From positions 1 to 43,942 of IMG/VR virus record IMGVR_UViG_3300015245_000017: a DNA stretch of 43,942 bases. The stretch is one strand, 5' to 3'. Below, piece after piece: positions 1 to 43,942 of the stretch (the stretch's first letter is position 1; each line of letters begins with the position of its first letter). The notes under the pieces were generated by a model. That model was given only the letters and a program-made list of their open reading frames with translations, was not told the DNA's origin and did not search any database. A program made the translations under genes and the position numbers. Source of the stretch: a virus.

Positions 1-77
1 ATAAAATTGAAAATGATGAGATAAAAAATGAAGGCTAGTGGTATTAACATAGCTGGCCCAACTAGTTTCTTATTCAA
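1..77. repeat. Left copy of 77-bp terminal direct repeat (circle junction)
   Basis: These 77 bases recur without a mismatch at 43866-43942. The overlap runs through the start of the gene at 28, so the two ends are the same piece of sequence and the molecule is circular or circularly permuted. A length of 77 equals a common assembler k-mer, so the repeat is probably an assembly overlap, not a biological terminal repeat. Confidence 0.95.
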
Positions 78-966
78 ATCTCCTTGGGGATTTGGAAAGA
101 CCATAGCCGCTGCGTCATTCGCTTTAGGTGGACCAACATATCTAGCTTATTGGGATAAGAAGAAGCCAGTGGAGCTTATCACATTCTATCGTAAGATGGG
201 TGAGAAAGGCAAGAAAGTATTAGATAATTTAGAAATTGATGTGTATGGAAAGACCAATGCCAACGCATACATTAATAAATGTTATGATTTTGAGTCTGAT
301 TGTAGATACACAGCATTCATTACAGATAGTGTAACCAACTTAACGGCTGGTGCAGTTAACTGGAGTCTCGGATTTAACGAGAAGGGTAAAAAGATTGCAT
401 CTAAGGCTGATAATCCTCAACAGCTAATTCCACAATTTGACGAGTATAAAACTGAAACCTCTATCGTATCTCAAGCTCTTGACATTTGTAGAGTGCTGCC
501 ATGTCATGTGATATGGACAGCACATCCATTACCAGGTATTAAGATTGAAGGTAGTGGAAGCAGCATGAAAGTATCCAAAGTTAATACTATAGTAACATAC
601 GGTTCCAAAGTAGCTGGCATCGTTCCGGGTCAGTTCACCGAAATTTACCATTTCACCAAAGAAACAAGCTACGCAACAGGAACATCTTCAATTAAGTATA
701 AGGTTTCAACTGAAGCCATTGGAGATGAGTATGCCAAGACAAGTTTAGGCTTGCCAAAAGAGCTTGATTTCACAGATAAATTTTTCTATGAGGTGTGGCT
801 TGAGGCTCTTGCACAAGTGCAGGCAGAGTATGATTCAAAAGAGAAAACAAATGAAATAGTTGAATTTGTCGTTCCCAACGTAAATCCATTTAAACAGCAA
901 CCACAAGTACAACCAACCGAACAATCAACCAAGATCTGGAACCCAGAAAAAGGAACGTACACATGA
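28..966 (+). CDS. Sak4-like RecA-fold ATPase (recombination / annealing)
   Basis: A 312-residue P-loop NTPase. The Walker A region is KSPWGFGKT (residues 17-25), with Ser where the first Gly of GxxxxGKT usually sits. A Walker B-like FITDS follows at about residues 93-97. Size, early P-loop and the next gene (an SSB-like protein overlapping by 4 bp) fit the phage Sak4/AAA_24 single-strand annealing ATPase and its SSB partner. It would act in the cytoplasm on phage DNA. The start overlaps the last codons of the gene ending at 43903 once the circle is closed, so it is an internal operon gene. The C-terminal 40 residues are Gln/Pro-rich and look like a flexible tail. Family placement is by motif and context. 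Confidence 0.75.
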   Translation: MKASGINIAGPTSFLFKSPWGFGKTIAAASFALGGPTYLAYWDKKKPVELITFYRKMGEKGKKVLDNLEIDVYGKTNANAYINKCYDFESDCRYTAFITDSVTNLTAGAVNWSLGFNEKGKKIASKADNPQQLIPQFDEYKTETSIVSQALDICRVLPCHVIWTAHPLPGIKIEGSGSSMKVSKVNTIVTYGSKVAGIVPGQFTEIYHFTKETSYATGTSSIKYKVSTEAIGDEYAKTSLGLPKELDFTDKFFYEVWLEALAQVQAEYDSKEKTNEIVEFVVPNVNPFKQQPQVQPTEQSTKIWNPEKGTYT

Positions 967-1355
967 GAGCAGCACTTACCCCCGATGACCTGAAAAAGGG
1001 AGACCTAGCAGAAGTCGGCTGGCATCCAGCTGAAATTACTGACTACAAAGAAGAAGATGCTGATACAGATGGTAGCACAAATTGCATTTTCATCTTTAAG
1101 ATTATTGATGGACCTAACAAGGGAATTTCTCCCCGTCGTCTATTAAATGAGAAGGCATTGGGATTTGGTAAGGCTTTGTTTGTAGTGGTTCTTGGACCAC
1201 CAGACCCAGTAAAGGGATATACGGCTGACCAGCTCAATTCTGAGTCATTTAAGGCTCAAATTGGCAAGAAGCTCATGATTTATATCAAGAGGGGTAAGAG
1301 CAACAAGGGCAATGAATTCAATGATGTTGTTGATTTCAGGCCGCTGTCAGCGTAA
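963..1355 (+). CDS. SSB-like / DUF669-type protein, partner of the Sak4-like ATPase
   Basis: A 130-residue protein starting in an ATGA overlap with the upstream ATPase gene, which implies translational coupling. The N-terminus (LKKGDLAEVGWHPAEITDY) followed by a beta-rich core and a final VVDFRP strand resembles the OB-fold single-strand-binding proteins (DUF669-like) usually paired with phage Sak4 genes. The likely role is coating ssDNA during replication and recombination. It lacks the acidic DDDIPF-type tail usual in bacterial SSB; that tail occurs instead on the 62-residue protein at 5701-5889. The function is inferred from neighbour and size. Confidence 0.6.
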   Translation: MRAALTPDDLKKGDLAEVGWHPAEITDYKEEDADTDGSTNCIFIFKIIDGPNKGISPRRLLNEKALGFGKALFVVVLGPPDPVKGYTADQLNSESFKAQIGKKLMIYIKRGKSNKGNEFNDVVDFRPLSA

Positions 1356-1363
1356 TTAATTAT

Positions 1364-1407
1364 GTGGGTTGAAATAGTACCATTGTTTATGTCCTATTTC
1401 AACCCAC
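1364..1407 (+). promoter_or_regulatory. Perfect 14-bp inverted repeat in the leader of the 1425 gene
   Basis: GTGGGTTGAAATAG at 1364-1377 is exactly complementary to 1394-1407, with a 16-nt loop. It lies between the stop at 1355 and the start at 1425. No U-run follows, so it does not look like a rho-independent terminator. The GGAG ribosome-binding site begins 6 nt after the right arm, the same layout as at 1979-2012. It may act as an RNA-processing, mRNA-stability or translation element. Confidence 0.75.
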
Positions 1408-1424
1408 GCCTTTGGAGAAAATTC

Positions 1425-1646
1425 ATGGAATTTGACAATCCGGCATCTGAAAATGTATCAATGGCCTATAGTAACCCATCATACAGTGGAGCACAAGTTA
1501 GACCAGCCAATATGAAAGAAAGACTCGATATGGCTATCAAACAGGCAGAGGTTAAACTTGCCGATGTTAAGAGGGCCAAAGAAATATTTGAAAAGCATCC
1601 AGCTTTAGAAGAGCTTATTAATATTATGCAAAGGAATAATTTCTAA
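1425..1646 (+). CDS. Small hypothetical protein, helical C-terminus
   Basis: A 73-residue protein of unknown function. An in-frame ATG exists at 1362, but that start would place the whole 14-bp hairpin inside the gene and has no ribosome-binding site. The ATG at 1425 has GGAG 7 nt upstream and is chosen. The first 30 residues are Ser/Asn/Pro-rich; from about residue 30 the chain looks helical and charged (KERLDMAIKQAEVKLADVK). The stop codon overlaps the next start as TAATG, so it is probably translated together with the Acb2-like gene and may form a small accessory cassette with it. Confidence 0.65.
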   Translation: MEFDNPASENVSMAYSNPSYSGAQVRPANMKERLDMAIKQAEVKLADVKRAKEIFEKHPALEELINIMQRNNF

Positions 1647-1861
1647 TGATTTCAATGAATGATTTAGAAAACTGGTTTACGTATCACGCTCCTAGACCTG
1701 AACAGATTCAGCAGTATCAGGAAATTAGGGACGCTGCACGAGTATTAGCTGGTTCTATTCTAGATAATACGGTACCATCAGCAGACCAATCAGCCGCTAT
1801 TCGTAAGGTTAGGGAGGCTGTTATGACTGCAAATGCATGCATCGCATGTGAGGGACGATAA
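1646..1861 (+). CDS. Acb2-like anti-CBASS cyclic-nucleotide sponge
   Basis: A 71-residue protein with the pattern of the Acb2 (Vs.4-related; Acb2/Tad1 hairpin domain) family: an N-terminal NWFTYHAP, then Q-x2-QYQEIRDAARVLA, a short DNTVPSADQ loop, and a final helix AAIRKVREAVMTANACIA. Known Acb2 proteins form hexamers that bind cyclic di- and trinucleotides made by bacterial CBASS (and related) defence enzymes, so the effector is not activated. The start is at 1646 or at the in-frame ATG 1655; both follow the upstream stop closely. A gap of 156 bp follows, and similar leaders lie on both sides of this two-gene cassette. The family call is by sequence pattern; ligand specificity cannot be read. 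Confidence 0.8.
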   Translation: MISMNDLENWFTYHAPRPEQIQQYQEIRDAARVLAGSILDNTVPSADQSAAIRKVREAVMTANACIACEGR

Positions 1862-2017
1862 ACGGGTGAAATTTTCGATTGGTTGTTTAGCCTTGGTTTC
1901 TAGTTAGCTATGCTGGCTTCTACATCCGCAGATACTATAAAAAAGTTAGGATAGACCGACACAAGCCCCGTTGTGTTGGGCTGGAAATAGTCCTAGCAGC
2001 CAGTCTTTGGAGAATCT
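1862..2017 (+). promoter_or_regulatory. Intergenic leader with two hairpins
   Basis: This is a 156-bp gap with no gene. It holds a hairpin ACACAA (1959-1964), loop GCCCCG, TTGTGT (1971-1976), and a second stem GGCTG (1979-1983) with CAGCC (1997-2001). The second stem ends 7 nt before the GGAG at 2009-2012 that serves the gene at 2018. The words GAAATAGT, TCCTA and CTTTGGAGAA are shared with the leader at 1371-1421. I see no convincing promoter and no U-run. A small structured RNA or a translational control element is possible. Confidence 0.5.
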
Positions 2018-2404
2018 ATGGAAGATTTCACATACGTCAAAGAGCAGATTGAAAGTAAAAGAGAATGGGCATTAGCATTTAAGTTATCTGAAGTTCATAA
2101 TGATAATGCACCACTTGGTTGGACTAACTATATTGAACTGGCTACATGGTTATTTAGCCATTATAATATGGCTGATATAACAAAGCGGCCCATATTAGAG
2201 AATGTTAAATGTCCTGAATGTGATGGGGAGATGGCATCACGTAAAGGACCGCATGGTTCATTCTGGGGATGCAAACAGTATCCAAAGTGCAGAGGCACTA
2301 GGGACAATCAAGGTCGTAGTAAAGAAGAGATAGCAGCAGAGAGAGGACAAGATAAAGAAGAAGTTATTCAACAAGACGGATTCAGGTTTGAACGGCGGAG
2401 ATGA
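2018..2404 (+). CDS. Topoisomerase-type C4 zinc-finger protein
   Basis: A 128-residue protein. Its C-terminal half carries the topoisomerase I C4 zinc-finger pattern, CPECDGEMASRKGPHG followed by FWGCKQYPKC (about residues 67-95), known to bind single-stranded DNA. The N-terminal 65 residues are a Trp-rich helical region of unknown role. It ends in a charged tail. The start has GGAG 5 nt upstream after a leader hairpin, and the stop overlaps the next ATG (ATGA). Among replication genes it is likely an ssDNA-binding accessory factor. No catalytic topoisomerase domain is present. Confidence 0.7.
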   Translation: MEDFTYVKEQIESKREWALAFKLSEVHNDNAPLGWTNYIELATWLFSHYNMADITKRPILENVKCPECDGEMASRKGPHGSFWGCKQYPKCRGTRDNQGRSKEEIAAERGQDKEEVIQQDGFRFERRR

Positions 2405-2676
2405 GACAGCCACCAGTTAAGCAGAGCTGGATAGAGAGAGCTATTGATATTCACAAGTTCCACATACATCAACTAAAGGATGAGAACGATTGGACAATAG
2501 AAAAGACAGCTAAAGCTCTCAATCGCTCGATTGGTTCTGTATCTCAAGATTTATTGTTAGCTAGCTGGTTCAAAACTCACGAAAAGCAATTAAGGCGTTG
2601 CTCAAGTATGAGAGATGCTATTGCATGGGTGCGGCTGAAGAGAAAAGAAATGCAATTGGAGGACATAGAAATATGA
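2401..2676 (+). CDS. Small HTH-like protein
   Basis: A 91-residue basic protein. The segment WTIEKTAKALNRSIGSVSQD (about residues 33-52) reads as a helix-turn-helix: helix, AKALNRS turn, then a recognition helix starting SIGSVSQ. This resembles small phage regulators or ParB/KorB-type HTHs. It is coupled to both neighbours by ATGA overlaps. A DNA-binding regulatory role is likely, but the target cannot be seen; the CGACAC arrays near 36.5-36.8 kb are one place to test. Confidence 0.55.
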   Translation: MRQPPVKQSWIERAIDIHKFHIHQLKDENDWTIEKTAKALNRSIGSVSQDLLLASWFKTHEKQLRRCSSMRDAIAWVRLKRKEMQLEDIEI

Positions 2677-2870
2677 CTGTAGAAGAGGCTAAACTGATTA
2701 TGAATCTATTTGATAGTATAGAAATTAAATTAAATGTTATAATGGACAATTTATTTAATAGGTTAAAAGTTGCTCACGTTATTGATATTACTGATGATAG
2801 AGTTCATATATCTAAACAGATTGTTAAGATGCACGAGACGCCTGATGGTGTGGTTATTCAAATTAAATAA
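2673..2870 (+). CDS. Small hypothetical protein
   Basis: A 65-residue protein of unknown function. An open frame extends upstream to 2598, but the ATG at 2673 has GGAGG at 2658-2662 and makes an ATGA overlap with the previous stop, so it is the better start. The sequence is helical at the start (EEAKLIMNLFDSIEIKLN) and beta-like at the end. The last base of the stop codon is the A of the next ATG. Confidence 0.6.
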   Translation: MTVEEAKLIMNLFDSIEIKLNVIMDNLFNRLKVAHVIDITDDRVHISKQIVKMHETPDGVVIQIK

Positions 2871-3091
2871 TGCCAAGCCATCAAGATAGAATCTCTAAGG
2901 CATATAGCGATTTATGCTCCCGTTGCCTTAGTAGGAAAAATAGAGAATGGGACAATGAAACACCATATCCATATCTGTGTGATGTATGTTCCTGGATAAA
3001 TCATCTACATAATAAAGTTGTTAATTCATTACCTGAATCTATCATTAAGCGAATGACAGATGTAGAGAAAAAAGGATGCCTAGATACGTAG
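2870..3091 (+). CDS. Small zinc-ribbon-like protein
   Basis: A 73-residue protein with two cysteine pairs, CSRC (about residues 16-19) and CDVC (about residues 37-40), the spacing of a zinc ribbon. It overlaps the polymerase start by 16 bp. It is one of at least ten short proteins in this genome with paired CxxC motifs. Role unknown; DNA, RNA or protein binding is possible. Confidence 0.6.
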   Translation: MPSHQDRISKAYSDLCSRCLSRKNREWDNETPYPYLCDVCSWINHLHNKVVNSLPESIIKRMTDVEKKGCLDT

Positions 3092-5532
3092 GAGGGATCG
3101 GTCCATTAGAGCCAGATTTAATGGCAGTGGGAGAGGCACCTGGTAAACATGAGCATGAGACAGGTGTACCATTCTCAGGTCCAGCCGGTGAAATATTTGA
3201 TGATTGTTTAAGAAAAGCAAATATTCGACGAAGTGATGTATATATAACTAATGTATGCAAGTATCAACCACCTATGAATGACTTAACGAAGTTACATTTA
3301 ATAGGTGTTGACATAAATAAGGAATCGGAGAATCTCTGGAATGATGAAATCAAACCGAGAAGACCCAAGTGTATCTTGGCTATTGGGGATACTGCTCTTA
3401 ATCATATTACTGGATATTCTGGCATACTTAATTATCGCGGGAGTATTCTCCTGGCTAAAGATGGCGTTACAAAGGTAGTCCCAACTATACATCCAGCCGC
3501 TCTGTTTAACCGAGGTGACAAAGGTGGACTTGAATACACGTACATCAAGCTCATTGAATCAGATATTGCACGGGCTGTTGAAGAATCCAAAAGTAGGCAG
3601 TTATCTCTACCGAATAAAGAACTCGATATATGTCACAATTCGCTTGACCTCTACAGATTCTTCGACAAATACAAAAACTTCGACAAAGCGTCGGTTGATA
3701 TCGAATCTATTAATTGCGTGCCAGTTTGTGTTGGCTTTGCTTTCAACAGGCACCACGCAATCTCTGTGCCTTTACTTAGGACTATTGGTAAGCATAAGCT
3801 CACTGATATGGGAGACTATGAACTTGACGAAATATGGAGATTGATTGACAGCCAGCTCAGACGGCTACGTATTATTGGGCAAAACTTCAAGTATGACGAG
3901 TTCAAACTTAATCTTATTGGTTTTCAATGCCCAAACTTGTACAGCGACACCCTCATTAAGACAAGAGTTATCTTCCCAGAATTACCACAAAAGAAGCTCC
4001 ACGTTCAATCGTCTTTATGGACAAGAGAGCCTTATTACAAAGAGGAAGGCAAAGAGTTTAAGTTCGGCAAGCAGAAAGTTGAACAGTTATTCAAATATAA
4101 TGCTAAGGATTGTGCCGTTACATATGAAATTGATGAGGTACAGGAACAAGACTTAATTGATTTAAGCGATGTTTATGGATTAAAGCTGTTGAACTATTAT
4201 TATAAGTATATGATGAGGAAACATAAATTCTATTTGAAGATGGAGAACAACGGCTTCCTCATTGATTTGCCAAGAAAGAAAGAGCTATCTAAGAAGTATG
4301 GAGAGATGGCTAAGGCAGTTCATGACAAGATAACAGAACTCGTAGGGCATGAAGTAAATGTAGCTAGCTATCCTCAGATGTTTGAATTATTATATAAAGA
4401 AATGAAGTTTAAATTTATGAAACGCAATCCAACATCTGAAGACACAATTGTAGCACTACTGGGGAATCATGCTAAAACAAAAGAGAAAAAAGACATTCTT
4501 ACGAACATCCTTGAAGAACGAAGAATACGTACTCAAAAGTCAAGGAACATCAGCTTCTCTCCAGATTATGATGGGAGGTGTAAAACATCTTTCAGCATAT
4601 CAGCAACGGAGACTTGCAGAAGCTCTACTGGAATTCTCAAAAAGCCTGTCAGACCAAAGAAAATTGGATTGGCATTTCATACTATCGCTAAACATGGCAG
4701 ACTTGCCAAAGATATACGAAGCATGTTTATCTGCGACCCAGGATACGTCATTATCGGAGCCGATAGCAGCCAAGCTGAAGCTAGGGTCGTGGCAGTATTA
4801 GCAGAAGATTGGGAATTATTAGAGGCGTTTGATAAGGTTGACATACATAGACGAACGGCAGGAATGATATTTGGATATACTAGAGAATTAGTCCTGACGA
4901 CTGGTATTGTTCCCGTCGTTGACATAATGGAAAAGGATGGTCCTGAGAGGTTCTGTGGAAAAAAGACTAGGCACGCTGGGAATTACGACATGGGCAAAAA
5001 TGAGTTTATGGTTAATTTCAATACTGATGCTCAGAAGTTCGATATACCTATGTCTATATCTGAATGGCGTTCTGGTCAGATGCTTGAACTTTTTCATGGC
5101 GCATCGCCAAGGATTAGAAATAAGTTCCATAAGGATATCATTGATTGTCTCCAGAGCACAAGAGCGATTGTGGACCCGTATGGCGGTCTTCGTATCTTCA
5201 ATGGAAGAATGGACACTCAGCTCTATAAAGAAGGATATGCAAACATACCGCAAAGAACAGTAGCACATCTTGTGCAAGGTGCAGGATTAACTATTGAAGA
5301 TGAATTGAATGGCGATGTAGAGCATATGTGGCTAAGTGAAGACCATGATAGCCTAAAGATGCAGGTTCCCGCTAACAACTGGGAACCGTATGCTAGGCTG
5401 ATGAAGAAACATTTTGAAGTTCCAATTGATTTCTCTGGCTGTAGCTTGAAACGTGATTACATGTTAACTATTCCATGTTCAATTGAATTTAGTGACACTA
5501 ATTATTCTGAGATGAGACCGATTAAAATATGA
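3076..5532 (+). CDS. Fused uracil-DNA glycosylase / family A DNA polymerase
   Basis: An 818-residue replicative polymerase with an extra N-terminal domain. Residues 1-170 match a UDG-superfamily fold: GEAPGKHE (about 16-23), PFSGPAG, TNVCKYQPP and the terminal IHPAAL. The 3'-5' exonuclease follows with Exo I DIES (about 206), Exo II NFKYDEF (about 269) and Exo III YNAKD (about 338). The polymerase has motif A DSSQAEAR (about 560), motif B KKTRHAGNY (about 630) and motif C HDSL (about 756). All key acidic residues appear present. No N-terminal CxxC of the iron-sulphur family 4 UDGs is visible. It should copy the phage genome and may excise or sense uracil ahead of synthesis. The start has AAAGGA just upstream. 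Other phage polymerases with UDG-like domains exist, but this is not the usual T7 architecture. Confidence 0.85.
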   Translation: MPRYVGGIGPLEPDLMAVGEAPGKHEHETGVPFSGPAGEIFDDCLRKANIRRSDVYITNVCKYQPPMNDLTKLHLIGVDINKESENLWNDEIKPRRPKCILAIGDTALNHITGYSGILNYRGSILLAKDGVTKVVPTIHPAALFNRGDKGGLEYTYIKLIESDIARAVEESKSRQLSLPNKELDICHNSLDLYRFFDKYKNFDKASVDIESINCVPVCVGFAFNRHHAISVPLLRTIGKHKLTDMGDYELDEIWRLIDSQLRRLRIIGQNFKYDEFKLNLIGFQCPNLYSDTLIKTRVIFPELPQKKLHVQSSLWTREPYYKEEGKEFKFGKQKVEQLFKYNAKDCAVTYEIDEVQEQDLIDLSDVYGLKLLNYYYKYMMRKHKFYLKMENNGFLIDLPRKKELSKKYGEMAKAVHDKITELVGHEVNVASYPQMFELLYKEMKFKFMKRNPTSEDTIVALLGNHAKTKEKKDILTNILEERRIRTQKSRNISFSPDYDGRCKTSFSISATETCRSSTGILKKPVRPKKIGLAFHTIAKHGRLAKDIRSMFICDPGYVIIGADSSQAEARVVAVLAEDWELLEAFDKVDIHRRTAGMIFGYTRELVLTTGIVPVVDIMEKDGPERFCGKKTRHAGNYDMGKNEFMVNFNTDAQKFDIPMSISEWRSGQMLELFHGASPRIRNKFHKDIIDCLQSTRAIVDPYGGLRIFNGRMDTQLYKEGYANIPQRTVAHLVQGAGLTIEDELNGDVEHMWLSEDHDSLKMQVPANNWEPYARLMKKHFEVPIDFSGCSLKRDYMLTIPCSIEFSDTNYSEMRPIKI

Positions 5533-5708
5533 ATATTAGGATTGTTTGTGGTAATTGTAGTCATGCATTCAAAAGCATTAAAGTGTATATGAAACATTCT
5601 GATAGGATGGCAGCTGAAAATATGCCAACTAAATTACTAAGTCAATATGAATGTACTAATTGCAAAAATAAAGTAATTATTGAAATTGATGAAATAGAAT
5701 ATGAATGA
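5529..5708 (+). CDS. Zinc-ribbon miniprotein
   Basis: A 59-residue protein with CGNC at residues 7-10 and CTNC at residues 42-45, a typical zinc-ribbon layout. It starts in an ATGA overlap with the polymerase stop and overlaps the next gene by 8 bp. It has no visible catalytic residues. Likely a small nucleic-acid- or protein-binding module; function unknown. Confidence 0.6.
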   Translation: MNIRIVCGNCSHAFKSIKVYMKHSDRMAAENMPTKLLSQYECTNCKNKVIIEIDEIEYE

Positions 5709-5889
5709 TATAAGAATCGAAGTTGTAATTGTAATATGGGAAGCAGGCTTATTCAAGTCAAGAGACAGGATAGAAGCCAATTCATTTGAAGAATTAGATA
5801 CACAATTAGATGTATCTTTAAAAGCGGCTGAAGATAGATTAACCAAGACATCATATCCATTTTTGGAGGACGATGATATTCCATTTTGA
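5701..5889 (+). CDS. 62-aa protein ending in an SSB-type tail (DDDIPF)
   Basis: The body (MNDIRIEVVIVIWEAG, then a helical EELDTQLDVSLKAAEDRL) matches nothing I recognise and is too short for a full OB fold. Its last residues, LEDDDIPF, are those of the conserved C-terminal tip of bacterial SSB (DDDIPF in E. coli), the peptide bound by RecQ, PriA, RecO, Exo I, the DNA polymerase III chi subunit and others. The phage's own SSB-like protein lacks this tail. It sits just after the polymerase. It may recruit host SSB-binding enzymes to phage forks or titrate them. The motif is seen; the role is inferred. Confidence 0.65.
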   Translation: MNDIRIEVVIVIWEAGLFKSRDRIEANSFEELDTQLDVSLKAAEDRLTKTSYPFLEDDDIPF

Positions 5890-5898
5890 GATGAAAAT

Positions 5899-6072
5899 AT
5901 GAGTATAGTTAAAGTGATTATTCACGCCAAAAATAATTACAATATTGATATATCTGTAGATGGTAAATTCATAGTAACTATAGATGATGCCCCAAATGTT
6001 GATTCGGTATACTATGCATTAAAGATACTATTTGAGAAACTGGATGTTAATGTGGAGGTTGAACGAAGATGA
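5899..6072 (+). CDS. Small hypothetical protein
   Basis: A 57-residue protein. It starts at 5899 (the ATG at 5891 stops after three codons) and ends in an ATGA overlap with the gene at 6069. It is predominantly beta-like with a short helix (YYALKILFEKL). Function unknown; the tight coupling on its right side supports a real gene. Confidence 0.5.
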   Translation: MSIVKVIIHAKNNYNIDISVDGKFIVTIDDAPNVDSVYYALKILFEKLDVNVEVERR

Positions 6073-6254
6073 GCGAGCCGGGTACTGATTGGTACATACA
6101 TCGTATAAAAGTAATGCTTGGGGAAATTGATAAATTAGTATTTGAATCTACTATGATTAATTCAAAAAGAGAAATCATACCTCATAATACTAATGAAATA
6201 AAGATTAATCTTCACACAATCATTAAAAAACTAAAAGAAAATGACAGAGCCTAG
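6069..6254 (+). CDS. Small hypothetical protein
   Basis: A 61-residue protein, probably helical. GGAGG lies about 9 nt before the ATG. Its 3' end overlaps the next gene by 14 bp. It carries DWYIHRIKVMLGEIDKL near the N-terminus and a basic C-terminus. No family recognised. Confidence 0.5.
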   Translation: MSEPGTDWYIHRIKVMLGEIDKLVFESTMINSKREIIPHNTNEIKINLHTIIKKLKENDRA

Positions 6255-6399
6255 CTTACAAGAGATTATTGACGTACAGAAAAATGATACTAGTAATGGT
6301 TATTGGCTCATTCTTGATTGCGGACATTGGTATAAATGGACTGGTAAACTATTACCTAAAATTGGTGATGAGTTTAGATGTCCGTGGAAACATGAGTGA
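6241..6399 (+). CDS. Small Cys/Trp-rich protein, possible zinc knuckle
   Basis: A 52-residue protein. The segment LDCGHWYKW with FRCPWKHE at the C-terminus places CxH and CxxxH pairs about 20 residues apart, suggesting a small zinc-binding fold. It overlaps the gene before it and lies 3 nt before the gene after it. Similar short CGHW proteins occur in phage early operons, by recall. Function unknown. Confidence 0.55.
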   Translation: MTEPSLQEIIDVQKNDTSNGYWLILDCGHWYKWTGKLLPKIGDEFRCPWKHE

Positions 6400-6402
6400 T
6401 AG

Positions 6403-6630
6403 ATGATTTGCATCATAGCAGGCAATTACAATGAAGCAAAGAACTGGGCTTTTGGACAGCAGCTAGATACTAACGAATGGTTTTATCCAGGAGAACTAGA
6501 AGATTTATACGATAAGAATGGATTTCATGTATTGGTTGTTGGCTCAGCATATCAATTACCAATAAACTATTTCGAGAAACTATTTGCATTAGCGAAGCAA
6601 AGAGGGAGACAGAACAGAAATGATAAATGA
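6403..6630 (+). CDS. Conserved small phage protein (IIAGN...EWFYP...FHVLVVGSA)
   Basis: A 75-residue protein with IIAGNYNEAKNWA at the start, DTNEWFYP in the middle, FHVLVVGSA and YFEKLFALAKQRGRQNR at the end. I recall this pattern as a recurrent uncharacterised family in phages of several hosts. Two beta strands and two helices can be inferred. There is no Walker or catalytic motif. The 3' end overlaps the next gene by 11 bp. Confidence 0.6.
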   Translation: MICIIAGNYNEAKNWAFGQQLDTNEWFYPGELEDLYDKNGFHVLVVGSAYQLPINYFEKLFALAKQRGRQNRNDK

Positions 6631-6796
6631 TGATGAATCTGACATGGCAATTGTAACAGCCATTGGCATAGCCGTAGTTACCATCAGAGATGCATTCAAT
6701 TTGAGTTCTGATGAAGCTGAAGAATTAATAGATACTTTATATGACAAACTAGCTAGATTTGCTGATAGGAGAAAGAATGAACATAGAACTAAGTAA
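6620..6796 (+). CDS. Small hypothetical protein
   Basis: A 58-residue protein that starts inside the previous gene and overlaps the next by 20 bp. The first half is hydrophobic (AIVTAIGIAVVTI, about residues 9-22), the second half acidic then basic. The hydrophobic stretch is short and preceded by acidic residues, so a membrane segment is uncertain. Function unknown. Confidence 0.5.
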   Translation: MINDDESDMAIVTAIGIAVVTIRDAFNLSSDEAEELIDTLYDKLARFADRRKNEHRTK

Positions 6797-6914
6797 AGAA
6801 GAAGTTAACATTATCATCATTGGCATGACAGGTAGTCAATATCCACTCGATATGCAACGACGAGCATTTGACTTGGTTATGAAACTAAGAGATAAATTGC
6901 GTGAGACTTCTTGA
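6777..6914 (+). CDS. Very small hypothetical protein
   Basis: A 45-residue open frame starting with MNIELSKEEVNIIIIGM, read directly from the sequence. AGGAG lies 6 nt before the ATG. It overlaps the previous gene by 20 bp and ends 9 nt before the helicase gene. It resembles small helical phage proteins that begin ELSxEE. Function unknown. Confidence 0.5.
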   Translation: MNIELSKEEVNIIIIGMTGSQYPLDMQRRAFDLVMKLRDKLRETS

Positions 6915-6923
6915 AGCTAAATC

Positions 6924-8171
6924 GTGCGGCAACTTAACTGGATAGATTCATTAGTATCAGAGTGTTCACACGTCGAGACGCCCCAATCGTGGCTATGGTG
7001 GAGTTTCATCAGTTGCATTAGCGCAGCAGCCGGTAACAACTATAGTCTGAAGACGCTCAAAGGTGACTTGATATATAAGCCAAACTTATACATCATGTTG
7101 CTAGGAGAGTCTGGACTTGGTAAGGGATTTCCAATCAATCGAGCGGCTCAGTTAGTAACAAATGCAGGAGTTACAAGAGTCATTAAAGGAAGAAGCTCAA
7201 TTCAAGCTATCGTCAAAGAAGGAGCTACTACAAAGACTGTAGAAGGTAAAAAACCAATTGATGATAGTAGAATGTATATTATTAATGGCGAATTATCATC
7301 AGCCATCATAGCTGACCCTGATGCCTTACAGATTCTCACGGACCTGTTCGATGGAAATTATAACTCGGAATGGGTCAATCTTCTTAAGGGTGATGGTGCT
7401 GAAAAGCTTAAGAAGCCTTATATTACAGCATTATTCGGTAGTTCACCAGCTCACTTTTATGATTCAATTCCCCAAGCGAATATCGAAGGGGGATACATTG
7501 GTAGGAATCTCATTGTTTACGAAGAAAAAAGGTCACAGAATGTGGACCTATTAAGTGATGATGGTGATGATAAAAGTGATGGGGATAAATTTGATAATTA
7601 TATATCGCCAAAGTACGTACCACATCTTAGTAAAATATCATCTCTTAAAGGACAATTAACCCCATCAATAGAAGCAAGAGAACTATTCAATACATGGCGC
7701 CGTAAGTGGCGTAGTGGTCAAACACATGATAAAACTGGATTTTTGAATAGGGTTCCAGACCATGTATTGAAAGTAGCTATGTGTTTGACACTAGCTGATT
7801 TTGATTTTAACGGTGAGATAACTGAACTGTCGATGGAAGAATCAATTGAGAAAGTAACTAATCTTGTTTATTCAAGTAAGAGGACTGTTGATGGGAGAGG
7901 ACCAGACCCAATGGCAGCTAGTACGAAAGCCGTTATTGACTATCTGTTAGCGGCTGATAGTCAAGAGATGTCGAGAAAACAACTATTATGGCGTGGATAT
8001 GGGATATTCAATAGTTTTACATTAGACCAAATTATTGATAATCTCCTTGAGATGAATTGGGTTAAGCGCGAGAAAATCGGAATTGGAAGTAATATGGATT
8101 GGCTGGTTCATTTGGCAGGAGAGCCGTTAGATGGGTACAAGAAGTACATGGCTAAGAAGGCTAAGACTTAA
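6924..8171 (+). CDS. DUF3987-type primase-associated helicase ATPase
   Basis: A 415-residue P-loop ATPase. Walker A is GESGLGKG (residues 61-68), with Gly replacing the usual Thr/Ser, and a Walker B-like MYIINGE lies near residue 120. The order N-terminal helical domain, ATPase and C-terminal winged-helix-like region (about residues 330-400) fits the DUF3987 group of phage and plasmid replicative helicases. It would unwind phage DNA for the polymerase at 3076. The start is GTG at 6924 because an in-frame stop lies six bases upstream; no strong ribosome-binding site is seen. It is the last rightward gene, and its end overlaps the convergent gene by 11 bp. Confidence 0.7.
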   Translation: MRQLNWIDSLVSECSHVETPQSWLWWSFISCISAAAGNNYSLKTLKGDLIYKPNLYIMLLGESGLGKGFPINRAAQLVTNAGVTRVIKGRSSIQAIVKEGATTKTVEGKKPIDDSRMYIINGELSSAIIADPDALQILTDLFDGNYNSEWVNLLKGDGAEKLKKPYITALFGSSPAHFYDSIPQANIEGGYIGRNLIVYEEKRSQNVDLLSDDGDDKSDGDKFDNYISPKYVPHLSKISSLKGQLTPSIEARELFNTWRRKWRSGQTHDKTGFLNRVPDHVLKVAMCLTLADFDFNGEITELSMEESIEKVTNLVYSSKRTVDGRGPDPMAASTKAVIDYLLAADSQEMSRKQLLWRGYGIFNSFTLDQIIDNLLEMNWVKREKIGIGSNMDWLVHLAGEPLDGYKKYMAKKAKT

Positions 8172-9444
8172 CCATGCACAAAGTAGCAGATGGAGCCATT
8201 GCTTTAAAATAGTCATAAGCATTATTACAGTCTTCTAAATTTACTTCATTGCGAACCCAGAGATAAGTTAACAATTCATACATAATGTAGAATCTTTTAC
8301 CACGACTACAATCTTCAATGATATATGGAGGATTAGTGTCATCATCAGCTGGTTGGTCTGATGGACGATTATATGGTCTGGTACAGCGGCTTAAGATTTG
8401 CCAGGTATTATCGGAGTGAAGATTAAATGGGTCATATTCAGATAGTAATGTATCATAAGAATCAAGAGGACCATTTGTTAACCAATCCTTGCCAGATTCA
8501 CCAACAGGAATTTTACCAGTAGAGTGTTCAATTCCAAGATACCCATTTGGCAAAATAGTCCTAAAATGATTACCAAAATCAATCACACGTTGCGGCTGTT
8601 GGTCAGGCACCTCATTAGGAATTCCCCAGCCATAGAATACAGCATCATATCCTGGTACAAACAAACAAAATTTAGTTAAGTCATGTCCCTGATAATCACT
8701 TAGGAATGACATAATTCTTTGTACATTATTCATTAGCCATTGAAATCCATATGTCCATCCTTGTGGGTCGTTGTATTCTCCCTGTTGAGGATTGTCATTG
8801 ACAGACATTCCATCACCAGCTAAAGAGAATTTAACGAACATTCCTTGGCGAATAATTAAATCGAGCCGTCTAGCGACCTCTTCAAGATTATAAGCGAGGT
8901 CCATACCGCGTACAGGATAATTAAAATCTGGCTCTGAATACTGCCAAGAAATGTCCATTTCCACATGGGTAAATCCAAACTCCTTCATTTGCTGACAGTA
9001 TGAGATAGTATCTTCATCATCTAATGCACCACATTCAGGTCCGAATGCTGGAATCCAACCATACTGTTTAGTGAGAATATTGATACCCTGAAACCCACAA
9101 AAGACATTACAAACTTCTTCTCTTGTGGGATAGCTAGGGAAAGTGTTACCACTCGCAGTCTTCAAACCAGGCAAAATTACTGCATTAGCATCTGTACCAT
9201 TCTCCCCAACAAATATGTTCTGATTCTCTCCATCAATAGATAATATTTGTACATATGAGAGATATCCATTAGCAGTAACTTTAAGATAGCCGTTACCATC
9301 AGACCAACTCTGTGCAGAAAGTGAATATCCATCCTGATTAGTTAGCGGCATTGTTTCATGCTGAGAACCAATAGATAAATATGGTTCAGCATTTGGTAAT
9401 GCTTGTCCAGATGGGTTAACGACGATAACGGCTTTAGCTGCCAT
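8161..9444 (-). CDS. Glycoside-hydrolase-like virion protein (putative depolymerase)
   Basis: A protein of 427 residues from ATG 9444, which has AAAGGAG 7 nt upstream; ATG 9450 lies too close to that site. Residues 1-90 resemble a carboxypeptidase-regulatory-like beta domain (NPSGQALPNAEPYLSIG). From about residue 110 the chain looks like a TIM-barrel glycosidase: FCGFQGINIL, FGFTHVEMDISWQYSEPDF, MFVKFSLAGDG, YLGIEHSTG, with several acidic residues at strand ends. It is the last gene of the late operon and lies next to tail genes. It may cut host capsule or envelope polysaccharide. The catalytic acids cannot be assigned with certainty. Confidence 0.55.
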   Translation of the reverse strand: MAAKAVIVVNPSGQALPNAEPYLSIGSQHETMPLTNQDGYSLSAQSWSDGNGYLKVTANGYLSYVQILSIDGENQNIFVGENGTDANAVILPGLKTASGNTFPSYPTREEVCNVFCGFQGINILTKQYGWIPAFGPECGALDDEDTISYCQQMKEFGFTHVEMDISWQYSEPDFNYPVRGMDLAYNLEEVARRLDLIIRQGMFVKFSLAGDGMSVNDNPQQGEYNDPQGWTYGFQWLMNNVQRIMSFLSDYQGHDLTKFCLFVPGYDAVFYGWGIPNEVPDQQPQRVIDFGNHFRTILPNGYLGIEHSTGKIPVGESGKDWLTNGPLDSYDTLLSEYDPFNLHSDNTWQILSRCTRPYNRPSDQPADDDTNPPYIIEDCSRGKRFYIMYELLTYLWVRNEVNLEDCNNAYDYFKAMAPSATLCMVKS

Positions 9445-9459
9445 CTTCATTCTCCTTTG

Positions 9460-9843
9460 TTAAATCGCCATACAATATAGAGTAAGAGGATACTGACTTG
9501 TACCGCTTACTGTTTCAATTCTAACATACGAATAGCAAAATTCCATTTCAAGAATAAGCGGGTCAGGATTTTTAAATTCTTTAACTTTACAGAAATTTTC
9601 CCCATTTAATGAACCATATATGAGCCAATCAAAATTAATAGGTTGAATATTAGAGTAATTATTATAATTATCATAAACCCATTGAATCATGAGCTTTTGA
9701 CTCTCACTAGGCAATAGTACATCTACTGTATGGTCACTAGATGACATTTCTGTATGGTTAAATAACTTAGTAACTGAGTTGCCAGGAATTTGAAATAGCG
9801 GCCAGTATCTCTCAACAACACCAACTGGCTCAAATGTGCCCAT
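9460..9843 (-). CDS. Tail-associated hypothetical protein, beta-rich
   Basis: A 127-residue protein, mostly beta-predicted, with SSDHTVDVLLP, FDWLIYGSLNGENF and YVRIETVSGTSQYPLTLYC. This order resembles a jelly-roll or discoidin-like carbohydrate-binding domain often attached to tail fibres. Its start overlaps the upstream stop (TAATG). Probably a receptor- or glycan-binding accessory; not proven. Confidence 0.5.
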   Translation of the reverse strand: MGTFEPVGVVERYWPLFQIPGNSVTKLFNHTEMSSSDHTVDVLLPSESQKLMIQWVYDNYNNYSNIQPINFDWLIYGSLNGENFCKVKEFKNPDPLILEMEFCYSYVRIETVSGTSQYPLTLYCMAI

Positions 9844-10082
9844 TATAATTTCTTAACTGTAACAACTGTATCTGCAACTGCGCATTTAATAAATGCACCT
9901 GAGACTTCTGCTTGACCACTTGTAAGTGTCAATGCAACAGGAACTGTAAATGCTGCATCGCTAGACTGAGTAAACGTTCCGGTACCGCCAGCGAAAAATA
10001 GACATCTAGAAGCTGGTAAAGCATAAACAGTACCCACTACCATTGTTTGTGGATATCCGACTTGAAGCTGAGGTGTTGGCAT
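9843..10082 (-). CDS. Small beta-rich virion protein
   Basis: A 79-residue protein rich in Thr, Val and Ala with alternating strand-like segments (FTVPVALTLTSGQAEVS). It resembles in composition the small proteins at 23299-24500 near the capsid gene. It is likely a decoration or tail accessory protein. Closely packed between genes at 9843 and 10086. Confidence 0.5.
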   Translation of the reverse strand: MPTPQLQVGYPQTMVVGTVYALPASRCLFFAGGTGTFTQSSDAAFTVPVALTLTSGQAEVSGAFIKCAVADTVVTVKKL

Positions 10083-10085
10083 TAG

Positions 10086-12941
10086 TCATCTCCCAGTGTA
10101 AGTTTGAGTGTTGGACAATCCAAGTGTTGTAGGTGCAGCCATGACAGCGGCTAGAACTGGGTCTGTCTGGGCCATATCATAAATATCTTTCATAGCAATT
10201 GGAAAAACCCTTTCAAATAGAGCTTTTTTAACCTCAAATGGTTTGCCATCAAATTCTCTATTATTCATCCAAGCCCATACAAACGATGGGAGTGGAGCAA
10301 GTCTATTAGTGAAGAATCGTTCTGCTACAGATGCTCTTGTTTGCTGACCAAATCTATTGCCAGTTAAATCGGTAACCTTACCAGATGTAGTAGACGCAGA
10401 TGTTCCAGTTAGTAATTTCATAGCGGCTACTGGAAGTTGCTGATAGCCGCCAAAAAAATCAATTCTGGTATCACCAATCTTTATCTTTCTAAAGTCAGCA
10501 CTGGTTGGGTCATTACTTACCTGAACACCAGGAACTAGCTTAGCCATCTCTCCAGCAGCCACTCCTGTACCAGCAATAGCAAACAAAGATTTTAATGCTT
10601 GTTTTCTGAGTATTGGGTCAGCTTTGTAGTATTCATACGGATTCAATACCCTATTCCAAGTTCTAATTTGGCCAGACATATTCCTTGGAGCAAAGAATAA
10701 ATCGTTTAATGCATTAGCATTCTTCTCTAATTTATATTTACCAAAGTTTAGACTACCACGACCAGTAGCGTCATTTATAAAGTCTGCAAATGCTTTAGCT
10801 TGAACTAAGTTAGTCTCTGGATTTTGACCAGTAGCTTTAGCAGCATCCATAAATGCTACAAACTGATCAGACCTTAGCTTATTCAGAAATGCTGTATGAG
10901 CACGGCTTGAGCGTTCGACTAATCCGAGTTTGCCAATAGTTTTACCAACAGTAGTATTGAACATTTCCTCATGTGGAGCAATATCAAGTCCAACCTTATC
11001 AGCAAATGACTTACCATTCGAATCTGGTTTGAAATAGCCAGATGGATGATCTATAATAGACTGGTCAATCATATGAGCTGCGTCTTTAGAGCCCCATGCT
11101 TTAACCATATCATCTAGTGAATTCCACCATGACTTGTTAAGAATGAATGCCTTACCTTGTCTACCAGGTGCAGACAAATCCCATGATGTTAGAATAGCTT
11201 TGTTAGCACCTAGAATGTTTCTGATAATTCCATCTTTTGTTGCTGTTGGTATGCCTGGTGGCATAGATGGCTTAGTTTTTAATTGAGGTGGACTCATTGG
11301 CATCATTGGTTGACTTAGTTGTTGATTGCTACCAAATACACCACCGGGAGTTCCACCAGGAGGTATTTCATTTCCTCCATTTCCATCAGTTTGTGTTTCA
11401 GGAACAGTCTCAGAAGCAGGAACAGAACCAAATCCAGCCGCTTGTTTAGGAATGGTTGAAGTGCTTACGTCATTAGAAGTTGACGGTTCTTCAGTCGTTC
11501 CCTTATATCCAGGATATTCAGTTTTACGACCTTTAACTACTTTACCTACAATATTGCCACCATTGTCAGTTAATTTGACAAATCCTCTTGGTGTCTCAAT
11601 AGCATAGGTTTCACCTTTAGATGGCTGGTAGTCAACGGCTTCGGGTCCAACTAGAACTCTCTTATTGCCAGCTCTATCAAATACAACATACTGTTCACTA
11701 CGTTTCCTCATGCCTTGTTGGCGTGATAGAGCTTCAGCGCTAGCAGCTGTTTGACTAGAAGCATTAGGAGTTTTATCAAGTCCCTGTAATGAATCTACAT
11801 TGAATGACTGTTGCATTTCAGGTGGTAAGCTGCTAATTAATTCATCAATTTTAGCTTCGTAATCAGTTACGTTCTTTCTTCTATTGAATGGTACAGGCTC
11901 TGTTCCACCAGTTTCTAATGATGATTCAGTTTGTGGTATGACTTCTGGTTGAACACCTTGTTCTGGTAATTTAGGTTGCTGTCGCTGTTGTTCTGTACTA
12001 CCAGGCTGTCCAGTCTCACCAAAGTTAACTTCCCTTAAATGCTTATCTAACTGTTGACCTTCGATAAGTTCAGGATGAGAAATTTGACCACTAGTAGCCT
12101 TATTAAGTAATTCATTATATCTAGCTTTAGCAGCTGGAATTTCTTCAGGCTTCATTAGGGGTTCAGGACCAGATTTAACTACTTGGTCAGCCTTCATTCT
12201 AAGTTCGTTAATACGTTGTGCAGTTAGTTCTCCTAGATTTGGTTGTATTTCTGGTGATAGATTAGGCTTAACAGATGACCTCATGCCACCCATCATACCA
12301 GCCGCTCCGCCAGCCATTTCAGCAGCCCCGAATGCCTTTTCACCAAGAGTTGGTGCTGTAGCAGCTTGATATGCACCATGAGCAGCAACAGGTGCAGACA
12401 TAGCTTCACCAGCTAATTTCAATCCTCTAGCAGCTGCTGGTGCAATATCTCCTAAAGCACTAGCACCTTTGAAGGCACCCATAGTAGCTAAGTTAAGTGG
12501 TGTTGAAAGACCACTAACAGCATTACCAGCACCTTCAAGTGTTCCAGCTCCTAATGATCTCCATGTACCTCCACCGATATATGGAACCCATGACGGAATT
12601 CTAGCTTGATTTTCCTTGTTAGCACCTGCTGGGTCATAATAGTCGGCAGCGGCTCTAGGGTCAAATATTTGTGTATCGTTAATCTTAAGTTTATTAAGTA
12701 ATGGGTCATTAGCAGCATGATAAGCACTTGAAATAAAATTTGAACTGGCCGGCTTCAATATCTTACTAGTCGGAGTTGTAACAAACTTATTAACCGACTG
12801 GGATGGTAATCTAGTTGTAGTCTCAGCTAAATTAGTATCTGGTGGACCAGATGTAACTTTACGACTTATAGGCTTATCTGGCTCATCAGGTTCAAAGCCA
12901 GATGTATCGTAATCAGGTGTGAAACCAGGAGGATAAGCCAT
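10086..12941 (-). CDS. Large 951-aa virion-associated (ejection / polyvalent-type) protein
   Basis: The largest protein in the genome. Residues 1-60 are polar and Pro-rich; about 120-220 is Gly/Ala-rich and could be membrane-active (GAGTLEGAGNAVSGLS, GAAEMAGGAAGMMGGM). A long low-complexity Pro/Gln/Glu middle follows, then a folded C-terminal domain from about 590 (LVERSSRAHTAFLNKLRSD through MKDIYDMAQTDP). The C-terminal part resembles domains associated with large polyvalent proteins that are injected with DNA. It neighbours two other Gln-rich proteins. Likely an internal virion protein ejected at infection. No enzyme motif found. Confidence 0.5.
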   Translation of the reverse strand: MAYPPGFTPDYDTSGFEPDEPDKPISRKVTSGPPDTNLAETTTRLPSQSVNKFVTTPTSKILKPASSNFISSAYHAANDPLLNKLKINDTQIFDPRAAADYYDPAGANKENQARIPSWVPYIGGGTWRSLGAGTLEGAGNAVSGLSTPLNLATMGAFKGASALGDIAPAAARGLKLAGEAMSAPVAAHGAYQAATAPTLGEKAFGAAEMAGGAAGMMGGMRSSVKPNLSPEIQPNLGELTAQRINELRMKADQVVKSGPEPLMKPEEIPAAKARYNELLNKATSGQISHPELIEGQQLDKHLREVNFGETGQPGSTEQQRQQPKLPEQGVQPEVIPQTESSLETGGTEPVPFNRRKNVTDYEAKIDELISSLPPEMQQSFNVDSLQGLDKTPNASSQTAASAEALSRQQGMRKRSEQYVVFDRAGNKRVLVGPEAVDYQPSKGETYAIETPRGFVKLTDNGGNIVGKVVKGRKTEYPGYKGTTEEPSTSNDVSTSTIPKQAAGFGSVPASETVPETQTDGNGGNEIPPGGTPGGVFGSNQQLSQPMMPMSPPQLKTKPSMPPGIPTATKDGIIRNILGANKAILTSWDLSAPGRQGKAFILNKSWWNSLDDMVKAWGSKDAAHMIDQSIIDHPSGYFKPDSNGKSFADKVGLDIAPHEEMFNTTVGKTIGKLGLVERSSRAHTAFLNKLRSDQFVAFMDAAKATGQNPETNLVQAKAFADFINDATGRGSLNFGKYKLEKNANALNDLFFAPRNMSGQIRTWNRVLNPYEYYKADPILRKQALKSLFAIAGTGVAAGEMAKLVPGVQVSNDPTSADFRKIKIGDTRIDFFGGYQQLPVAAMKLLTGTSASTTSGKVTDLTGNRFGQQTRASVAERFFTNRLAPLPSFVWAWMNNREFDGKPFEVKKALFERVFPIAMKDIYDMAQTDPVLAAVMAAPTTLGLSNTQTYTGR

Positions 12942-14191
12942 TATTTAACTACCGTAAATCCAGTTGGTAATGGTCCTTTACTATAGTCCCAAGTGCCAGT
13001 CTTTCCATCAGGAGCTTGGACTCTAACTTTACCAACAGGACCAGAACCTCCAGGAGAACTGCCGCGTTTTCCCAAATCAATAACATTTGAACCGCTTTCG
13101 ATATAATTAACCATAGCATCATAAGTCTTTTGGTCTGGTCCAGAGAATCTACCTGGGGGCTGAATAGATACTTGTCCATTAGCATCGGTTTTCATATAGT
13201 TAGCCCAAGATGGATTCTCCCTAATACCTTGAGCAGCTTTATTCTGTACTGATACTTTCTTTTGAGATGGTAGTTGACTAGTAGAGCCAGCACTTCCAGG
13301 TACAATAGCTTTAGTAGCTCTAGCTTCCGCTCCCTTTGTACCAGCGAGAGATTCAGCTTGTGTTCCTCTTAAAGTTTGAATATCTTTATCTACTTCACCT
13401 TTAGCAGTGATTTGTCCAGTCTTTTGAGTTCCGATTAATGTTTGTTTAGTAAGGTCAGCTTCAGCTTTTGCATCAGCCTGTTCCTGTTTATATTTATTAG
13501 CAAGCGTTATCTTCTCAGAGTCAGTAAGGTCTTGTCGAGATTTTAGATGATCAAGTTTATCTTGATTAAGCTGAATTCTTTCTTCAGCCTGGTCAATCTT
13601 CTGCTGAGCCTGGTCAGATTTAACATCACCCTGGTCTAGTCTACGATTTCCTTGTTCAGTCTTCCTAGTTACTTCTCTGCCAGCAATATCAGTTCTAGCA
13701 CCTTGATACTGGCTTTGCCGCATGTTAGCATTGCCATATCTCTCTAAATTAGCGGCTTGTTCAGCAGGTGCAATTCTATTTTTCCAATCAGTTATGGCCA
13801 TATTATATGGATCATTTAGATATTTATCACCAGCTTGAGCACCTTGATCGAATCCAATAAAACCAGCTCCAATCCTGCGCAAAATTCCAGGCTTATATTT
13901 TTCTCTATCAGGATATTGATTCATTAAGACCCTAAGTGCTTCTGTATCTCTAGTCTGTGGAGTATATCCCCCACTATTCTGTGGAGGAGATATAACGTCA
14001 TCATTAGCACTAGTATTACTAAGGCTATTAGGAACATCATCAGTAGGAGGATTTTGACCAAGAGAATAGCCTCCGCCAGTGGTGAAATAATTTTGTGGTT
14101 GATTAGGATTCTTATAATCTAAGCCCATTCCAGGCATATTACTATCATCGCCAAAAATATTTTTCATTCGGAAGTAGTCTGGTAGTGGCAT
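12941..14191 (-). CDS. Internal virion-type protein with coiled coil
   Basis: A 416-residue protein. The first 90 residues are Asn/Pro-rich and disordered. A long charged helical segment, about 170-290, has Gln/Asp-rich coiled-coil character (DQAQQKIDQAEERIQLNQD). A Gly/Ser-rich tail ends with a short beta motif, VRVQAPDGKTGTWDYSKG. Its position between the 951-aa and 327-aa proteins parallels the internal virion protein trio of podoviruses. Overlaps the next start by one base. Confidence 0.5.
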   Translation of the reverse strand: MPLPDYFRMKNIFGDDSNMPGMGLDYKNPNQPQNYFTTGGGYSLGQNPPTDDVPNSLSNTSANDDVISPPQNSGGYTPQTRDTEALRVLMNQYPDREKYKPGILRRIGAGFIGFDQGAQAGDKYLNDPYNMAITDWKNRIAPAEQAANLERYGNANMRQSQYQGARTDIAGREVTRKTEQGNRRLDQGDVKSDQAQQKIDQAEERIQLNQDKLDHLKSRQDLTDSEKITLANKYKQEQADAKAEADLTKQTLIGTQKTGQITAKGEVDKDIQTLRGTQAESLAGTKGAEARATKAIVPGSAGSTSQLPSQKKVSVQNKAAQGIRENPSWANYMKTDANGQVSIQPPGRFSGPDQKTYDAMVNYIESGSNVIDLGKRGSSPGGSGPVGKVRVQAPDGKTGTWDYSKGPLPTGFTVVK

Positions 14192-15175
14192 TTAGATTCC
14201 TGCTGTAGCTAAGCCAGCGCCAACTTTAGCAATACCACCAATAGTTCTCATTGCACCACCACGACCAGCATTAGCCAAATCAAGCTGTTGTGTATTAATA
14301 TTTCCAGCAGAACCCTGCTGTCCAATTTGCTGTTGACCTTGCTCTAATGCTTGCTGACCAAACATATTGGCTAGTCCAGGAGTAGCACCATAAGCGCTAG
14401 TCATTCCACCTAATCCAGCTAGTTTACCTTGCTGAACCATCGAAGCAATATTTGATTCTGCACCAGTAGTAGCATCTGACATGCCTTGACTTCGCTCTCT
14501 AGCCATTCTAGCAGTGGCAGTAGAAAATCCTGGAGAATAACCACCTTGTAAAGCTCTTTGTCTATTAAGTCCACTTTGAGCATTAGCATAAATAGCTCGT
14601 TGCGGAGACAAAGCACGAGCGCGAATCTGATTCAAATCATTAGGACTAAATCCACCAGTATCAGCAAAATCACTGTATCTACCAGCAATATTGCCATAAT
14701 CAGAGACGGCTTGACCTGCTACGCCTCCGCTAGCTCCAGTTCCAGCTCTACCAAATCCACCAGAACCGGCAGGAGCCCCTTCTGGTGTCATCATTTTACC
14801 TTTTACATAATTAGCATCGGGTCCAAGTCCACCAGCATTGGTATCTGCTAGCATCTTTTGACGCCAGTAACCGGGGTCATTCTTTACTGATGGATTAACC
14901 CCAGGCTGTTGCTGCATATAAGCAATATATGCATCAACTGATTTTGGGTCTTTAGGATCATATGCTGGTTCTTCACCAGTAGCTTGCTGACCACCTTGAT
15001 TCATTCCACCAGAAGGAGCTTGAGTGCTACTTAAAGTAGATTGCTGACCAGGAGTGCCATAAAAAATATCATTAGCCTGGTTAGTTCTTTGAGTTTGAGC
15101 AGCAGCGTTAGCCTGCTGTGTTTGATTTTGCTGATTGATTCCAGCTTGAACTCTCTGATCATCACCCTTTGACAT
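14192..15175 (-). CDS. Internal virion-type protein, Gln/Gly/Ala-rich
   Basis: A 327-residue low-complexity protein rich in Gln, Gly and Ala. It ends in a hydrophobic GGIAKVGAGLATAGI that may insert in a membrane. The middle (NQIRARALSPQRAIYANAQ, about 180-215) looks helical; similar segments occur in podovirus ejection proteins. It precedes the two larger ejection-type proteins in transcription order, so they probably act together. Confidence 0.5.
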   Translation of the reverse strand: MSKGDDQRVQAGINQQNQTQQANAAAQTQRTNQANDIFYGTPGQQSTLSSTQAPSGGMNQGGQQATGEEPAYDPKDPKSVDAYIAYMQQQPGVNPSVKNDPGYWRQKMLADTNAGGLGPDANYVKGKMMTPEGAPAGSGGFGRAGTGASGGVAGQAVSDYGNIAGRYSDFADTGGFSPNDLNQIRARALSPQRAIYANAQSGLNRQRALQGGYSPGFSTATARMARERSQGMSDATTGAESNIASMVQQGKLAGLGGMTSAYGATPGLANMFGQQALEQGQQQIGQQGSAGNINTQQLDLANAGRGGAMRTIGGIAKVGAGLATAGI

Positions 15176-15178
15176 GTT

Positions 15179-15559
15179 CTACCTACAGTCAATGACTAAG
15201 GCATTGCCTTTGCAATTCCTAAATCCAACCTTACGAAGTATACTGTTCCATATATCACCCTGGACAAAGGCATGTAACTGAGTGAAGTCGTGCTGGTTAG
15301 CCATATATGTAGATATATCTAAAGCCTGCAAGAGAATATCTCGCTTTTCTCTTGCTGTAATATCTTGGTCAGTAATCATGATTGATTCAGCTATAGTTCT
15401 AACTCCGGCAGCGCAAATAACCCTGTCATCCCCTTCTATAACAAATCTGCATAAAAATTTATTAAAGAAATCTGGGAATGCAAAATCGTTAATGAAATAA
15501 TGACCATGAATACGTTTTATAGCTTCAATATCTTTAGGTTCTAATGGACGTATATTCAT
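15179..15559 (-). CDS. GNAT-like protein next to internal virion genes
   Basis: A 126-residue protein starting MNIRPLEPKDIEAIKRIHG, the opening of a GNAT acetyltransferase fold, followed by VICAAGVRTIAES and LHAFVQGD...ILRKVGFR, the usual final strand-helix-strand. The Q/RxxGxG/A acetyl-CoA loop is not obvious, so activity is doubtful. Podoviruses such as T7 carry a GNAT-like virion protein (gp13) near their ejection proteins; this gene's location is the same. It may be structural. Confidence 0.6.
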   Translation of the reverse strand: MNIRPLEPKDIEAIKRIHGHYFINDFAFPDFFNKFLCRFVIEGDDRVICAAGVRTIAESIMITDQDITAREKRDILLQALDISTYMANQHDFTQLHAFVQGDIWNSILRKVGFRNCKGNALVIDCR

Positions 15560-16221
15560 TAGAAGACGAATGCTCCACCAGAACCACCACCACCACTAGA
15601 GATGGTTTCATGTAATGAGATGACAATAAAAGTTTTATCAGTATTTTTAGTATTAGTCATAGTAGTGGTAACTCCAGATTGTAAGGCGCTAACAATTTTA
15701 TATTGAATAATATTAACGTCAGTAGCATCTACAGTAGCTTGTGTCCAACCTGTATCAACAGTCCAAATTCCGTTAGTATCATTTATCATTGCATAACCAA
15801 TTAATACTGAATTAGCTACAGCAGTTGAGAACGAAGGAGATGTAATAGTAAAAGAAGAAAGATTAGTTTTGCCTACCTGAACATCAATTGGACTAATGAT
15901 AGCAAGACCTCTAAATTGAGCTATGGCACCAGAAGCATTACCTGTACTATTAGAATAGTTCATGGTAACGACATTTGAAGCATTACCTGTACAATTAGTA
16001 CAATACCACACTTCGGTCGGAACATTACCAAGTTGATTAAAGGCTTGCCTATATACATTTCCAGCTGTATCTGTAACTGAAGTTATATAACTAGATGGAA
16101 GACCAGTTCGAGATCCTACAACAATTGTATCACCAGTTGTTACATTCAACGCAGAAAAAACATTGCTCGTAGTAGATGATGAATTAAAAAAAGAATTTGC
16201 ATCTACAAATGTAATAGCCAT
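15559..16221 (-). CDS. Tail fibre / receptor-binding-like beta protein
   Basis: A 220-residue Thr/Ser/Asn-rich protein with a beta-sandwich pattern: GDTIVVGSRTG, VTDTAGNVYRQAF, VWYCTNCTGNASNVVTMNY, AQFRGLAIISPIDVQ, and a C-terminal GGGGSGGAFVF. I recall this pattern in phage tail or fibre proteins of unknown receptor. CTNC may be a disulphide or chance pair. Overlaps the next gene by one base. Confidence 0.55.
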   Translation of the reverse strand: MAITFVDANSFFNSSSTTSNVFSALNVTTGDTIVVGSRTGLPSSYITSVTDTAGNVYRQAFNQLGNVPTEVWYCTNCTGNASNVVTMNYSNSTGNASGAIAQFRGLAIISPIDVQVGKTNLSSFTITSPSFSTAVANSVLIGYAMINDTNGIWTVDTGWTQATVDATDVNIIQYKIVSALQSGVTTTMTNTKNTDKTFIVISLHETISSGGGGSGGAFVF

Positions 16222-16988
16222 TATGTCACTACAATCGTTAACTCAAGTGTAACACGAGTAATCGTAGATGCTGAATTGACATTGAATCCAAATACATCAC
16301 CAGCCGCCACCGCTGTAGTCCAACCTGAAAGAATTACATCTTCTGAATGGTCTTGAGTTGATAGCGTTGGTTTTGCCGACGCAGTAATAGTATCTGCTAC
16401 TGTCGGAGGATAATTAGCAAATGTATCTTTCCATACATCAATAACAGTAGAACCACTTTGGTCAGCTAGTAATCTAACTCCTGTAATAGTTCCAGCTACA
16501 GGAAATGATTTATATCCTTTTTGTCCTGTAGTAATAACTGAACCACCACCATCTACAGTTAACCCAATCTGTCTAGTTTTTTGTGCAGTAGTAATTGAGC
16601 CAGATGGTCCTGCTGGGCCAATTATTCCTGGGGTTGGTATTGGAGGTTCATAAATATATTCTTCTTGTTCAATAACAAATGGAGATGTTTGTCCTGGTGG
16701 TCCTTGATTGCCTGTTGGACCTCTATTACCTACAGGACCAATAGTACCGGGAAAACCATCAATACCATCTTGGCCATCAAGACCATCTATTCCAGGTATT
16801 CCTCTTCCACTAGCACCACCACCTCCACCACCAGAGCTATCAGCAAATGTTTGCCAATTAGTTCCATCAGACCTATCTGTGGTGGCTGTATCAGTTGAAT
16901 AATACAGAGTTCCAGGTGCAACTGCCGTAGCTAATGGTCTAGCCGCAGCAGTTCCACGCTGTATTACATCTTGTAAACGGCTAGCCAT
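16221..16988 (-). CDS. Collagen-like tail fibre
   Basis: A 255-residue protein in three parts. Residues 1-50 hold the short fibre-start motif RGTAAARPLATAV-APGTLYYSTDT-DRSDGTNW, shared with the gene at 17342. Residues about 60-105 are Gly-x-y triplets (GIDGLDGQDGIDG, GPVGNRGPTGNQGPPG) that should form a collagen-like triple helix. The C-terminal part (about 140-255) is beta-rich (GTITGVRLLADQSGSTVIDVWKD). Probably a trimeric side fibre. Confidence 0.7.
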   Translation of the reverse strand: MASRLQDVIQRGTAAARPLATAVAPGTLYYSTDTATTDRSDGTNWQTFADSSGGGGGGASGRGIPGIDGLDGQDGIDGFPGTIGPVGNRGPTGNQGPPGQTSPFVIEQEEYIYEPPIPTPGIIGPAGPSGSITTAQKTRQIGLTVDGGGSVITTGQKGYKSFPVAGTITGVRLLADQSGSTVIDVWKDTFANYPPTVADTITASAKPTLSTQDHSEDVILSGWTTAVAAGDVFGFNVNSASTITRVTLELTIVVT

Positions 16989-17332
16989 TAACCTAGAACG
17001 ATTTCATCACCAGAGATGGTAATATCAAGAATATTATTGGTTCCAGCTGAGAGAGTGAGAATTTCGGCTGCGTCCATGATTTCGTACATGAAAATATCAC
17101 GTACTGAGTCAGTAACACCAGCCGCAGCAGCAGGAATAGAGTATGCAGACCACAATCTAGTAGCAGCAGCATCAGCACCAATTGAAAGTGTAAATGTTAC
17201 TGCAGCACCGGATGGATTGGAAATATGAATTTGTCTAATAATAGTCTTGGTTAGAGCTGGTACTGTATACACAGTGGTTGGTCCAGTAGCAATTAATGCA
17301 GGACCAACAAGTCTCTTAGGTATGCGCGCCAT
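16988..17332 (-). CDS. Small tail/virion beta protein
   Basis: A 114-residue protein with a beta-sandwich pattern (TTVYTVPALTKTIIRQIHISNP, AVTFTLSIGADAAATRLW, NILDITISGDEIVLG). This order resembles small phage tail or capsid-fibre proteins. It overlaps the fibre gene start by one base. Function inferred from position. Confidence 0.5.
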   Translation of the reverse strand: MARIPKRLVGPALIATGPTTVYTVPALTKTIIRQIHISNPSGAAVTFTLSIGADAAATRLWSAYSIPAAAAGVTDSVRDIFMYEIMDAAEILTLSAGTNNILDITISGDEIVLG

Positions 17333-17341
17333 TCTGTCTCC

Positions 17342-17509
17342 TTAGTAACTTTCCCAGATGGTCCCATTAGACCGTTCTAAAACTAAAGTATCTGTAGAAA
17401 AATATAATGTTCCTGGCAATACATCAGCTGCGTTTGGCCTATTAGCGGCTAGACCACGCCTATGAAGTGAAATATATTTACGAAAGTTTTGTGGCGGATT
17501 CAGTGGCAT
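17342..17509 (-). CDS. Short paralogue of the fibre N-terminal domain
   Basis: A 55-residue frame, MPLNPPQNFRKYISLHRRG to the stop at 17342. It contains RPNAADVLPGTLYFSTDT and ERSNGTIWESY, clearly similar to residues about 12-50 of the collagen-like fibre at 16221. It fills the gap between 17332 and 17518. It may be a freestanding adapter for fibre attachment or a remnant of a duplicated fibre. Confidence 0.6.
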   Translation of the reverse strand: MPLNPPQNFRKYISLHRRGLAANRPNAADVLPGTLYFSTDTLVLERSNGTIWESY

Positions 17510-17517
17510 AGTTATCT

Positions 17518-17940
17518 CTACGGGAATGGAGCAATAATAGGAACTTCTACGGCTATTGCTTCACCATTAGCATAAATTATATCAGTCTGATCAACATCAC
17601 CATCTGTTAATGGAGTCCAATAATGAGTTAGCGTTACAATTCTTTCGCCTGGAACAGAATCGTCAAATCCAATACCAAGAGTTCTAATTACTTTACGAGA
17701 ATTTGGTAATGCAATAGTTTCATCATCTTGAGTTAAATAGGTAGCATTTTTAAATGAATCAGAAGCCGTTGCTAGACCATTGATATCATTAATAACTAGA
17801 TTTCTAAATTTGGTAAGTCTCTGTAAAAGTAAATAAACTGTTTGATAAAAGGCATTGTCTTTAGTTTGTGAACGAGAATTATCTAGCGAAACAATTAAAT
17901 CAGCAAATTGTGGTTTTTCAACCGGAGGTTTGAACGGCAT
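17518..17940 (-). CDS. Tail-associated hypothetical protein
   Basis: A 140-residue protein with a helical N-terminal half (FADLIVSLDNSRSQ, YLLLQRLTKFRNLVI) and a beta-like C-terminal half (SRKVIRTLGIGFDDS). It lies between the fibre genes and the 634-residue tail protein. Possibly a fibre or needle attachment protein. No family recognised. Confidence 0.45.
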   Translation of the reverse strand: MPFKPPVEKPQFADLIVSLDNSRSQTKDNAFYQTVYLLLQRLTKFRNLVINDINGLATASDSFKNATYLTQDDETIALPNSRKVIRTLGIGFDDSVPGERIVTLTHYWTPLTDGDVDQTDIIYANGEAIAVEVPIIAPFP

Positions 17941-19844
17941 TATTGAACCGATGGATAATCGATAAATACTTCCTTAGCATACAGTACAATCCTGTTAATA
18001 TTGAATACTTCGTTAATCACAGAAGTTTTCAATTCAAGAGCGGCTCTATCAGTCTGAAAATTAGCTGTTCTTGTGAGATGTCTGGCACTAGCTGTCAACA
18101 TTGGCAATGCTACCAATGAACTTGTTAGAACATTGTCCAATGAGTAAAACTTTGGTAGTAAGTTACCAACTCCTACAGCCCTTACTCTAATTGCCGCAAA
18201 ATGAAGAATTGCTTCGTTAGCACTTAGTTGTGGATATGCTGTCTTAATCAGCGGGTCAGGAATCTTGACGTTAGAGATGGTATTGACATTATCATACAGT
18301 GAGTCATTAGTCTTATCAACTACAACTTTGTATAAACCAGATTGATTAACTCCATTAGCATTTGCACCAAGAAGCAGAGTGCTTGTATCAATAAGATCAA
18401 TAGATGTAATTAAAATATTAAATGTCCATTTAGACCATCTAATATTCTGTGAATCATTTCCATTATTATAATCACCAACGAGAACTGTACCAGTTGGCAA
18501 TACACAATATAATATTTGAGCAACTGAATCATTAACTAATTCTATCTTACGAAAGGTTGTTCTATCAAGTCCGAACCAGAAATTTTGAATTTTATATGAT
18601 AGCTCTGGTCTAGTGTATGCGCCATTAAATAAGAATATGCCACTATAATCAGCGACAAGAAGATAGTCAACATTCACTCCTCCAGAGTCTAATACAGTAC
18701 CAATTCCATGAACAGGAGCACCAATACTCTCATCTACGATGAATGGTTGCCATGTAGATGGAACATCCTGATTATCTGAATAACCAACTGTAGTAGTAGC
18801 TTTGTATAGATATAAAACATCTCTATATTCTTGACAATTCGTTAGCGGCTTACCATCAAGAGTAACAATCATTACTCCATCAACCTGATTAATTGCTTCT
18901 GGTTCACCAGGTTCTGAAGCGTAAGCGACTGAAATATCAGCAAATGTAGTTGTAAGAACTAATCTTCCATGATACGTGTTAAGCCCAACACCAGCCGGAA
19001 TGTCTGCGAAGTTATCGATTAGATGGCTAGCATCATCGAGCAAATCGATATCGAAGAAATCAATGTGTTTAGTAGTAGTTGCATTAGTCATATCTGAATC
19101 AGGGACAAAAAAGAACTGAAATCCAGTTTGATCCCCATTATAATTATTAATTGTTTTAGTAGCTACAATATGTTTGACAGTTACAGTAGTTCCTGGAGCT
19201 ACAGGAATATTAGTAATGTCAAATCCTAAATTATTGTCAATAGATGTTGCGCTAGCAAATACCTCTGGTCCAGGAGCCGTTAAATAGCCTGTGTCAGTTT
19301 CATATACTACTGCAAATAATTTAAATCCTAAATCACTAAATCCAGCACCACTTGCGTTGGCAATTAGTGGCGTGCCAGTAGGAGCATCACCTGCGGCCTT
19401 GCGAGCGGCTACTCCATCACCTTTATATACATAAAGAAATTCATTTTGAAGACCAACTTCTTGACCGCTAGCATTAGTGAAGAATGGAGTGATATAAGCT
19501 CTTCCAGCAATAGCTACAGTGTTAAAATCTGTCATTAAAGGTTTAACTAAAATATCATTAAAAACTACTGTCGAAGATAGTATATGATGAATGTGACCGC
19601 CAGTAGTCAATACAAGTAATGACTGTTGTGTTTGCATCTTATATGGATGAATTCTCAGAACATTATCAGGTGCAATACTTACAGGAGAATTGAATGGGTC
19701 AATTCCATCTCTAGTTTCGAATGCTGATTCTGTATAATTAATATTATTAACTTCAGTAAAGTGATCTTTCGGTACTGTCTCTTGATCACCTCTATTGAAG
19801 TAACCATTAAATTCTTCTATGGTGATAGGGTCATGGTCTCTCAT
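17940..19844 (-). CDS. Large tail protein (tubular B / stabilisation-type)
   Basis: A 634-residue, beta-rich protein with many short repeats of DYSGIFLFNGAY, LYKATTTVGYSD, and VHGIGTVLDSGGVNVDYLLVA character, as in beta-propeller or P22 gp10/T7 tubular-B-like tail proteins. It starts with MRDHDPITIEEFNGYFNRGD, a common opening of such proteins. The next upstream gene is the adaptor-like protein, the usual order in podoviruses. Overlaps by one base. Confidence 0.6.
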   Translation of the reverse strand: MRDHDPITIEEFNGYFNRGDQETVPKDHFTEVNNINYTESAFETRDGIDPFNSPVSIAPDNVLRIHPYKMQTQQSLLVLTTGGHIHHILSSTVVFNDILVKPLMTDFNTVAIAGRAYITPFFTNASGQEVGLQNEFLYVYKGDGVAARKAAGDAPTGTPLIANASGAGFSDLGFKLFAVVYETDTGYLTAPGPEVFASATSIDNNLGFDITNIPVAPGTTVTVKHIVATKTINNYNGDQTGFQFFFVPDSDMTNATTTKHIDFFDIDLLDDASHLIDNFADIPAGVGLNTYHGRLVLTTTFADISVAYASEPGEPEAINQVDGVMIVTLDGKPLTNCQEYRDVLYLYKATTTVGYSDNQDVPSTWQPFIVDESIGAPVHGIGTVLDSGGVNVDYLLVADYSGIFLFNGAYTRPELSYKIQNFWFGLDRTTFRKIELVNDSVAQILYCVLPTGTVLVGDYNNGNDSQNIRWSKWTFNILITSIDLIDTSTLLLGANANGVNQSGLYKVVVDKTNDSLYDNVNTISNVKIPDPLIKTAYPQLSANEAILHFAAIRVRAVGVGNLLPKFYSLDNVLTSSLVALPMLTASARHLTRTANFQTDRAALELKTSVINEVFNINRIVLYAKEVFIDYPSVQ

Positions 19845-20557
19845 TATGTGAAGCTACGACGTTTGTAGGCTGCCATGAATGGTCGCCTTCTCGTCTGAAT
19901 GGATTGCTTACCTTTCACACCAATTCCTGTAACTCTATCCATAGCTAGTGTAGCAAATTGATTCAATTCATCTGCTCTTGTTTTGTTTTCACCAATAAAT
20001 TGACTGCAGAGAGCAGCCGTTCTATAATACAGAAAACTCCTAGCATTGATAACTCCAATAAGACTGCTCGAATTGATTTCACTAGAGAAGATAGCTTTGA
20101 TATAATCAATTCTAACATCTCGTATAGTGAGAGCACCAATGAATTTAATCTGCTGATTCTCGAAAATCCAATACTGAAGTGATTCTGTTGGAAGATTATC
20201 GAGTGCATGTGGTAGAAATTCCCTTTGAACCATAGGAACAAATGGGTCTTGACTACCACTAAGTCTTTCGTATAATCCTTGAATTTCAACCAAATCAGTT
20301 GGATAGTTAGGTGCTACTCCTGCACCTTGACCATCCACTGGATTGATTGATAAGACACCAACATTTACAACAATAGTAGCAGCAGTTTGATTCGTAATTG
20401 GAATGTTATTAAGTTCAAATGCTTCTTGTAACTCATCAAATGCCATATTAAGATATGGTAGCTGAGCTTGATAAGTATAGGTTGTTCTGGCTGTGTCATT
20501 CATTAAAGACGCAGACCTATCCATTACTTGTGCGGCTGTTAATGAAGTTGTCCCCAT
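19844..20557 (-). CDS. Head-tail adaptor / tail-tubular-A-like protein
   Basis: A 237-residue protein with helical N-terminus (TAAQVMDRSASLMNDTART, PYLNMAFDELQEAFELN), a central beta region (TDLVEIQGLYERLSG) and a helical C-terminus with a basic tail (RRRPFMAAYKRRSF). This resembles P22 gp4/T7 gp11-type adaptors. It is placed before the 634-residue tail protein in transcription order. It would bind the portal and start the tail. Confidence 0.6.
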   Translation of the reverse strand: MGTTSLTAAQVMDRSASLMNDTARTTYTYQAQLPYLNMAFDELQEAFELNNIPITNQTAATIVVNVGVLSINPVDGQGAGVAPNYPTDLVEIQGLYERLSGSQDPFVPMVQREFLPHALDNLPTESLQYWIFENQQIKFIGALTIRDVRIDYIKAIFSSEINSSSLIGVINARSFLYYRTAALCSQFIGENKTRADELNQFATLAMDRVTGIGVKGKQSIQTRRRPFMAAYKRRSFT

Positions 20558-21256
20558 TTATTGTGCGAACGTCAAACCAAGTGTTTTAGCTTTAGCTGGG
20601 TCATCAATAGATTTGCAATTTGGGCAAATTGGATAAGCTGGATTCTTTAGAGCACCACAAGCCTTGCAACGAACAAGATCAACAATTTCAGCGTCCCTAA
20701 GCCATTCTTTCTGAATAAGATTCAATTCACGAGCAGCCATTCTCATATCATCACTGATAGAGAGTGGACTACCATTCGTTCTAGCCCATGAAGAATCAGC
20801 TGAATTGACTAGAAACTGAAACCAATTACGCTGTTTGCGATTGGCTTCTTGAAGTTCAGCTTGTTTCTCCATTTTAATTTTAATTACAGTCCATTCACCA
20901 GGAAGATAAAACAATCCAGGCATCTGTTCACCCATATCACATCCATAAATACCATTAGCCCAATCCTTAACGATTGAGTCCGCAACTTGAATAGATGACT
21001 GTGGAATTTCAAGTAACGGTTGATTCTCATCCAACTCTTTCCACCATGAACTAGGACCAACCACCAAAATACCAGGATGTTCGTATGTTCCATATGGAAT
21101 CTGAAACACTCCAGGTTGGATAGTTGGCTTAGTTTCAGGTGGAATATGTTTTGGGTAAATGGAAACTACAGTACATTTATCCATCGGATTCACTGGCGCA
21201 CGAATAGTTCTGCGCTTCAAATCAGACATTAGAGGAAACTGACCAACAACTCCCAT
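20558..21256 (-). CDS. Virion-region protein with C-terminal zinc ribbon
   Basis: A 232-residue protein. The first 120 residues form a folded domain with many Pro and Gly residues (GVFQIPYGTYEHPGILVVGPSSWW). A charged helix follows (VIKIKMEKQAELQEANRKQRNWF). The C-terminus has CKACGALKNPAYPICPNC, a CxxC...CxxC zinc ribbon. Its role in the head-tail gene cluster is unknown; zinc may stabilise a capsid or connector contact. Confidence 0.55.
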   Translation of the reverse strand: MGVVGQFPLMSDLKRRTIRAPVNPMDKCTVVSIYPKHIPPETKPTIQPGVFQIPYGTYEHPGILVVGPSSWWKELDENQPLLEIPQSSIQVADSIVKDWANGIYGCDMGEQMPGLFYLPGEWTVIKIKMEKQAELQEANRKQRNWFQFLVNSADSSWARTNGSPLSISDDMRMAARELNLIQKEWLRDAEIVDLVRCKACGALKNPAYPICPNCKSIDDPAKAKTLGLTFAQ

Positions 21257-21257
21257 T

Positions 21258-21842
21258 TCAATTCACCTTTTTCTCGTAGTTACGTGGAACAACAATAGCC
21301 TGGTCATGTGCCAAGGCATCACCTACAAGGGACTCATTACCAAACAATTCTTTTTGAATTGCATCAATTTCAGAAACTTTCTTATCAAACTGATCTTCTT
21401 TATTCAATCCGGCGTCAGGATCTTTATATTTGGCCATAGAACTCTTTCCGGTAGCAGCATATATTGTATCAACAACAAATTTAGCTGCTTGAAGATTAGG
21501 TGGCAAATATTTACCAGAACCAGTCTCAAATACATAAATAGGTTCATAAGATACTTTTGTTGCAGGAAGCTCTGGAATGTTAGATTCTGGAATAACAACC
21601 AGCCGTTCCAACACGAATTTTTGTTTAATCCATTGTCTATATTTAGGAACGTATCTAACTTCAGTTACAGTCCTGAGATATATTTCAGTGTTAGGAACAA
21701 AATCATCATACGTTCCCAACCTATGTTCAAATTGATCCTCTGACCATACAACACGCCAGATAGGATCACCTGTGATTGTATCTACGCCGTAATAGTCAAC
21801 TAACGAAGCGTTAATTGACTCTACTGGTTCATTGATTTCCAT
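21258..21842 (-). CDS. Virion-region hypothetical protein
   Basis: A 194-residue protein with beta-rich first half (PIWRVVWSEDQFEHRLGTYDD, YVPKYRQWIKQKFVLE) and helical second half (FDKKVSEIDAIQKELFG). It is packed between the zinc-ribbon gene and the Pro-rich gene. Its tight order suggests head-tail assembly. Nothing in it points to an enzyme. Confidence 0.45.
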   Translation of the reverse strand: MEINEPVESINASLVDYYGVDTITGDPIWRVVWSEDQFEHRLGTYDDFVPNTEIYLRTVTEVRYVPKYRQWIKQKFVLERLVVIPESNIPELPATKVSYEPIYVFETGSGKYLPPNLQAAKFVVDTIYAATGKSSMAKYKDPDAGLNKEDQFDKKVSEIDAIQKELFGNESLVGDALAHDQAIVVPRNYEKKVN

Positions 21843-22078
21843 TACATTCCACGATACTTATTAACCCAACCCCAATATGGATGGCTAGTACCAATATTTG
21901 ATTCAAGTCCATTAGCCTCCGCTAGTGCATCTTGAATAGATAAAAGAAGTTTTGCTTTTTCTGTAGGCTCAGGTTCTACTACTGGTACTTCTGGTTCTAC
22001 AGGTTTTTTTTCAGGTTCTGGTTCTACTACAGGTTCAACAGGAACAAGAGGATCAAACGGATTCACCAAATCTGTCAT
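21842..22078 (-). CDS. Proline/glutamate-rich linker protein
   Basis: A 78-residue protein from the ATG at 22078; a longer frame to 22183 would lie inside the glycosyltransferase gene and is unlikely. GGTGG lies 3-7 nt upstream of the ATG. Residues 7-36 are a Pro/Glu/Val repeat (VEPVVEPEPEKKPVEPE), stiff and extended. The rest is a small helix with an aromatic WGWVNKY end. Could be a spacer or attachment peptide of the virion. The start overlaps the upstream gene by 26 bp. Confidence 0.5.
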   Translation of the reverse strand: MTDLVNPFDPLVPVEPVVEPEPEKKPVEPEVPVVEPEPTEKAKLLLSIQDALAEANGLESNIGTSHPYWGWVNKYRGM

Positions 22079-23267
22079 TTTCCACCCACCAAATTGTATC
22101 AACGAGGTTGATTTTGCTGAATTTTTCATCCACAGCTTTAACGACGCCAGGCCATACTTTTGAATCATAGTCATGACCTGCAATAATCCAAGGATTCATT
22201 GACATAGATTTTTCAATATCATGCTTTGCTGATTCATAATCATGAGCAGCGTCAATGAAAATAAAGTCAGGCTTGAAACCATTGGGAACAAAATCTTTGT
22301 AATTCATTCTATTGATAATTACCTTCTTAGTTTCGATATGTTCTTGTAAATTCTTTACAAAATCTACATAAGTAGCATCATTTGTTGTGTAGATTGGCTT
22401 ACCATCTGCACCACAAACAACAGAATTCCATGTATCAATGCACATTACTTGTCCAGATGTATTATCTGCAAATGCCCTAGCTGACTTACCCTTATAAGAA
22501 CCAACCTCGAGGATATATTTGTATGTCTTACCAGCTACCCCAAGAAAATCTAATTCTTTATCTGATAACCATCCATCGATACGCCTTGCAATATCAACGT
22601 CAGAAGATGGATATGTAATTGGAAACTGTAAATTACCTTTACCCCGATTATCATAATTAATCATCCAACTATCATTAACACGTCTAAAACCAACATGAAT
22701 TGTCATCATGTGGTCAACAAGTACGCTGGTATCACAGTACATTTTGATGCCAGCATCCCCAAGTTTATTGAAGAATGCAATGTCATCACACCAGCCGTCA
22801 GCTTCTAACTCACCAAGAGTAACCCAAGGCTTTTTAAGTAGATTAAAAACGTGCATCTTAATCAATACACATCCAAAACCACAATTAGTAATTTCAATTA
22901 GACCGTCAATTTCACTCTTGAGATGAGTGTGTCTATTAAATCCGTTTTGAAATCTCTTGTCGAATATTACTGGATAATGTGGAAAATCCCTCATTGGATA
23001 GAGACCTGATACTACATCTTTATCATGAGCTAGCAACTTCTTAAGAATATCTGACGGAGGAATTACATCGTCATCAAGAAATAAGATGTGAGTGCATTCA
23101 TTATCAATAGCTGCCTGAATCATCATATTTCTGCCTTTAGCCGGTGATTGGCCTCTAGCAAACATATGAAGAGTTCCTTCAGCCCTCTCTAATTGATTAT
23201 AATAATCATAGAAAGTAGCATATCTAGATGTTTCACCAGTTGGAACAGCTACTAAAACTTTAGTCAT
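22053..23267 (-). CDS. Glycosyltransferase-methyltransferase fusion
   Basis: A 404-residue, two-domain protein. Residues 1-230 look like a GT-A glycosyltransferase, with HILFLDDDVIP (DDD at 65-67, the metal/nucleotide-sugar site) and DKDVVSGLYPMR. Residues about 240-395 are a class I SAM methyltransferase of the Methyltransf_24 type: YILEVGSYKGKSARAF (SAM loop), CIDTWNS and FIFIDAAHDYESAKHDI. A paralogue of the first domain lies at 32743. It may glycosylate and methylate virion proteins, DNA or host glycans. The target cannot be seen. Confidence 0.75.
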   Translation of the reverse strand: MTKVLVAVPTGETSRYATFYDYYNQLERAEGTLHMFARGQSPAKGRNMMIQAAIDNECTHILFLDDDVIPPSDILKKLLAHDKDVVSGLYPMRDFPHYPVIFDKRFQNGFNRHTHLKSEIDGLIEITNCGFGCVLIKMHVFNLLKKPWVTLGELEADGWCDDIAFFNKLGDAGIKMYCDTSVLVDHMMTIHVGFRRVNDSWMINYDNRGKGNLQFPITYPSSDVDIARRIDGWLSDKELDFLGVAGKTYKYILEVGSYKGKSARAFADNTSGQVMCIDTWNSVVCGADGKPIYTTNDATYVDFVKNLQEHIETKKVIINRMNYKDFVPNGFKPDFIFIDAAHDYESAKHDIEKSMSMNPWIIAGHDYDSKVWPGVVKAVDEKFSKINLVDTIWWVENDRFGESV

Positions 23268-23298
23268 GCCTACTCAATTCTGGCAATATAAAATTATA

Positions 23299-23571
23299 TT
23301 ATGCACTTGGGCACCATTTTTCTATTACAGTGTCATATATCAAAATAGTTGGTTGTTGGTCATGTGCAGAGCTTGGTATAACATTTCCTCCAGCCTCAAA
23401 TGCAAGCCAGCCATCTACAATTAATATTAACATACCACAAAAACTCGGATTTGGAATATTAATAGTTTTAATAACAGCTGGATATTCACCAGAGACACGA
23501 TGAACATCATGAGTAGGTGTAATAGTATTATCAATAACAGTTAAAGGACTTCCTAAACTTAATGAAACCAT
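23299..23571 (-). CDS. Small beta-rich virion protein (paralogue set)
   Basis: A 90-residue beta-rich protein ending AFEAGGNV...PTILIYDTVIEKW. The ending aligns with those of the genes at 23620 (TTGGNV...AVLLVYNPLTNGY) and 23944 (TTGNVSG...AVLVFSKLEAKW), so the three are probably paralogues. They follow the capsid gene and may be decoration or head-fibre proteins. Confidence 0.5.
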   Translation of the reverse strand: MVSLSLGSPLTVIDNTITPTHDVHRVSGEYPAVIKTINIPNPSFCGMLILIVDGWLAFEAGGNVIPSSAHDQQPTILIYDTVIEKWCPSA

Positions 23572-23619
23572 AACACTCCAGTGTGCGTGATGTGTATGCG
23601 CACCCCACTCCTTGTCTAG

Positions 23620-23931
23620 TTACCCATTCGAAAACTGAGCAGCATACCCATTAGTCAATGGATTGTATACAAGCAATACTGCTCTTCCAGAAATAGTAGT
23701 TGTTCCACCAGTCACGTTACCACCAGTAGTAAAACCAAGAGTGGTACCAGGAACAATAGCCAACATATGTGAACCAGTAACAGGCGGTACAATCGTTGAT
23801 ACCGATGTGTTACCAGTAAGAATTGTAAGAAATGTTACTGGAGAAATAGTAGCTGCAGCCACGAATGTTACAGGTTTAGGCTGCAGTGAATTTTGTACTG
23901 TAGAGATATCCTGGAAACTAAGGTCCGGCAT
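23620..23931 (-). CDS. Small beta-rich virion protein (paralogue set)
   Basis: A 103-residue Thr/Val/Gly-rich protein with SHMLAIVPGTTLGFTTGGNV and RAVLLVYNPL. It shares the strand-GGNV-strand-aromatic ending with its neighbours. AAAGGAG lies upstream of the ATG. Likely a capsid decoration or fibre protein. Confidence 0.55.
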   Translation of the reverse strand: MPDLSFQDISTVQNSLQPKPVTFVAAATISPVTFLTILTGNTSVSTIVPPVTGSHMLAIVPGTTLGFTTGGNVTGGTTTISGRAVLLVYNPLTNGYAAQFSNG

Positions 23932-23943
23932 TTAAATTCTCCT

Positions 23944-24249
23944 TTACGTGTCGTTGCAAACTGACCATTTAGCTTCTAACTTACTAAATACCAATACAGC
24001 CATTCTATTTATTGCAATAGTAAATGTGCCCTGACCGGAAACATTTCCAGTAGTAACAATAGTAATTGCAGCAGCTGTTTTGTTTTGCAAAAAGATTACC
24101 TGACTAAAACCAGCACCACCTGGTACGATTGTGGTCAGTACTGTGGTGCTAGTAGTGTCAGTAACCCTGACAACGTCAGATTTTGCAAAAATAGATGCAG
24201 CTGCTGCTACGTTAGTTTCTGATAACTTTGTTGTTAGACCTGGAATCAT
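23944..24249 (-). CDS. Small beta-rich virion protein (paralogue set)
   Basis: A 101-residue protein with VVRVTDTTSTTVLTTIVPG, TGNVSGQGTFTIAINRMAVLVFSK. It belongs to the set described for 23299 and 23620. The N-terminus (LSETNVAAAASIFAKSD) resembles the start of small tail/head-fibre proteins. A GGAGG-type site lies upstream. Tandem duplication is inferred. Confidence 0.55.
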   Translation of the reverse strand: MIPGLTTKLSETNVAAAASIFAKSDVVRVTDTTSTTVLTTIVPGGAGFSQVIFLQNKTAAAITIVTTGNVSGQGTFTIAINRMAVLVFSKLEAKWSVCNDT

Positions 24250-24284
24250 TCTTTTCCTCCTCCACCATAAAGATAGATTCCTAG

Positions 24285-24500
24285 TTAGCTAATTGTTAGT
24301 GTCCAAGTGCTACCACTCTTCGTAGCGGTAACAGTAGTAGCCGCTTGCACAGCAATGCCAGGCAATGGAACACTACCCTGAATCATGTTTAACATATTGT
24401 TGACTGTATCAACTTGAAAAGATGTTACGTTAGTAAATACAACTGCTGTAACGGTAAGTCCTGGTCCAGCAGTTCCTGTCACTGTTACTGTTGCTGCCAT
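24285..24500 (-). CDS. Small virion protein after the capsid gene
   Basis: A 71-residue Thr/Val-rich protein (ATVTVTGTAGPGLTVTAVVF, ending STWTLTIS). It lies one base before the capsid gene's stop, so it is probably translated along with it. Composition suggests a beta-sandwich decoration or cement protein. Confidence 0.5.
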   Translation of the reverse strand: MAATVTVTGTAGPGLTVTAVVFTNVTSFQVDTVNNMLNMIQGSVPLPGIAVQAATTVTATKSGSTWTLTIS

Positions 24501-24501
24501 G

Positions 24502-25749
24502 TTAATACCCCGAAGGAACGGCTAGCGTGTCAATGAATGCACAGCCAGCAGGGTTATTGACGAATGTCTGAGTACCAATAACCATGTAGAAGATCTCTGC
24601 CGTAGCAACACCGCCAGATGCCCCACGAATTTCAAAGATATTCCTTCCATCAGTAGTATAGAATCCAAGTGGGAGAATTTCACCACGTCCCCACACTGAA
24701 TCCGTTACGAAGTCAATACGTGTCTTATCCCAATTGAATGAACATTTGACTGGTGCGCCAGCCATCTGCATTCCATCGAAATAGACGTTAAGACTTTCAT
24801 CAGTAGGCTTCTTGAAGATAGTGGACATGAGCTGCCCAATCTCTTCATAAGCTGCCTTCTGAGCAGGATGCATCCATGCATTTGGAGAGAAGTCGTTGTC
24901 AATACCAATCCTGTTACCAATCTTATTGATAGCAAGACGTGGCAGAGGCAATGTGAGAGCAGCCGAAGCTGCATTCACTCTGTTTGCACGAATCTCTGGT
25001 GTAGTGCTCCTGGAGAATCCAAGCCACGTACCAGTAGAAGCATTGCTATGATGGTATGGAATACCAAACAGAGCAGGCAATGCAGTTGGTGCAGTGATGC
25101 CGTTGGTAACAATCACATCAGTACCAATCACACCAGCAATCTGAGGAGTGATACTAATGGTTTTGTTCTCAACATCCCAATTCGTGATAAGACCGCTACC
25201 ACGATTTGTTGAGAGGGCAGCGTTAAAGACTTGAACTGTCTGACCAAAGCGCATCAGACGAGCACCAAATCCATCAGTTGTTAGTGTAATAACATTGCTT
25301 CCACCGGCAGGTGTATCAGTGGTAACAGTACCAATAACACCATTTCCAGCCTGCATCATCTGAGAATCCAGCTGACGCCGGAGTTCATCTAATGCCGTAG
25401 CTGTAAGACGACGCACACCATTGACAATAGACTTTCTATCATCATCGGTTGCCCACTGAGCTAGCTTGGTATATTCAATATTCTCTGAGACGAACACGCA
25501 TGAGAGAACAGCCTTATCGAAGGTTGGTCCACCACCACGTCCCAAATCTCCACCATCAGGATTGAAATACTGAAATGAGCCACCGGGACGCAGTTCAAGA
25601 GGAACTCGCATCTGACGGTTAGAAATCTTTTCAACATCCCTCTTCTGAATGTTTGAAAAGAACTTATCGTCTCTCTCAAAGAGAGTACGAATCTTCGGGA
25701 TTACTCTTTCAAGCTCAAGTGCTGTGACTTGAGACTCAACAAGTGCCAT
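24502..25749 (-). CDS. Major capsid protein
   Basis: A 415-residue protein. Its place after portal and scaffold-type genes, size and a coat-like order support the call: helical N-terminus (ALELERVIPKIRTLFERDD), FRRxL-like segments (RRLTATALDELRRQLDSQM), central beta domain and a C-terminal GFYTTDGRNIFEIRGASGG. Its start has GAGGA 8 nt upstream, one of the best ribosome-binding sites in the late operon, as expected for the most abundant protein. Fold family (HK97) is assumed for tailed phages. Confidence 0.8.
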   Translation of the reverse strand: MALVESQVTALELERVIPKIRTLFERDDKFFSNIQKRDVEKISNRQMRVPLELRPGGSFQYFNPDGGDLGRGGGPTFDKAVLSCVFVSENIEYTKLAQWATDDDRKSIVNGVRRLTATALDELRRQLDSQMMQAGNGVIGTVTTDTPAGGSNVITLTTDGFGARLMRFGQTVQVFNAALSTNRGSGLITNWDVENKTISITPQIAGVIGTDVIVTNGITAPTALPALFGIPYHHSNASTGTWLGFSRSTTPEIRANRVNAASAALTLPLPRLAINKIGNRIGIDNDFSPNAWMHPAQKAAYEEIGQLMSTIFKKPTDESLNVYFDGMQMAGAPVKCSFNWDKTRIDFVTDSVWGRGEILPLGFYTTDGRNIFEIRGASGGVATAEIFYMVIGTQTFVNNPAGCAFIDTLAVPSGY

Positions 25750-25759
25750 GTTAGTATCC

Positions 25760-27070
25760 TCAATCTCGCATCAAGTAGTCTAGAGTGCTCGTTCCTTTTG
25801 GAATGGCTCTAGCTTGGTCCTTTACTGTCTTTCCACTTTGAGGGGAGGTGGATTGACTCCTTGCCTTGCCAACAGGTAGTGGACCTCTCTTATCTCTCTT
25901 ATTAGTATCTTCATCATCATCTCGGACTCGCTTACCGAGTCCTTTAAGTGCTTCATTCCTATTCTTCTTGATAATAGATGGCAGTAGAGTCTTTGCCTTG
26001 GACAAGTAGGCTGATTTGATTCTGTCCATTGACTCTGTGCTAAAATCATCACTAAAAGCCTTCTCCCAGAGTTTATCCAAAACAATCCGAAATCTGGAAT
26101 CGACTGCAATAGTAGATTCTAACTGCTCGTACGCTTCACGAGTAGCATTCTTCTTAACATAATTAGTCATTGACTCATTGGGGTCAATGTTTTTATCAAT
26201 CGTAGCTTTTAGGATATTCTCTGTTTTAGTGGTAACACTATCCCTAGCCGTATCAAACTGACGCTGAACGAACTTCTGTTCTCTCTCTTCTACTTCGTTA
26301 ACTTCTTTACTCTTTGCACTATCAGTAGAGAGTTTCTGAGGTGGCGTGAATTGTTTGCTGCCAAAGATGTACTGATTAACAACATCGGCGGCTGCAATCA
26401 AATCATCAATACCATTATCTTTCCCATCTTTAACCATCGTCATAATGGTATGCTTAATTACATTTCCAAGAGTATGATAATAAGCTGCTTCATTAACCTT
26501 GTACAATGTAGGGAGATAATTATCTATAACTTTATTGAATGAGTCTTTATCAGAGTTGAGAACGGCTGTCAGAATAGATTCTGTTGAACCGTTTAGAATT
26601 TCATTTTCATAAGTATCCAGCCTTTCTGATTTTTCAACTGCCATCTTTGCATCATCGATAGTTGGAAGAATCTCTGTATAAGCTCTTTCGCGATACATAG
26701 ATGTTTCAAGAGCTGGAAACTCTTTGAAGATATTAGGATACTTTGCAAGAACTTCCTTACGACGAATAGGAACAGTCAGTTCTAACTTGTCTTCATCTGG
26801 TTCTTCAAGTTCCTCTTCAATTTCCTCTTCTAAGGTCTTTTCTTTTTCTTCCTTATCATCTTTATCTTCTTCTTTATCTTCTTCATTATTATCTTTAGCT
26901 GCTTTTTTCGCAGGCTTTTCCAATTCAAGAGTTTCTGATTCTGGCTCGTCTTCACCGAGCATGTCAATAACTTCATCACGTGATAATGCTTTATCTTCGA
27001 TAGCACCAACGCCATTACTAGTATCTACAGGAGCAAAGAACGGTGTCAGATTAAGTTTGTGCAGCAACAT
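25760..27070 (-). CDS. Scaffold-type protein
   Basis: A 436-residue, highly charged protein with an acidic run at about residues 40-100 (Glu/Asp/Lys-rich, GEDEPES then KDNNEEDKEEDKDD). Long helices follow. It ends in a basic Arg/Lys region (GKRVRDDDEDTNKRDKRG). Such proteins between portal and capsid genes are scaffolds that drive procapsid assembly. Its start lies 20 bp inside the portal gene. An internal coat-binding basic tail is plausible. Confidence 0.65.
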   Translation of the reverse strand: MLLHKLNLTPFFAPVDTSNGVGAIEDKALSRDEVIDMLGEDEPESETLELEKPAKKAAKDNNEEDKEEDKDDKEEKEKTLEEEIEEELEEPDEDKLELTVPIRRKEVLAKYPNIFKEFPALETSMYRERAYTEILPTIDDAKMAVEKSERLDTYENEILNGSTESILTAVLNSDKDSFNKVIDNYLPTLYKVNEAAYYHTLGNVIKHTIMTMVKDGKDNGIDDLIAAADVVNQYIFGSKQFTPPQKLSTDSAKSKEVNEVEEREQKFVQRQFDTARDSVTTKTENILKATIDKNIDPNESMTNYVKKNATREAYEQLESTIAVDSRFRIVLDKLWEKAFSDDFSTESMDRIKSAYLSKAKTLLPSIIKKNRNEALKGLGKRVRDDDEDTNKRDKRGPLPVGKARSQSTSPQSGKTVKDQARAIPKGTSTLDYLMRD

Positions 27071-29381
27071 TTGAATTTCCTGCTAGAGGCATATTACTGC
27101 CTGCTGGCTGTGGTGGAGATGGCATTCCAGGCTGTTGTGGGGGAGCCATGCTCATTTTAATTTCCTGCATGTGCATTTTCATATGCAGTAACACGTTCTT
27201 ATAGCCAAGCGGGTTCTCAAGTTTAAGTAACCGTCCAGCATCAGATACTAGATAAGTACGACATGTCTCTGCTTCAATATCATGATTATCTAAGTCAGGA
27301 TCAATTTCAACTGATGGTAATTCAATATCCAGGGGAGGCGGCATTCCTTGCATAGACGCCATTACCACTTGCTGTGGGTCAGCCGGTACCGTAATAGGTT
27401 CAGAATTAATTAGAAGTCTAATTTCTTCATACTGCTTTTGTCTATCATCTTCTCCAGGAACAGTAAAGTCATCAAGTCCAATAGCTTCAACAAGAGACTT
27501 AACGTTCTCTGGGTCTGCAAGAGCTTTCAGGATTTCTGGATTTTGAAGTTTTAGCAAATCCATATAAGTATCTTTACGTTGAGACCATGTAATTGGTAGA
27601 TTCTCGTTGGCTTCTAGTTCAATACGACCAATTCTACCTTCGAGTTCTGCTTTACGAATGAATACATTGATAAAATTACCCTGTTCATTCTTTTCAACAG
27701 ATTTCTCATCTTCTTGAACTTCTTTAATATACATTGGGATAACTTTAGCAAAGATTGTCTTCCACCAAAGAGTATATGTCTTCCAAGTATTCTGAAGTCT
27801 CTGCAGAGCTTGTGCTCTAGACATTGAATACTCAGATGCAGTTCTCGAGCCGCTAAGCTGCCCACCAAATAGGCTAGGCTGTGCTCCTGAAACTGATTGA
27901 CCTAGCGTCTGAATCATATTGAAAAATGGCAACACTTCCTGACTCAGCGTAGCAGTTCTAGTCTCAAAAAATCCATCACTAACCGACTTACCAGTCTTAG
28001 GAATGGCAGGATATACCCCACCAGGCATTGTTTCAGCTTGGCGGTACTTCTCAAAATTCAAAACCCCAGGGTCAGCAAATGTCTGCTGAATACCATGTTC
28101 AATCGTTTGCAATACCAAACTAATCAAGTCACTTGTGATATCCTGTACACTAACTAGCAATGAGCCTGTAGGATAATAATGAATGTAATCAGATAGAGGA
28201 TTCTTGATAATGGTCCAGCAATCATCAAGACTCTCATTTTCGTCTTCGGCCCATTCATCGTTAACTAGAACTAATTTAGCCCCATCAGGATATTCTTTCT
28301 TCAATAAAGCAATATCTTCTTCGTTAGCTAAAATATTAAAAGCAGAAGTGCGAAGCCAACAATTGCGAACAGTAACATTATTAGTAGGATACTCACCACG
28401 ATATTGAGGTGAGAGTCTAGCCCATTGCTCATACGGGTCGTACATTCCTCCGCCAGCAGCACCAATCTTGCCAGTGCCAGTATACTTAGCTCTCAAATGT
28501 TCATATCTGTCAAGAGCATTAGAATAATGTGTTTCGTAACTAAAGATTAAATATGGAATATCTTCCTGTTTCATCGCATAATTTGGTACCTTTACGTACA
28601 AACCACCATATGCTTCCATGCAAATTCTAGACTTTGGAACATCTTTCTGTCCAACAAGTCTAGTAACAACTAGTGAACTCTTCTGCAAGTCTGGGTCTAA
28701 CATTGTTGCGCACTGTGGGCAAACTACTTTATTTTGATTCAGAATGATATCATGAAGTTCTACATCGTCATCATCTGGCTGAAACTCATCAACTTCCTGC
28801 TTAGTAAATAAATCATCATCTAATTGCTGCTGACAGAATGGACAAATGTAAACTTCTGAAGTTTCATCTTTATATTCATTCTCTTTATAAGTTCCAAATT
28901 TATTATCTGCTTTAGGATATGAGTAGCAAGCAGTCATACCCTCAGTCATATTAATATACAATGCATGCAACCAGAGAATAGGTGCATCATTATGTCTATA
29001 AATTAATTCTGCAATTTTATCACCAGCTTTAGCTGTACTTAAATCTAAAGGATTATCTGCATCGTCAGGATAACATTTAATACCCGGAATCGTAATTGAC
29101 AATGCAGCTATTAGAGATTCCAAATAGGCACGAAATACGTTGATTGGTTTATCATAAAACGCCTGGTCGTTATCGGCGTTGCTAATCTCTTCGTCCCAAA
29201 TGCGCCAATCATGAGCAACTTCAGAGTACCATACTCTCTGAAATCCTTCCCAAAGGAGCTTGAGCCGCCGCCAATTCCTTAATTGACGCTCACGAGCGGC
29301 TCTATCCTCTTGGTCGAAATGATTTGCAACCTGCTTAAGCAAGTTACGAACCTTATCATTTCTTTGTTCTTTTGCTGTCAT
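27051..29381 (-). CDS. Portal protein with an inserted zinc ribbon
   Basis: A 776-residue portal. Features: N-terminal Trp-rich helices (RQLRNWRRLKLLWEGFQRVWY), a central stretch with GGQLSGSRTASEYSMSRAQALQRLQNTW (about 480-520), and a charged C-terminus with Pro/Gln-rich tail. Between about residues 178 and 225 it holds CPFC (180-183) and CPQC (221-224), a zinc-ribbon pair. Portal size matches large P22-type portals. The portal forms the dodecameric DNA gate with the terminase. The zinc module is unusual and may stabilise an external loop. Confidence 0.8.
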   Translation of the reverse strand: MTAKEQRNDKVRNLLKQVANHFDQEDRAARERQLRNWRRLKLLWEGFQRVWYSEVAHDWRIWDEEISNADNDQAFYDKPINVFRAYLESLIAALSITIPGIKCYPDDADNPLDLSTAKAGDKIAELIYRHNDAPILWLHALYINMTEGMTACYSYPKADNKFGTYKENEYKDETSEVYICPFCQQQLDDDLFTKQEVDEFQPDDDDVELHDIILNQNKVVCPQCATMLDPDLQKSSLVVTRLVGQKDVPKSRICMEAYGGLYVKVPNYAMKQEDIPYLIFSYETHYSNALDRYEHLRAKYTGTGKIGAAGGGMYDPYEQWARLSPQYRGEYPTNNVTVRNCWLRTSAFNILANEEDIALLKKEYPDGAKLVLVNDEWAEDENESLDDCWTIIKNPLSDYIHYYPTGSLLVSVQDITSDLISLVLQTIEHGIQQTFADPGVLNFEKYRQAETMPGGVYPAIPKTGKSVSDGFFETRTATLSQEVLPFFNMIQTLGQSVSGAQPSLFGGQLSGSRTASEYSMSRAQALQRLQNTWKTYTLWWKTIFAKVIPMYIKEVQEDEKSVEKNEQGNFINVFIRKAELEGRIGRIELEANENLPITWSQRKDTYMDLLKLQNPEILKALADPENVKSLVEAIGLDDFTVPGEDDRQKQYEEIRLLINSEPITVPADPQQVVMASMQGMPPPLDIELPSVEIDPDLDNHDIEAETCRTYLVSDAGRLLKLENPLGYKNVLLHMKMHMQEIKMSMAPPQQPGMPSPPQPAGSNMPLAGNSNVAAQT

Positions 29382-29540
29382 TTACTTCTTTGCAAATTGC
29401 TTACGTTTTGCAGCAGGAGTCTTCTTAATAAATTCTTCCGCTACTTCTGGTGATGGTCCTGGTCCCTTAGTCTTTTTCTTCTCAGGATTGTGAGCCATCA
29501 TCTGCATAAATTTATATTGTTTTTCAGATTTAGCAGGCAT
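29382..29540 (-). CDS. Small basic protein (MPAKSEKQYKFM type)
   Basis: A 52-residue Lys-rich protein beginning MPAKSEKQYKFMQMM and containing GPGPSPEVAEEFI. It resembles a recurrent family of short phage proteins found between terminase and portal genes (DUF3008-like). The start overlaps the stop of the gene upstream (TAATG). Function unknown, perhaps DNA or portal binding. Confidence 0.65.
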   Translation of the reverse strand: MPAKSEKQYKFMQMMAHNPEKKKTKGPGPSPEVAEEFIKKTPAAKRKQFAKK

Positions 29541-29719
29541 TAGTCTTCACCTTTACTATTCATTAACTTCAAACCTTTAGAGCCTTTTGTGAACGGCTTA
29601 GCACTCTTAATATCTGGACCACCGCTCTTAGCATATCCAAGAGCTGCCTTAGTCTTCCTTTTCATAGTAGATGGGTCAAATACTTTCTTAAGCATTCCAC
29701 CTGATGGACCAATCGCCAT
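29540..29719 (-). CDS. Small basic protein between terminase and portal
   Basis: A 59-residue Lys/Gly-rich protein, MAIGPSGGMLKKVFDP to MNSKGED. AGGAG lies upstream of the ATG. It is coupled to the next gene (TAATG). It is positively charged and probably unstructured; a packaging or virion role is inferred from position only. Confidence 0.6.
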   Translation of the reverse strand: MAIGPSGGMLKKVFDPSTMKRKTKAALGYAKSGGPDIKSAKPFTKGSKGLKLMNSKGED

Positions 29720-29732
29720 TTAGTTAAGCTCC

Positions 29733-30158
29733 TTATACGTCATCTACGCCAAGTTCTCTTTCCAGTGATTCAATACTTTGTGATTCTTTAATAGAAACTG
29801 ATAAATCACCACCTGTTCCTCGTGGAATTGATGTAGCTAATTTATTTGATTGCTCTTGAGCCTCTCTCATAAGCTGTGCCTGTTTCCTATCTTCAGATTC
29901 AAGCATTTGCTTACGCACACTCCAAGGAATTGATTTAGGTTGTAATGCTTGAGGAGTTCCCTGTATTGCTGATGGGACACTTTGCTGTGGTCTGAGAATA
30001 GATTCCAATAATTGACGTTTCTCATAATTAGCAATTTCAAGCTGAAGTCTTAATGTTTCACAAGATGCACAGACAGAATCTTCTTGTCTCTCTTCTTGTC
30101 GTTCCTCTCTGCACTGTTGACAATGAGGCTCTAATATGTGATGAAGCCAGCTAAACAT
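29733..30158 (-). CDS. Coiled-coil protein with two CxxC motifs
   Basis: A 141-residue protein: CQQC (about residues 14-17), CASC (about 30-33), then LRLQLEIANYEKRQLLESIL, a helix typical of a small phage family with CETLR...LEIAN. The C-terminal half is Gln/Ser-rich. Zinc binding followed by dimerising helix is plausible. It lies directly after the terminase gene. Confidence 0.55.
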   Translation of the reverse strand: MFSWLHHILEPHCQQCREERQEERQEDSVCASCETLRLQLEIANYEKRQLLESILRPQQSVPSAIQGTPQALQPKSIPWSVRKQMLESEDRKQAQLMREAQEQSNKLATSIPRGTGGDLSVSIKESQSIESLERELGVDDV

Positions 30159-30166
30159 ATTATCCT

Positions 30167-31777
30167 TTATCTATGATGAAACATGCGAATTGGTTTATAT
30201 GATTCATCTGATTCAGCTGTTCTCATCTGTCTATAGAATGCAGTAAAATCATTATCACTGCTTAGCTTATGAACTAACTCTTCTTGCTTCTGAATCCTTT
30301 TGAATTCATCAGCCGCAATTTCAAAGTAATTCTCTGCTGCATCTACCAAGTAACGAAGTCCATCGATAGGGTCATCACCAGCGAATGCAGCAATATCCTC
30401 AATCTTCTTCTTGTCGTATGAACATGCTTTAATAGCATCAATGAGCAACTTGCAGGAACTAAAAATTTGTAACTTGGGTAGATTAGATTCTTCTGCTGGC
30501 TCAATAAATGACATCATGTATGACTTGTATTCATTCATTCCTCTATTACGAAGAAGCCACATTGAGTGCTCTTCACTATATGCTGCTTTCTCCTTAATCG
30601 AGATTGGCTTTGACCTCCATCTCATATACTCATGAATTAGTTGTTTGCCAGCGATTCTAGAGCCCGGACTATTATTAGTTAGCTCAATTGGGAAGTCTAG
30701 AGCATCACTAATCTGCTCCTGAATAGTATGTTCCTGACCATGCTCTTGGCCAGCAGATTTACAAAACTTAATCATTCTCGGATGGTCAATATCAATCAAT
30801 TCCCTAACAATTGGTGCCCATTCCTCAATCTTAGTTTTAGTCCATGATTGTTCTCTGTAAATATACAATCTTTTATTAGGACTAATAGCTCCCCAACCTA
30901 ACCAAGTCATAGCCGCAAATCCCCAATCACCAATGAGGATTCTAGGCCACCAAGCTGGAATTTCAAATTCATCTATTACATGTAATGCATTATCTGGTTC
31001 ATCAGGATATCTTCTATCTCTGAACTCGTCAAATACCTGACCTGAATAAGCATTCCAGTCCCCATAGAGCTTAGCTCTCTTTTCAGCTTCTGGTAATGCT
31101 TCTAGTGATTGTCTGTAGGCCGGGTCGATGTGAGGATTGTCAGCTAACGTAGCGTGAATATAAATGCGTTTAACTCCACCACGTCCGACAATGATAGTGC
31201 CTGGCTTAGCCGGTGATACAAATCTTTTGTTTGTGAATGTATGTCCTACTCCACCGGGCATGCCAGCGGCTCGAATTATTGCCGGGAGTTCAGGGATACT
31301 AGTACGTACACGAGTAAACCCAACGTACAAATAAATGTACTCAAGAAAAGAAGTAAGCTCATCGGGAGTAAATAAGTTAATTTCCATAGAATCATATTTA
31401 TGTACGTCATTTTCGTCCTCACACTGTGCAAGGAAAATCATTGCTCCCGCGTTTGACAATCCTCTTCCGCCAATTTGGTCTGGCGCAGGGAATGTCCATG
31501 CCATATCCGATTTATTTAATGTTGCACCAAACTTAGGATATAATTGTCTACTACGTGGAATCACTTCATTACGAAGTTCAGGGAATGTACGACGCATGAA
31601 CACTTGCTTAAACCCAGGATGTTCATGCCATTTATGAACTAATGCGTAGATTAAGAGAACGTCTGTTTTGGCGGAACCGGCTCCTCCACCATACAATGCT
31701 TCTTTAATTGATAATGGCAGAGATAGAAATATCTCTTGTTTCCTAGTAGGTTTCCATTCTCCAGTTGTGAAAGCCAC
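30167..31777 (-). CDS. terL: Terminase large subunit
   Basis: A 536-residue DNA-packaging motor. Walker A is GGGAGSAKT (residues 30-38); the Walker B/catalytic acid segment is INLFTPDELT (about 124-133). The C-terminal nuclease begins near ILIGDWGFAAMTWLG with the first metal-binding Asp. The start is GTG at 31777, since an in-frame stop lies directly upstream; no ribosome-binding site is visible. The 5' leader holds a tandem CGCATCGCAT-type repeat (see 31791-31821). Packages DNA into the procapsid through the portal. Confidence 0.9.
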   Translation of the reverse strand: MAFTTGEWKPTRKQEIFLSLPLSIKEALYGGGAGSAKTDVLLIYALVHKWHEHPGFKQVFMRRTFPELRNEVIPRSRQLYPKFGATLNKSDMAWTFPAPDQIGGRGLSNAGAMIFLAQCEDENDVHKYDSMEINLFTPDELTSFLEYIYLYVGFTRVRTSIPELPAIIRAAGMPGGVGHTFTNKRFVSPAKPGTIIVGRGGVKRIYIHATLADNPHIDPAYRQSLEALPEAEKRAKLYGDWNAYSGQVFDEFRDRRYPDEPDNALHVIDEFEIPAWWPRILIGDWGFAAMTWLGWGAISPNKRLYIYREQSWTKTKIEEWAPIVRELIDIDHPRMIKFCKSAGQEHGQEHTIQEQISDALDFPIELTNNSPGSRIAGKQLIHEYMRWRSKPISIKEKAAYSEEHSMWLLRNRGMNEYKSYMMSFIEPAEESNLPKLQIFSSCKLLIDAIKACSYDKKKIEDIAAFAGDDPIDGLRYLVDAAENYFEIAADEFKRIQKQEELVHKLSSDNDFTAFYRQMRTAESDESYKPIRMFHHR

Positions 31778-31790
31778 TTATGTTTATTGA

Positions 31791-31821
31791 TGCGGTGCGA
31801 TATTGTTCATGCGATGCGATA
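31791..31821 (-). promoter_or_regulatory. Imperfect 19-bp tandem repeat in the terminase leader
   Basis: Read on the minus strand, ATATCGCATCGCATGAACA is followed by ATATCGCACCGCATCAATA (16 of 19 the same). The core CGCATCGCATGAACAA (31803-31818) recurs exactly at 37747-37762 on the plus strand, again in a gene leader. It lies just upstream of a GTG start with no ribosome-binding site. It could be a protein- or RNA-binding site. Confidence 0.6.
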
Positions 31822-32172
31822 TTACTGAATAATGATTACAATAACTTTTCCGGCCGTTGGCACTGATGGATTAGCACCAGTAACAAATGTACCAGAGGAT
31901 GAGCCGTTAGCATTTGATGCAGTCAAGATAACAGTATGCACACCCACAGTATAATTAGCAACAGAAGCACTACAAGTGCTAACTCCGTTAACTGTGCTGC
32001 AGGTGACAGGGGTAAGAGTCGTAGGAGCTGCCGCATCAATTTTCAATGTGTAAGTAAATGTTTGTGCTGTAGCAGGAGATTCCTGCATATTCCATTGCAC
32101 TGTAGCTGTAACCTGGCTATATCCTGGCACTGCAAATAGAAGAAACAAAATACTAAATAGAATCTTTTTCAC
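31822..32172 (-). CDS. Exported Ig/Fn3-like protein
   Basis: A 116-residue protein with a signal peptide: MKK, hydrophobic ILFSILFLLFAV and a likely cleavage after PGYSQ. The mature part is a single beta-sandwich domain (VTATVQWNMQES, VTCSTVNGVSTCS, GVHTVILTASNANGSS) with two cysteines that may form a disulphide. Phage genes with export signals near the lysis region are uncommon. It might alter the host envelope or attach to the virion. Function unknown. Confidence 0.6.
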   Translation of the reverse strand: MKKILFSILFLLFAVPGYSQVTATVQWNMQESPATAQTFTYTLKIDAAAPTTLTPVTCSTVNGVSTCSASVANYTVGVHTVILTASNANGSSSGTFVTGANPSVPTAGKVIVIIIQ

Positions 32173-32420
32173 TGAGCCATCCTTGCTGATGTTCTTCGTT
32201 CAGTTCGTTCTTCAATTAGTGTAGTTAATGTTTGGAAGTTAATTAACATTGCTTCCATCTTATCTGATATCTCATGCATATCATCTCTGATACCATCACG
32301 CCACTTCTCCAGAGCTTCTAATCTGGCAGCGTGATGTCCTAACTTAAATGTGACATTTAATACAAAAATTGCAAATGTAATGACTAGTGATAGAATACCT
32401 ATGACCGCCGCAGTAGTCAT
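32169..32420 (-). CDS. Holin-like or spanin-like membrane protein
   Basis: An 83-residue protein with one N-terminal membrane segment (AVIGILSLVITFAIFVLNVTF, about 5-25) followed by a charged helix (ARLEALEKWRDGIRDDM) and basic tail. One TM plus coiled coil fits small holins or inner-membrane spanin-like proteins. It lies with two exported or membrane genes before the terminase. Role inferred; a classical lysis triad is not complete here. Confidence 0.5.
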   Translation of the reverse strand: MTTAAVIGILSLVITFAIFVLNVTFKLGHHAARLEALEKWRDGIRDDMHEISDKMEAMLINFQTLTTLIEERTERRTSARMAQ

Positions 32421-32734
32421 TTCAGTTTTTGCATGTTCCTAATATACATATCAATATCTTCCAATCCTTGACCTTTGATAAGGATACCCCTCTTAATGGC
32501 CTCGGCTCTGTTAATTAATCTATATTTAACTTCTGTATCGTTTATAGTATCTATTATTTGTCTGCCAATTCCAGATGACCAATGTGATGGGATAACAATA
32601 TCGTAATTAAATTCAACTGGGGCTATTGCAGTCAGAAATATAGTCTTCTCTTTAACCCAAAAAAGTTTTTCATAATCAATCACCGCTGCTAACGGCGTTG
32701 ATAGAAGAAATGATAAAAAATCTCTGCATTTCAT
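32417..32734 (-). CDS. Protein with degenerate Tat-like leader
   Basis: A 105-residue protein beginning MKCRDFLSFLLSTPLAAVI, which recalls the twin-arginine leader pattern (R-R-x-F-L) with Cys replacing one Arg, followed by DYEKLFWV...KTIFL. By recall, similar proteins with intact RRDFL leaders occur in metagenomic phages. The C-terminal SGIGRQIIDTINDTEVKY resembles a virion or peptidase-like segment. Function unknown. Confidence 0.45.
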   Translation of the reverse strand: MKCRDFLSFLLSTPLAAVIDYEKLFWVKEKTIFLTAIAPVEFNYDIVIPSHWSSGIGRQIIDTINDTEVKYRLINRAEAIKRGILIKGQGLEDIDMYIRNMQKLK

Positions 32735-32742
32735 TATAAATT

Positions 32743-33432
32743 TTATGATTTAGTCAAAGGTGTTCTAATCTCACCAAATTTTGTAGGATTCTGTGCTGCT
32801 ACGAATACCTCATCTCCTCCAGTATCAATGGTTGTTGCCCATTTACCTTCAGAGAATGCAGGCCAGAATGTAGTAGTTCCAATATGTCCAATAGGGCAAT
32901 CTAAATCACAATAAATCTTAAACCCAGCCGCTCGTGCTCTATTACAGAAGTCTATATCTTCATTGCGTCTATCTTTAACAATCTCACCATTCCTCACGTA
33001 AGGCTTATCAAGACTTGCAAAGACTTTCGTCTTAACCAAAAGAAAACCAAATCCAGCCGCACTAACCTCCATCAAACCTGCGTTCTCTGGGGTTAGATAA
33101 ATCCTAGACATGGTACCATTTATAAAATTGAAGATAACAGGTGGATGAGGATACTGCCTGTTTACATAGAGTCCTGAAACAATATCTTTATCATGTGATA
33201 GCAACCTGATGAGTGAATCAGTAGGCATAGCCATGTCATCGTCAATAAACAAAACATGGCTCGACTTAGCGGCTAGTGCATCATCAATAATCAAGTTACG
33301 ATTATATGCAGCGGTATTAGAATGAAAGCTAGCACCACAAGTACCTTCTGGCTTCTCAAGCAGCGAGAGATAATCATAGAATGCTGCATGCCGAGCTTGT
33401 TCAGATGTAGGTACGCCAATATATACCTTCAT
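32743..33432 (-). CDS. GT-A glycosyltransferase
   Basis: A 229-residue protein similar to the first domain of the fusion at 22053: VPTSEQARHAAFYDYLSLLE, SHVLFIDDDMAMP (DDD at 64-66), HDKDIVSGLYVNRQYP, and DFCNRARAAGFKIYCDLD. It lacks the methyltransferase domain. It probably moves a sugar to a virion, DNA or host target. The two copies imply duplication inside this genome or separate gain. Confidence 0.75.
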   Translation of the reverse strand: MKVYIGVPTSEQARHAAFYDYLSLLEKPEGTCGASFHSNTAAYNRNLIIDDALAAKSSHVLFIDDDMAMPTDSLIRLLSHDKDIVSGLYVNRQYPHPPVIFNFINGTMSRIYLTPENAGLMEVSAAGFGFLLVKTKVFASLDKPYVRNGEIVKDRRNEDIDFCNRARAAGFKIYCDLDCPIGHIGTTTFWPAFSEGKWATTIDTGGDEVFVAAQNPTKFGEIRTPLTKS

Positions 33433-33905
33433 CGAGTTCCTCTATCATTAGTAAACATTCCAAGTATCTTACGACGTGGAGATGGTGCAGGGAGGTTAAT
33501 ATCTGTTGCTCCACTAGCAGGGTCTGGAACACTTTGACCCTGCTGCATGCTCCTGTTTCTTTCTGCTTGAAACGCTTCCATCTCCCTAGGACGCTGGTAA
33601 TAATCTTCATTACCAATACCAGGAATCATCGATTGCATGACTGAACCTAGCCGCTGTAAATAAGGTGTTTGTTGAACTTGTCTAGAATGAGTTAATTCAT
33701 GTACCATCAAATTCTCCAATTCAGGAGGCGATAGCTTGTTCAATGCTTCTGGATTATAGCTAATGCTTCCAGTGAATGGATTGGTTGTCGCTTGTGAGTT
33801 TCCACCTAACAGACGACCAAATAAGCCACGTGGTTCTACAGAAGTGTCAGCCTGGTCCGGCTGTTCTCCCTTAACCTTCTTAATAGCCGCTAAGATATCA
33901 GGCAT
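33429..33905 (-). CDS. Zincin metallopeptidase-like protein
   Basis: A 158-residue protein with HELTH at residues 69-73, the HExxH zinc site, and a third-ligand candidate Glu in REMEAFQAE (about 108-114), the spacing of small gluzincins. The N-terminal part is disordered. It could process a virion protein or cleave a host wall peptide or protein. It is in the early part of the late operon, upstream of the membrane proteins. Overlaps the next gene by 4 bp. Confidence 0.7.
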   Translation of the reverse strand: MPDILAAIKKVKGEQPDQADTSVEPRGLFGRLLGGNSQATTNPFTGSISYNPEALNKLSPPELENLMVHELTHSRQVQQTPYLQRLGSVMQSMIPGIGNEDYYQRPREMEAFQAERNRSMQQGQSVPDPASGATDINLPAPSPRRKILGMFTNDRGTR

Positions 33906-34297
33906 TACTCAACTTCGACTACGTTAAATACATTCTCGTCCATCATCTGTGGAGCATAAATAATAATTTGAGCTTGTGCTACAGGTGCATCTTTACGCTG
34001 TTCAGTGTTATTGATAACCTTACCCATATCAGCAGCTATTGCAGCAAGCTTTTCAGGTCTACTTACTTCTGGCAATTTAGCTTTAAGCTCATCTAATGCA
34101 GAGCTCATAAGACCTAGAGCTTTACCTTTGATGGAACCAATTGTAATCTTCTGTTCAATATCATCAATAACATCATCAGATGAAGGTGGCAAAGCTGGAA
34201 TGGAAATGGTATGTGGATTTATTGCGCTCTTAAGCTTATTAAGAAGATTCATAGGAGATTCCATTCTCTTCTTTAATTCTTCTTCTTCAAGTAGCAT
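33905..34297 (-). CDS. Possible small terminase subunit / first late protein
   Basis: A 130-residue protein from ATG 34297, which has AAGGG 8 nt upstream; the ATG at 34303 lies too close to that site. The N-terminus is Glu-rich (LLEEEELKKRMESP). The C-terminus (AAIAADMGKVINNTEQRKDAP, then AQIIIYAP) resembles the ending of small terminase subunits, which is a beta oligomerisation strand after a helix. No clear N-terminal HTH is visible, so the assignment is tentative. It is the first gene after the leftward promoter. Confidence 0.4.
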   Translation of the reverse strand: MLLEEEELKKRMESPMNLLNKLKSAINPHTISIPALPPSSDDVIDDIEQKITIGSIKGKALGLMSSALDELKAKLPEVSRPEKLAAIAADMGKVINNTEQRKDAPVAQAQIIIYAPQMMDENVFNVVEVE

Positions 34298-34345
34298 ACA
34301 CATATCCCTTTACTTGCGAGGTAATACACTTCTCCTGTGGTTGTC

Positions 34346-34374
34346 ATCATACACCCGGCGAAGCCGTTTGTCAA
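34346..34374 (-). promoter_or_regulatory. Leftward sigma70-type promoter of the late operon
   Basis: On the minus strand TTGACA lies at 34374-34369 and TATGAT at 34351-34346, with 17 bp between. It would start transcription near 34339, about 40 bp before the first late gene. The spacer contains CGGCGAAGCCG (34356-34366), and a related CGGCGTAGCCG lies at 34407-34417, which could be operator copies. Confidence 0.7.
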
Positions 34375-35080
34375 GAGGTAAACATCGCATAAACCCTAGG
34401 AAAACTCGGCGTAGCCGTTGAAGATTTCATTTTTTGAAAGCATCATAATTCATAGTACGTTGTATGGAACCACATATGGAACCAGCTTTTAATTGATGAA
34501 TAATTAAATAATGATAACATACAAATGTGATTAAATAATATGATGACACAAATACGATTAATATCCGGAAATTTTGTGCACATATGGAACCTTACGTGCA
34601 GCTATGTATACCCCTGTGATATGAATTCTTAGTAAGAATTGTGCAGCTATGTGAAAGACTTGCACACTATGACACCGGCTGAGTCAGGATTGCACATGTG
34701 CAGTAGAGTGAACACAGCATACATCATGCCAGTGCAACCCTGTGTCATTCTGTAAAGGCAAGAGTCGTGCCAGTGCAGATTTATGCAGTTCAAACTATGT
34801 GCCACATACCATATATGTAATAGGCATAAGCCGTGCCAATTGAAATATTGTGCAATTACATGCAAATGTGTACAATGAGCCAAAACTGGCTAAAGTGTGC
34901 AGTCTGGTGACATAATGTACAATTTAGAATTGTAATTTACATCTTTGCTTGCTACTGCACACTACTATACATCATTTCTTATGTGAAATTTAGTGATAGA
35001 ATGTGCAAACTTACGATTGACGTTAGTTGCATCACAATTTGGTAATATGCCACCCCAACATATAGGGTCTTCACAGATTG
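34375..35080. other. Repeat-rich, gene-free divergent region
   Basis: No supported gene in about 700 bp. The stretch has CACATATGGAACC twice (near 34471 and 34580), TATGGAACC in close tandem near 34463, GTGCAGCTATGT twice (near 34597 and 34641), GTGCCAGTGCA-type words twice, and more than eight scattered GTGCA/TGCAC words to 35001. It is AT-rich in its first part. It may hold an origin, a packaging signal or regulator sites. A minus-strand open frame at 34647-34883 looks spurious. Confidence 0.5.
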
Positions 35081-35082
35081 AC

Positions 35083-35100
35083 ACCACAACATATTGTGGT
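35083..35100. other. Perfect 7-bp hairpin, loop CATA
   Basis: ACCACAA (35083-35089), CATA, TTGTGGT (35094-35100). No U-run follows on either strand, so it does not look like a terminator. It is a possible dimeric protein site in the divergent region. Confidence 0.55.
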
Positions 35101-35202
35101 TTGGGCCTTGGCACGACCCATGTAGTAGTAGGGTATGGGACGACGGCGCAAGGTTCGATACGCTGAATTGCTCGCAAAGTTAGGTGGAAGTTCTCTGTAA
35201 GT

Positions 35203-35340
35203 CTAGTCCTACTGTCTATCGCGACAGGCAATAAAAGACTAGCATGAGGATACCTAGACTCTGGACTATTCGTGACGCGATATCATTCACTCTCTAGTAT
35301 GTAGCTAGAGTAACGGAGACACGGAATGAACTGCCGTGCA
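35203..35340. other. Structured non-coding stretch before the rightward promoter
   Basis: CTAGTC (35203-35208) pairs with GACTAG (35237-35242), enclosing CTGTC (35212-35216) with GACAG (35223-35227), a nested hairpin. Further on there are CTCTAG/CTAGAG around a 7-nt loop (near 35294-35312) and CACGG/CCGTG (near 35319-35337). No gene. It could be a control region or the end of an RNA made from upstream. Confidence 0.45.
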
Positions 35341-35387
35341 TCTAGACGATAGTCTGGTCCTGGGTTTTTTTTCGCTTCGCTTCGCGC

Positions 35388-35416
35388 TTGACACTTCGCA
35401 CAAATCATGATATAAT
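35388..35416 (+). promoter_or_regulatory. Perfect consensus sigma70 promoter of the rightward arm
   Basis: TTGACA at 35388-35393, a 17-bp spacer and TATAAT at 35411-35416: both hexamers match the consensus exactly. Transcription should start near 35424 and lead into the gene at 35486. It is preceded by a T8 run (about 35365-35372) and a GCTTCGC repeat. It points to use of the host RNA polymerase early in infection. Confidence 0.9.
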
Positions 35417-35485
35417 CGTTTCAGGGAAGACGGGCAATTTCGCCCCGTGCTGCGCACGATAGTCGCGGGAAAAGGAATGACAGGA

Positions 35486-36019
35486 ATGGCTACACAGGCA
35501 ACGTCACCACAGGAATTAGTCACAGTCCGAGACTACGAGAAGGAACGTGCTGCGATTCGTGCAAAACTTGCTGAATCAAAGGATGAGAAGGTTACTCGTG
35601 ATTTGAATCAGCAGCTCCGTGAAGTCGATGCTGATGAAACGAATGCCAAGCGAACTGGTGTTGGTGTTCGTGTTCAGGTTGGTCAGACTCGTGGAAAGAA
35701 TCCAATCGTAATTGATTGGGAAGCATTCGACCGCAGCAAGGTAGAAACTCTGCCAACGTCTATTCAGATGTTCATGGACATCACTACGGTAAAAGATGAG
35801 CCAACTCTCGTCTCTTACCTAATTGATGGATTCAACGATGCTGCTTACACGGCTGCATCTGACCCATTGGCCGAGTTCGTTGACCTTAGCTGGGCACCTG
35901 AAGCCCAGACTCAGTTCCGTCTCGTTGTAAGGAACTATTCCCGTGGTGCGAATGTCCCGCTTGAAGATGCTGTTGCACTCATCAAGCCCGGATTCAGCAA
36001 GCAATTCGATAAGAAGTAA
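35486..36019 (+). CDS. First rightward gene, unknown 177-aa protein
   Basis: The frame opens at 35447, but ATG 35486 with AAAAGGA 9 nt upstream gives the better start (MATQATSPQELVTVRDYEK). An N-terminal charged helix (RAAIRAKLAESKDEKVTRDL) is followed by a folded region with TGVGVRVQVGQTRGKNP, IQMFMDITTVKDEPTLVSYL, and a C-terminal FRLVVRNYSRGANVPLEDA. I do not recognise the family. Base use is richer in G+C than the genome average, and like the capsid gene. As the first gene behind a perfect promoter it is likely an abundant early protein. Confidence 0.65.
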   Translation: MATQATSPQELVTVRDYEKERAAIRAKLAESKDEKVTRDLNQQLREVDADETNAKRTGVGVRVQVGQTRGKNPIVIDWEAFDRSKVETLPTSIQMFMDITTVKDEPTLVSYLIDGFNDAAYTAASDPLAEFVDLSWAPEAQTQFRLVVRNYSRGANVPLEDAVALIKPGFSKQFDKK

Positions 36020-36194
36020 CGCTCACCTCACTTCGTTCAGCTCGACTAGCATCCAAAGCTAGGCCTGATAAATGGAATGCAAGACTTAGAACTGGTTTCC
36101 TTGACGCCTAATCAGCGTTGCTTGCCAGTCACTTCTCTTCCCACTTCATGCTTTCAATTATGTTTACATTAATTCTTTCATCAAAGGAATTTAC

Positions 36195-36383
36195 ATGATA
36201 CTAGATATCTGTTTCACGAACAGGGAACCAGAACAAATTCAGAATGTCAGAACGGCAACAATCTATCCTCAGAACAGCGAACTGGCATCTGAATTGATGA
36301 TTCTGCATTACTTTCAGAACAGCGAGGTAATGAAGTCTCTTCCACTCTCGAACATCGCCTCAATCCTAATTACAAACGGCTAG
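36195..36383 (+). CDS. Small hypothetical protein
   Basis: A 62-residue protein with AAAGGA before its ATG. It has repeated CAGAACAGC-type words (NSELASE, NSEVMKS) and an LILTN-like ending. It follows a 175-bp gap that contains a weak CTAGC/GCTAG hairpin. No family recognised. It may be an early host-takeover protein. Confidence 0.5.
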   Translation: MILDICFTNREPEQIQNVRTATIYPQNSELASELMILHYFQNSEVMKSLPLSNIASILITNG

Positions 36384-36450
36384 CTTTGCAAGTAATTCAA
36401 GCTACTCTTGCATCACGACTCAGAAGCGAATCTTACGCGAAACGTCGCTC

Positions 36451-36491
36451 GTAATGTGTCGTAATGTGTCGTAATGTGTCGTAATGTGTCG
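36451..36491 (-). repeat. 10-bp repeat array A, four perfect copies (core CGACAC inverted)
   Basis: GTAATGTGTC is repeated exactly four times from 36451 to 36490. On the minus strand this places CGACAC every 10 bp (GTGTCG at 36456, 36466, 36476 and 36486). The 10-bp period puts every site on the same face of the helix. It is not a CRISPR: unit and spacing are far too short. Confidence 0.9.
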
Positions 36492-36633
36492 TAACAGAAA
36501 AGAACGTCCGCCCGACCGCAACCTGTTGATTTTTCGAGACTTATCGCCGTTTCGGCCGACGATACCCCTCTCTGGCATAGCCTACCCCCCTCCCTTTTTG
36601 GGGCTCTCGGGTTTCCGTGCTGGGTTTCTGTTG

Positions 36634-36680
36634 TTCTTCTTATTAATATATATAAAAATATATAATAAGAAATACAAGAA
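36634..36680. other. AT-rich stretch (possible DNA-unwinding element)
   Basis: This is an almost pure A/T segment (TTATTAATATATATAAAAAT and onward) about halfway between the two CGACAC arrays. It follows a C/T-rich run. Such a segment next to iterons is typical of a melting site; it could also just be a promoter UP-type region. Confidence 0.5.
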
Positions 36681-36713
36681 ACCAAACACTACCCACAGGG
36701 GAAGGGATAGGGG

Positions 36714-36742
36714 TTGACTTTCGGCAGAGAGTGTTGTATAAT
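36714..36742 (+). promoter_or_regulatory. Rightward sigma70 promoter
   Basis: TTGACT at 36714-36719, a 17-bp spacer and TATAAT at 36737-36742. Start near 36750, so the longer open frame from 36714 cannot be translated from this RNA. It leads into the gene at 36897. Array B lies 50-110 bp downstream and could block or regulate elongation. Confidence 0.85.
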
Positions 36743-36790
36743 CCGTTTGTGGCGCAACCCCAAGTGGGACAACAACTTGCGGACGGATGC

Positions 36791-36860
36791 ACGTTTTGAC
36801 ACTTTCCGACACGTTCCGACACAATCCGACACTTTCCGACACGCTCCGACACGTTTTGTC
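36791..36860 (+). repeat. 10-bp repeat array B, five full copies (core CGACAC)
   Basis: Seven 10-bp units, five with CGACAC (36807, 36817, 36827, 36837, 36847) and degenerate units at both ends (GTTTTGAC, GTTTTGTC). The last four bases of each unit vary in the middle, with the pattern CGACACnnTC. It is the inverted partner of array A, about 315 bp away. Confidence 0.9.
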
Positions 36861-36896
36861 TACTTTAGTGGACACCATCAGTCAGTAAAGAGTAAC

Positions 36897-37100
36897 ATGA
36901 AGTTTTTCAATTCAAAGGAGAATCAAGAAAAAGCAAAGGCTAAAGATTGCCTCCGCAGGAGGCACAGAAGTAGGCTCAATCGAGATAAGGTCAATCGCGA
37001 ACTAACATCGGACAAACAGAAGCTAGCATTTACATCAGCATACTCAGAAGTTCTCGCTTCTATTGCTCAGAAATCAAATAAGAACATCATCAAGTATTAG
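36897..37100 (+). CDS. Small basic protein
   Basis: A 67-residue protein starting at ATG 36897 (MKFFNSKENQEKAKAKD). The upstream in-frame region carries the promoter and array, so it is not coding. It has a run of Arg/Lys (CLRRRHRSRLNRDKVNREL) suggesting nucleic-acid binding. It is first behind the 36.7-kb promoter and just downstream of array B, so autoregulation or an initiator role is worth testing. Not recognised. Confidence 0.55.
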   Translation: MKFFNSKENQEKAKAKDCLRRRHRSRLNRDKVNRELTSDKQKLAFTSAYSEVLASIAQKSNKNIIKY

Positions 37101-37102
37101 TA

Positions 37103-37741
37103 ATGTGGCACTGTAAGGATTGCAATTTCGAAAATGATGACTTAACAATATATTGCAGAGTATGCAATGTGGAGTCTTCGTTAAGTCATTATCTTCGAGG
37201 TTTAGTAGCAATCAAACGTGGAATATTCATTGATTGGGGGTACATGACACCACAAGAAGAGTTATATGCTCAGTTCTATAACAGAGGTAAAATCTTTGTT
37301 AAGGACATGGATATAACTCAGTTAAGAGAGCACAGAGAAAATCTCTCTCAGATTGCATTTGAAGCAAAGGCGACTCTAGCCGCTGCCGATGATGAATTGC
37401 GTGAGAGAAAAGCTAAGTCAGGTAAGAAGGAGTGGGTTATTACTCCTTCAGGACCAGACGTAGTCACTTCAGATGCTATCAATGCCGTAAAAGTTCGTAA
37501 AGAACGAATGAGCAAGATGGATAAGATGAGAATGCAATTGCTCAATGCAGGCATTGACGAAGAGACTGTTAAGGAGATGATTAACAATCTTGAGCGTAAA
37601 GCAACAGAAGCAAACCTCAAGGTTGTTACGTTCAACACTCCAGTAACAGAGACAAAAGCAGTTCAGGTGGAAGTAAAGAAACCTGACGCGATAGCGTCAC
37701 CATTCAATCCGGCAGCACTAACATTCAAAAGTAAGCTCTAG
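37103..37741 (+). CDS. Zinc-ribbon protein with coiled coil
   Basis: A 212-residue protein. CKDC (residues 4-7) and CRVC (18-21) form an N-terminal zinc ribbon like the RanBP2-type or DZR class. A long helical region (about 70-190) includes LREHRENLSQIAFEAKATLAA and LLNAGIDEETVKEMINNLERK. The C-terminus ends SPFNPAALTFKSKL. Likely a DNA- or protein-binding early factor. It starts 2 nt after the previous stop. Confidence 0.55.
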   Translation: MWHCKDCNFENDDLTIYCRVCNVESSLSHYLRGLVAIKRGIFIDWGYMTPQEELYAQFYNRGKIFVKDMDITQLREHRENLSQIAFEAKATLAAADDELRERKAKSGKKEWVITPSGPDVVTSDAINAVKVRKERMSKMDKMRMQLLNAGIDEETVKEMINNLERKATEANLKVVTFNTPVTETKAVQVEVKKPDAIASPFNPAALTFKSKL

Positions 37742-37746
37742 CGCAA

Positions 37747-37775
37747 CGCATCGCATGAACAAACATCGCATGAAC
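37747..37775 (+). repeat. 15-bp-period direct repeat, leader element copy
   Basis: CATCGCATGAAC occurs at 37749-37760 and 37764-37775 with 3 bp between. The left copy lies in a 16-nt word (CGCATCGCATGAACAA, 37747-37762) identical to the terminase leader word at 31803-31818 on the other strand. A near copy, CGCATCGCATCAACA, lies at 38086-38100. It lies 25 bp before the start of the gene at 37801. Confidence 0.8.
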
Positions 37776-37800
37776 GTGAAACAGCAAACGGAGAGATAAG

Positions 37801-38127
37801 ATGAAAATCAAGGTAGAACCTTTCTTGATGAGGAAAGGCAATCGAGTAGCGAAAGCAGCTATTGAATTTGAAGAGGGATTCCTTAGCGGCTTCCACATGG
37901 TTGGATTCACAATCTGTGATGATAAGGAAAAAGGTTTATTCGTGTTATTTCCTGCATCAATTGTGAAGAGAAATGATGAAAGCAAGCCGTTCTTTTTTCT
38001 TCGTCCGAGTGAAGAGTCACAGATTGGGCAGCTTGAATCTCTCATTCTAGATACTTATGAGAGTATGACAGCGTTCAATTCACCTCGCATCGCATCAACA
38101 GACTCGAAAGTTGAAGTAGCAAAGTAA
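37801..38127 (+). CDS. Hypothetical protein
   Basis: A 108-residue protein with GGAG (in CGGAGAGATAAG) before its ATG. Beta-rich N-terminal part (MKIKVEPFLMRKGNRVAKAAI, GFTICDDKEKGLFVLF) and helical C-terminal part (SQIGQLESLILDTYES). No family recognised. Leader contains the CGCATCGCAT element. Lies 24 bp before the helicase gene. Confidence 0.55.
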   Translation: MKIKVEPFLMRKGNRVAKAAIEFEEGFLSGFHMVGFTICDDKEKGLFVLFPASIVKRNDESKPFFFLRPSEESQIGQLESLILDTYESMTAFNSPRIASTDSKVEVAK

Positions 38128-38151
38128 TCAAAGCATTCACAGAAGGAAACG

Positions 38152-39720
38152 ATGGCACTAAGCTCGATAATTAAACAGACGTGCAAGGAATGCGGAAAAC
38201 TCGCTGTTGAGAAGAGCCGTATTTCTTTTGGGACTAGCAAGCTAATCACATTAGAATGTGGTCATTTAGTAAGTGATATCATTATGTCTGGCGGCGAAGC
38301 CGACATAGCTCACATACTAAATGGTTGCACTTTAATGGATTATCAAGTAAAGGGAGTCAAATTTCTAGAGGAAGCTAATGCTAGGGCAATACTTGCTGAT
38401 GAGCAAGGTCTAGGCAAGACAATTGAGATACTTGCACTAATCAAACTACATCAGGAAGAGTTGACACCAGCCGTAATCGTGGTGCCATCTAGCGTCAAGC
38501 TACAATGGCATCACGAAATTCTAAGTAAGTGTGGTGTTGAGGGATTCTTAACACAGGTCATTGATAGCGGTAAGGTATTTGCAGCACCGGGGTTTAACAT
38601 CTACATCACAACCTATGACTTACTCAAGAACGAAGAGTGCTGGAAGTTCGTTAAGGGTCAAATTAAGTTCGTAGCACTCGATGAGTGTCAACGTATTAAG
38701 AATCACGATACCGGTAGGGCTAAAGCCGTTCAGAAGTTTGTAAAGGACATGCAAATTGAACGGGTTATTCCTATGTCTGGAACTCCAATTGAGAATAATG
38801 CTGGTGAAGCATTCACAATCTTTAATTTAGTCGCACCAAGAATGTTTCCACAGTATACAAGATTTATTGAGAATGAATGTGATAGCTATCAGAGTGGTTT
38901 TGGGTACAAAGTTGGTGGGTTAAAAGACCCAGCCGGTTTCCACGAGAAAGTAAAAGATTTCTTCATTCGCAGAAGACAGAAAGATGTTTTGAAAGATTTG
39001 CCTGATTTGCAGCGTAGGTTCTATCAGGTTGAGTTTGACAGGAAATTGAACAAGGCATATGCTGCTCTGATGGAAGAACTAGAAGAAGAATATTACAACG
39101 AAGATACGAGCGGATTTGAGAAGCAAGGTAACATGCTCGCAATCATGAACAAATTGCGGCAAATTACAGGTATTTCGAAAGTAACAGAGTGTGTTGACTT
39201 TGTTACTGAGTTTCTGTTAAGTTGTGACAGAAAGATTGTAGTCTTTGCACATCACCATGCAGCTGAAGACAAGTTAGAAATTGAATTGAATAGTTGGCTT
39301 ATCGAAGGTGGATTTGCCAAATGTATGAGATTCAAAGCTGGTGATGATTTTCAAGTTAAAGGTGAAGCATTCAAGAATTCTGACTCAAGAGTAATGATTG
39401 CATCTACACAAGCTGGAGGTGTAGGAGGTAACCTACAATTTGTGAGTGATGCAGTGATGATGGAACGACAATGGAATCCTAGCAAGGAATCACAAGCTGA
39501 GAAAAGACATCATCGTTACGGGCAGAAGAACAATGTAATCATCACTTATATGATTGCAATTAATACTATTGATGAATATTTCACTGAGCTAGTTGAACAG
39601 AAGAGAGCCGTTGTTGACAGTTCACTAGATGGGACAGAAAGTAGCTGGGATGAAAAGAGTCTTATGACTGAGTTAGCTCAGGTACTTGTTACGAAAGGAA
39701 AAAAGTCATGGAAACTCTAA
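38152..39720 (+). CDS. SNF2/SWI2-type helicase with N-terminal zinc ribbon
   Basis: A 522-residue superfamily 2 ATPase. The N-terminus has CKEC...ECGH, a zinc ribbon. Motif I DEQGLGKT (about 81-88), motif II DECQ (about 176), motif III MSGTPIEN (about 207), motif V STQAGGVGGN (about 419) and motif VI QAEKRHHRYGQ (about 448-458) are all present. These match phage SNF2-like DNA translocases. AAGGA lies upstream of the ATG. It may remodel proteins on DNA or restart forks. Confidence 0.85.
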   Translation: MALSSIIKQTCKECGKLAVEKSRISFGTSKLITLECGHLVSDIIMSGGEADIAHILNGCTLMDYQVKGVKFLEEANARAILADEQGLGKTIEILALIKLHQEELTPAVIVVPSSVKLQWHHEILSKCGVEGFLTQVIDSGKVFAAPGFNIYITTYDLLKNEECWKFVKGQIKFVALDECQRIKNHDTGRAKAVQKFVKDMQIERVIPMSGTPIENNAGEAFTIFNLVAPRMFPQYTRFIENECDSYQSGFGYKVGGLKDPAGFHEKVKDFFIRRRQKDVLKDLPDLQRRFYQVEFDRKLNKAYAALMEELEEEYYNEDTSGFEKQGNMLAIMNKLRQITGISKVTECVDFVTEFLLSCDRKIVVFAHHHAAEDKLEIELNSWLIEGGFAKCMRFKAGDDFQVKGEAFKNSDSRVMIASTQAGGVGGNLQFVSDAVMMERQWNPSKESQAEKRHHRYGQKNNVIITYMIAINTIDEYFTELVEQKRAVVDSSLDGTESSWDEKSLMTELAQVLVTKGKKSWKL

Positions 39721-39745
39721 TAATTAAACAGCTAAAAAGAAAAAA

Positions 39746-40318
39746 ATGACAAACCTTAAAACAGTCAACGTCGGAATGAACAAGTATTGTGGACCAGCCG
39801 TATTGTCCATTCTTACGGGCAAATCAACAGATGAATGTGCAAGAGTAATCAGTAACATCAATGGAAAATACAACGTAACTGGTGTTCAACTTAATGATTT
39901 ACTATTAGCCGCTTCGCGGCTAGGCTTTGATTGTATTCCAGCTACCAAAGCTAACACTCTATATGGAACACTTATTCGTCTAGTGAACGAAGATGGAATG
40001 TATATCATTACAGTTCCAAATCATTTCGTTACGATTGAAGTGGTAGACAAGAAGATTTACTTCTGTGACAATCATACGAAAGAACCAATTCCAGCGGCAT
40101 CATCTGCAAGATTAGGTCAGCAAGTATTAGCAGCACAAAAGGTGATTAAGAGAGCTGAGTTACCACCTGAACCAAAACCCATTCCGGTTAAATATATTGA
40201 ATATAGAGTTTATTTTAATGATGATAGGGAGCCTGAAGATAACGCTGAGATGATTAAAGATTTAATTTATGATTACGGTGCTAAAAACGTAACTTGGGAA
40301 ATTAAAATGGGAGAATAG
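39746..40318 (+). CDS. C39-like papain-fold protein
   Basis: A 190-residue protein. Cys15 in MNKYCGPAVLSIL, His93 in VPNHFVTI and Asp108 in FCDNHT form the Cys-His-Asp order of C39-like/papain-fold cysteine peptidases. C39 domains usually cut double-glycine leader peptides. No transporter or leader gene is nearby. The last 50 residues are Pro-rich then a charged small domain. Start at 39746 or at the in-frame ATG 39776 (MNKYCG). Target unknown; it could process or deconjugate a host protein. Confidence 0.6.
   Translation: MTNLKTVNVGMNKYCGPAVLSILTGKSTDECARVISNINGKYNVTGVQLNDLLLAASRLGFDCIPATKANTLYGTLIRLVNEDGMYIITVPNHFVTIEVVDKKIYFCDNHTKEPIPAASSARLGQQVLAAQKVIKRAELPPEPKPIPVKYIEYRVYFNDDREPEDNAEMIKDLIYDYGAKNVTWEIKMGE
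39906..39922 (+). other. Perfect 7-bp hairpin with GCGGC stem inside a gene
   Basis: TAGCCGC, loop TTC, GCGGCTA in the coding region of the C39-like gene. It is related to CGGCGAAGCCG at 34356 and 38292 and to the common AGCCGC word (see findings). It could be incidental. Confidence 0.6.
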
Positions 40319-40319
40319 G

Positions 40320-40826
40320 ATGTGCTTGCCAGATTTTATAGAATTCAAACAGATAGATGAATCAGAGGCGGTTACCGGATATAGAAATTGGAGAAATAGT
40401 ATTAGAAATGATGAAACTTTATTTTCAGAAAATCAAGATTATAAATGGTCTAAATTTGAAGGGCCACACCTAGTTAAATCAGAAGATTCTGGCATATATT
40501 CTTATAACTACTACAGCTACAACAACAATTACAGCTACAATTACAGCTACAAATACAGCAACTACTACTACAACAACAACTACAGCAACTACTACAACAT
40601 GCCTGGAATTATTAAACAGTGGGGTAAAGTAGCCATTCATATAGCAGGATATAGGTCTGAGTATGCAAAAATAGAAACATTATTTAATATAAAAGAGATT
40701 AGTGTGGTTGGTTCAAATGAATTTCTGGAATGGGTAGGTAAATTTAATATTAAAATCAGCAAACTTGCAGAAATTTATGAATGCAATGTAATTAGTTGGC
40801 AAGATTTCATAGATGTGAAGAGATAA
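40320..40826 (+). CDS. Protein with Tyr/Asn/Ser low-complexity insert
   Basis: A 168-residue protein. Residues 1-58 and 94-168 look like a folded domain; the end (GIIKQWGKVAIHIAGYRSEYAKIETLF) recalls an uncharacterised family in actinobacterial and phage genomes with WG.V..H..GYRAEYA. Residues 60-93 contain only Tyr, Ser, Asn and Lys, written with repeated TAC/AAC/AGC codons. Flanks use AT-rich codons. The insert looks like a recent trinucleotide/12-mer expansion. Function unknown. Confidence 0.6.
   Translation: MCLPDFIEFKQIDESEAVTGYRNWRNSIRNDETLFSENQDYKWSKFEGPHLVKSEDSGIYSYNYYSYNNNYSYNYSYKYSNYYYNNNYSNYYNMPGIIKQWGKVAIHIAGYRSEYAKIETLFNIKEISVVGSNEFLEWVGKFNIKISKLAEIYECNVISWQDFIDVKR
40497..40598 (+). 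repeat. Codon-level tandem repeat (TAC, AAC, AGC)
   Basis: About 100 bp of mixed TAC, AAC and AGC triplets with a 12-mer ATTACAGCTACA in tandem (near 40529-40552). The third position is mostly C, unlike the neighbouring coding region. The frame stays open, so length changes in steps of 3 would alter the protein without breaking it. Confidence 0.85.
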
Positions 40827-40829
40827 CAT

Positions 40830-41228
40830 ATGTGGAACATCAAGGTGCCGGTAACAAAGGAACACGTTGAGAACGCAACACGAAGAGATTCACATCACTG
40901 TATGATTGCAGATGCTGTACATGATAGACTAAAATGGGCAACGTACGTTCAAGCTGACACACAGTCTATCAGATTTAACAATAAAAAAGCTGGTAAGAGA
41001 TACATCTTTCTAACTCCACCAGAAGCACAAAAAGCAATTGTTATGTTTGACCAAGGTGTCAAGGTAAAGCCGTTCTCATTCACGCTTGCGGCTGGTTACA
41101 TGAGACAGAGAAAGATGCGAGCTTTAAGTAGTAAGAAAAAGGCTCATTTAAAGAGATACAATAAGAATCCACACAAACATACGCCTTCGCAGTTCAGAGA
41201 GTTTGGATTAAGGAGGATGGCTAGATAA
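40830..41228 (+). CDS. Conserved phage protein of unknown function (RDSHHCMIADA)
   Basis: A 132-residue basic protein: IKVPVTKEHVENATRRDSHHCMIADAV, SIRFNNKKAGKRYIFLTPPEAQ, FDQGVKVKPFSFTLAAG and a basic tail. I recall this order as a common but unnamed family of actinobacterial and metagenomic phages. The pattern has no enzyme motif I know. It starts 3 bp after the previous stop. Confidence 0.6.
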   Translation: MWNIKVPVTKEHVENATRRDSHHCMIADAVHDRLKWATYVQADTQSIRFNNKKAGKRYIFLTPPEAQKAIVMFDQGVKVKPFSFTLAAGYMRQRKMRALSSKKKAHLKRYNKNPHKHTPSQFREFGLRRMAR

Positions 41229-41425
41229 TGGATGCACAATTTATTCGTACGTTCGCTGACGACCTGGCAGAGTTGAGAAAGCAGTACCGTATTTATTCGA
41301 AAGCTGAAACTCTAATCAGTGATGTAGTCATTAGCTTACATCACATTGCAAGGATTGTGGAAAATGGAGAGGGCATCAGAGAGAGTATCAAAAATCCTCG
41401 AGTCAGAAACTTTCCGGGTGAGTGA
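41228..41425 (+). CDS. Small hypothetical protein
   Basis: A 65-residue helical protein (MDAQFIRTFADDLAELRKQYRIY to FPGE). Its start overlaps the upstream stop by one base. It overlaps the next gene by about 60 bp. No family recognised. Confidence 0.45.
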   Translation: MDAQFIRTFADDLAELRKQYRIYSKAETLISDVVISLHHIARIVENGEGIRESIKNPRVRNFPGE

Positions 41426-41558
41426 AGATGTAAGAAATGATTTAGGATATGGTACTCTTCCATCTATTTGTCCTAGCTGTAAAGCACCACTTGATTTTGG
41501 TAGGATTGGTCAGGATGAATTGATTTGTCGTAAGCAGTGTGGTTGGAGATTTGAATGA
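41364..41558 (+). CDS. Zinc-ribbon miniprotein
   Basis: A 64-residue protein from ATG 41364 (MERASERVSKILESE); a start at 41346 is also open. It ends CPSCKAPLDFGRIGQDELICRKQCGWRF, two Cys pairs of a ribbon. The ribbon is preceded by a short helix. Overlaps its neighbours on both sides. Likely DNA or protein binding; role unknown. Confidence 0.55.
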   Translation: MERASERVSKILESETFRVSEDVRNDLGYGTLPSICPSCKAPLDFGRIGQDELICRKQCGWRFE

Positions 41559-41749
41559 TAGGTAAAAAAGAAGAATTTGAGTTAGCTTGTAATGCGTTTC
41601 ATTTAATGACTGACGCTGAGAAAGGTATAGTCTTGACATTGTTCAAGCATTCTAAAGAGTCAACTATTGAAGCATGGATTCAATCAATTTACAAAGTAGT
41701 TAAGTCAGCACAAGTTGAACCTAGAACAGCCGCAGGAAGTTTAAATTAA
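41555..41749 (+). CDS. Small hypothetical helical protein
   Basis: A 64-residue, mostly helical protein (FELACNAFHLMTDAEKGIVL, IEAWIQSIYKVVKSA). Overlaps the upstream stop and the downstream start by ATGA/TAATG-like junctions. Not recognised. Confidence 0.5.
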   Translation: MIGKKEEFELACNAFHLMTDAEKGIVLTLFKHSKESTIEAWIQSIYKVVKSAQVEPRTAAGSLN

Positions 41750-41913
41750 TGGAAAATGAGTCAAAGATTTGTCAGTGGTGTAAGAATGAGATTAGGCCAT
41801 TAGATAATCATGTCTCCAATACAGATATAGAATCATCTGAAAACAAACATCTTATTAGAGTAACCTGTCAATTAACTAGATATTATAAAATTGTTAAGAT
41901 AGAGCTAACATGA
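41749..41913 (+). CDS. Small CxxC protein
   Basis: A 54-residue frame, MENESKICQWCKNEIRPLDN to KIELT. Only one clear pair (CQWC) plus a later Cys and His. It joins its neighbours by one- and four-base overlaps. Possibly a half-zinc or dimeric site. Confidence 0.5.
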   Translation: MENESKICQWCKNEIRPLDNHVSNTDIESSENKHLIRVTCQLTRYYKIVKIELT

Positions 41914-42080
41914 ACAATCAAATAATGGGAATTGTATTTCAGCATTGGCAAGCTAACACAATAGTAAATACTATTCAGTCTGTATACACTGGTGCTCACA
42001 AGTGGAAGCCAGAATATGGTATAAAATGGAATGGCAAGATTAACGAATCTAAAAAGGAAAGTATAAATGTCAAAAGTTAA
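41910..42080 (+). CDS. Very small hypothetical protein
   Basis: A 56-residue frame, MNNQIMGIVFQHWQANTIV to NVKS. It overlaps the nuclease start by 14 bp. It is aromatic and Lys-rich. No family recognised. Confidence 0.45.
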   Translation: MNNQIMGIVFQHWQANTIVNTIQSVYTGAHKWKPEYGIKWNGKINESKKESINVKS

Positions 42081-42972
42081 CATTGTAATGGACGCAAGTC
42101 AGTATGATTTATTCTTATTGTGCGCACAACGCTTCCACAATAGATATAATTTGAATCTATCGAAGCCAGCTAAAGCTAAGCAGTTGGATAGGGGAACAGT
42201 TGTTCACGTCGGATGTGAAGTGTACTATCAAGCTCTAAAAGATGGAATTCATTACAACGATGCAGTTCCAATGGCATTGTCAAAAATTCGAGAAGCTGGT
42301 GTCACTACATCTGAATTAGAGCCGGAAGAGATTGAAAGAATCCTTGATGTAATGGAAGAGAACTTTGATTACTGGAGAGTGGCTGACCAGAATTTTCATA
42401 TCGTTGACGTAGAACAGCCGTTCATTTATCTTCTACACGAAGATGATGAAGTACGTATTCATATGGCTGGTAAGATTGACTTGATTGTCAGCGACAACAA
42501 GTACACCAATCTACCATATGACCACAAGTCATTTGATAGAAGTTTTGAAGTTCATAGGATGAGTAATCAGTTTAAGAATTATGCCAATGCGTTGAAAAGC
42601 GATTATTTGGTAGTTAATCGCATTGGCTTTCAGAAGACGCTCAAACCGCACGAGAAGTATCTAAGACCAATGCTTAGCTACGACAAAGCTGTTATTGATT
42701 TGTGGAAAGATAATGTAGTTAGAAATATTATGCATTATTTACAATGTATTGCTGAAGGTGCATGGCCGATGAATGAAACGTCATGTGATAAGTATAACAG
42801 ACGTTGTGAATATTTTGATATTTGTGATTCTTCTGGTAAAGAAGCTAAACTTTATAAGATGAGCAGAGACTTTGTCGTTACTGAACCTTGGGATGTTAGT
42901 AAAGTGTTGCGTAAGGCTTCAGAGATATTGACAGCAACGCAACACTCCACAACGCAACAGGGAGCAAAGTAA
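42067..42972 (+). CDS. Cas4/RecB-like PD-(D/E)XK nuclease with Fe-S cysteines
   Basis: A 301-residue nuclease. His in VVHVGCE, Asp in MAGKIDLIV, Asp-x-Lys in PYDHKS and Gln in NQFKNYANAL match the PD-(D/E)XK order. Four cysteines (19, 240, 247 and 253) fit the Cas4/AddB-type iron-sulphur clamp. AAAAAGGA lies before the ATG. It likely acts as an exonuclease in recombination with the Sak4-like and SSB-like pair. The C-terminal tail is extended by 15-bp duplications (see repeat). Confidence 0.75.
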   Translation: MSKVNIVMDASQYDLFLLCAQRFHNRYNLNLSKPAKAKQLDRGTVVHVGCEVYYQALKDGIHYNDAVPMALSKIREAGVTTSELEPEEIERILDVMEENFDYWRVADQNFHIVDVEQPFIYLLHEDDEVRIHMAGKIDLIVSDNKYTNLPYDHKSFDRSFEVHRMSNQFKNYANALKSDYLVVNRIGFQKTLKPHEKYLRPMLSYDKAVIDLWKDNVVRNIMHYLQCIAEGAWPMNETSCDKYNRRCEYFDICDSSGKEAKLYKMSRDFVVTEPWDVSKVLRKASEILTATQHSTTQQGAK

Positions 42973-42985
42973 TAGGGAGCAAAGT
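42935..42985 (+). repeat. Two consecutive 15-bp-period direct duplications
   Basis: CAACGCAACA repeats at 42935 and 42950, and AGGGAGCAAAGT repeats at 42959 and 42974. Both have a 15-bp period. The first lies in the nuclease tail (TQHSTTQ). The second covers the stop codon at 42970-42972. They suggest recent local duplication events. Confidence 0.8.
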
Positions 42986-43001
42986 GAGTTAAGTAAGATA
43001 A

Positions 43002-43268
43002 ATGATTAAATTATATAACTACACAGGAGTTGGTTATTGTAAACCTAATAATAAAGTATCATATAACGGAATAATGCAAAAGGTATTAGTGTATGATCAG
43101 AATGGCCAAGGTATCATTGGTACTGGATGGATAGTTCATCGAAATGATGGTAAAGTATTTCGGCCAACTTTATTTGATATTATGGGAGTTAAACTACCAG
43201 AAGGTTGGTATAACATAGTAACAACTAATGAGGCTAAACTTGTTGTTATTCCTCGTTCTATTCAGTGA
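43002..43268 (+). CDS. Hypothetical beta-rich protein
   Basis: An 88-residue protein: MIKLYNYTGVGYCKPNNKVSYN, KVLVYDQNGQGIIG, GWIVHRNDGKVFRP, GWYNIVTTNEAKLVVIP. All segments look like short strands, as in an SH3-like or OB-like barrel. No strong ribosome-binding site is seen; AAGTAAGAT lies near. Function unknown. Confidence 0.5.
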   Translation: MIKLYNYTGVGYCKPNNKVSYNGIMQKVLVYDQNGQGIIGTGWIVHRNDGKVFRPTLFDIMGVKLPEGWYNIVTTNEAKLVVIPRSIQ

Positions 43269-43277
43269 AAGTGAAAG

Positions 43278-43634
43278 ATGACAGCGAAACACACTCATAA
43301 ACTCAAAAGGCATAGATATTCTACAGGTAGCATGGTATATTTCTGCATACTACCTGACTGCCAATTTAAAATTGATTGTGCGCTAGCACTTGGCAAGAAA
43401 TCCATTTGCAATCTTTGTAATAGTGAATTTATTATGACAGAATATACTGTTAAGCTAGCTAAACCACATTGTGAGAAGTGCAGCAAGATTAAGGTGAATG
43501 GCTCAGATGGTAAAAAGAGATACATTCGTCGTGATAGTCTTCCTGTTATGGCTTCCCTTGCTAGCGAAAATACTAATGATTTGCGTTCACGTCTTGACAA
43601 CGCTATTACACCAGTTGCAGATGAAGATATTTAA
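43278..43634 (+). CDS. Zinc-finger protein
   Basis: A 118-residue protein with Cys at LPDC, CNLCNSEF and HCEKCSK, suggesting two zinc sites. The N-terminus is basic with many His (MTAKHTHKLKRHRY). A charged tail follows. It overlaps the next gene by 14 bp. Probably nucleic-acid binding. Confidence 0.55.
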   Translation: MTAKHTHKLKRHRYSTGSMVYFCILPDCQFKIDCALALGKKSICNLCNSEFIMTEYTVKLAKPHCEKCSKIKVNGSDGKKRYIRRDSLPVMASLASENTNDLRSRLDNAITPVADEDI

Positions 43635-43743
43635 GTGTAAGCATCATGAGACAATCAGGCATTGTCTTGATGGCAAAATATACTTAGAATGTTTAGATTG
43701 TGGTTGGAGAAGCGAAGGATGGCAAATCAATGACAAAGAGTGA
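43621..43743 (+). CDS. 40-aa zinc-ribbon miniprotein
   Basis: Starts at ATG 43621 (MKIFKCKHHETIRHC); the longer frame upstream is hydrophobic and is a shadow of the 43278 gene. It has CKHH, Cys and CLDCGW, a minimal ribbon. It overlaps the next gene by 14 bp. Confidence 0.5.
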   Translation: MKIFKCKHHETIRHCLDGKIYLECLDCGWRSEGWQINDKE

Positions 43744-43903
43744 ATTGATAGCAAAGATTCAAGAAGTATATGATGAGATAAGTGATATAACTGATACCAT
43801 TAATAATGCCCATAATCAATTAGAGAAGGCACACAGTCTTCTTGAAGAGATTCCAGATAATGTAGATAAAATTGAAAATGATGAGATAAAAAATGAAGGC
43901 TAG
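43730..43903 (+). CDS. Coiled-coil miniprotein that crosses the circle junction
   Basis: A 57-residue protein (MTKSELIAKIQEVYDEISDI to IKNEG), helical and acidic. It overlaps the upstream gene by 14 bp. Its end overlaps the ATG that corresponds to position 28 (43893), so on the circle it is directly coupled to the Sak4-like gene. This is strong support for circularity. Confidence 0.6.
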   Translation: MTKSELIAKIQEVYDEISDITDTINNAHNQLEKAHSLLEEIPDNVDKIENDEIKNEG

Positions 43904-43942
43904 TGGTATTAACATAGCTGGCCCAACTAGTTTCTTATTCAA
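43866..43942. repeat. Right copy of 77-bp terminal direct repeat (circle junction)
   Basis: Identical to 1-77. See the left copy. Confidence 0.95.

Follow-up and report, generated by a model that had tools for sequence, protein, structure and literature searches.

Iteron systems and the paired arrays of the phage

The partition sites parC (ParMRC) and tubC (TubZRC) have clusters of 10–12-bp iterons around a promoter, and lambdoid phages have type-specific iterons. Iteron origins of replication have their iterons next to an AT-rich unwinding element, and IHF or HU acts in between (PMC10797057). At oriS of herpes simplex virus (HSV) the initiator boxes are inverted around an AT-rich, palindromic spacer, and an SF2 helicase acts as initiator (PMC12543377). 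The origin of the phage satellite PLE has iterons of its own and a dedicated RepA_N initiator (PMC7145576).

How does the present locus compare with these systems? The window, by which we mean the whole 43,942-nucleotide IMG/VR virus record IMGVR_UViG_3300015245_000017, has a 77-bp terminal repeat at its ends, and because of this repeat we take the genome to be a closed circle of ~43.9 kb. Its region 36449–36875 resembles the plasmid theta origins of RK2, F, R6K and pSC101, and the lambda ori with its O iterons, in having tandem arrays, an AT-rich element and a putative bending site. But where those origins have one array on one side, the phage has two inverted arrays symmetric about the core; its units are short (10–12 bp), and a Rep, O or DnaA-box component was not detected. 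As at HSV oriS and oriL, inverted sites, here putative, flank an AT-rich palindrome, and the phage encodes an SF2 (SNF2) helicase in the adjoining operon. HSV, on the other hand, has single boxes where the phage has arrays, each with four to six iterons in phase, and the oriS spacer is far shorter than the ~330 bp between the phage arms. No UL9 relative is shown in the phage, and the comparison concerns only how such sites might work. Like PLE, the phage is a phage-associated replicon with iterons of its own, but no RepA_N initiator was found in it (Pfam, NCBIfam), and the PLE iterons, which are semi-palindromic, are not described as forming two inverted arrays. From its sequence features we take 36449–36875 to be an iteron-type replication origin of the phage, with a probability of roughly two-thirds.

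Array A (36449–36494) is a perfect 4.6-copy tandem of TCGTAATGTG. It holds four exact 10-bp iterons (TTACGACACA) on the minus strand; the cores, at 36456, 36466, 36476 and 36486, read GTGTCG, which is CGACAC on the minus strand. Array B (36797–36852) is inverted relative to A and carries five exact CGACAC iterons on the plus strand, again in 10-bp steps (36807, 36817, 36827, 36837 and 36847). An in-phase near-match, TGACAC, stands at 36797, one period ahead of the first of these. The inner cores are 315 bp apart (36492–36806). The original prediction of four and five inverted units in 10-bp steps across a gap of ~315 bp is thus confirmed. Directly outside array B lies the imperfect palindrome TTGTCTACTTTAGTGGACAC (36856–36875). 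Palindromes of a similar kind, GTGTCC...GGACAC, occupy the equivalent place in four relatives (G005, G021, G022 and L201), while in other phages a palindrome of this type sits inside the inner region.

Could such a pattern be fortuitous? Slippage can yield tandem repeats, and the contigs are metagenomic. However, a whole-genome search for CGACAC-N4-CGACAC at ≤2 mismatches returned 8 matches, every one of them in arrays A and B, against 0.84 expected (100 shuffles, maximum 5), and the same architecture recurs with different motifs in phages of many metagenomes. The probability that chance, or an assembly artefact through tandem slippage, produced the arrays is practically negligible.

The array pair across the phage family

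Rightward from the arrays run the right-arm genes, which encode an SNF2 helicase, a PD-(D/E)XK exonuclease, an AAA ATPase, a DUF669-like protein, a UDG-PolA polymerase and a DUF3987 helicase-primase; leftward transcription serves the structural genes. The polymerase (3076–5532, +) is a family A enzyme with an N-terminal uracil-DNA-glycosylase domain fused to it; in NCBIfam it also matches, more weakly, the aminoadenine polymerase DpoZ. Its nearest relative, at 27%, is that of Microcystis phage Mel-JY34. Both Mel-JY34 and a second named phage, Desulfofustis LS06, have replication genes in common with the window and lack the array pair. A DNA search against named phages and plasmids gave no match to the window, and the sequences place it in a large set of uncharacterised soil phages without close named relatives.

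Several other genes of the window deserve mention in their own right. A 71-aa protein (1646–1861, +) matches the Pfam family Acb2_Tad1_hairpin at 2e-12 and is likely to be a cyclic-nucleotide sponge against CBASS/Thoeris defence. In the structural operon two minus-strand proteins (22053–23267 and 32743–33432) give weak Anp1 matches below the Pfam cutoff, one of them with a fused Methyltransf_24 domain. A tandem repeat at 40506–40599 (+) codes a low-complexity Tyr/Asn/Ser stretch (SYNYNYSYNN...) within a 168-aa protein (40320–40826).

Relatives were drawn from IMG/VR by two queries, the helicase and the gene beside array A, and were scanned with a detector written for inverted pairs of phased arrays. 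In the window the A/B pair scores 141 and the runner-up place 90. Many relatives exceed 100 in the region upstream of the helicase, whereas loci with remote helicases mostly score <90; further array loci were reached solely via the search with the neighbouring gene. Over whole genomes, 29 of 35 group records, the window and some near-duplicates among them, had an accepted pair of period 10, 11 or 12 with a score >100. The pair usually scores far above the second-best place, being single in each genome and the top place in most relatives. Units follow each other every 10 bp in the close clade; in the distant clade the step is 11 bp, and in one case 12. An array holds some four to six of these units, and over 38 phages the inner distance comes to 328 ± 29 bp. 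The original prediction had been made to depend on the arrays being present and phased in relatives; this was looked for and found. By its sequence the array pair is the hallmark of the family, with a layout common to almost all these phages.

Between the arrays

Midway between the arrays a palindrome able to form a hairpin spans 36623–36683 (DNA fold z = -4.4). Its centre is an AT-rich core at 36640–36676, a putative unwinding element. Between this core and array B a sigma-70-type promoter, TTGACT-N17-TATAAT, reads rightward on the plus strand (36714–36742). An AT-rich segment and this promoter are just what had been predicted between the arrays. On the minus strand at 36519–36531 we found an exact match, as sequence, to the IHF consensus of PMC10380432, AATCAACAGGTTG (WATCAANNNNTTR). 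The sequence CAACAACTTGCGG at 36770–36782 (+) is a degenerate version, differing at 3 positions, of a family element, CAACGACTTACAG, which adjoins the right array in 17 of 38 phages at ≤2 mismatches (0.25 in shuffles).

Are these features peculiar to the window? In all 38 phages 34–40 of the 40 core positions are A or T, and the core's position, as a fraction of the inner distance, is 0.495 ± 0.063, where a uniform position would give a standard deviation of 0.25. The central palindrome reaches z < -2 in half of the phages (19/38), compared with 8 of 76 flank windows. Exact IHF sites occur in the inner regions of 9/38 phages, a 20-fold excess over the 0.45 in shuffles; with ≤1 mismatch allowed the figures are 27 and 10.9. 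DnaA boxes are not enriched, an exact box being present in 1/38 phages against 1.1 shuffled. A TTGACN-N17-TATAAT-like promoter points toward the helicase side in 32/38 phages (in two of these it is on the opposite strand, as the locus had been stored reversed) and leftward in none.

It is this promoter that lends substance to another explanation, a paired operator: a phage regulator would bridge both arrays and loop out the promoter between them, switching the right early operon, and there would be no origin here. The arrays enclose a near-consensus rightward promoter in those 32 of 38 phages, and array B starts ~50 bp past the -10 box, within the leader of the transcript. Because the promoter lies inside the array pair, a looping operator keeps some probability. 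But it leaves unexplained the exactly centred AT-rich palindrome, which stands away from the promoter, as well as the enrichment of IHF sites, and no repressor or integrase family was recognised in the window (Pfam, NCBIfam), though the regulator could be novel. We regard an operator without an origin as unlikely. The original prediction had offered an origin or a looping operator; the midpoint palindrome, the IHF-like sites, the phage-specific iterons and the conservation favour the origin, and the operator less so.

Iterons of 10, 11 and 12 bp around a promoter also bear a general likeness in layout to parC of plasmid R1 and tubC. On that analogy the locus would serve a phage-plasmid as its partition site, or centromere, a centromere-binding protein coating the 10–12-bp iterons. 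We consider this highly improbable. Families of the ParA, ParM, TubZ and ParR type, and with them any partition NTPase or centromere-binding family, are absent from the window (Pfam, NCBIfam). No lysogeny genes were recognised in it, and the DNA search of plasmids was without a match. Unlike parC and tubC, moreover, the phage site has inverted arms and a central AT palindrome; a palindrome of this unwinding type is not known to be part of those sites.

What does the GC skew contribute? The check had been suggested with the original prediction, and the cumulative minimum does lie near the arrays. The maximum does not lie opposite them but near 8.5 kb, and third-position skew tracks gene direction: genes of the family encoded beside array A (35486–36019) give +0.17 when they point toward the arrays and +0.21 when they point away. 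Since the skew follows transcription it cannot decide on an origin, and we have not counted it.

Words of the arms and candidate initiators

The word repeated in the arrays differs from phage to phage. CGACAC is found in the window and in L003, L006 and L099; CGAG-type words occur in L022, L075 and L201, and CTCAGAT in L009 and L080. Further words include ACCCGGAAC (L102), TTGGCCGAT (L093), TGCCCTC (L018) and CCGATATAT (L233). Because the detector selects similar arms, the arms were found again independently, by distance from the AT core alone. The left and right arms of one phage, compared in inverted orientation, then have a similarity of 0.74 (10-bp clade, n = 24) or 0.72 (11-bp clade, n = 13), as against 0.39 and 0.32 with the arms of other phages and 0.30 for a phage's own arms in direct orientation. 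The difference between own and foreign arms has Mann–Whitney p = 7e-12 and 5e-8, values calculated from pairs that are not fully independent.

Being inverted repeats whose sequences change together from phage to phage, the arms might act as nucleic acid, pairing with each other as a cruciform or as an RNA or single-stranded DNA hairpin, for instance in packaging or priming. Only the cores, however, are complementary. At the variable spacer positions complementarity is 0.338 in register (n = 500) and 0.311 out of register (n = 1500), and since the spacers do not co-vary we regard the arrays as probable protein sites, not a paired stem. Pairing, which would also leave the tandem helical phasing unexplained, is largely refuted and extremely improbable. 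The shared word most likely reflects one protein reading both arms.

Which protein might this be? None of the known initiator, partition or repressor families is represented among the 61 window proteins (Pfam, NCBIfam) or the proteins also searched in PHROGs, in agreement with the original prediction that the phage lacks a known initiator gene. As no Rep/O-type initiator family was found among the 61 proteins (Pfam, NCBIfam), we call the region origin-like and assign it to no Rep family; its initiator would probably be a new one. Of the two binders originally proposed, neither is upheld: the 67-aa protein at 36897 has relatives in just 5 phages, and the HTH protein at 2401 occurs also in two array-less phages and is uncorrelated with the motif. 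The first gene past array B was likewise rejected as a universal binder, for it is not conserved.

The leading candidate is instead the product of the gene beside array A (35486–36019, +), a protein of 177 aa. Its AF2 model (pLDDT 92) has a basic beta-hairpin with a conserved loop, TRG(K/R), followed by five helices. No family match was found for the protein, cellular genomes have no relative of it, and a fold search of PDB and BFVD with the model returned nothing significant. The gene goes with the arrays across the 10-bp clade, in either orientation. Its sequence correlates with the motif in 23 phages at rho 0.40, part of which phylogeny accounts for; the best column, P73 of the TRGKNP loop, has an uncorrected p of about 0.007. 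In the 11-bp clade a similarly sized gene is often the left neighbour, and hhalign gives a probability of 39% for its relation to the 35486 type (its AF2 pLDDT is 60), so that homology between the clades is only suggestive.

The second candidate is a zinc-ribbon protein (43278–43634, +), present in 23/23 genomes tested, in both clades, and missing from the two array-less named phages. Its family tops the motif correlation among 23 families (rho 0.49, n = 9, not significant). The SNF2-type (SF2) helicase (38152–39720, +), in the early operon beside the arrays, is in every array phage tested, and its sequence does not follow the motif. None of the 23 window protein families clearly tracks the motif class. 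The second gene of the right operon (37103–37741, +) is present in 10/10 genomes of the 10-bp clade tested; its product has a zinc-ribbon-like N terminus and weakly matches the N-terminal oligomerisation domain of H-NS (6.5e-5, just below the cutoff).

The DNA to the left of gene 35486 has features of its own. About 1 kb (34375–35388) is without convincing genes, though short stretches are kept in relatives. A leftward promoter-like sequence, TTGACA-17-TATGAT, marks its left edge (34374–34346), and a perfect 12/12 consensus promoter (35388–35416) lies upstream of gene 35486. Also upstream of that gene, at 35190–35252 (+), is a three-stem hairpin element with an invariant unpaired GTAAGT. Copies occur at L038:14279–14350, L052:14256–14327, L099:6604–6675 and L218:2767–2838. 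In these 5 phages 17/17 pairs hold in each sequence, 11 of them with compensatory double changes (0/500 shuffles), while slid controls fail. There is no Rfam match, and the element is probably a new structured RNA, or single-stranded DNA hairpin, of these phages. A search for an origin element common to it and the array region was not significant overall.

Against an origin at the arrays stand the lack of a known-initiator gene, of DnaA-box enrichment and of a protein that convincingly follows the motif class, together with the enclosed promoter, which also fits an operator. How, then, might an iteron origin at 36449–36875 work? A sequence-specific phage initiator would occupy both arrays, ~4–6 10-bp iterons in each on one face of the helix. 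With the arrays inverted, two initiator assemblies would face one another over the central AT-rich palindrome. Host IHF would bend the DNA between array and core, and the assemblies would strain and melt the core. There the phage replisome (DUF3987 helicase-primase, UDG-PolA polymerase, SSB-like protein and SNF2 helicase) would load, probably bidirectionally. Lying beside the core, the TTGACT/TATAAT promoter would drive the right early operon and may also aid opening or give a primer.

We would go further only tentatively. It is possible, though on balance doubtful, that dyad-symmetric twin iteron arrays around an AT palindrome form a new class of origin, that their word is rewritten in almost every phage, both arms together, that 35486–36019 encodes a new initiator family, and that the diversification is an escape from origin-titrating decoys, satellites and co-infecting relatives. 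Lambda is arrested by ectopic copies of its ori (PMC4488673).

The array pair makes the likely origin recognisable from sequence in a large uncultured phage group without close named relatives. Some 25–30 origin motifs on one conserved scaffold would constitute a natural series in which initiator specificity and its co-change with the iterons could be followed. The array pair also opens two questions to test: what drives the rapid diversification of phage origins, and which protein initiates replication where no initiator is recognised.
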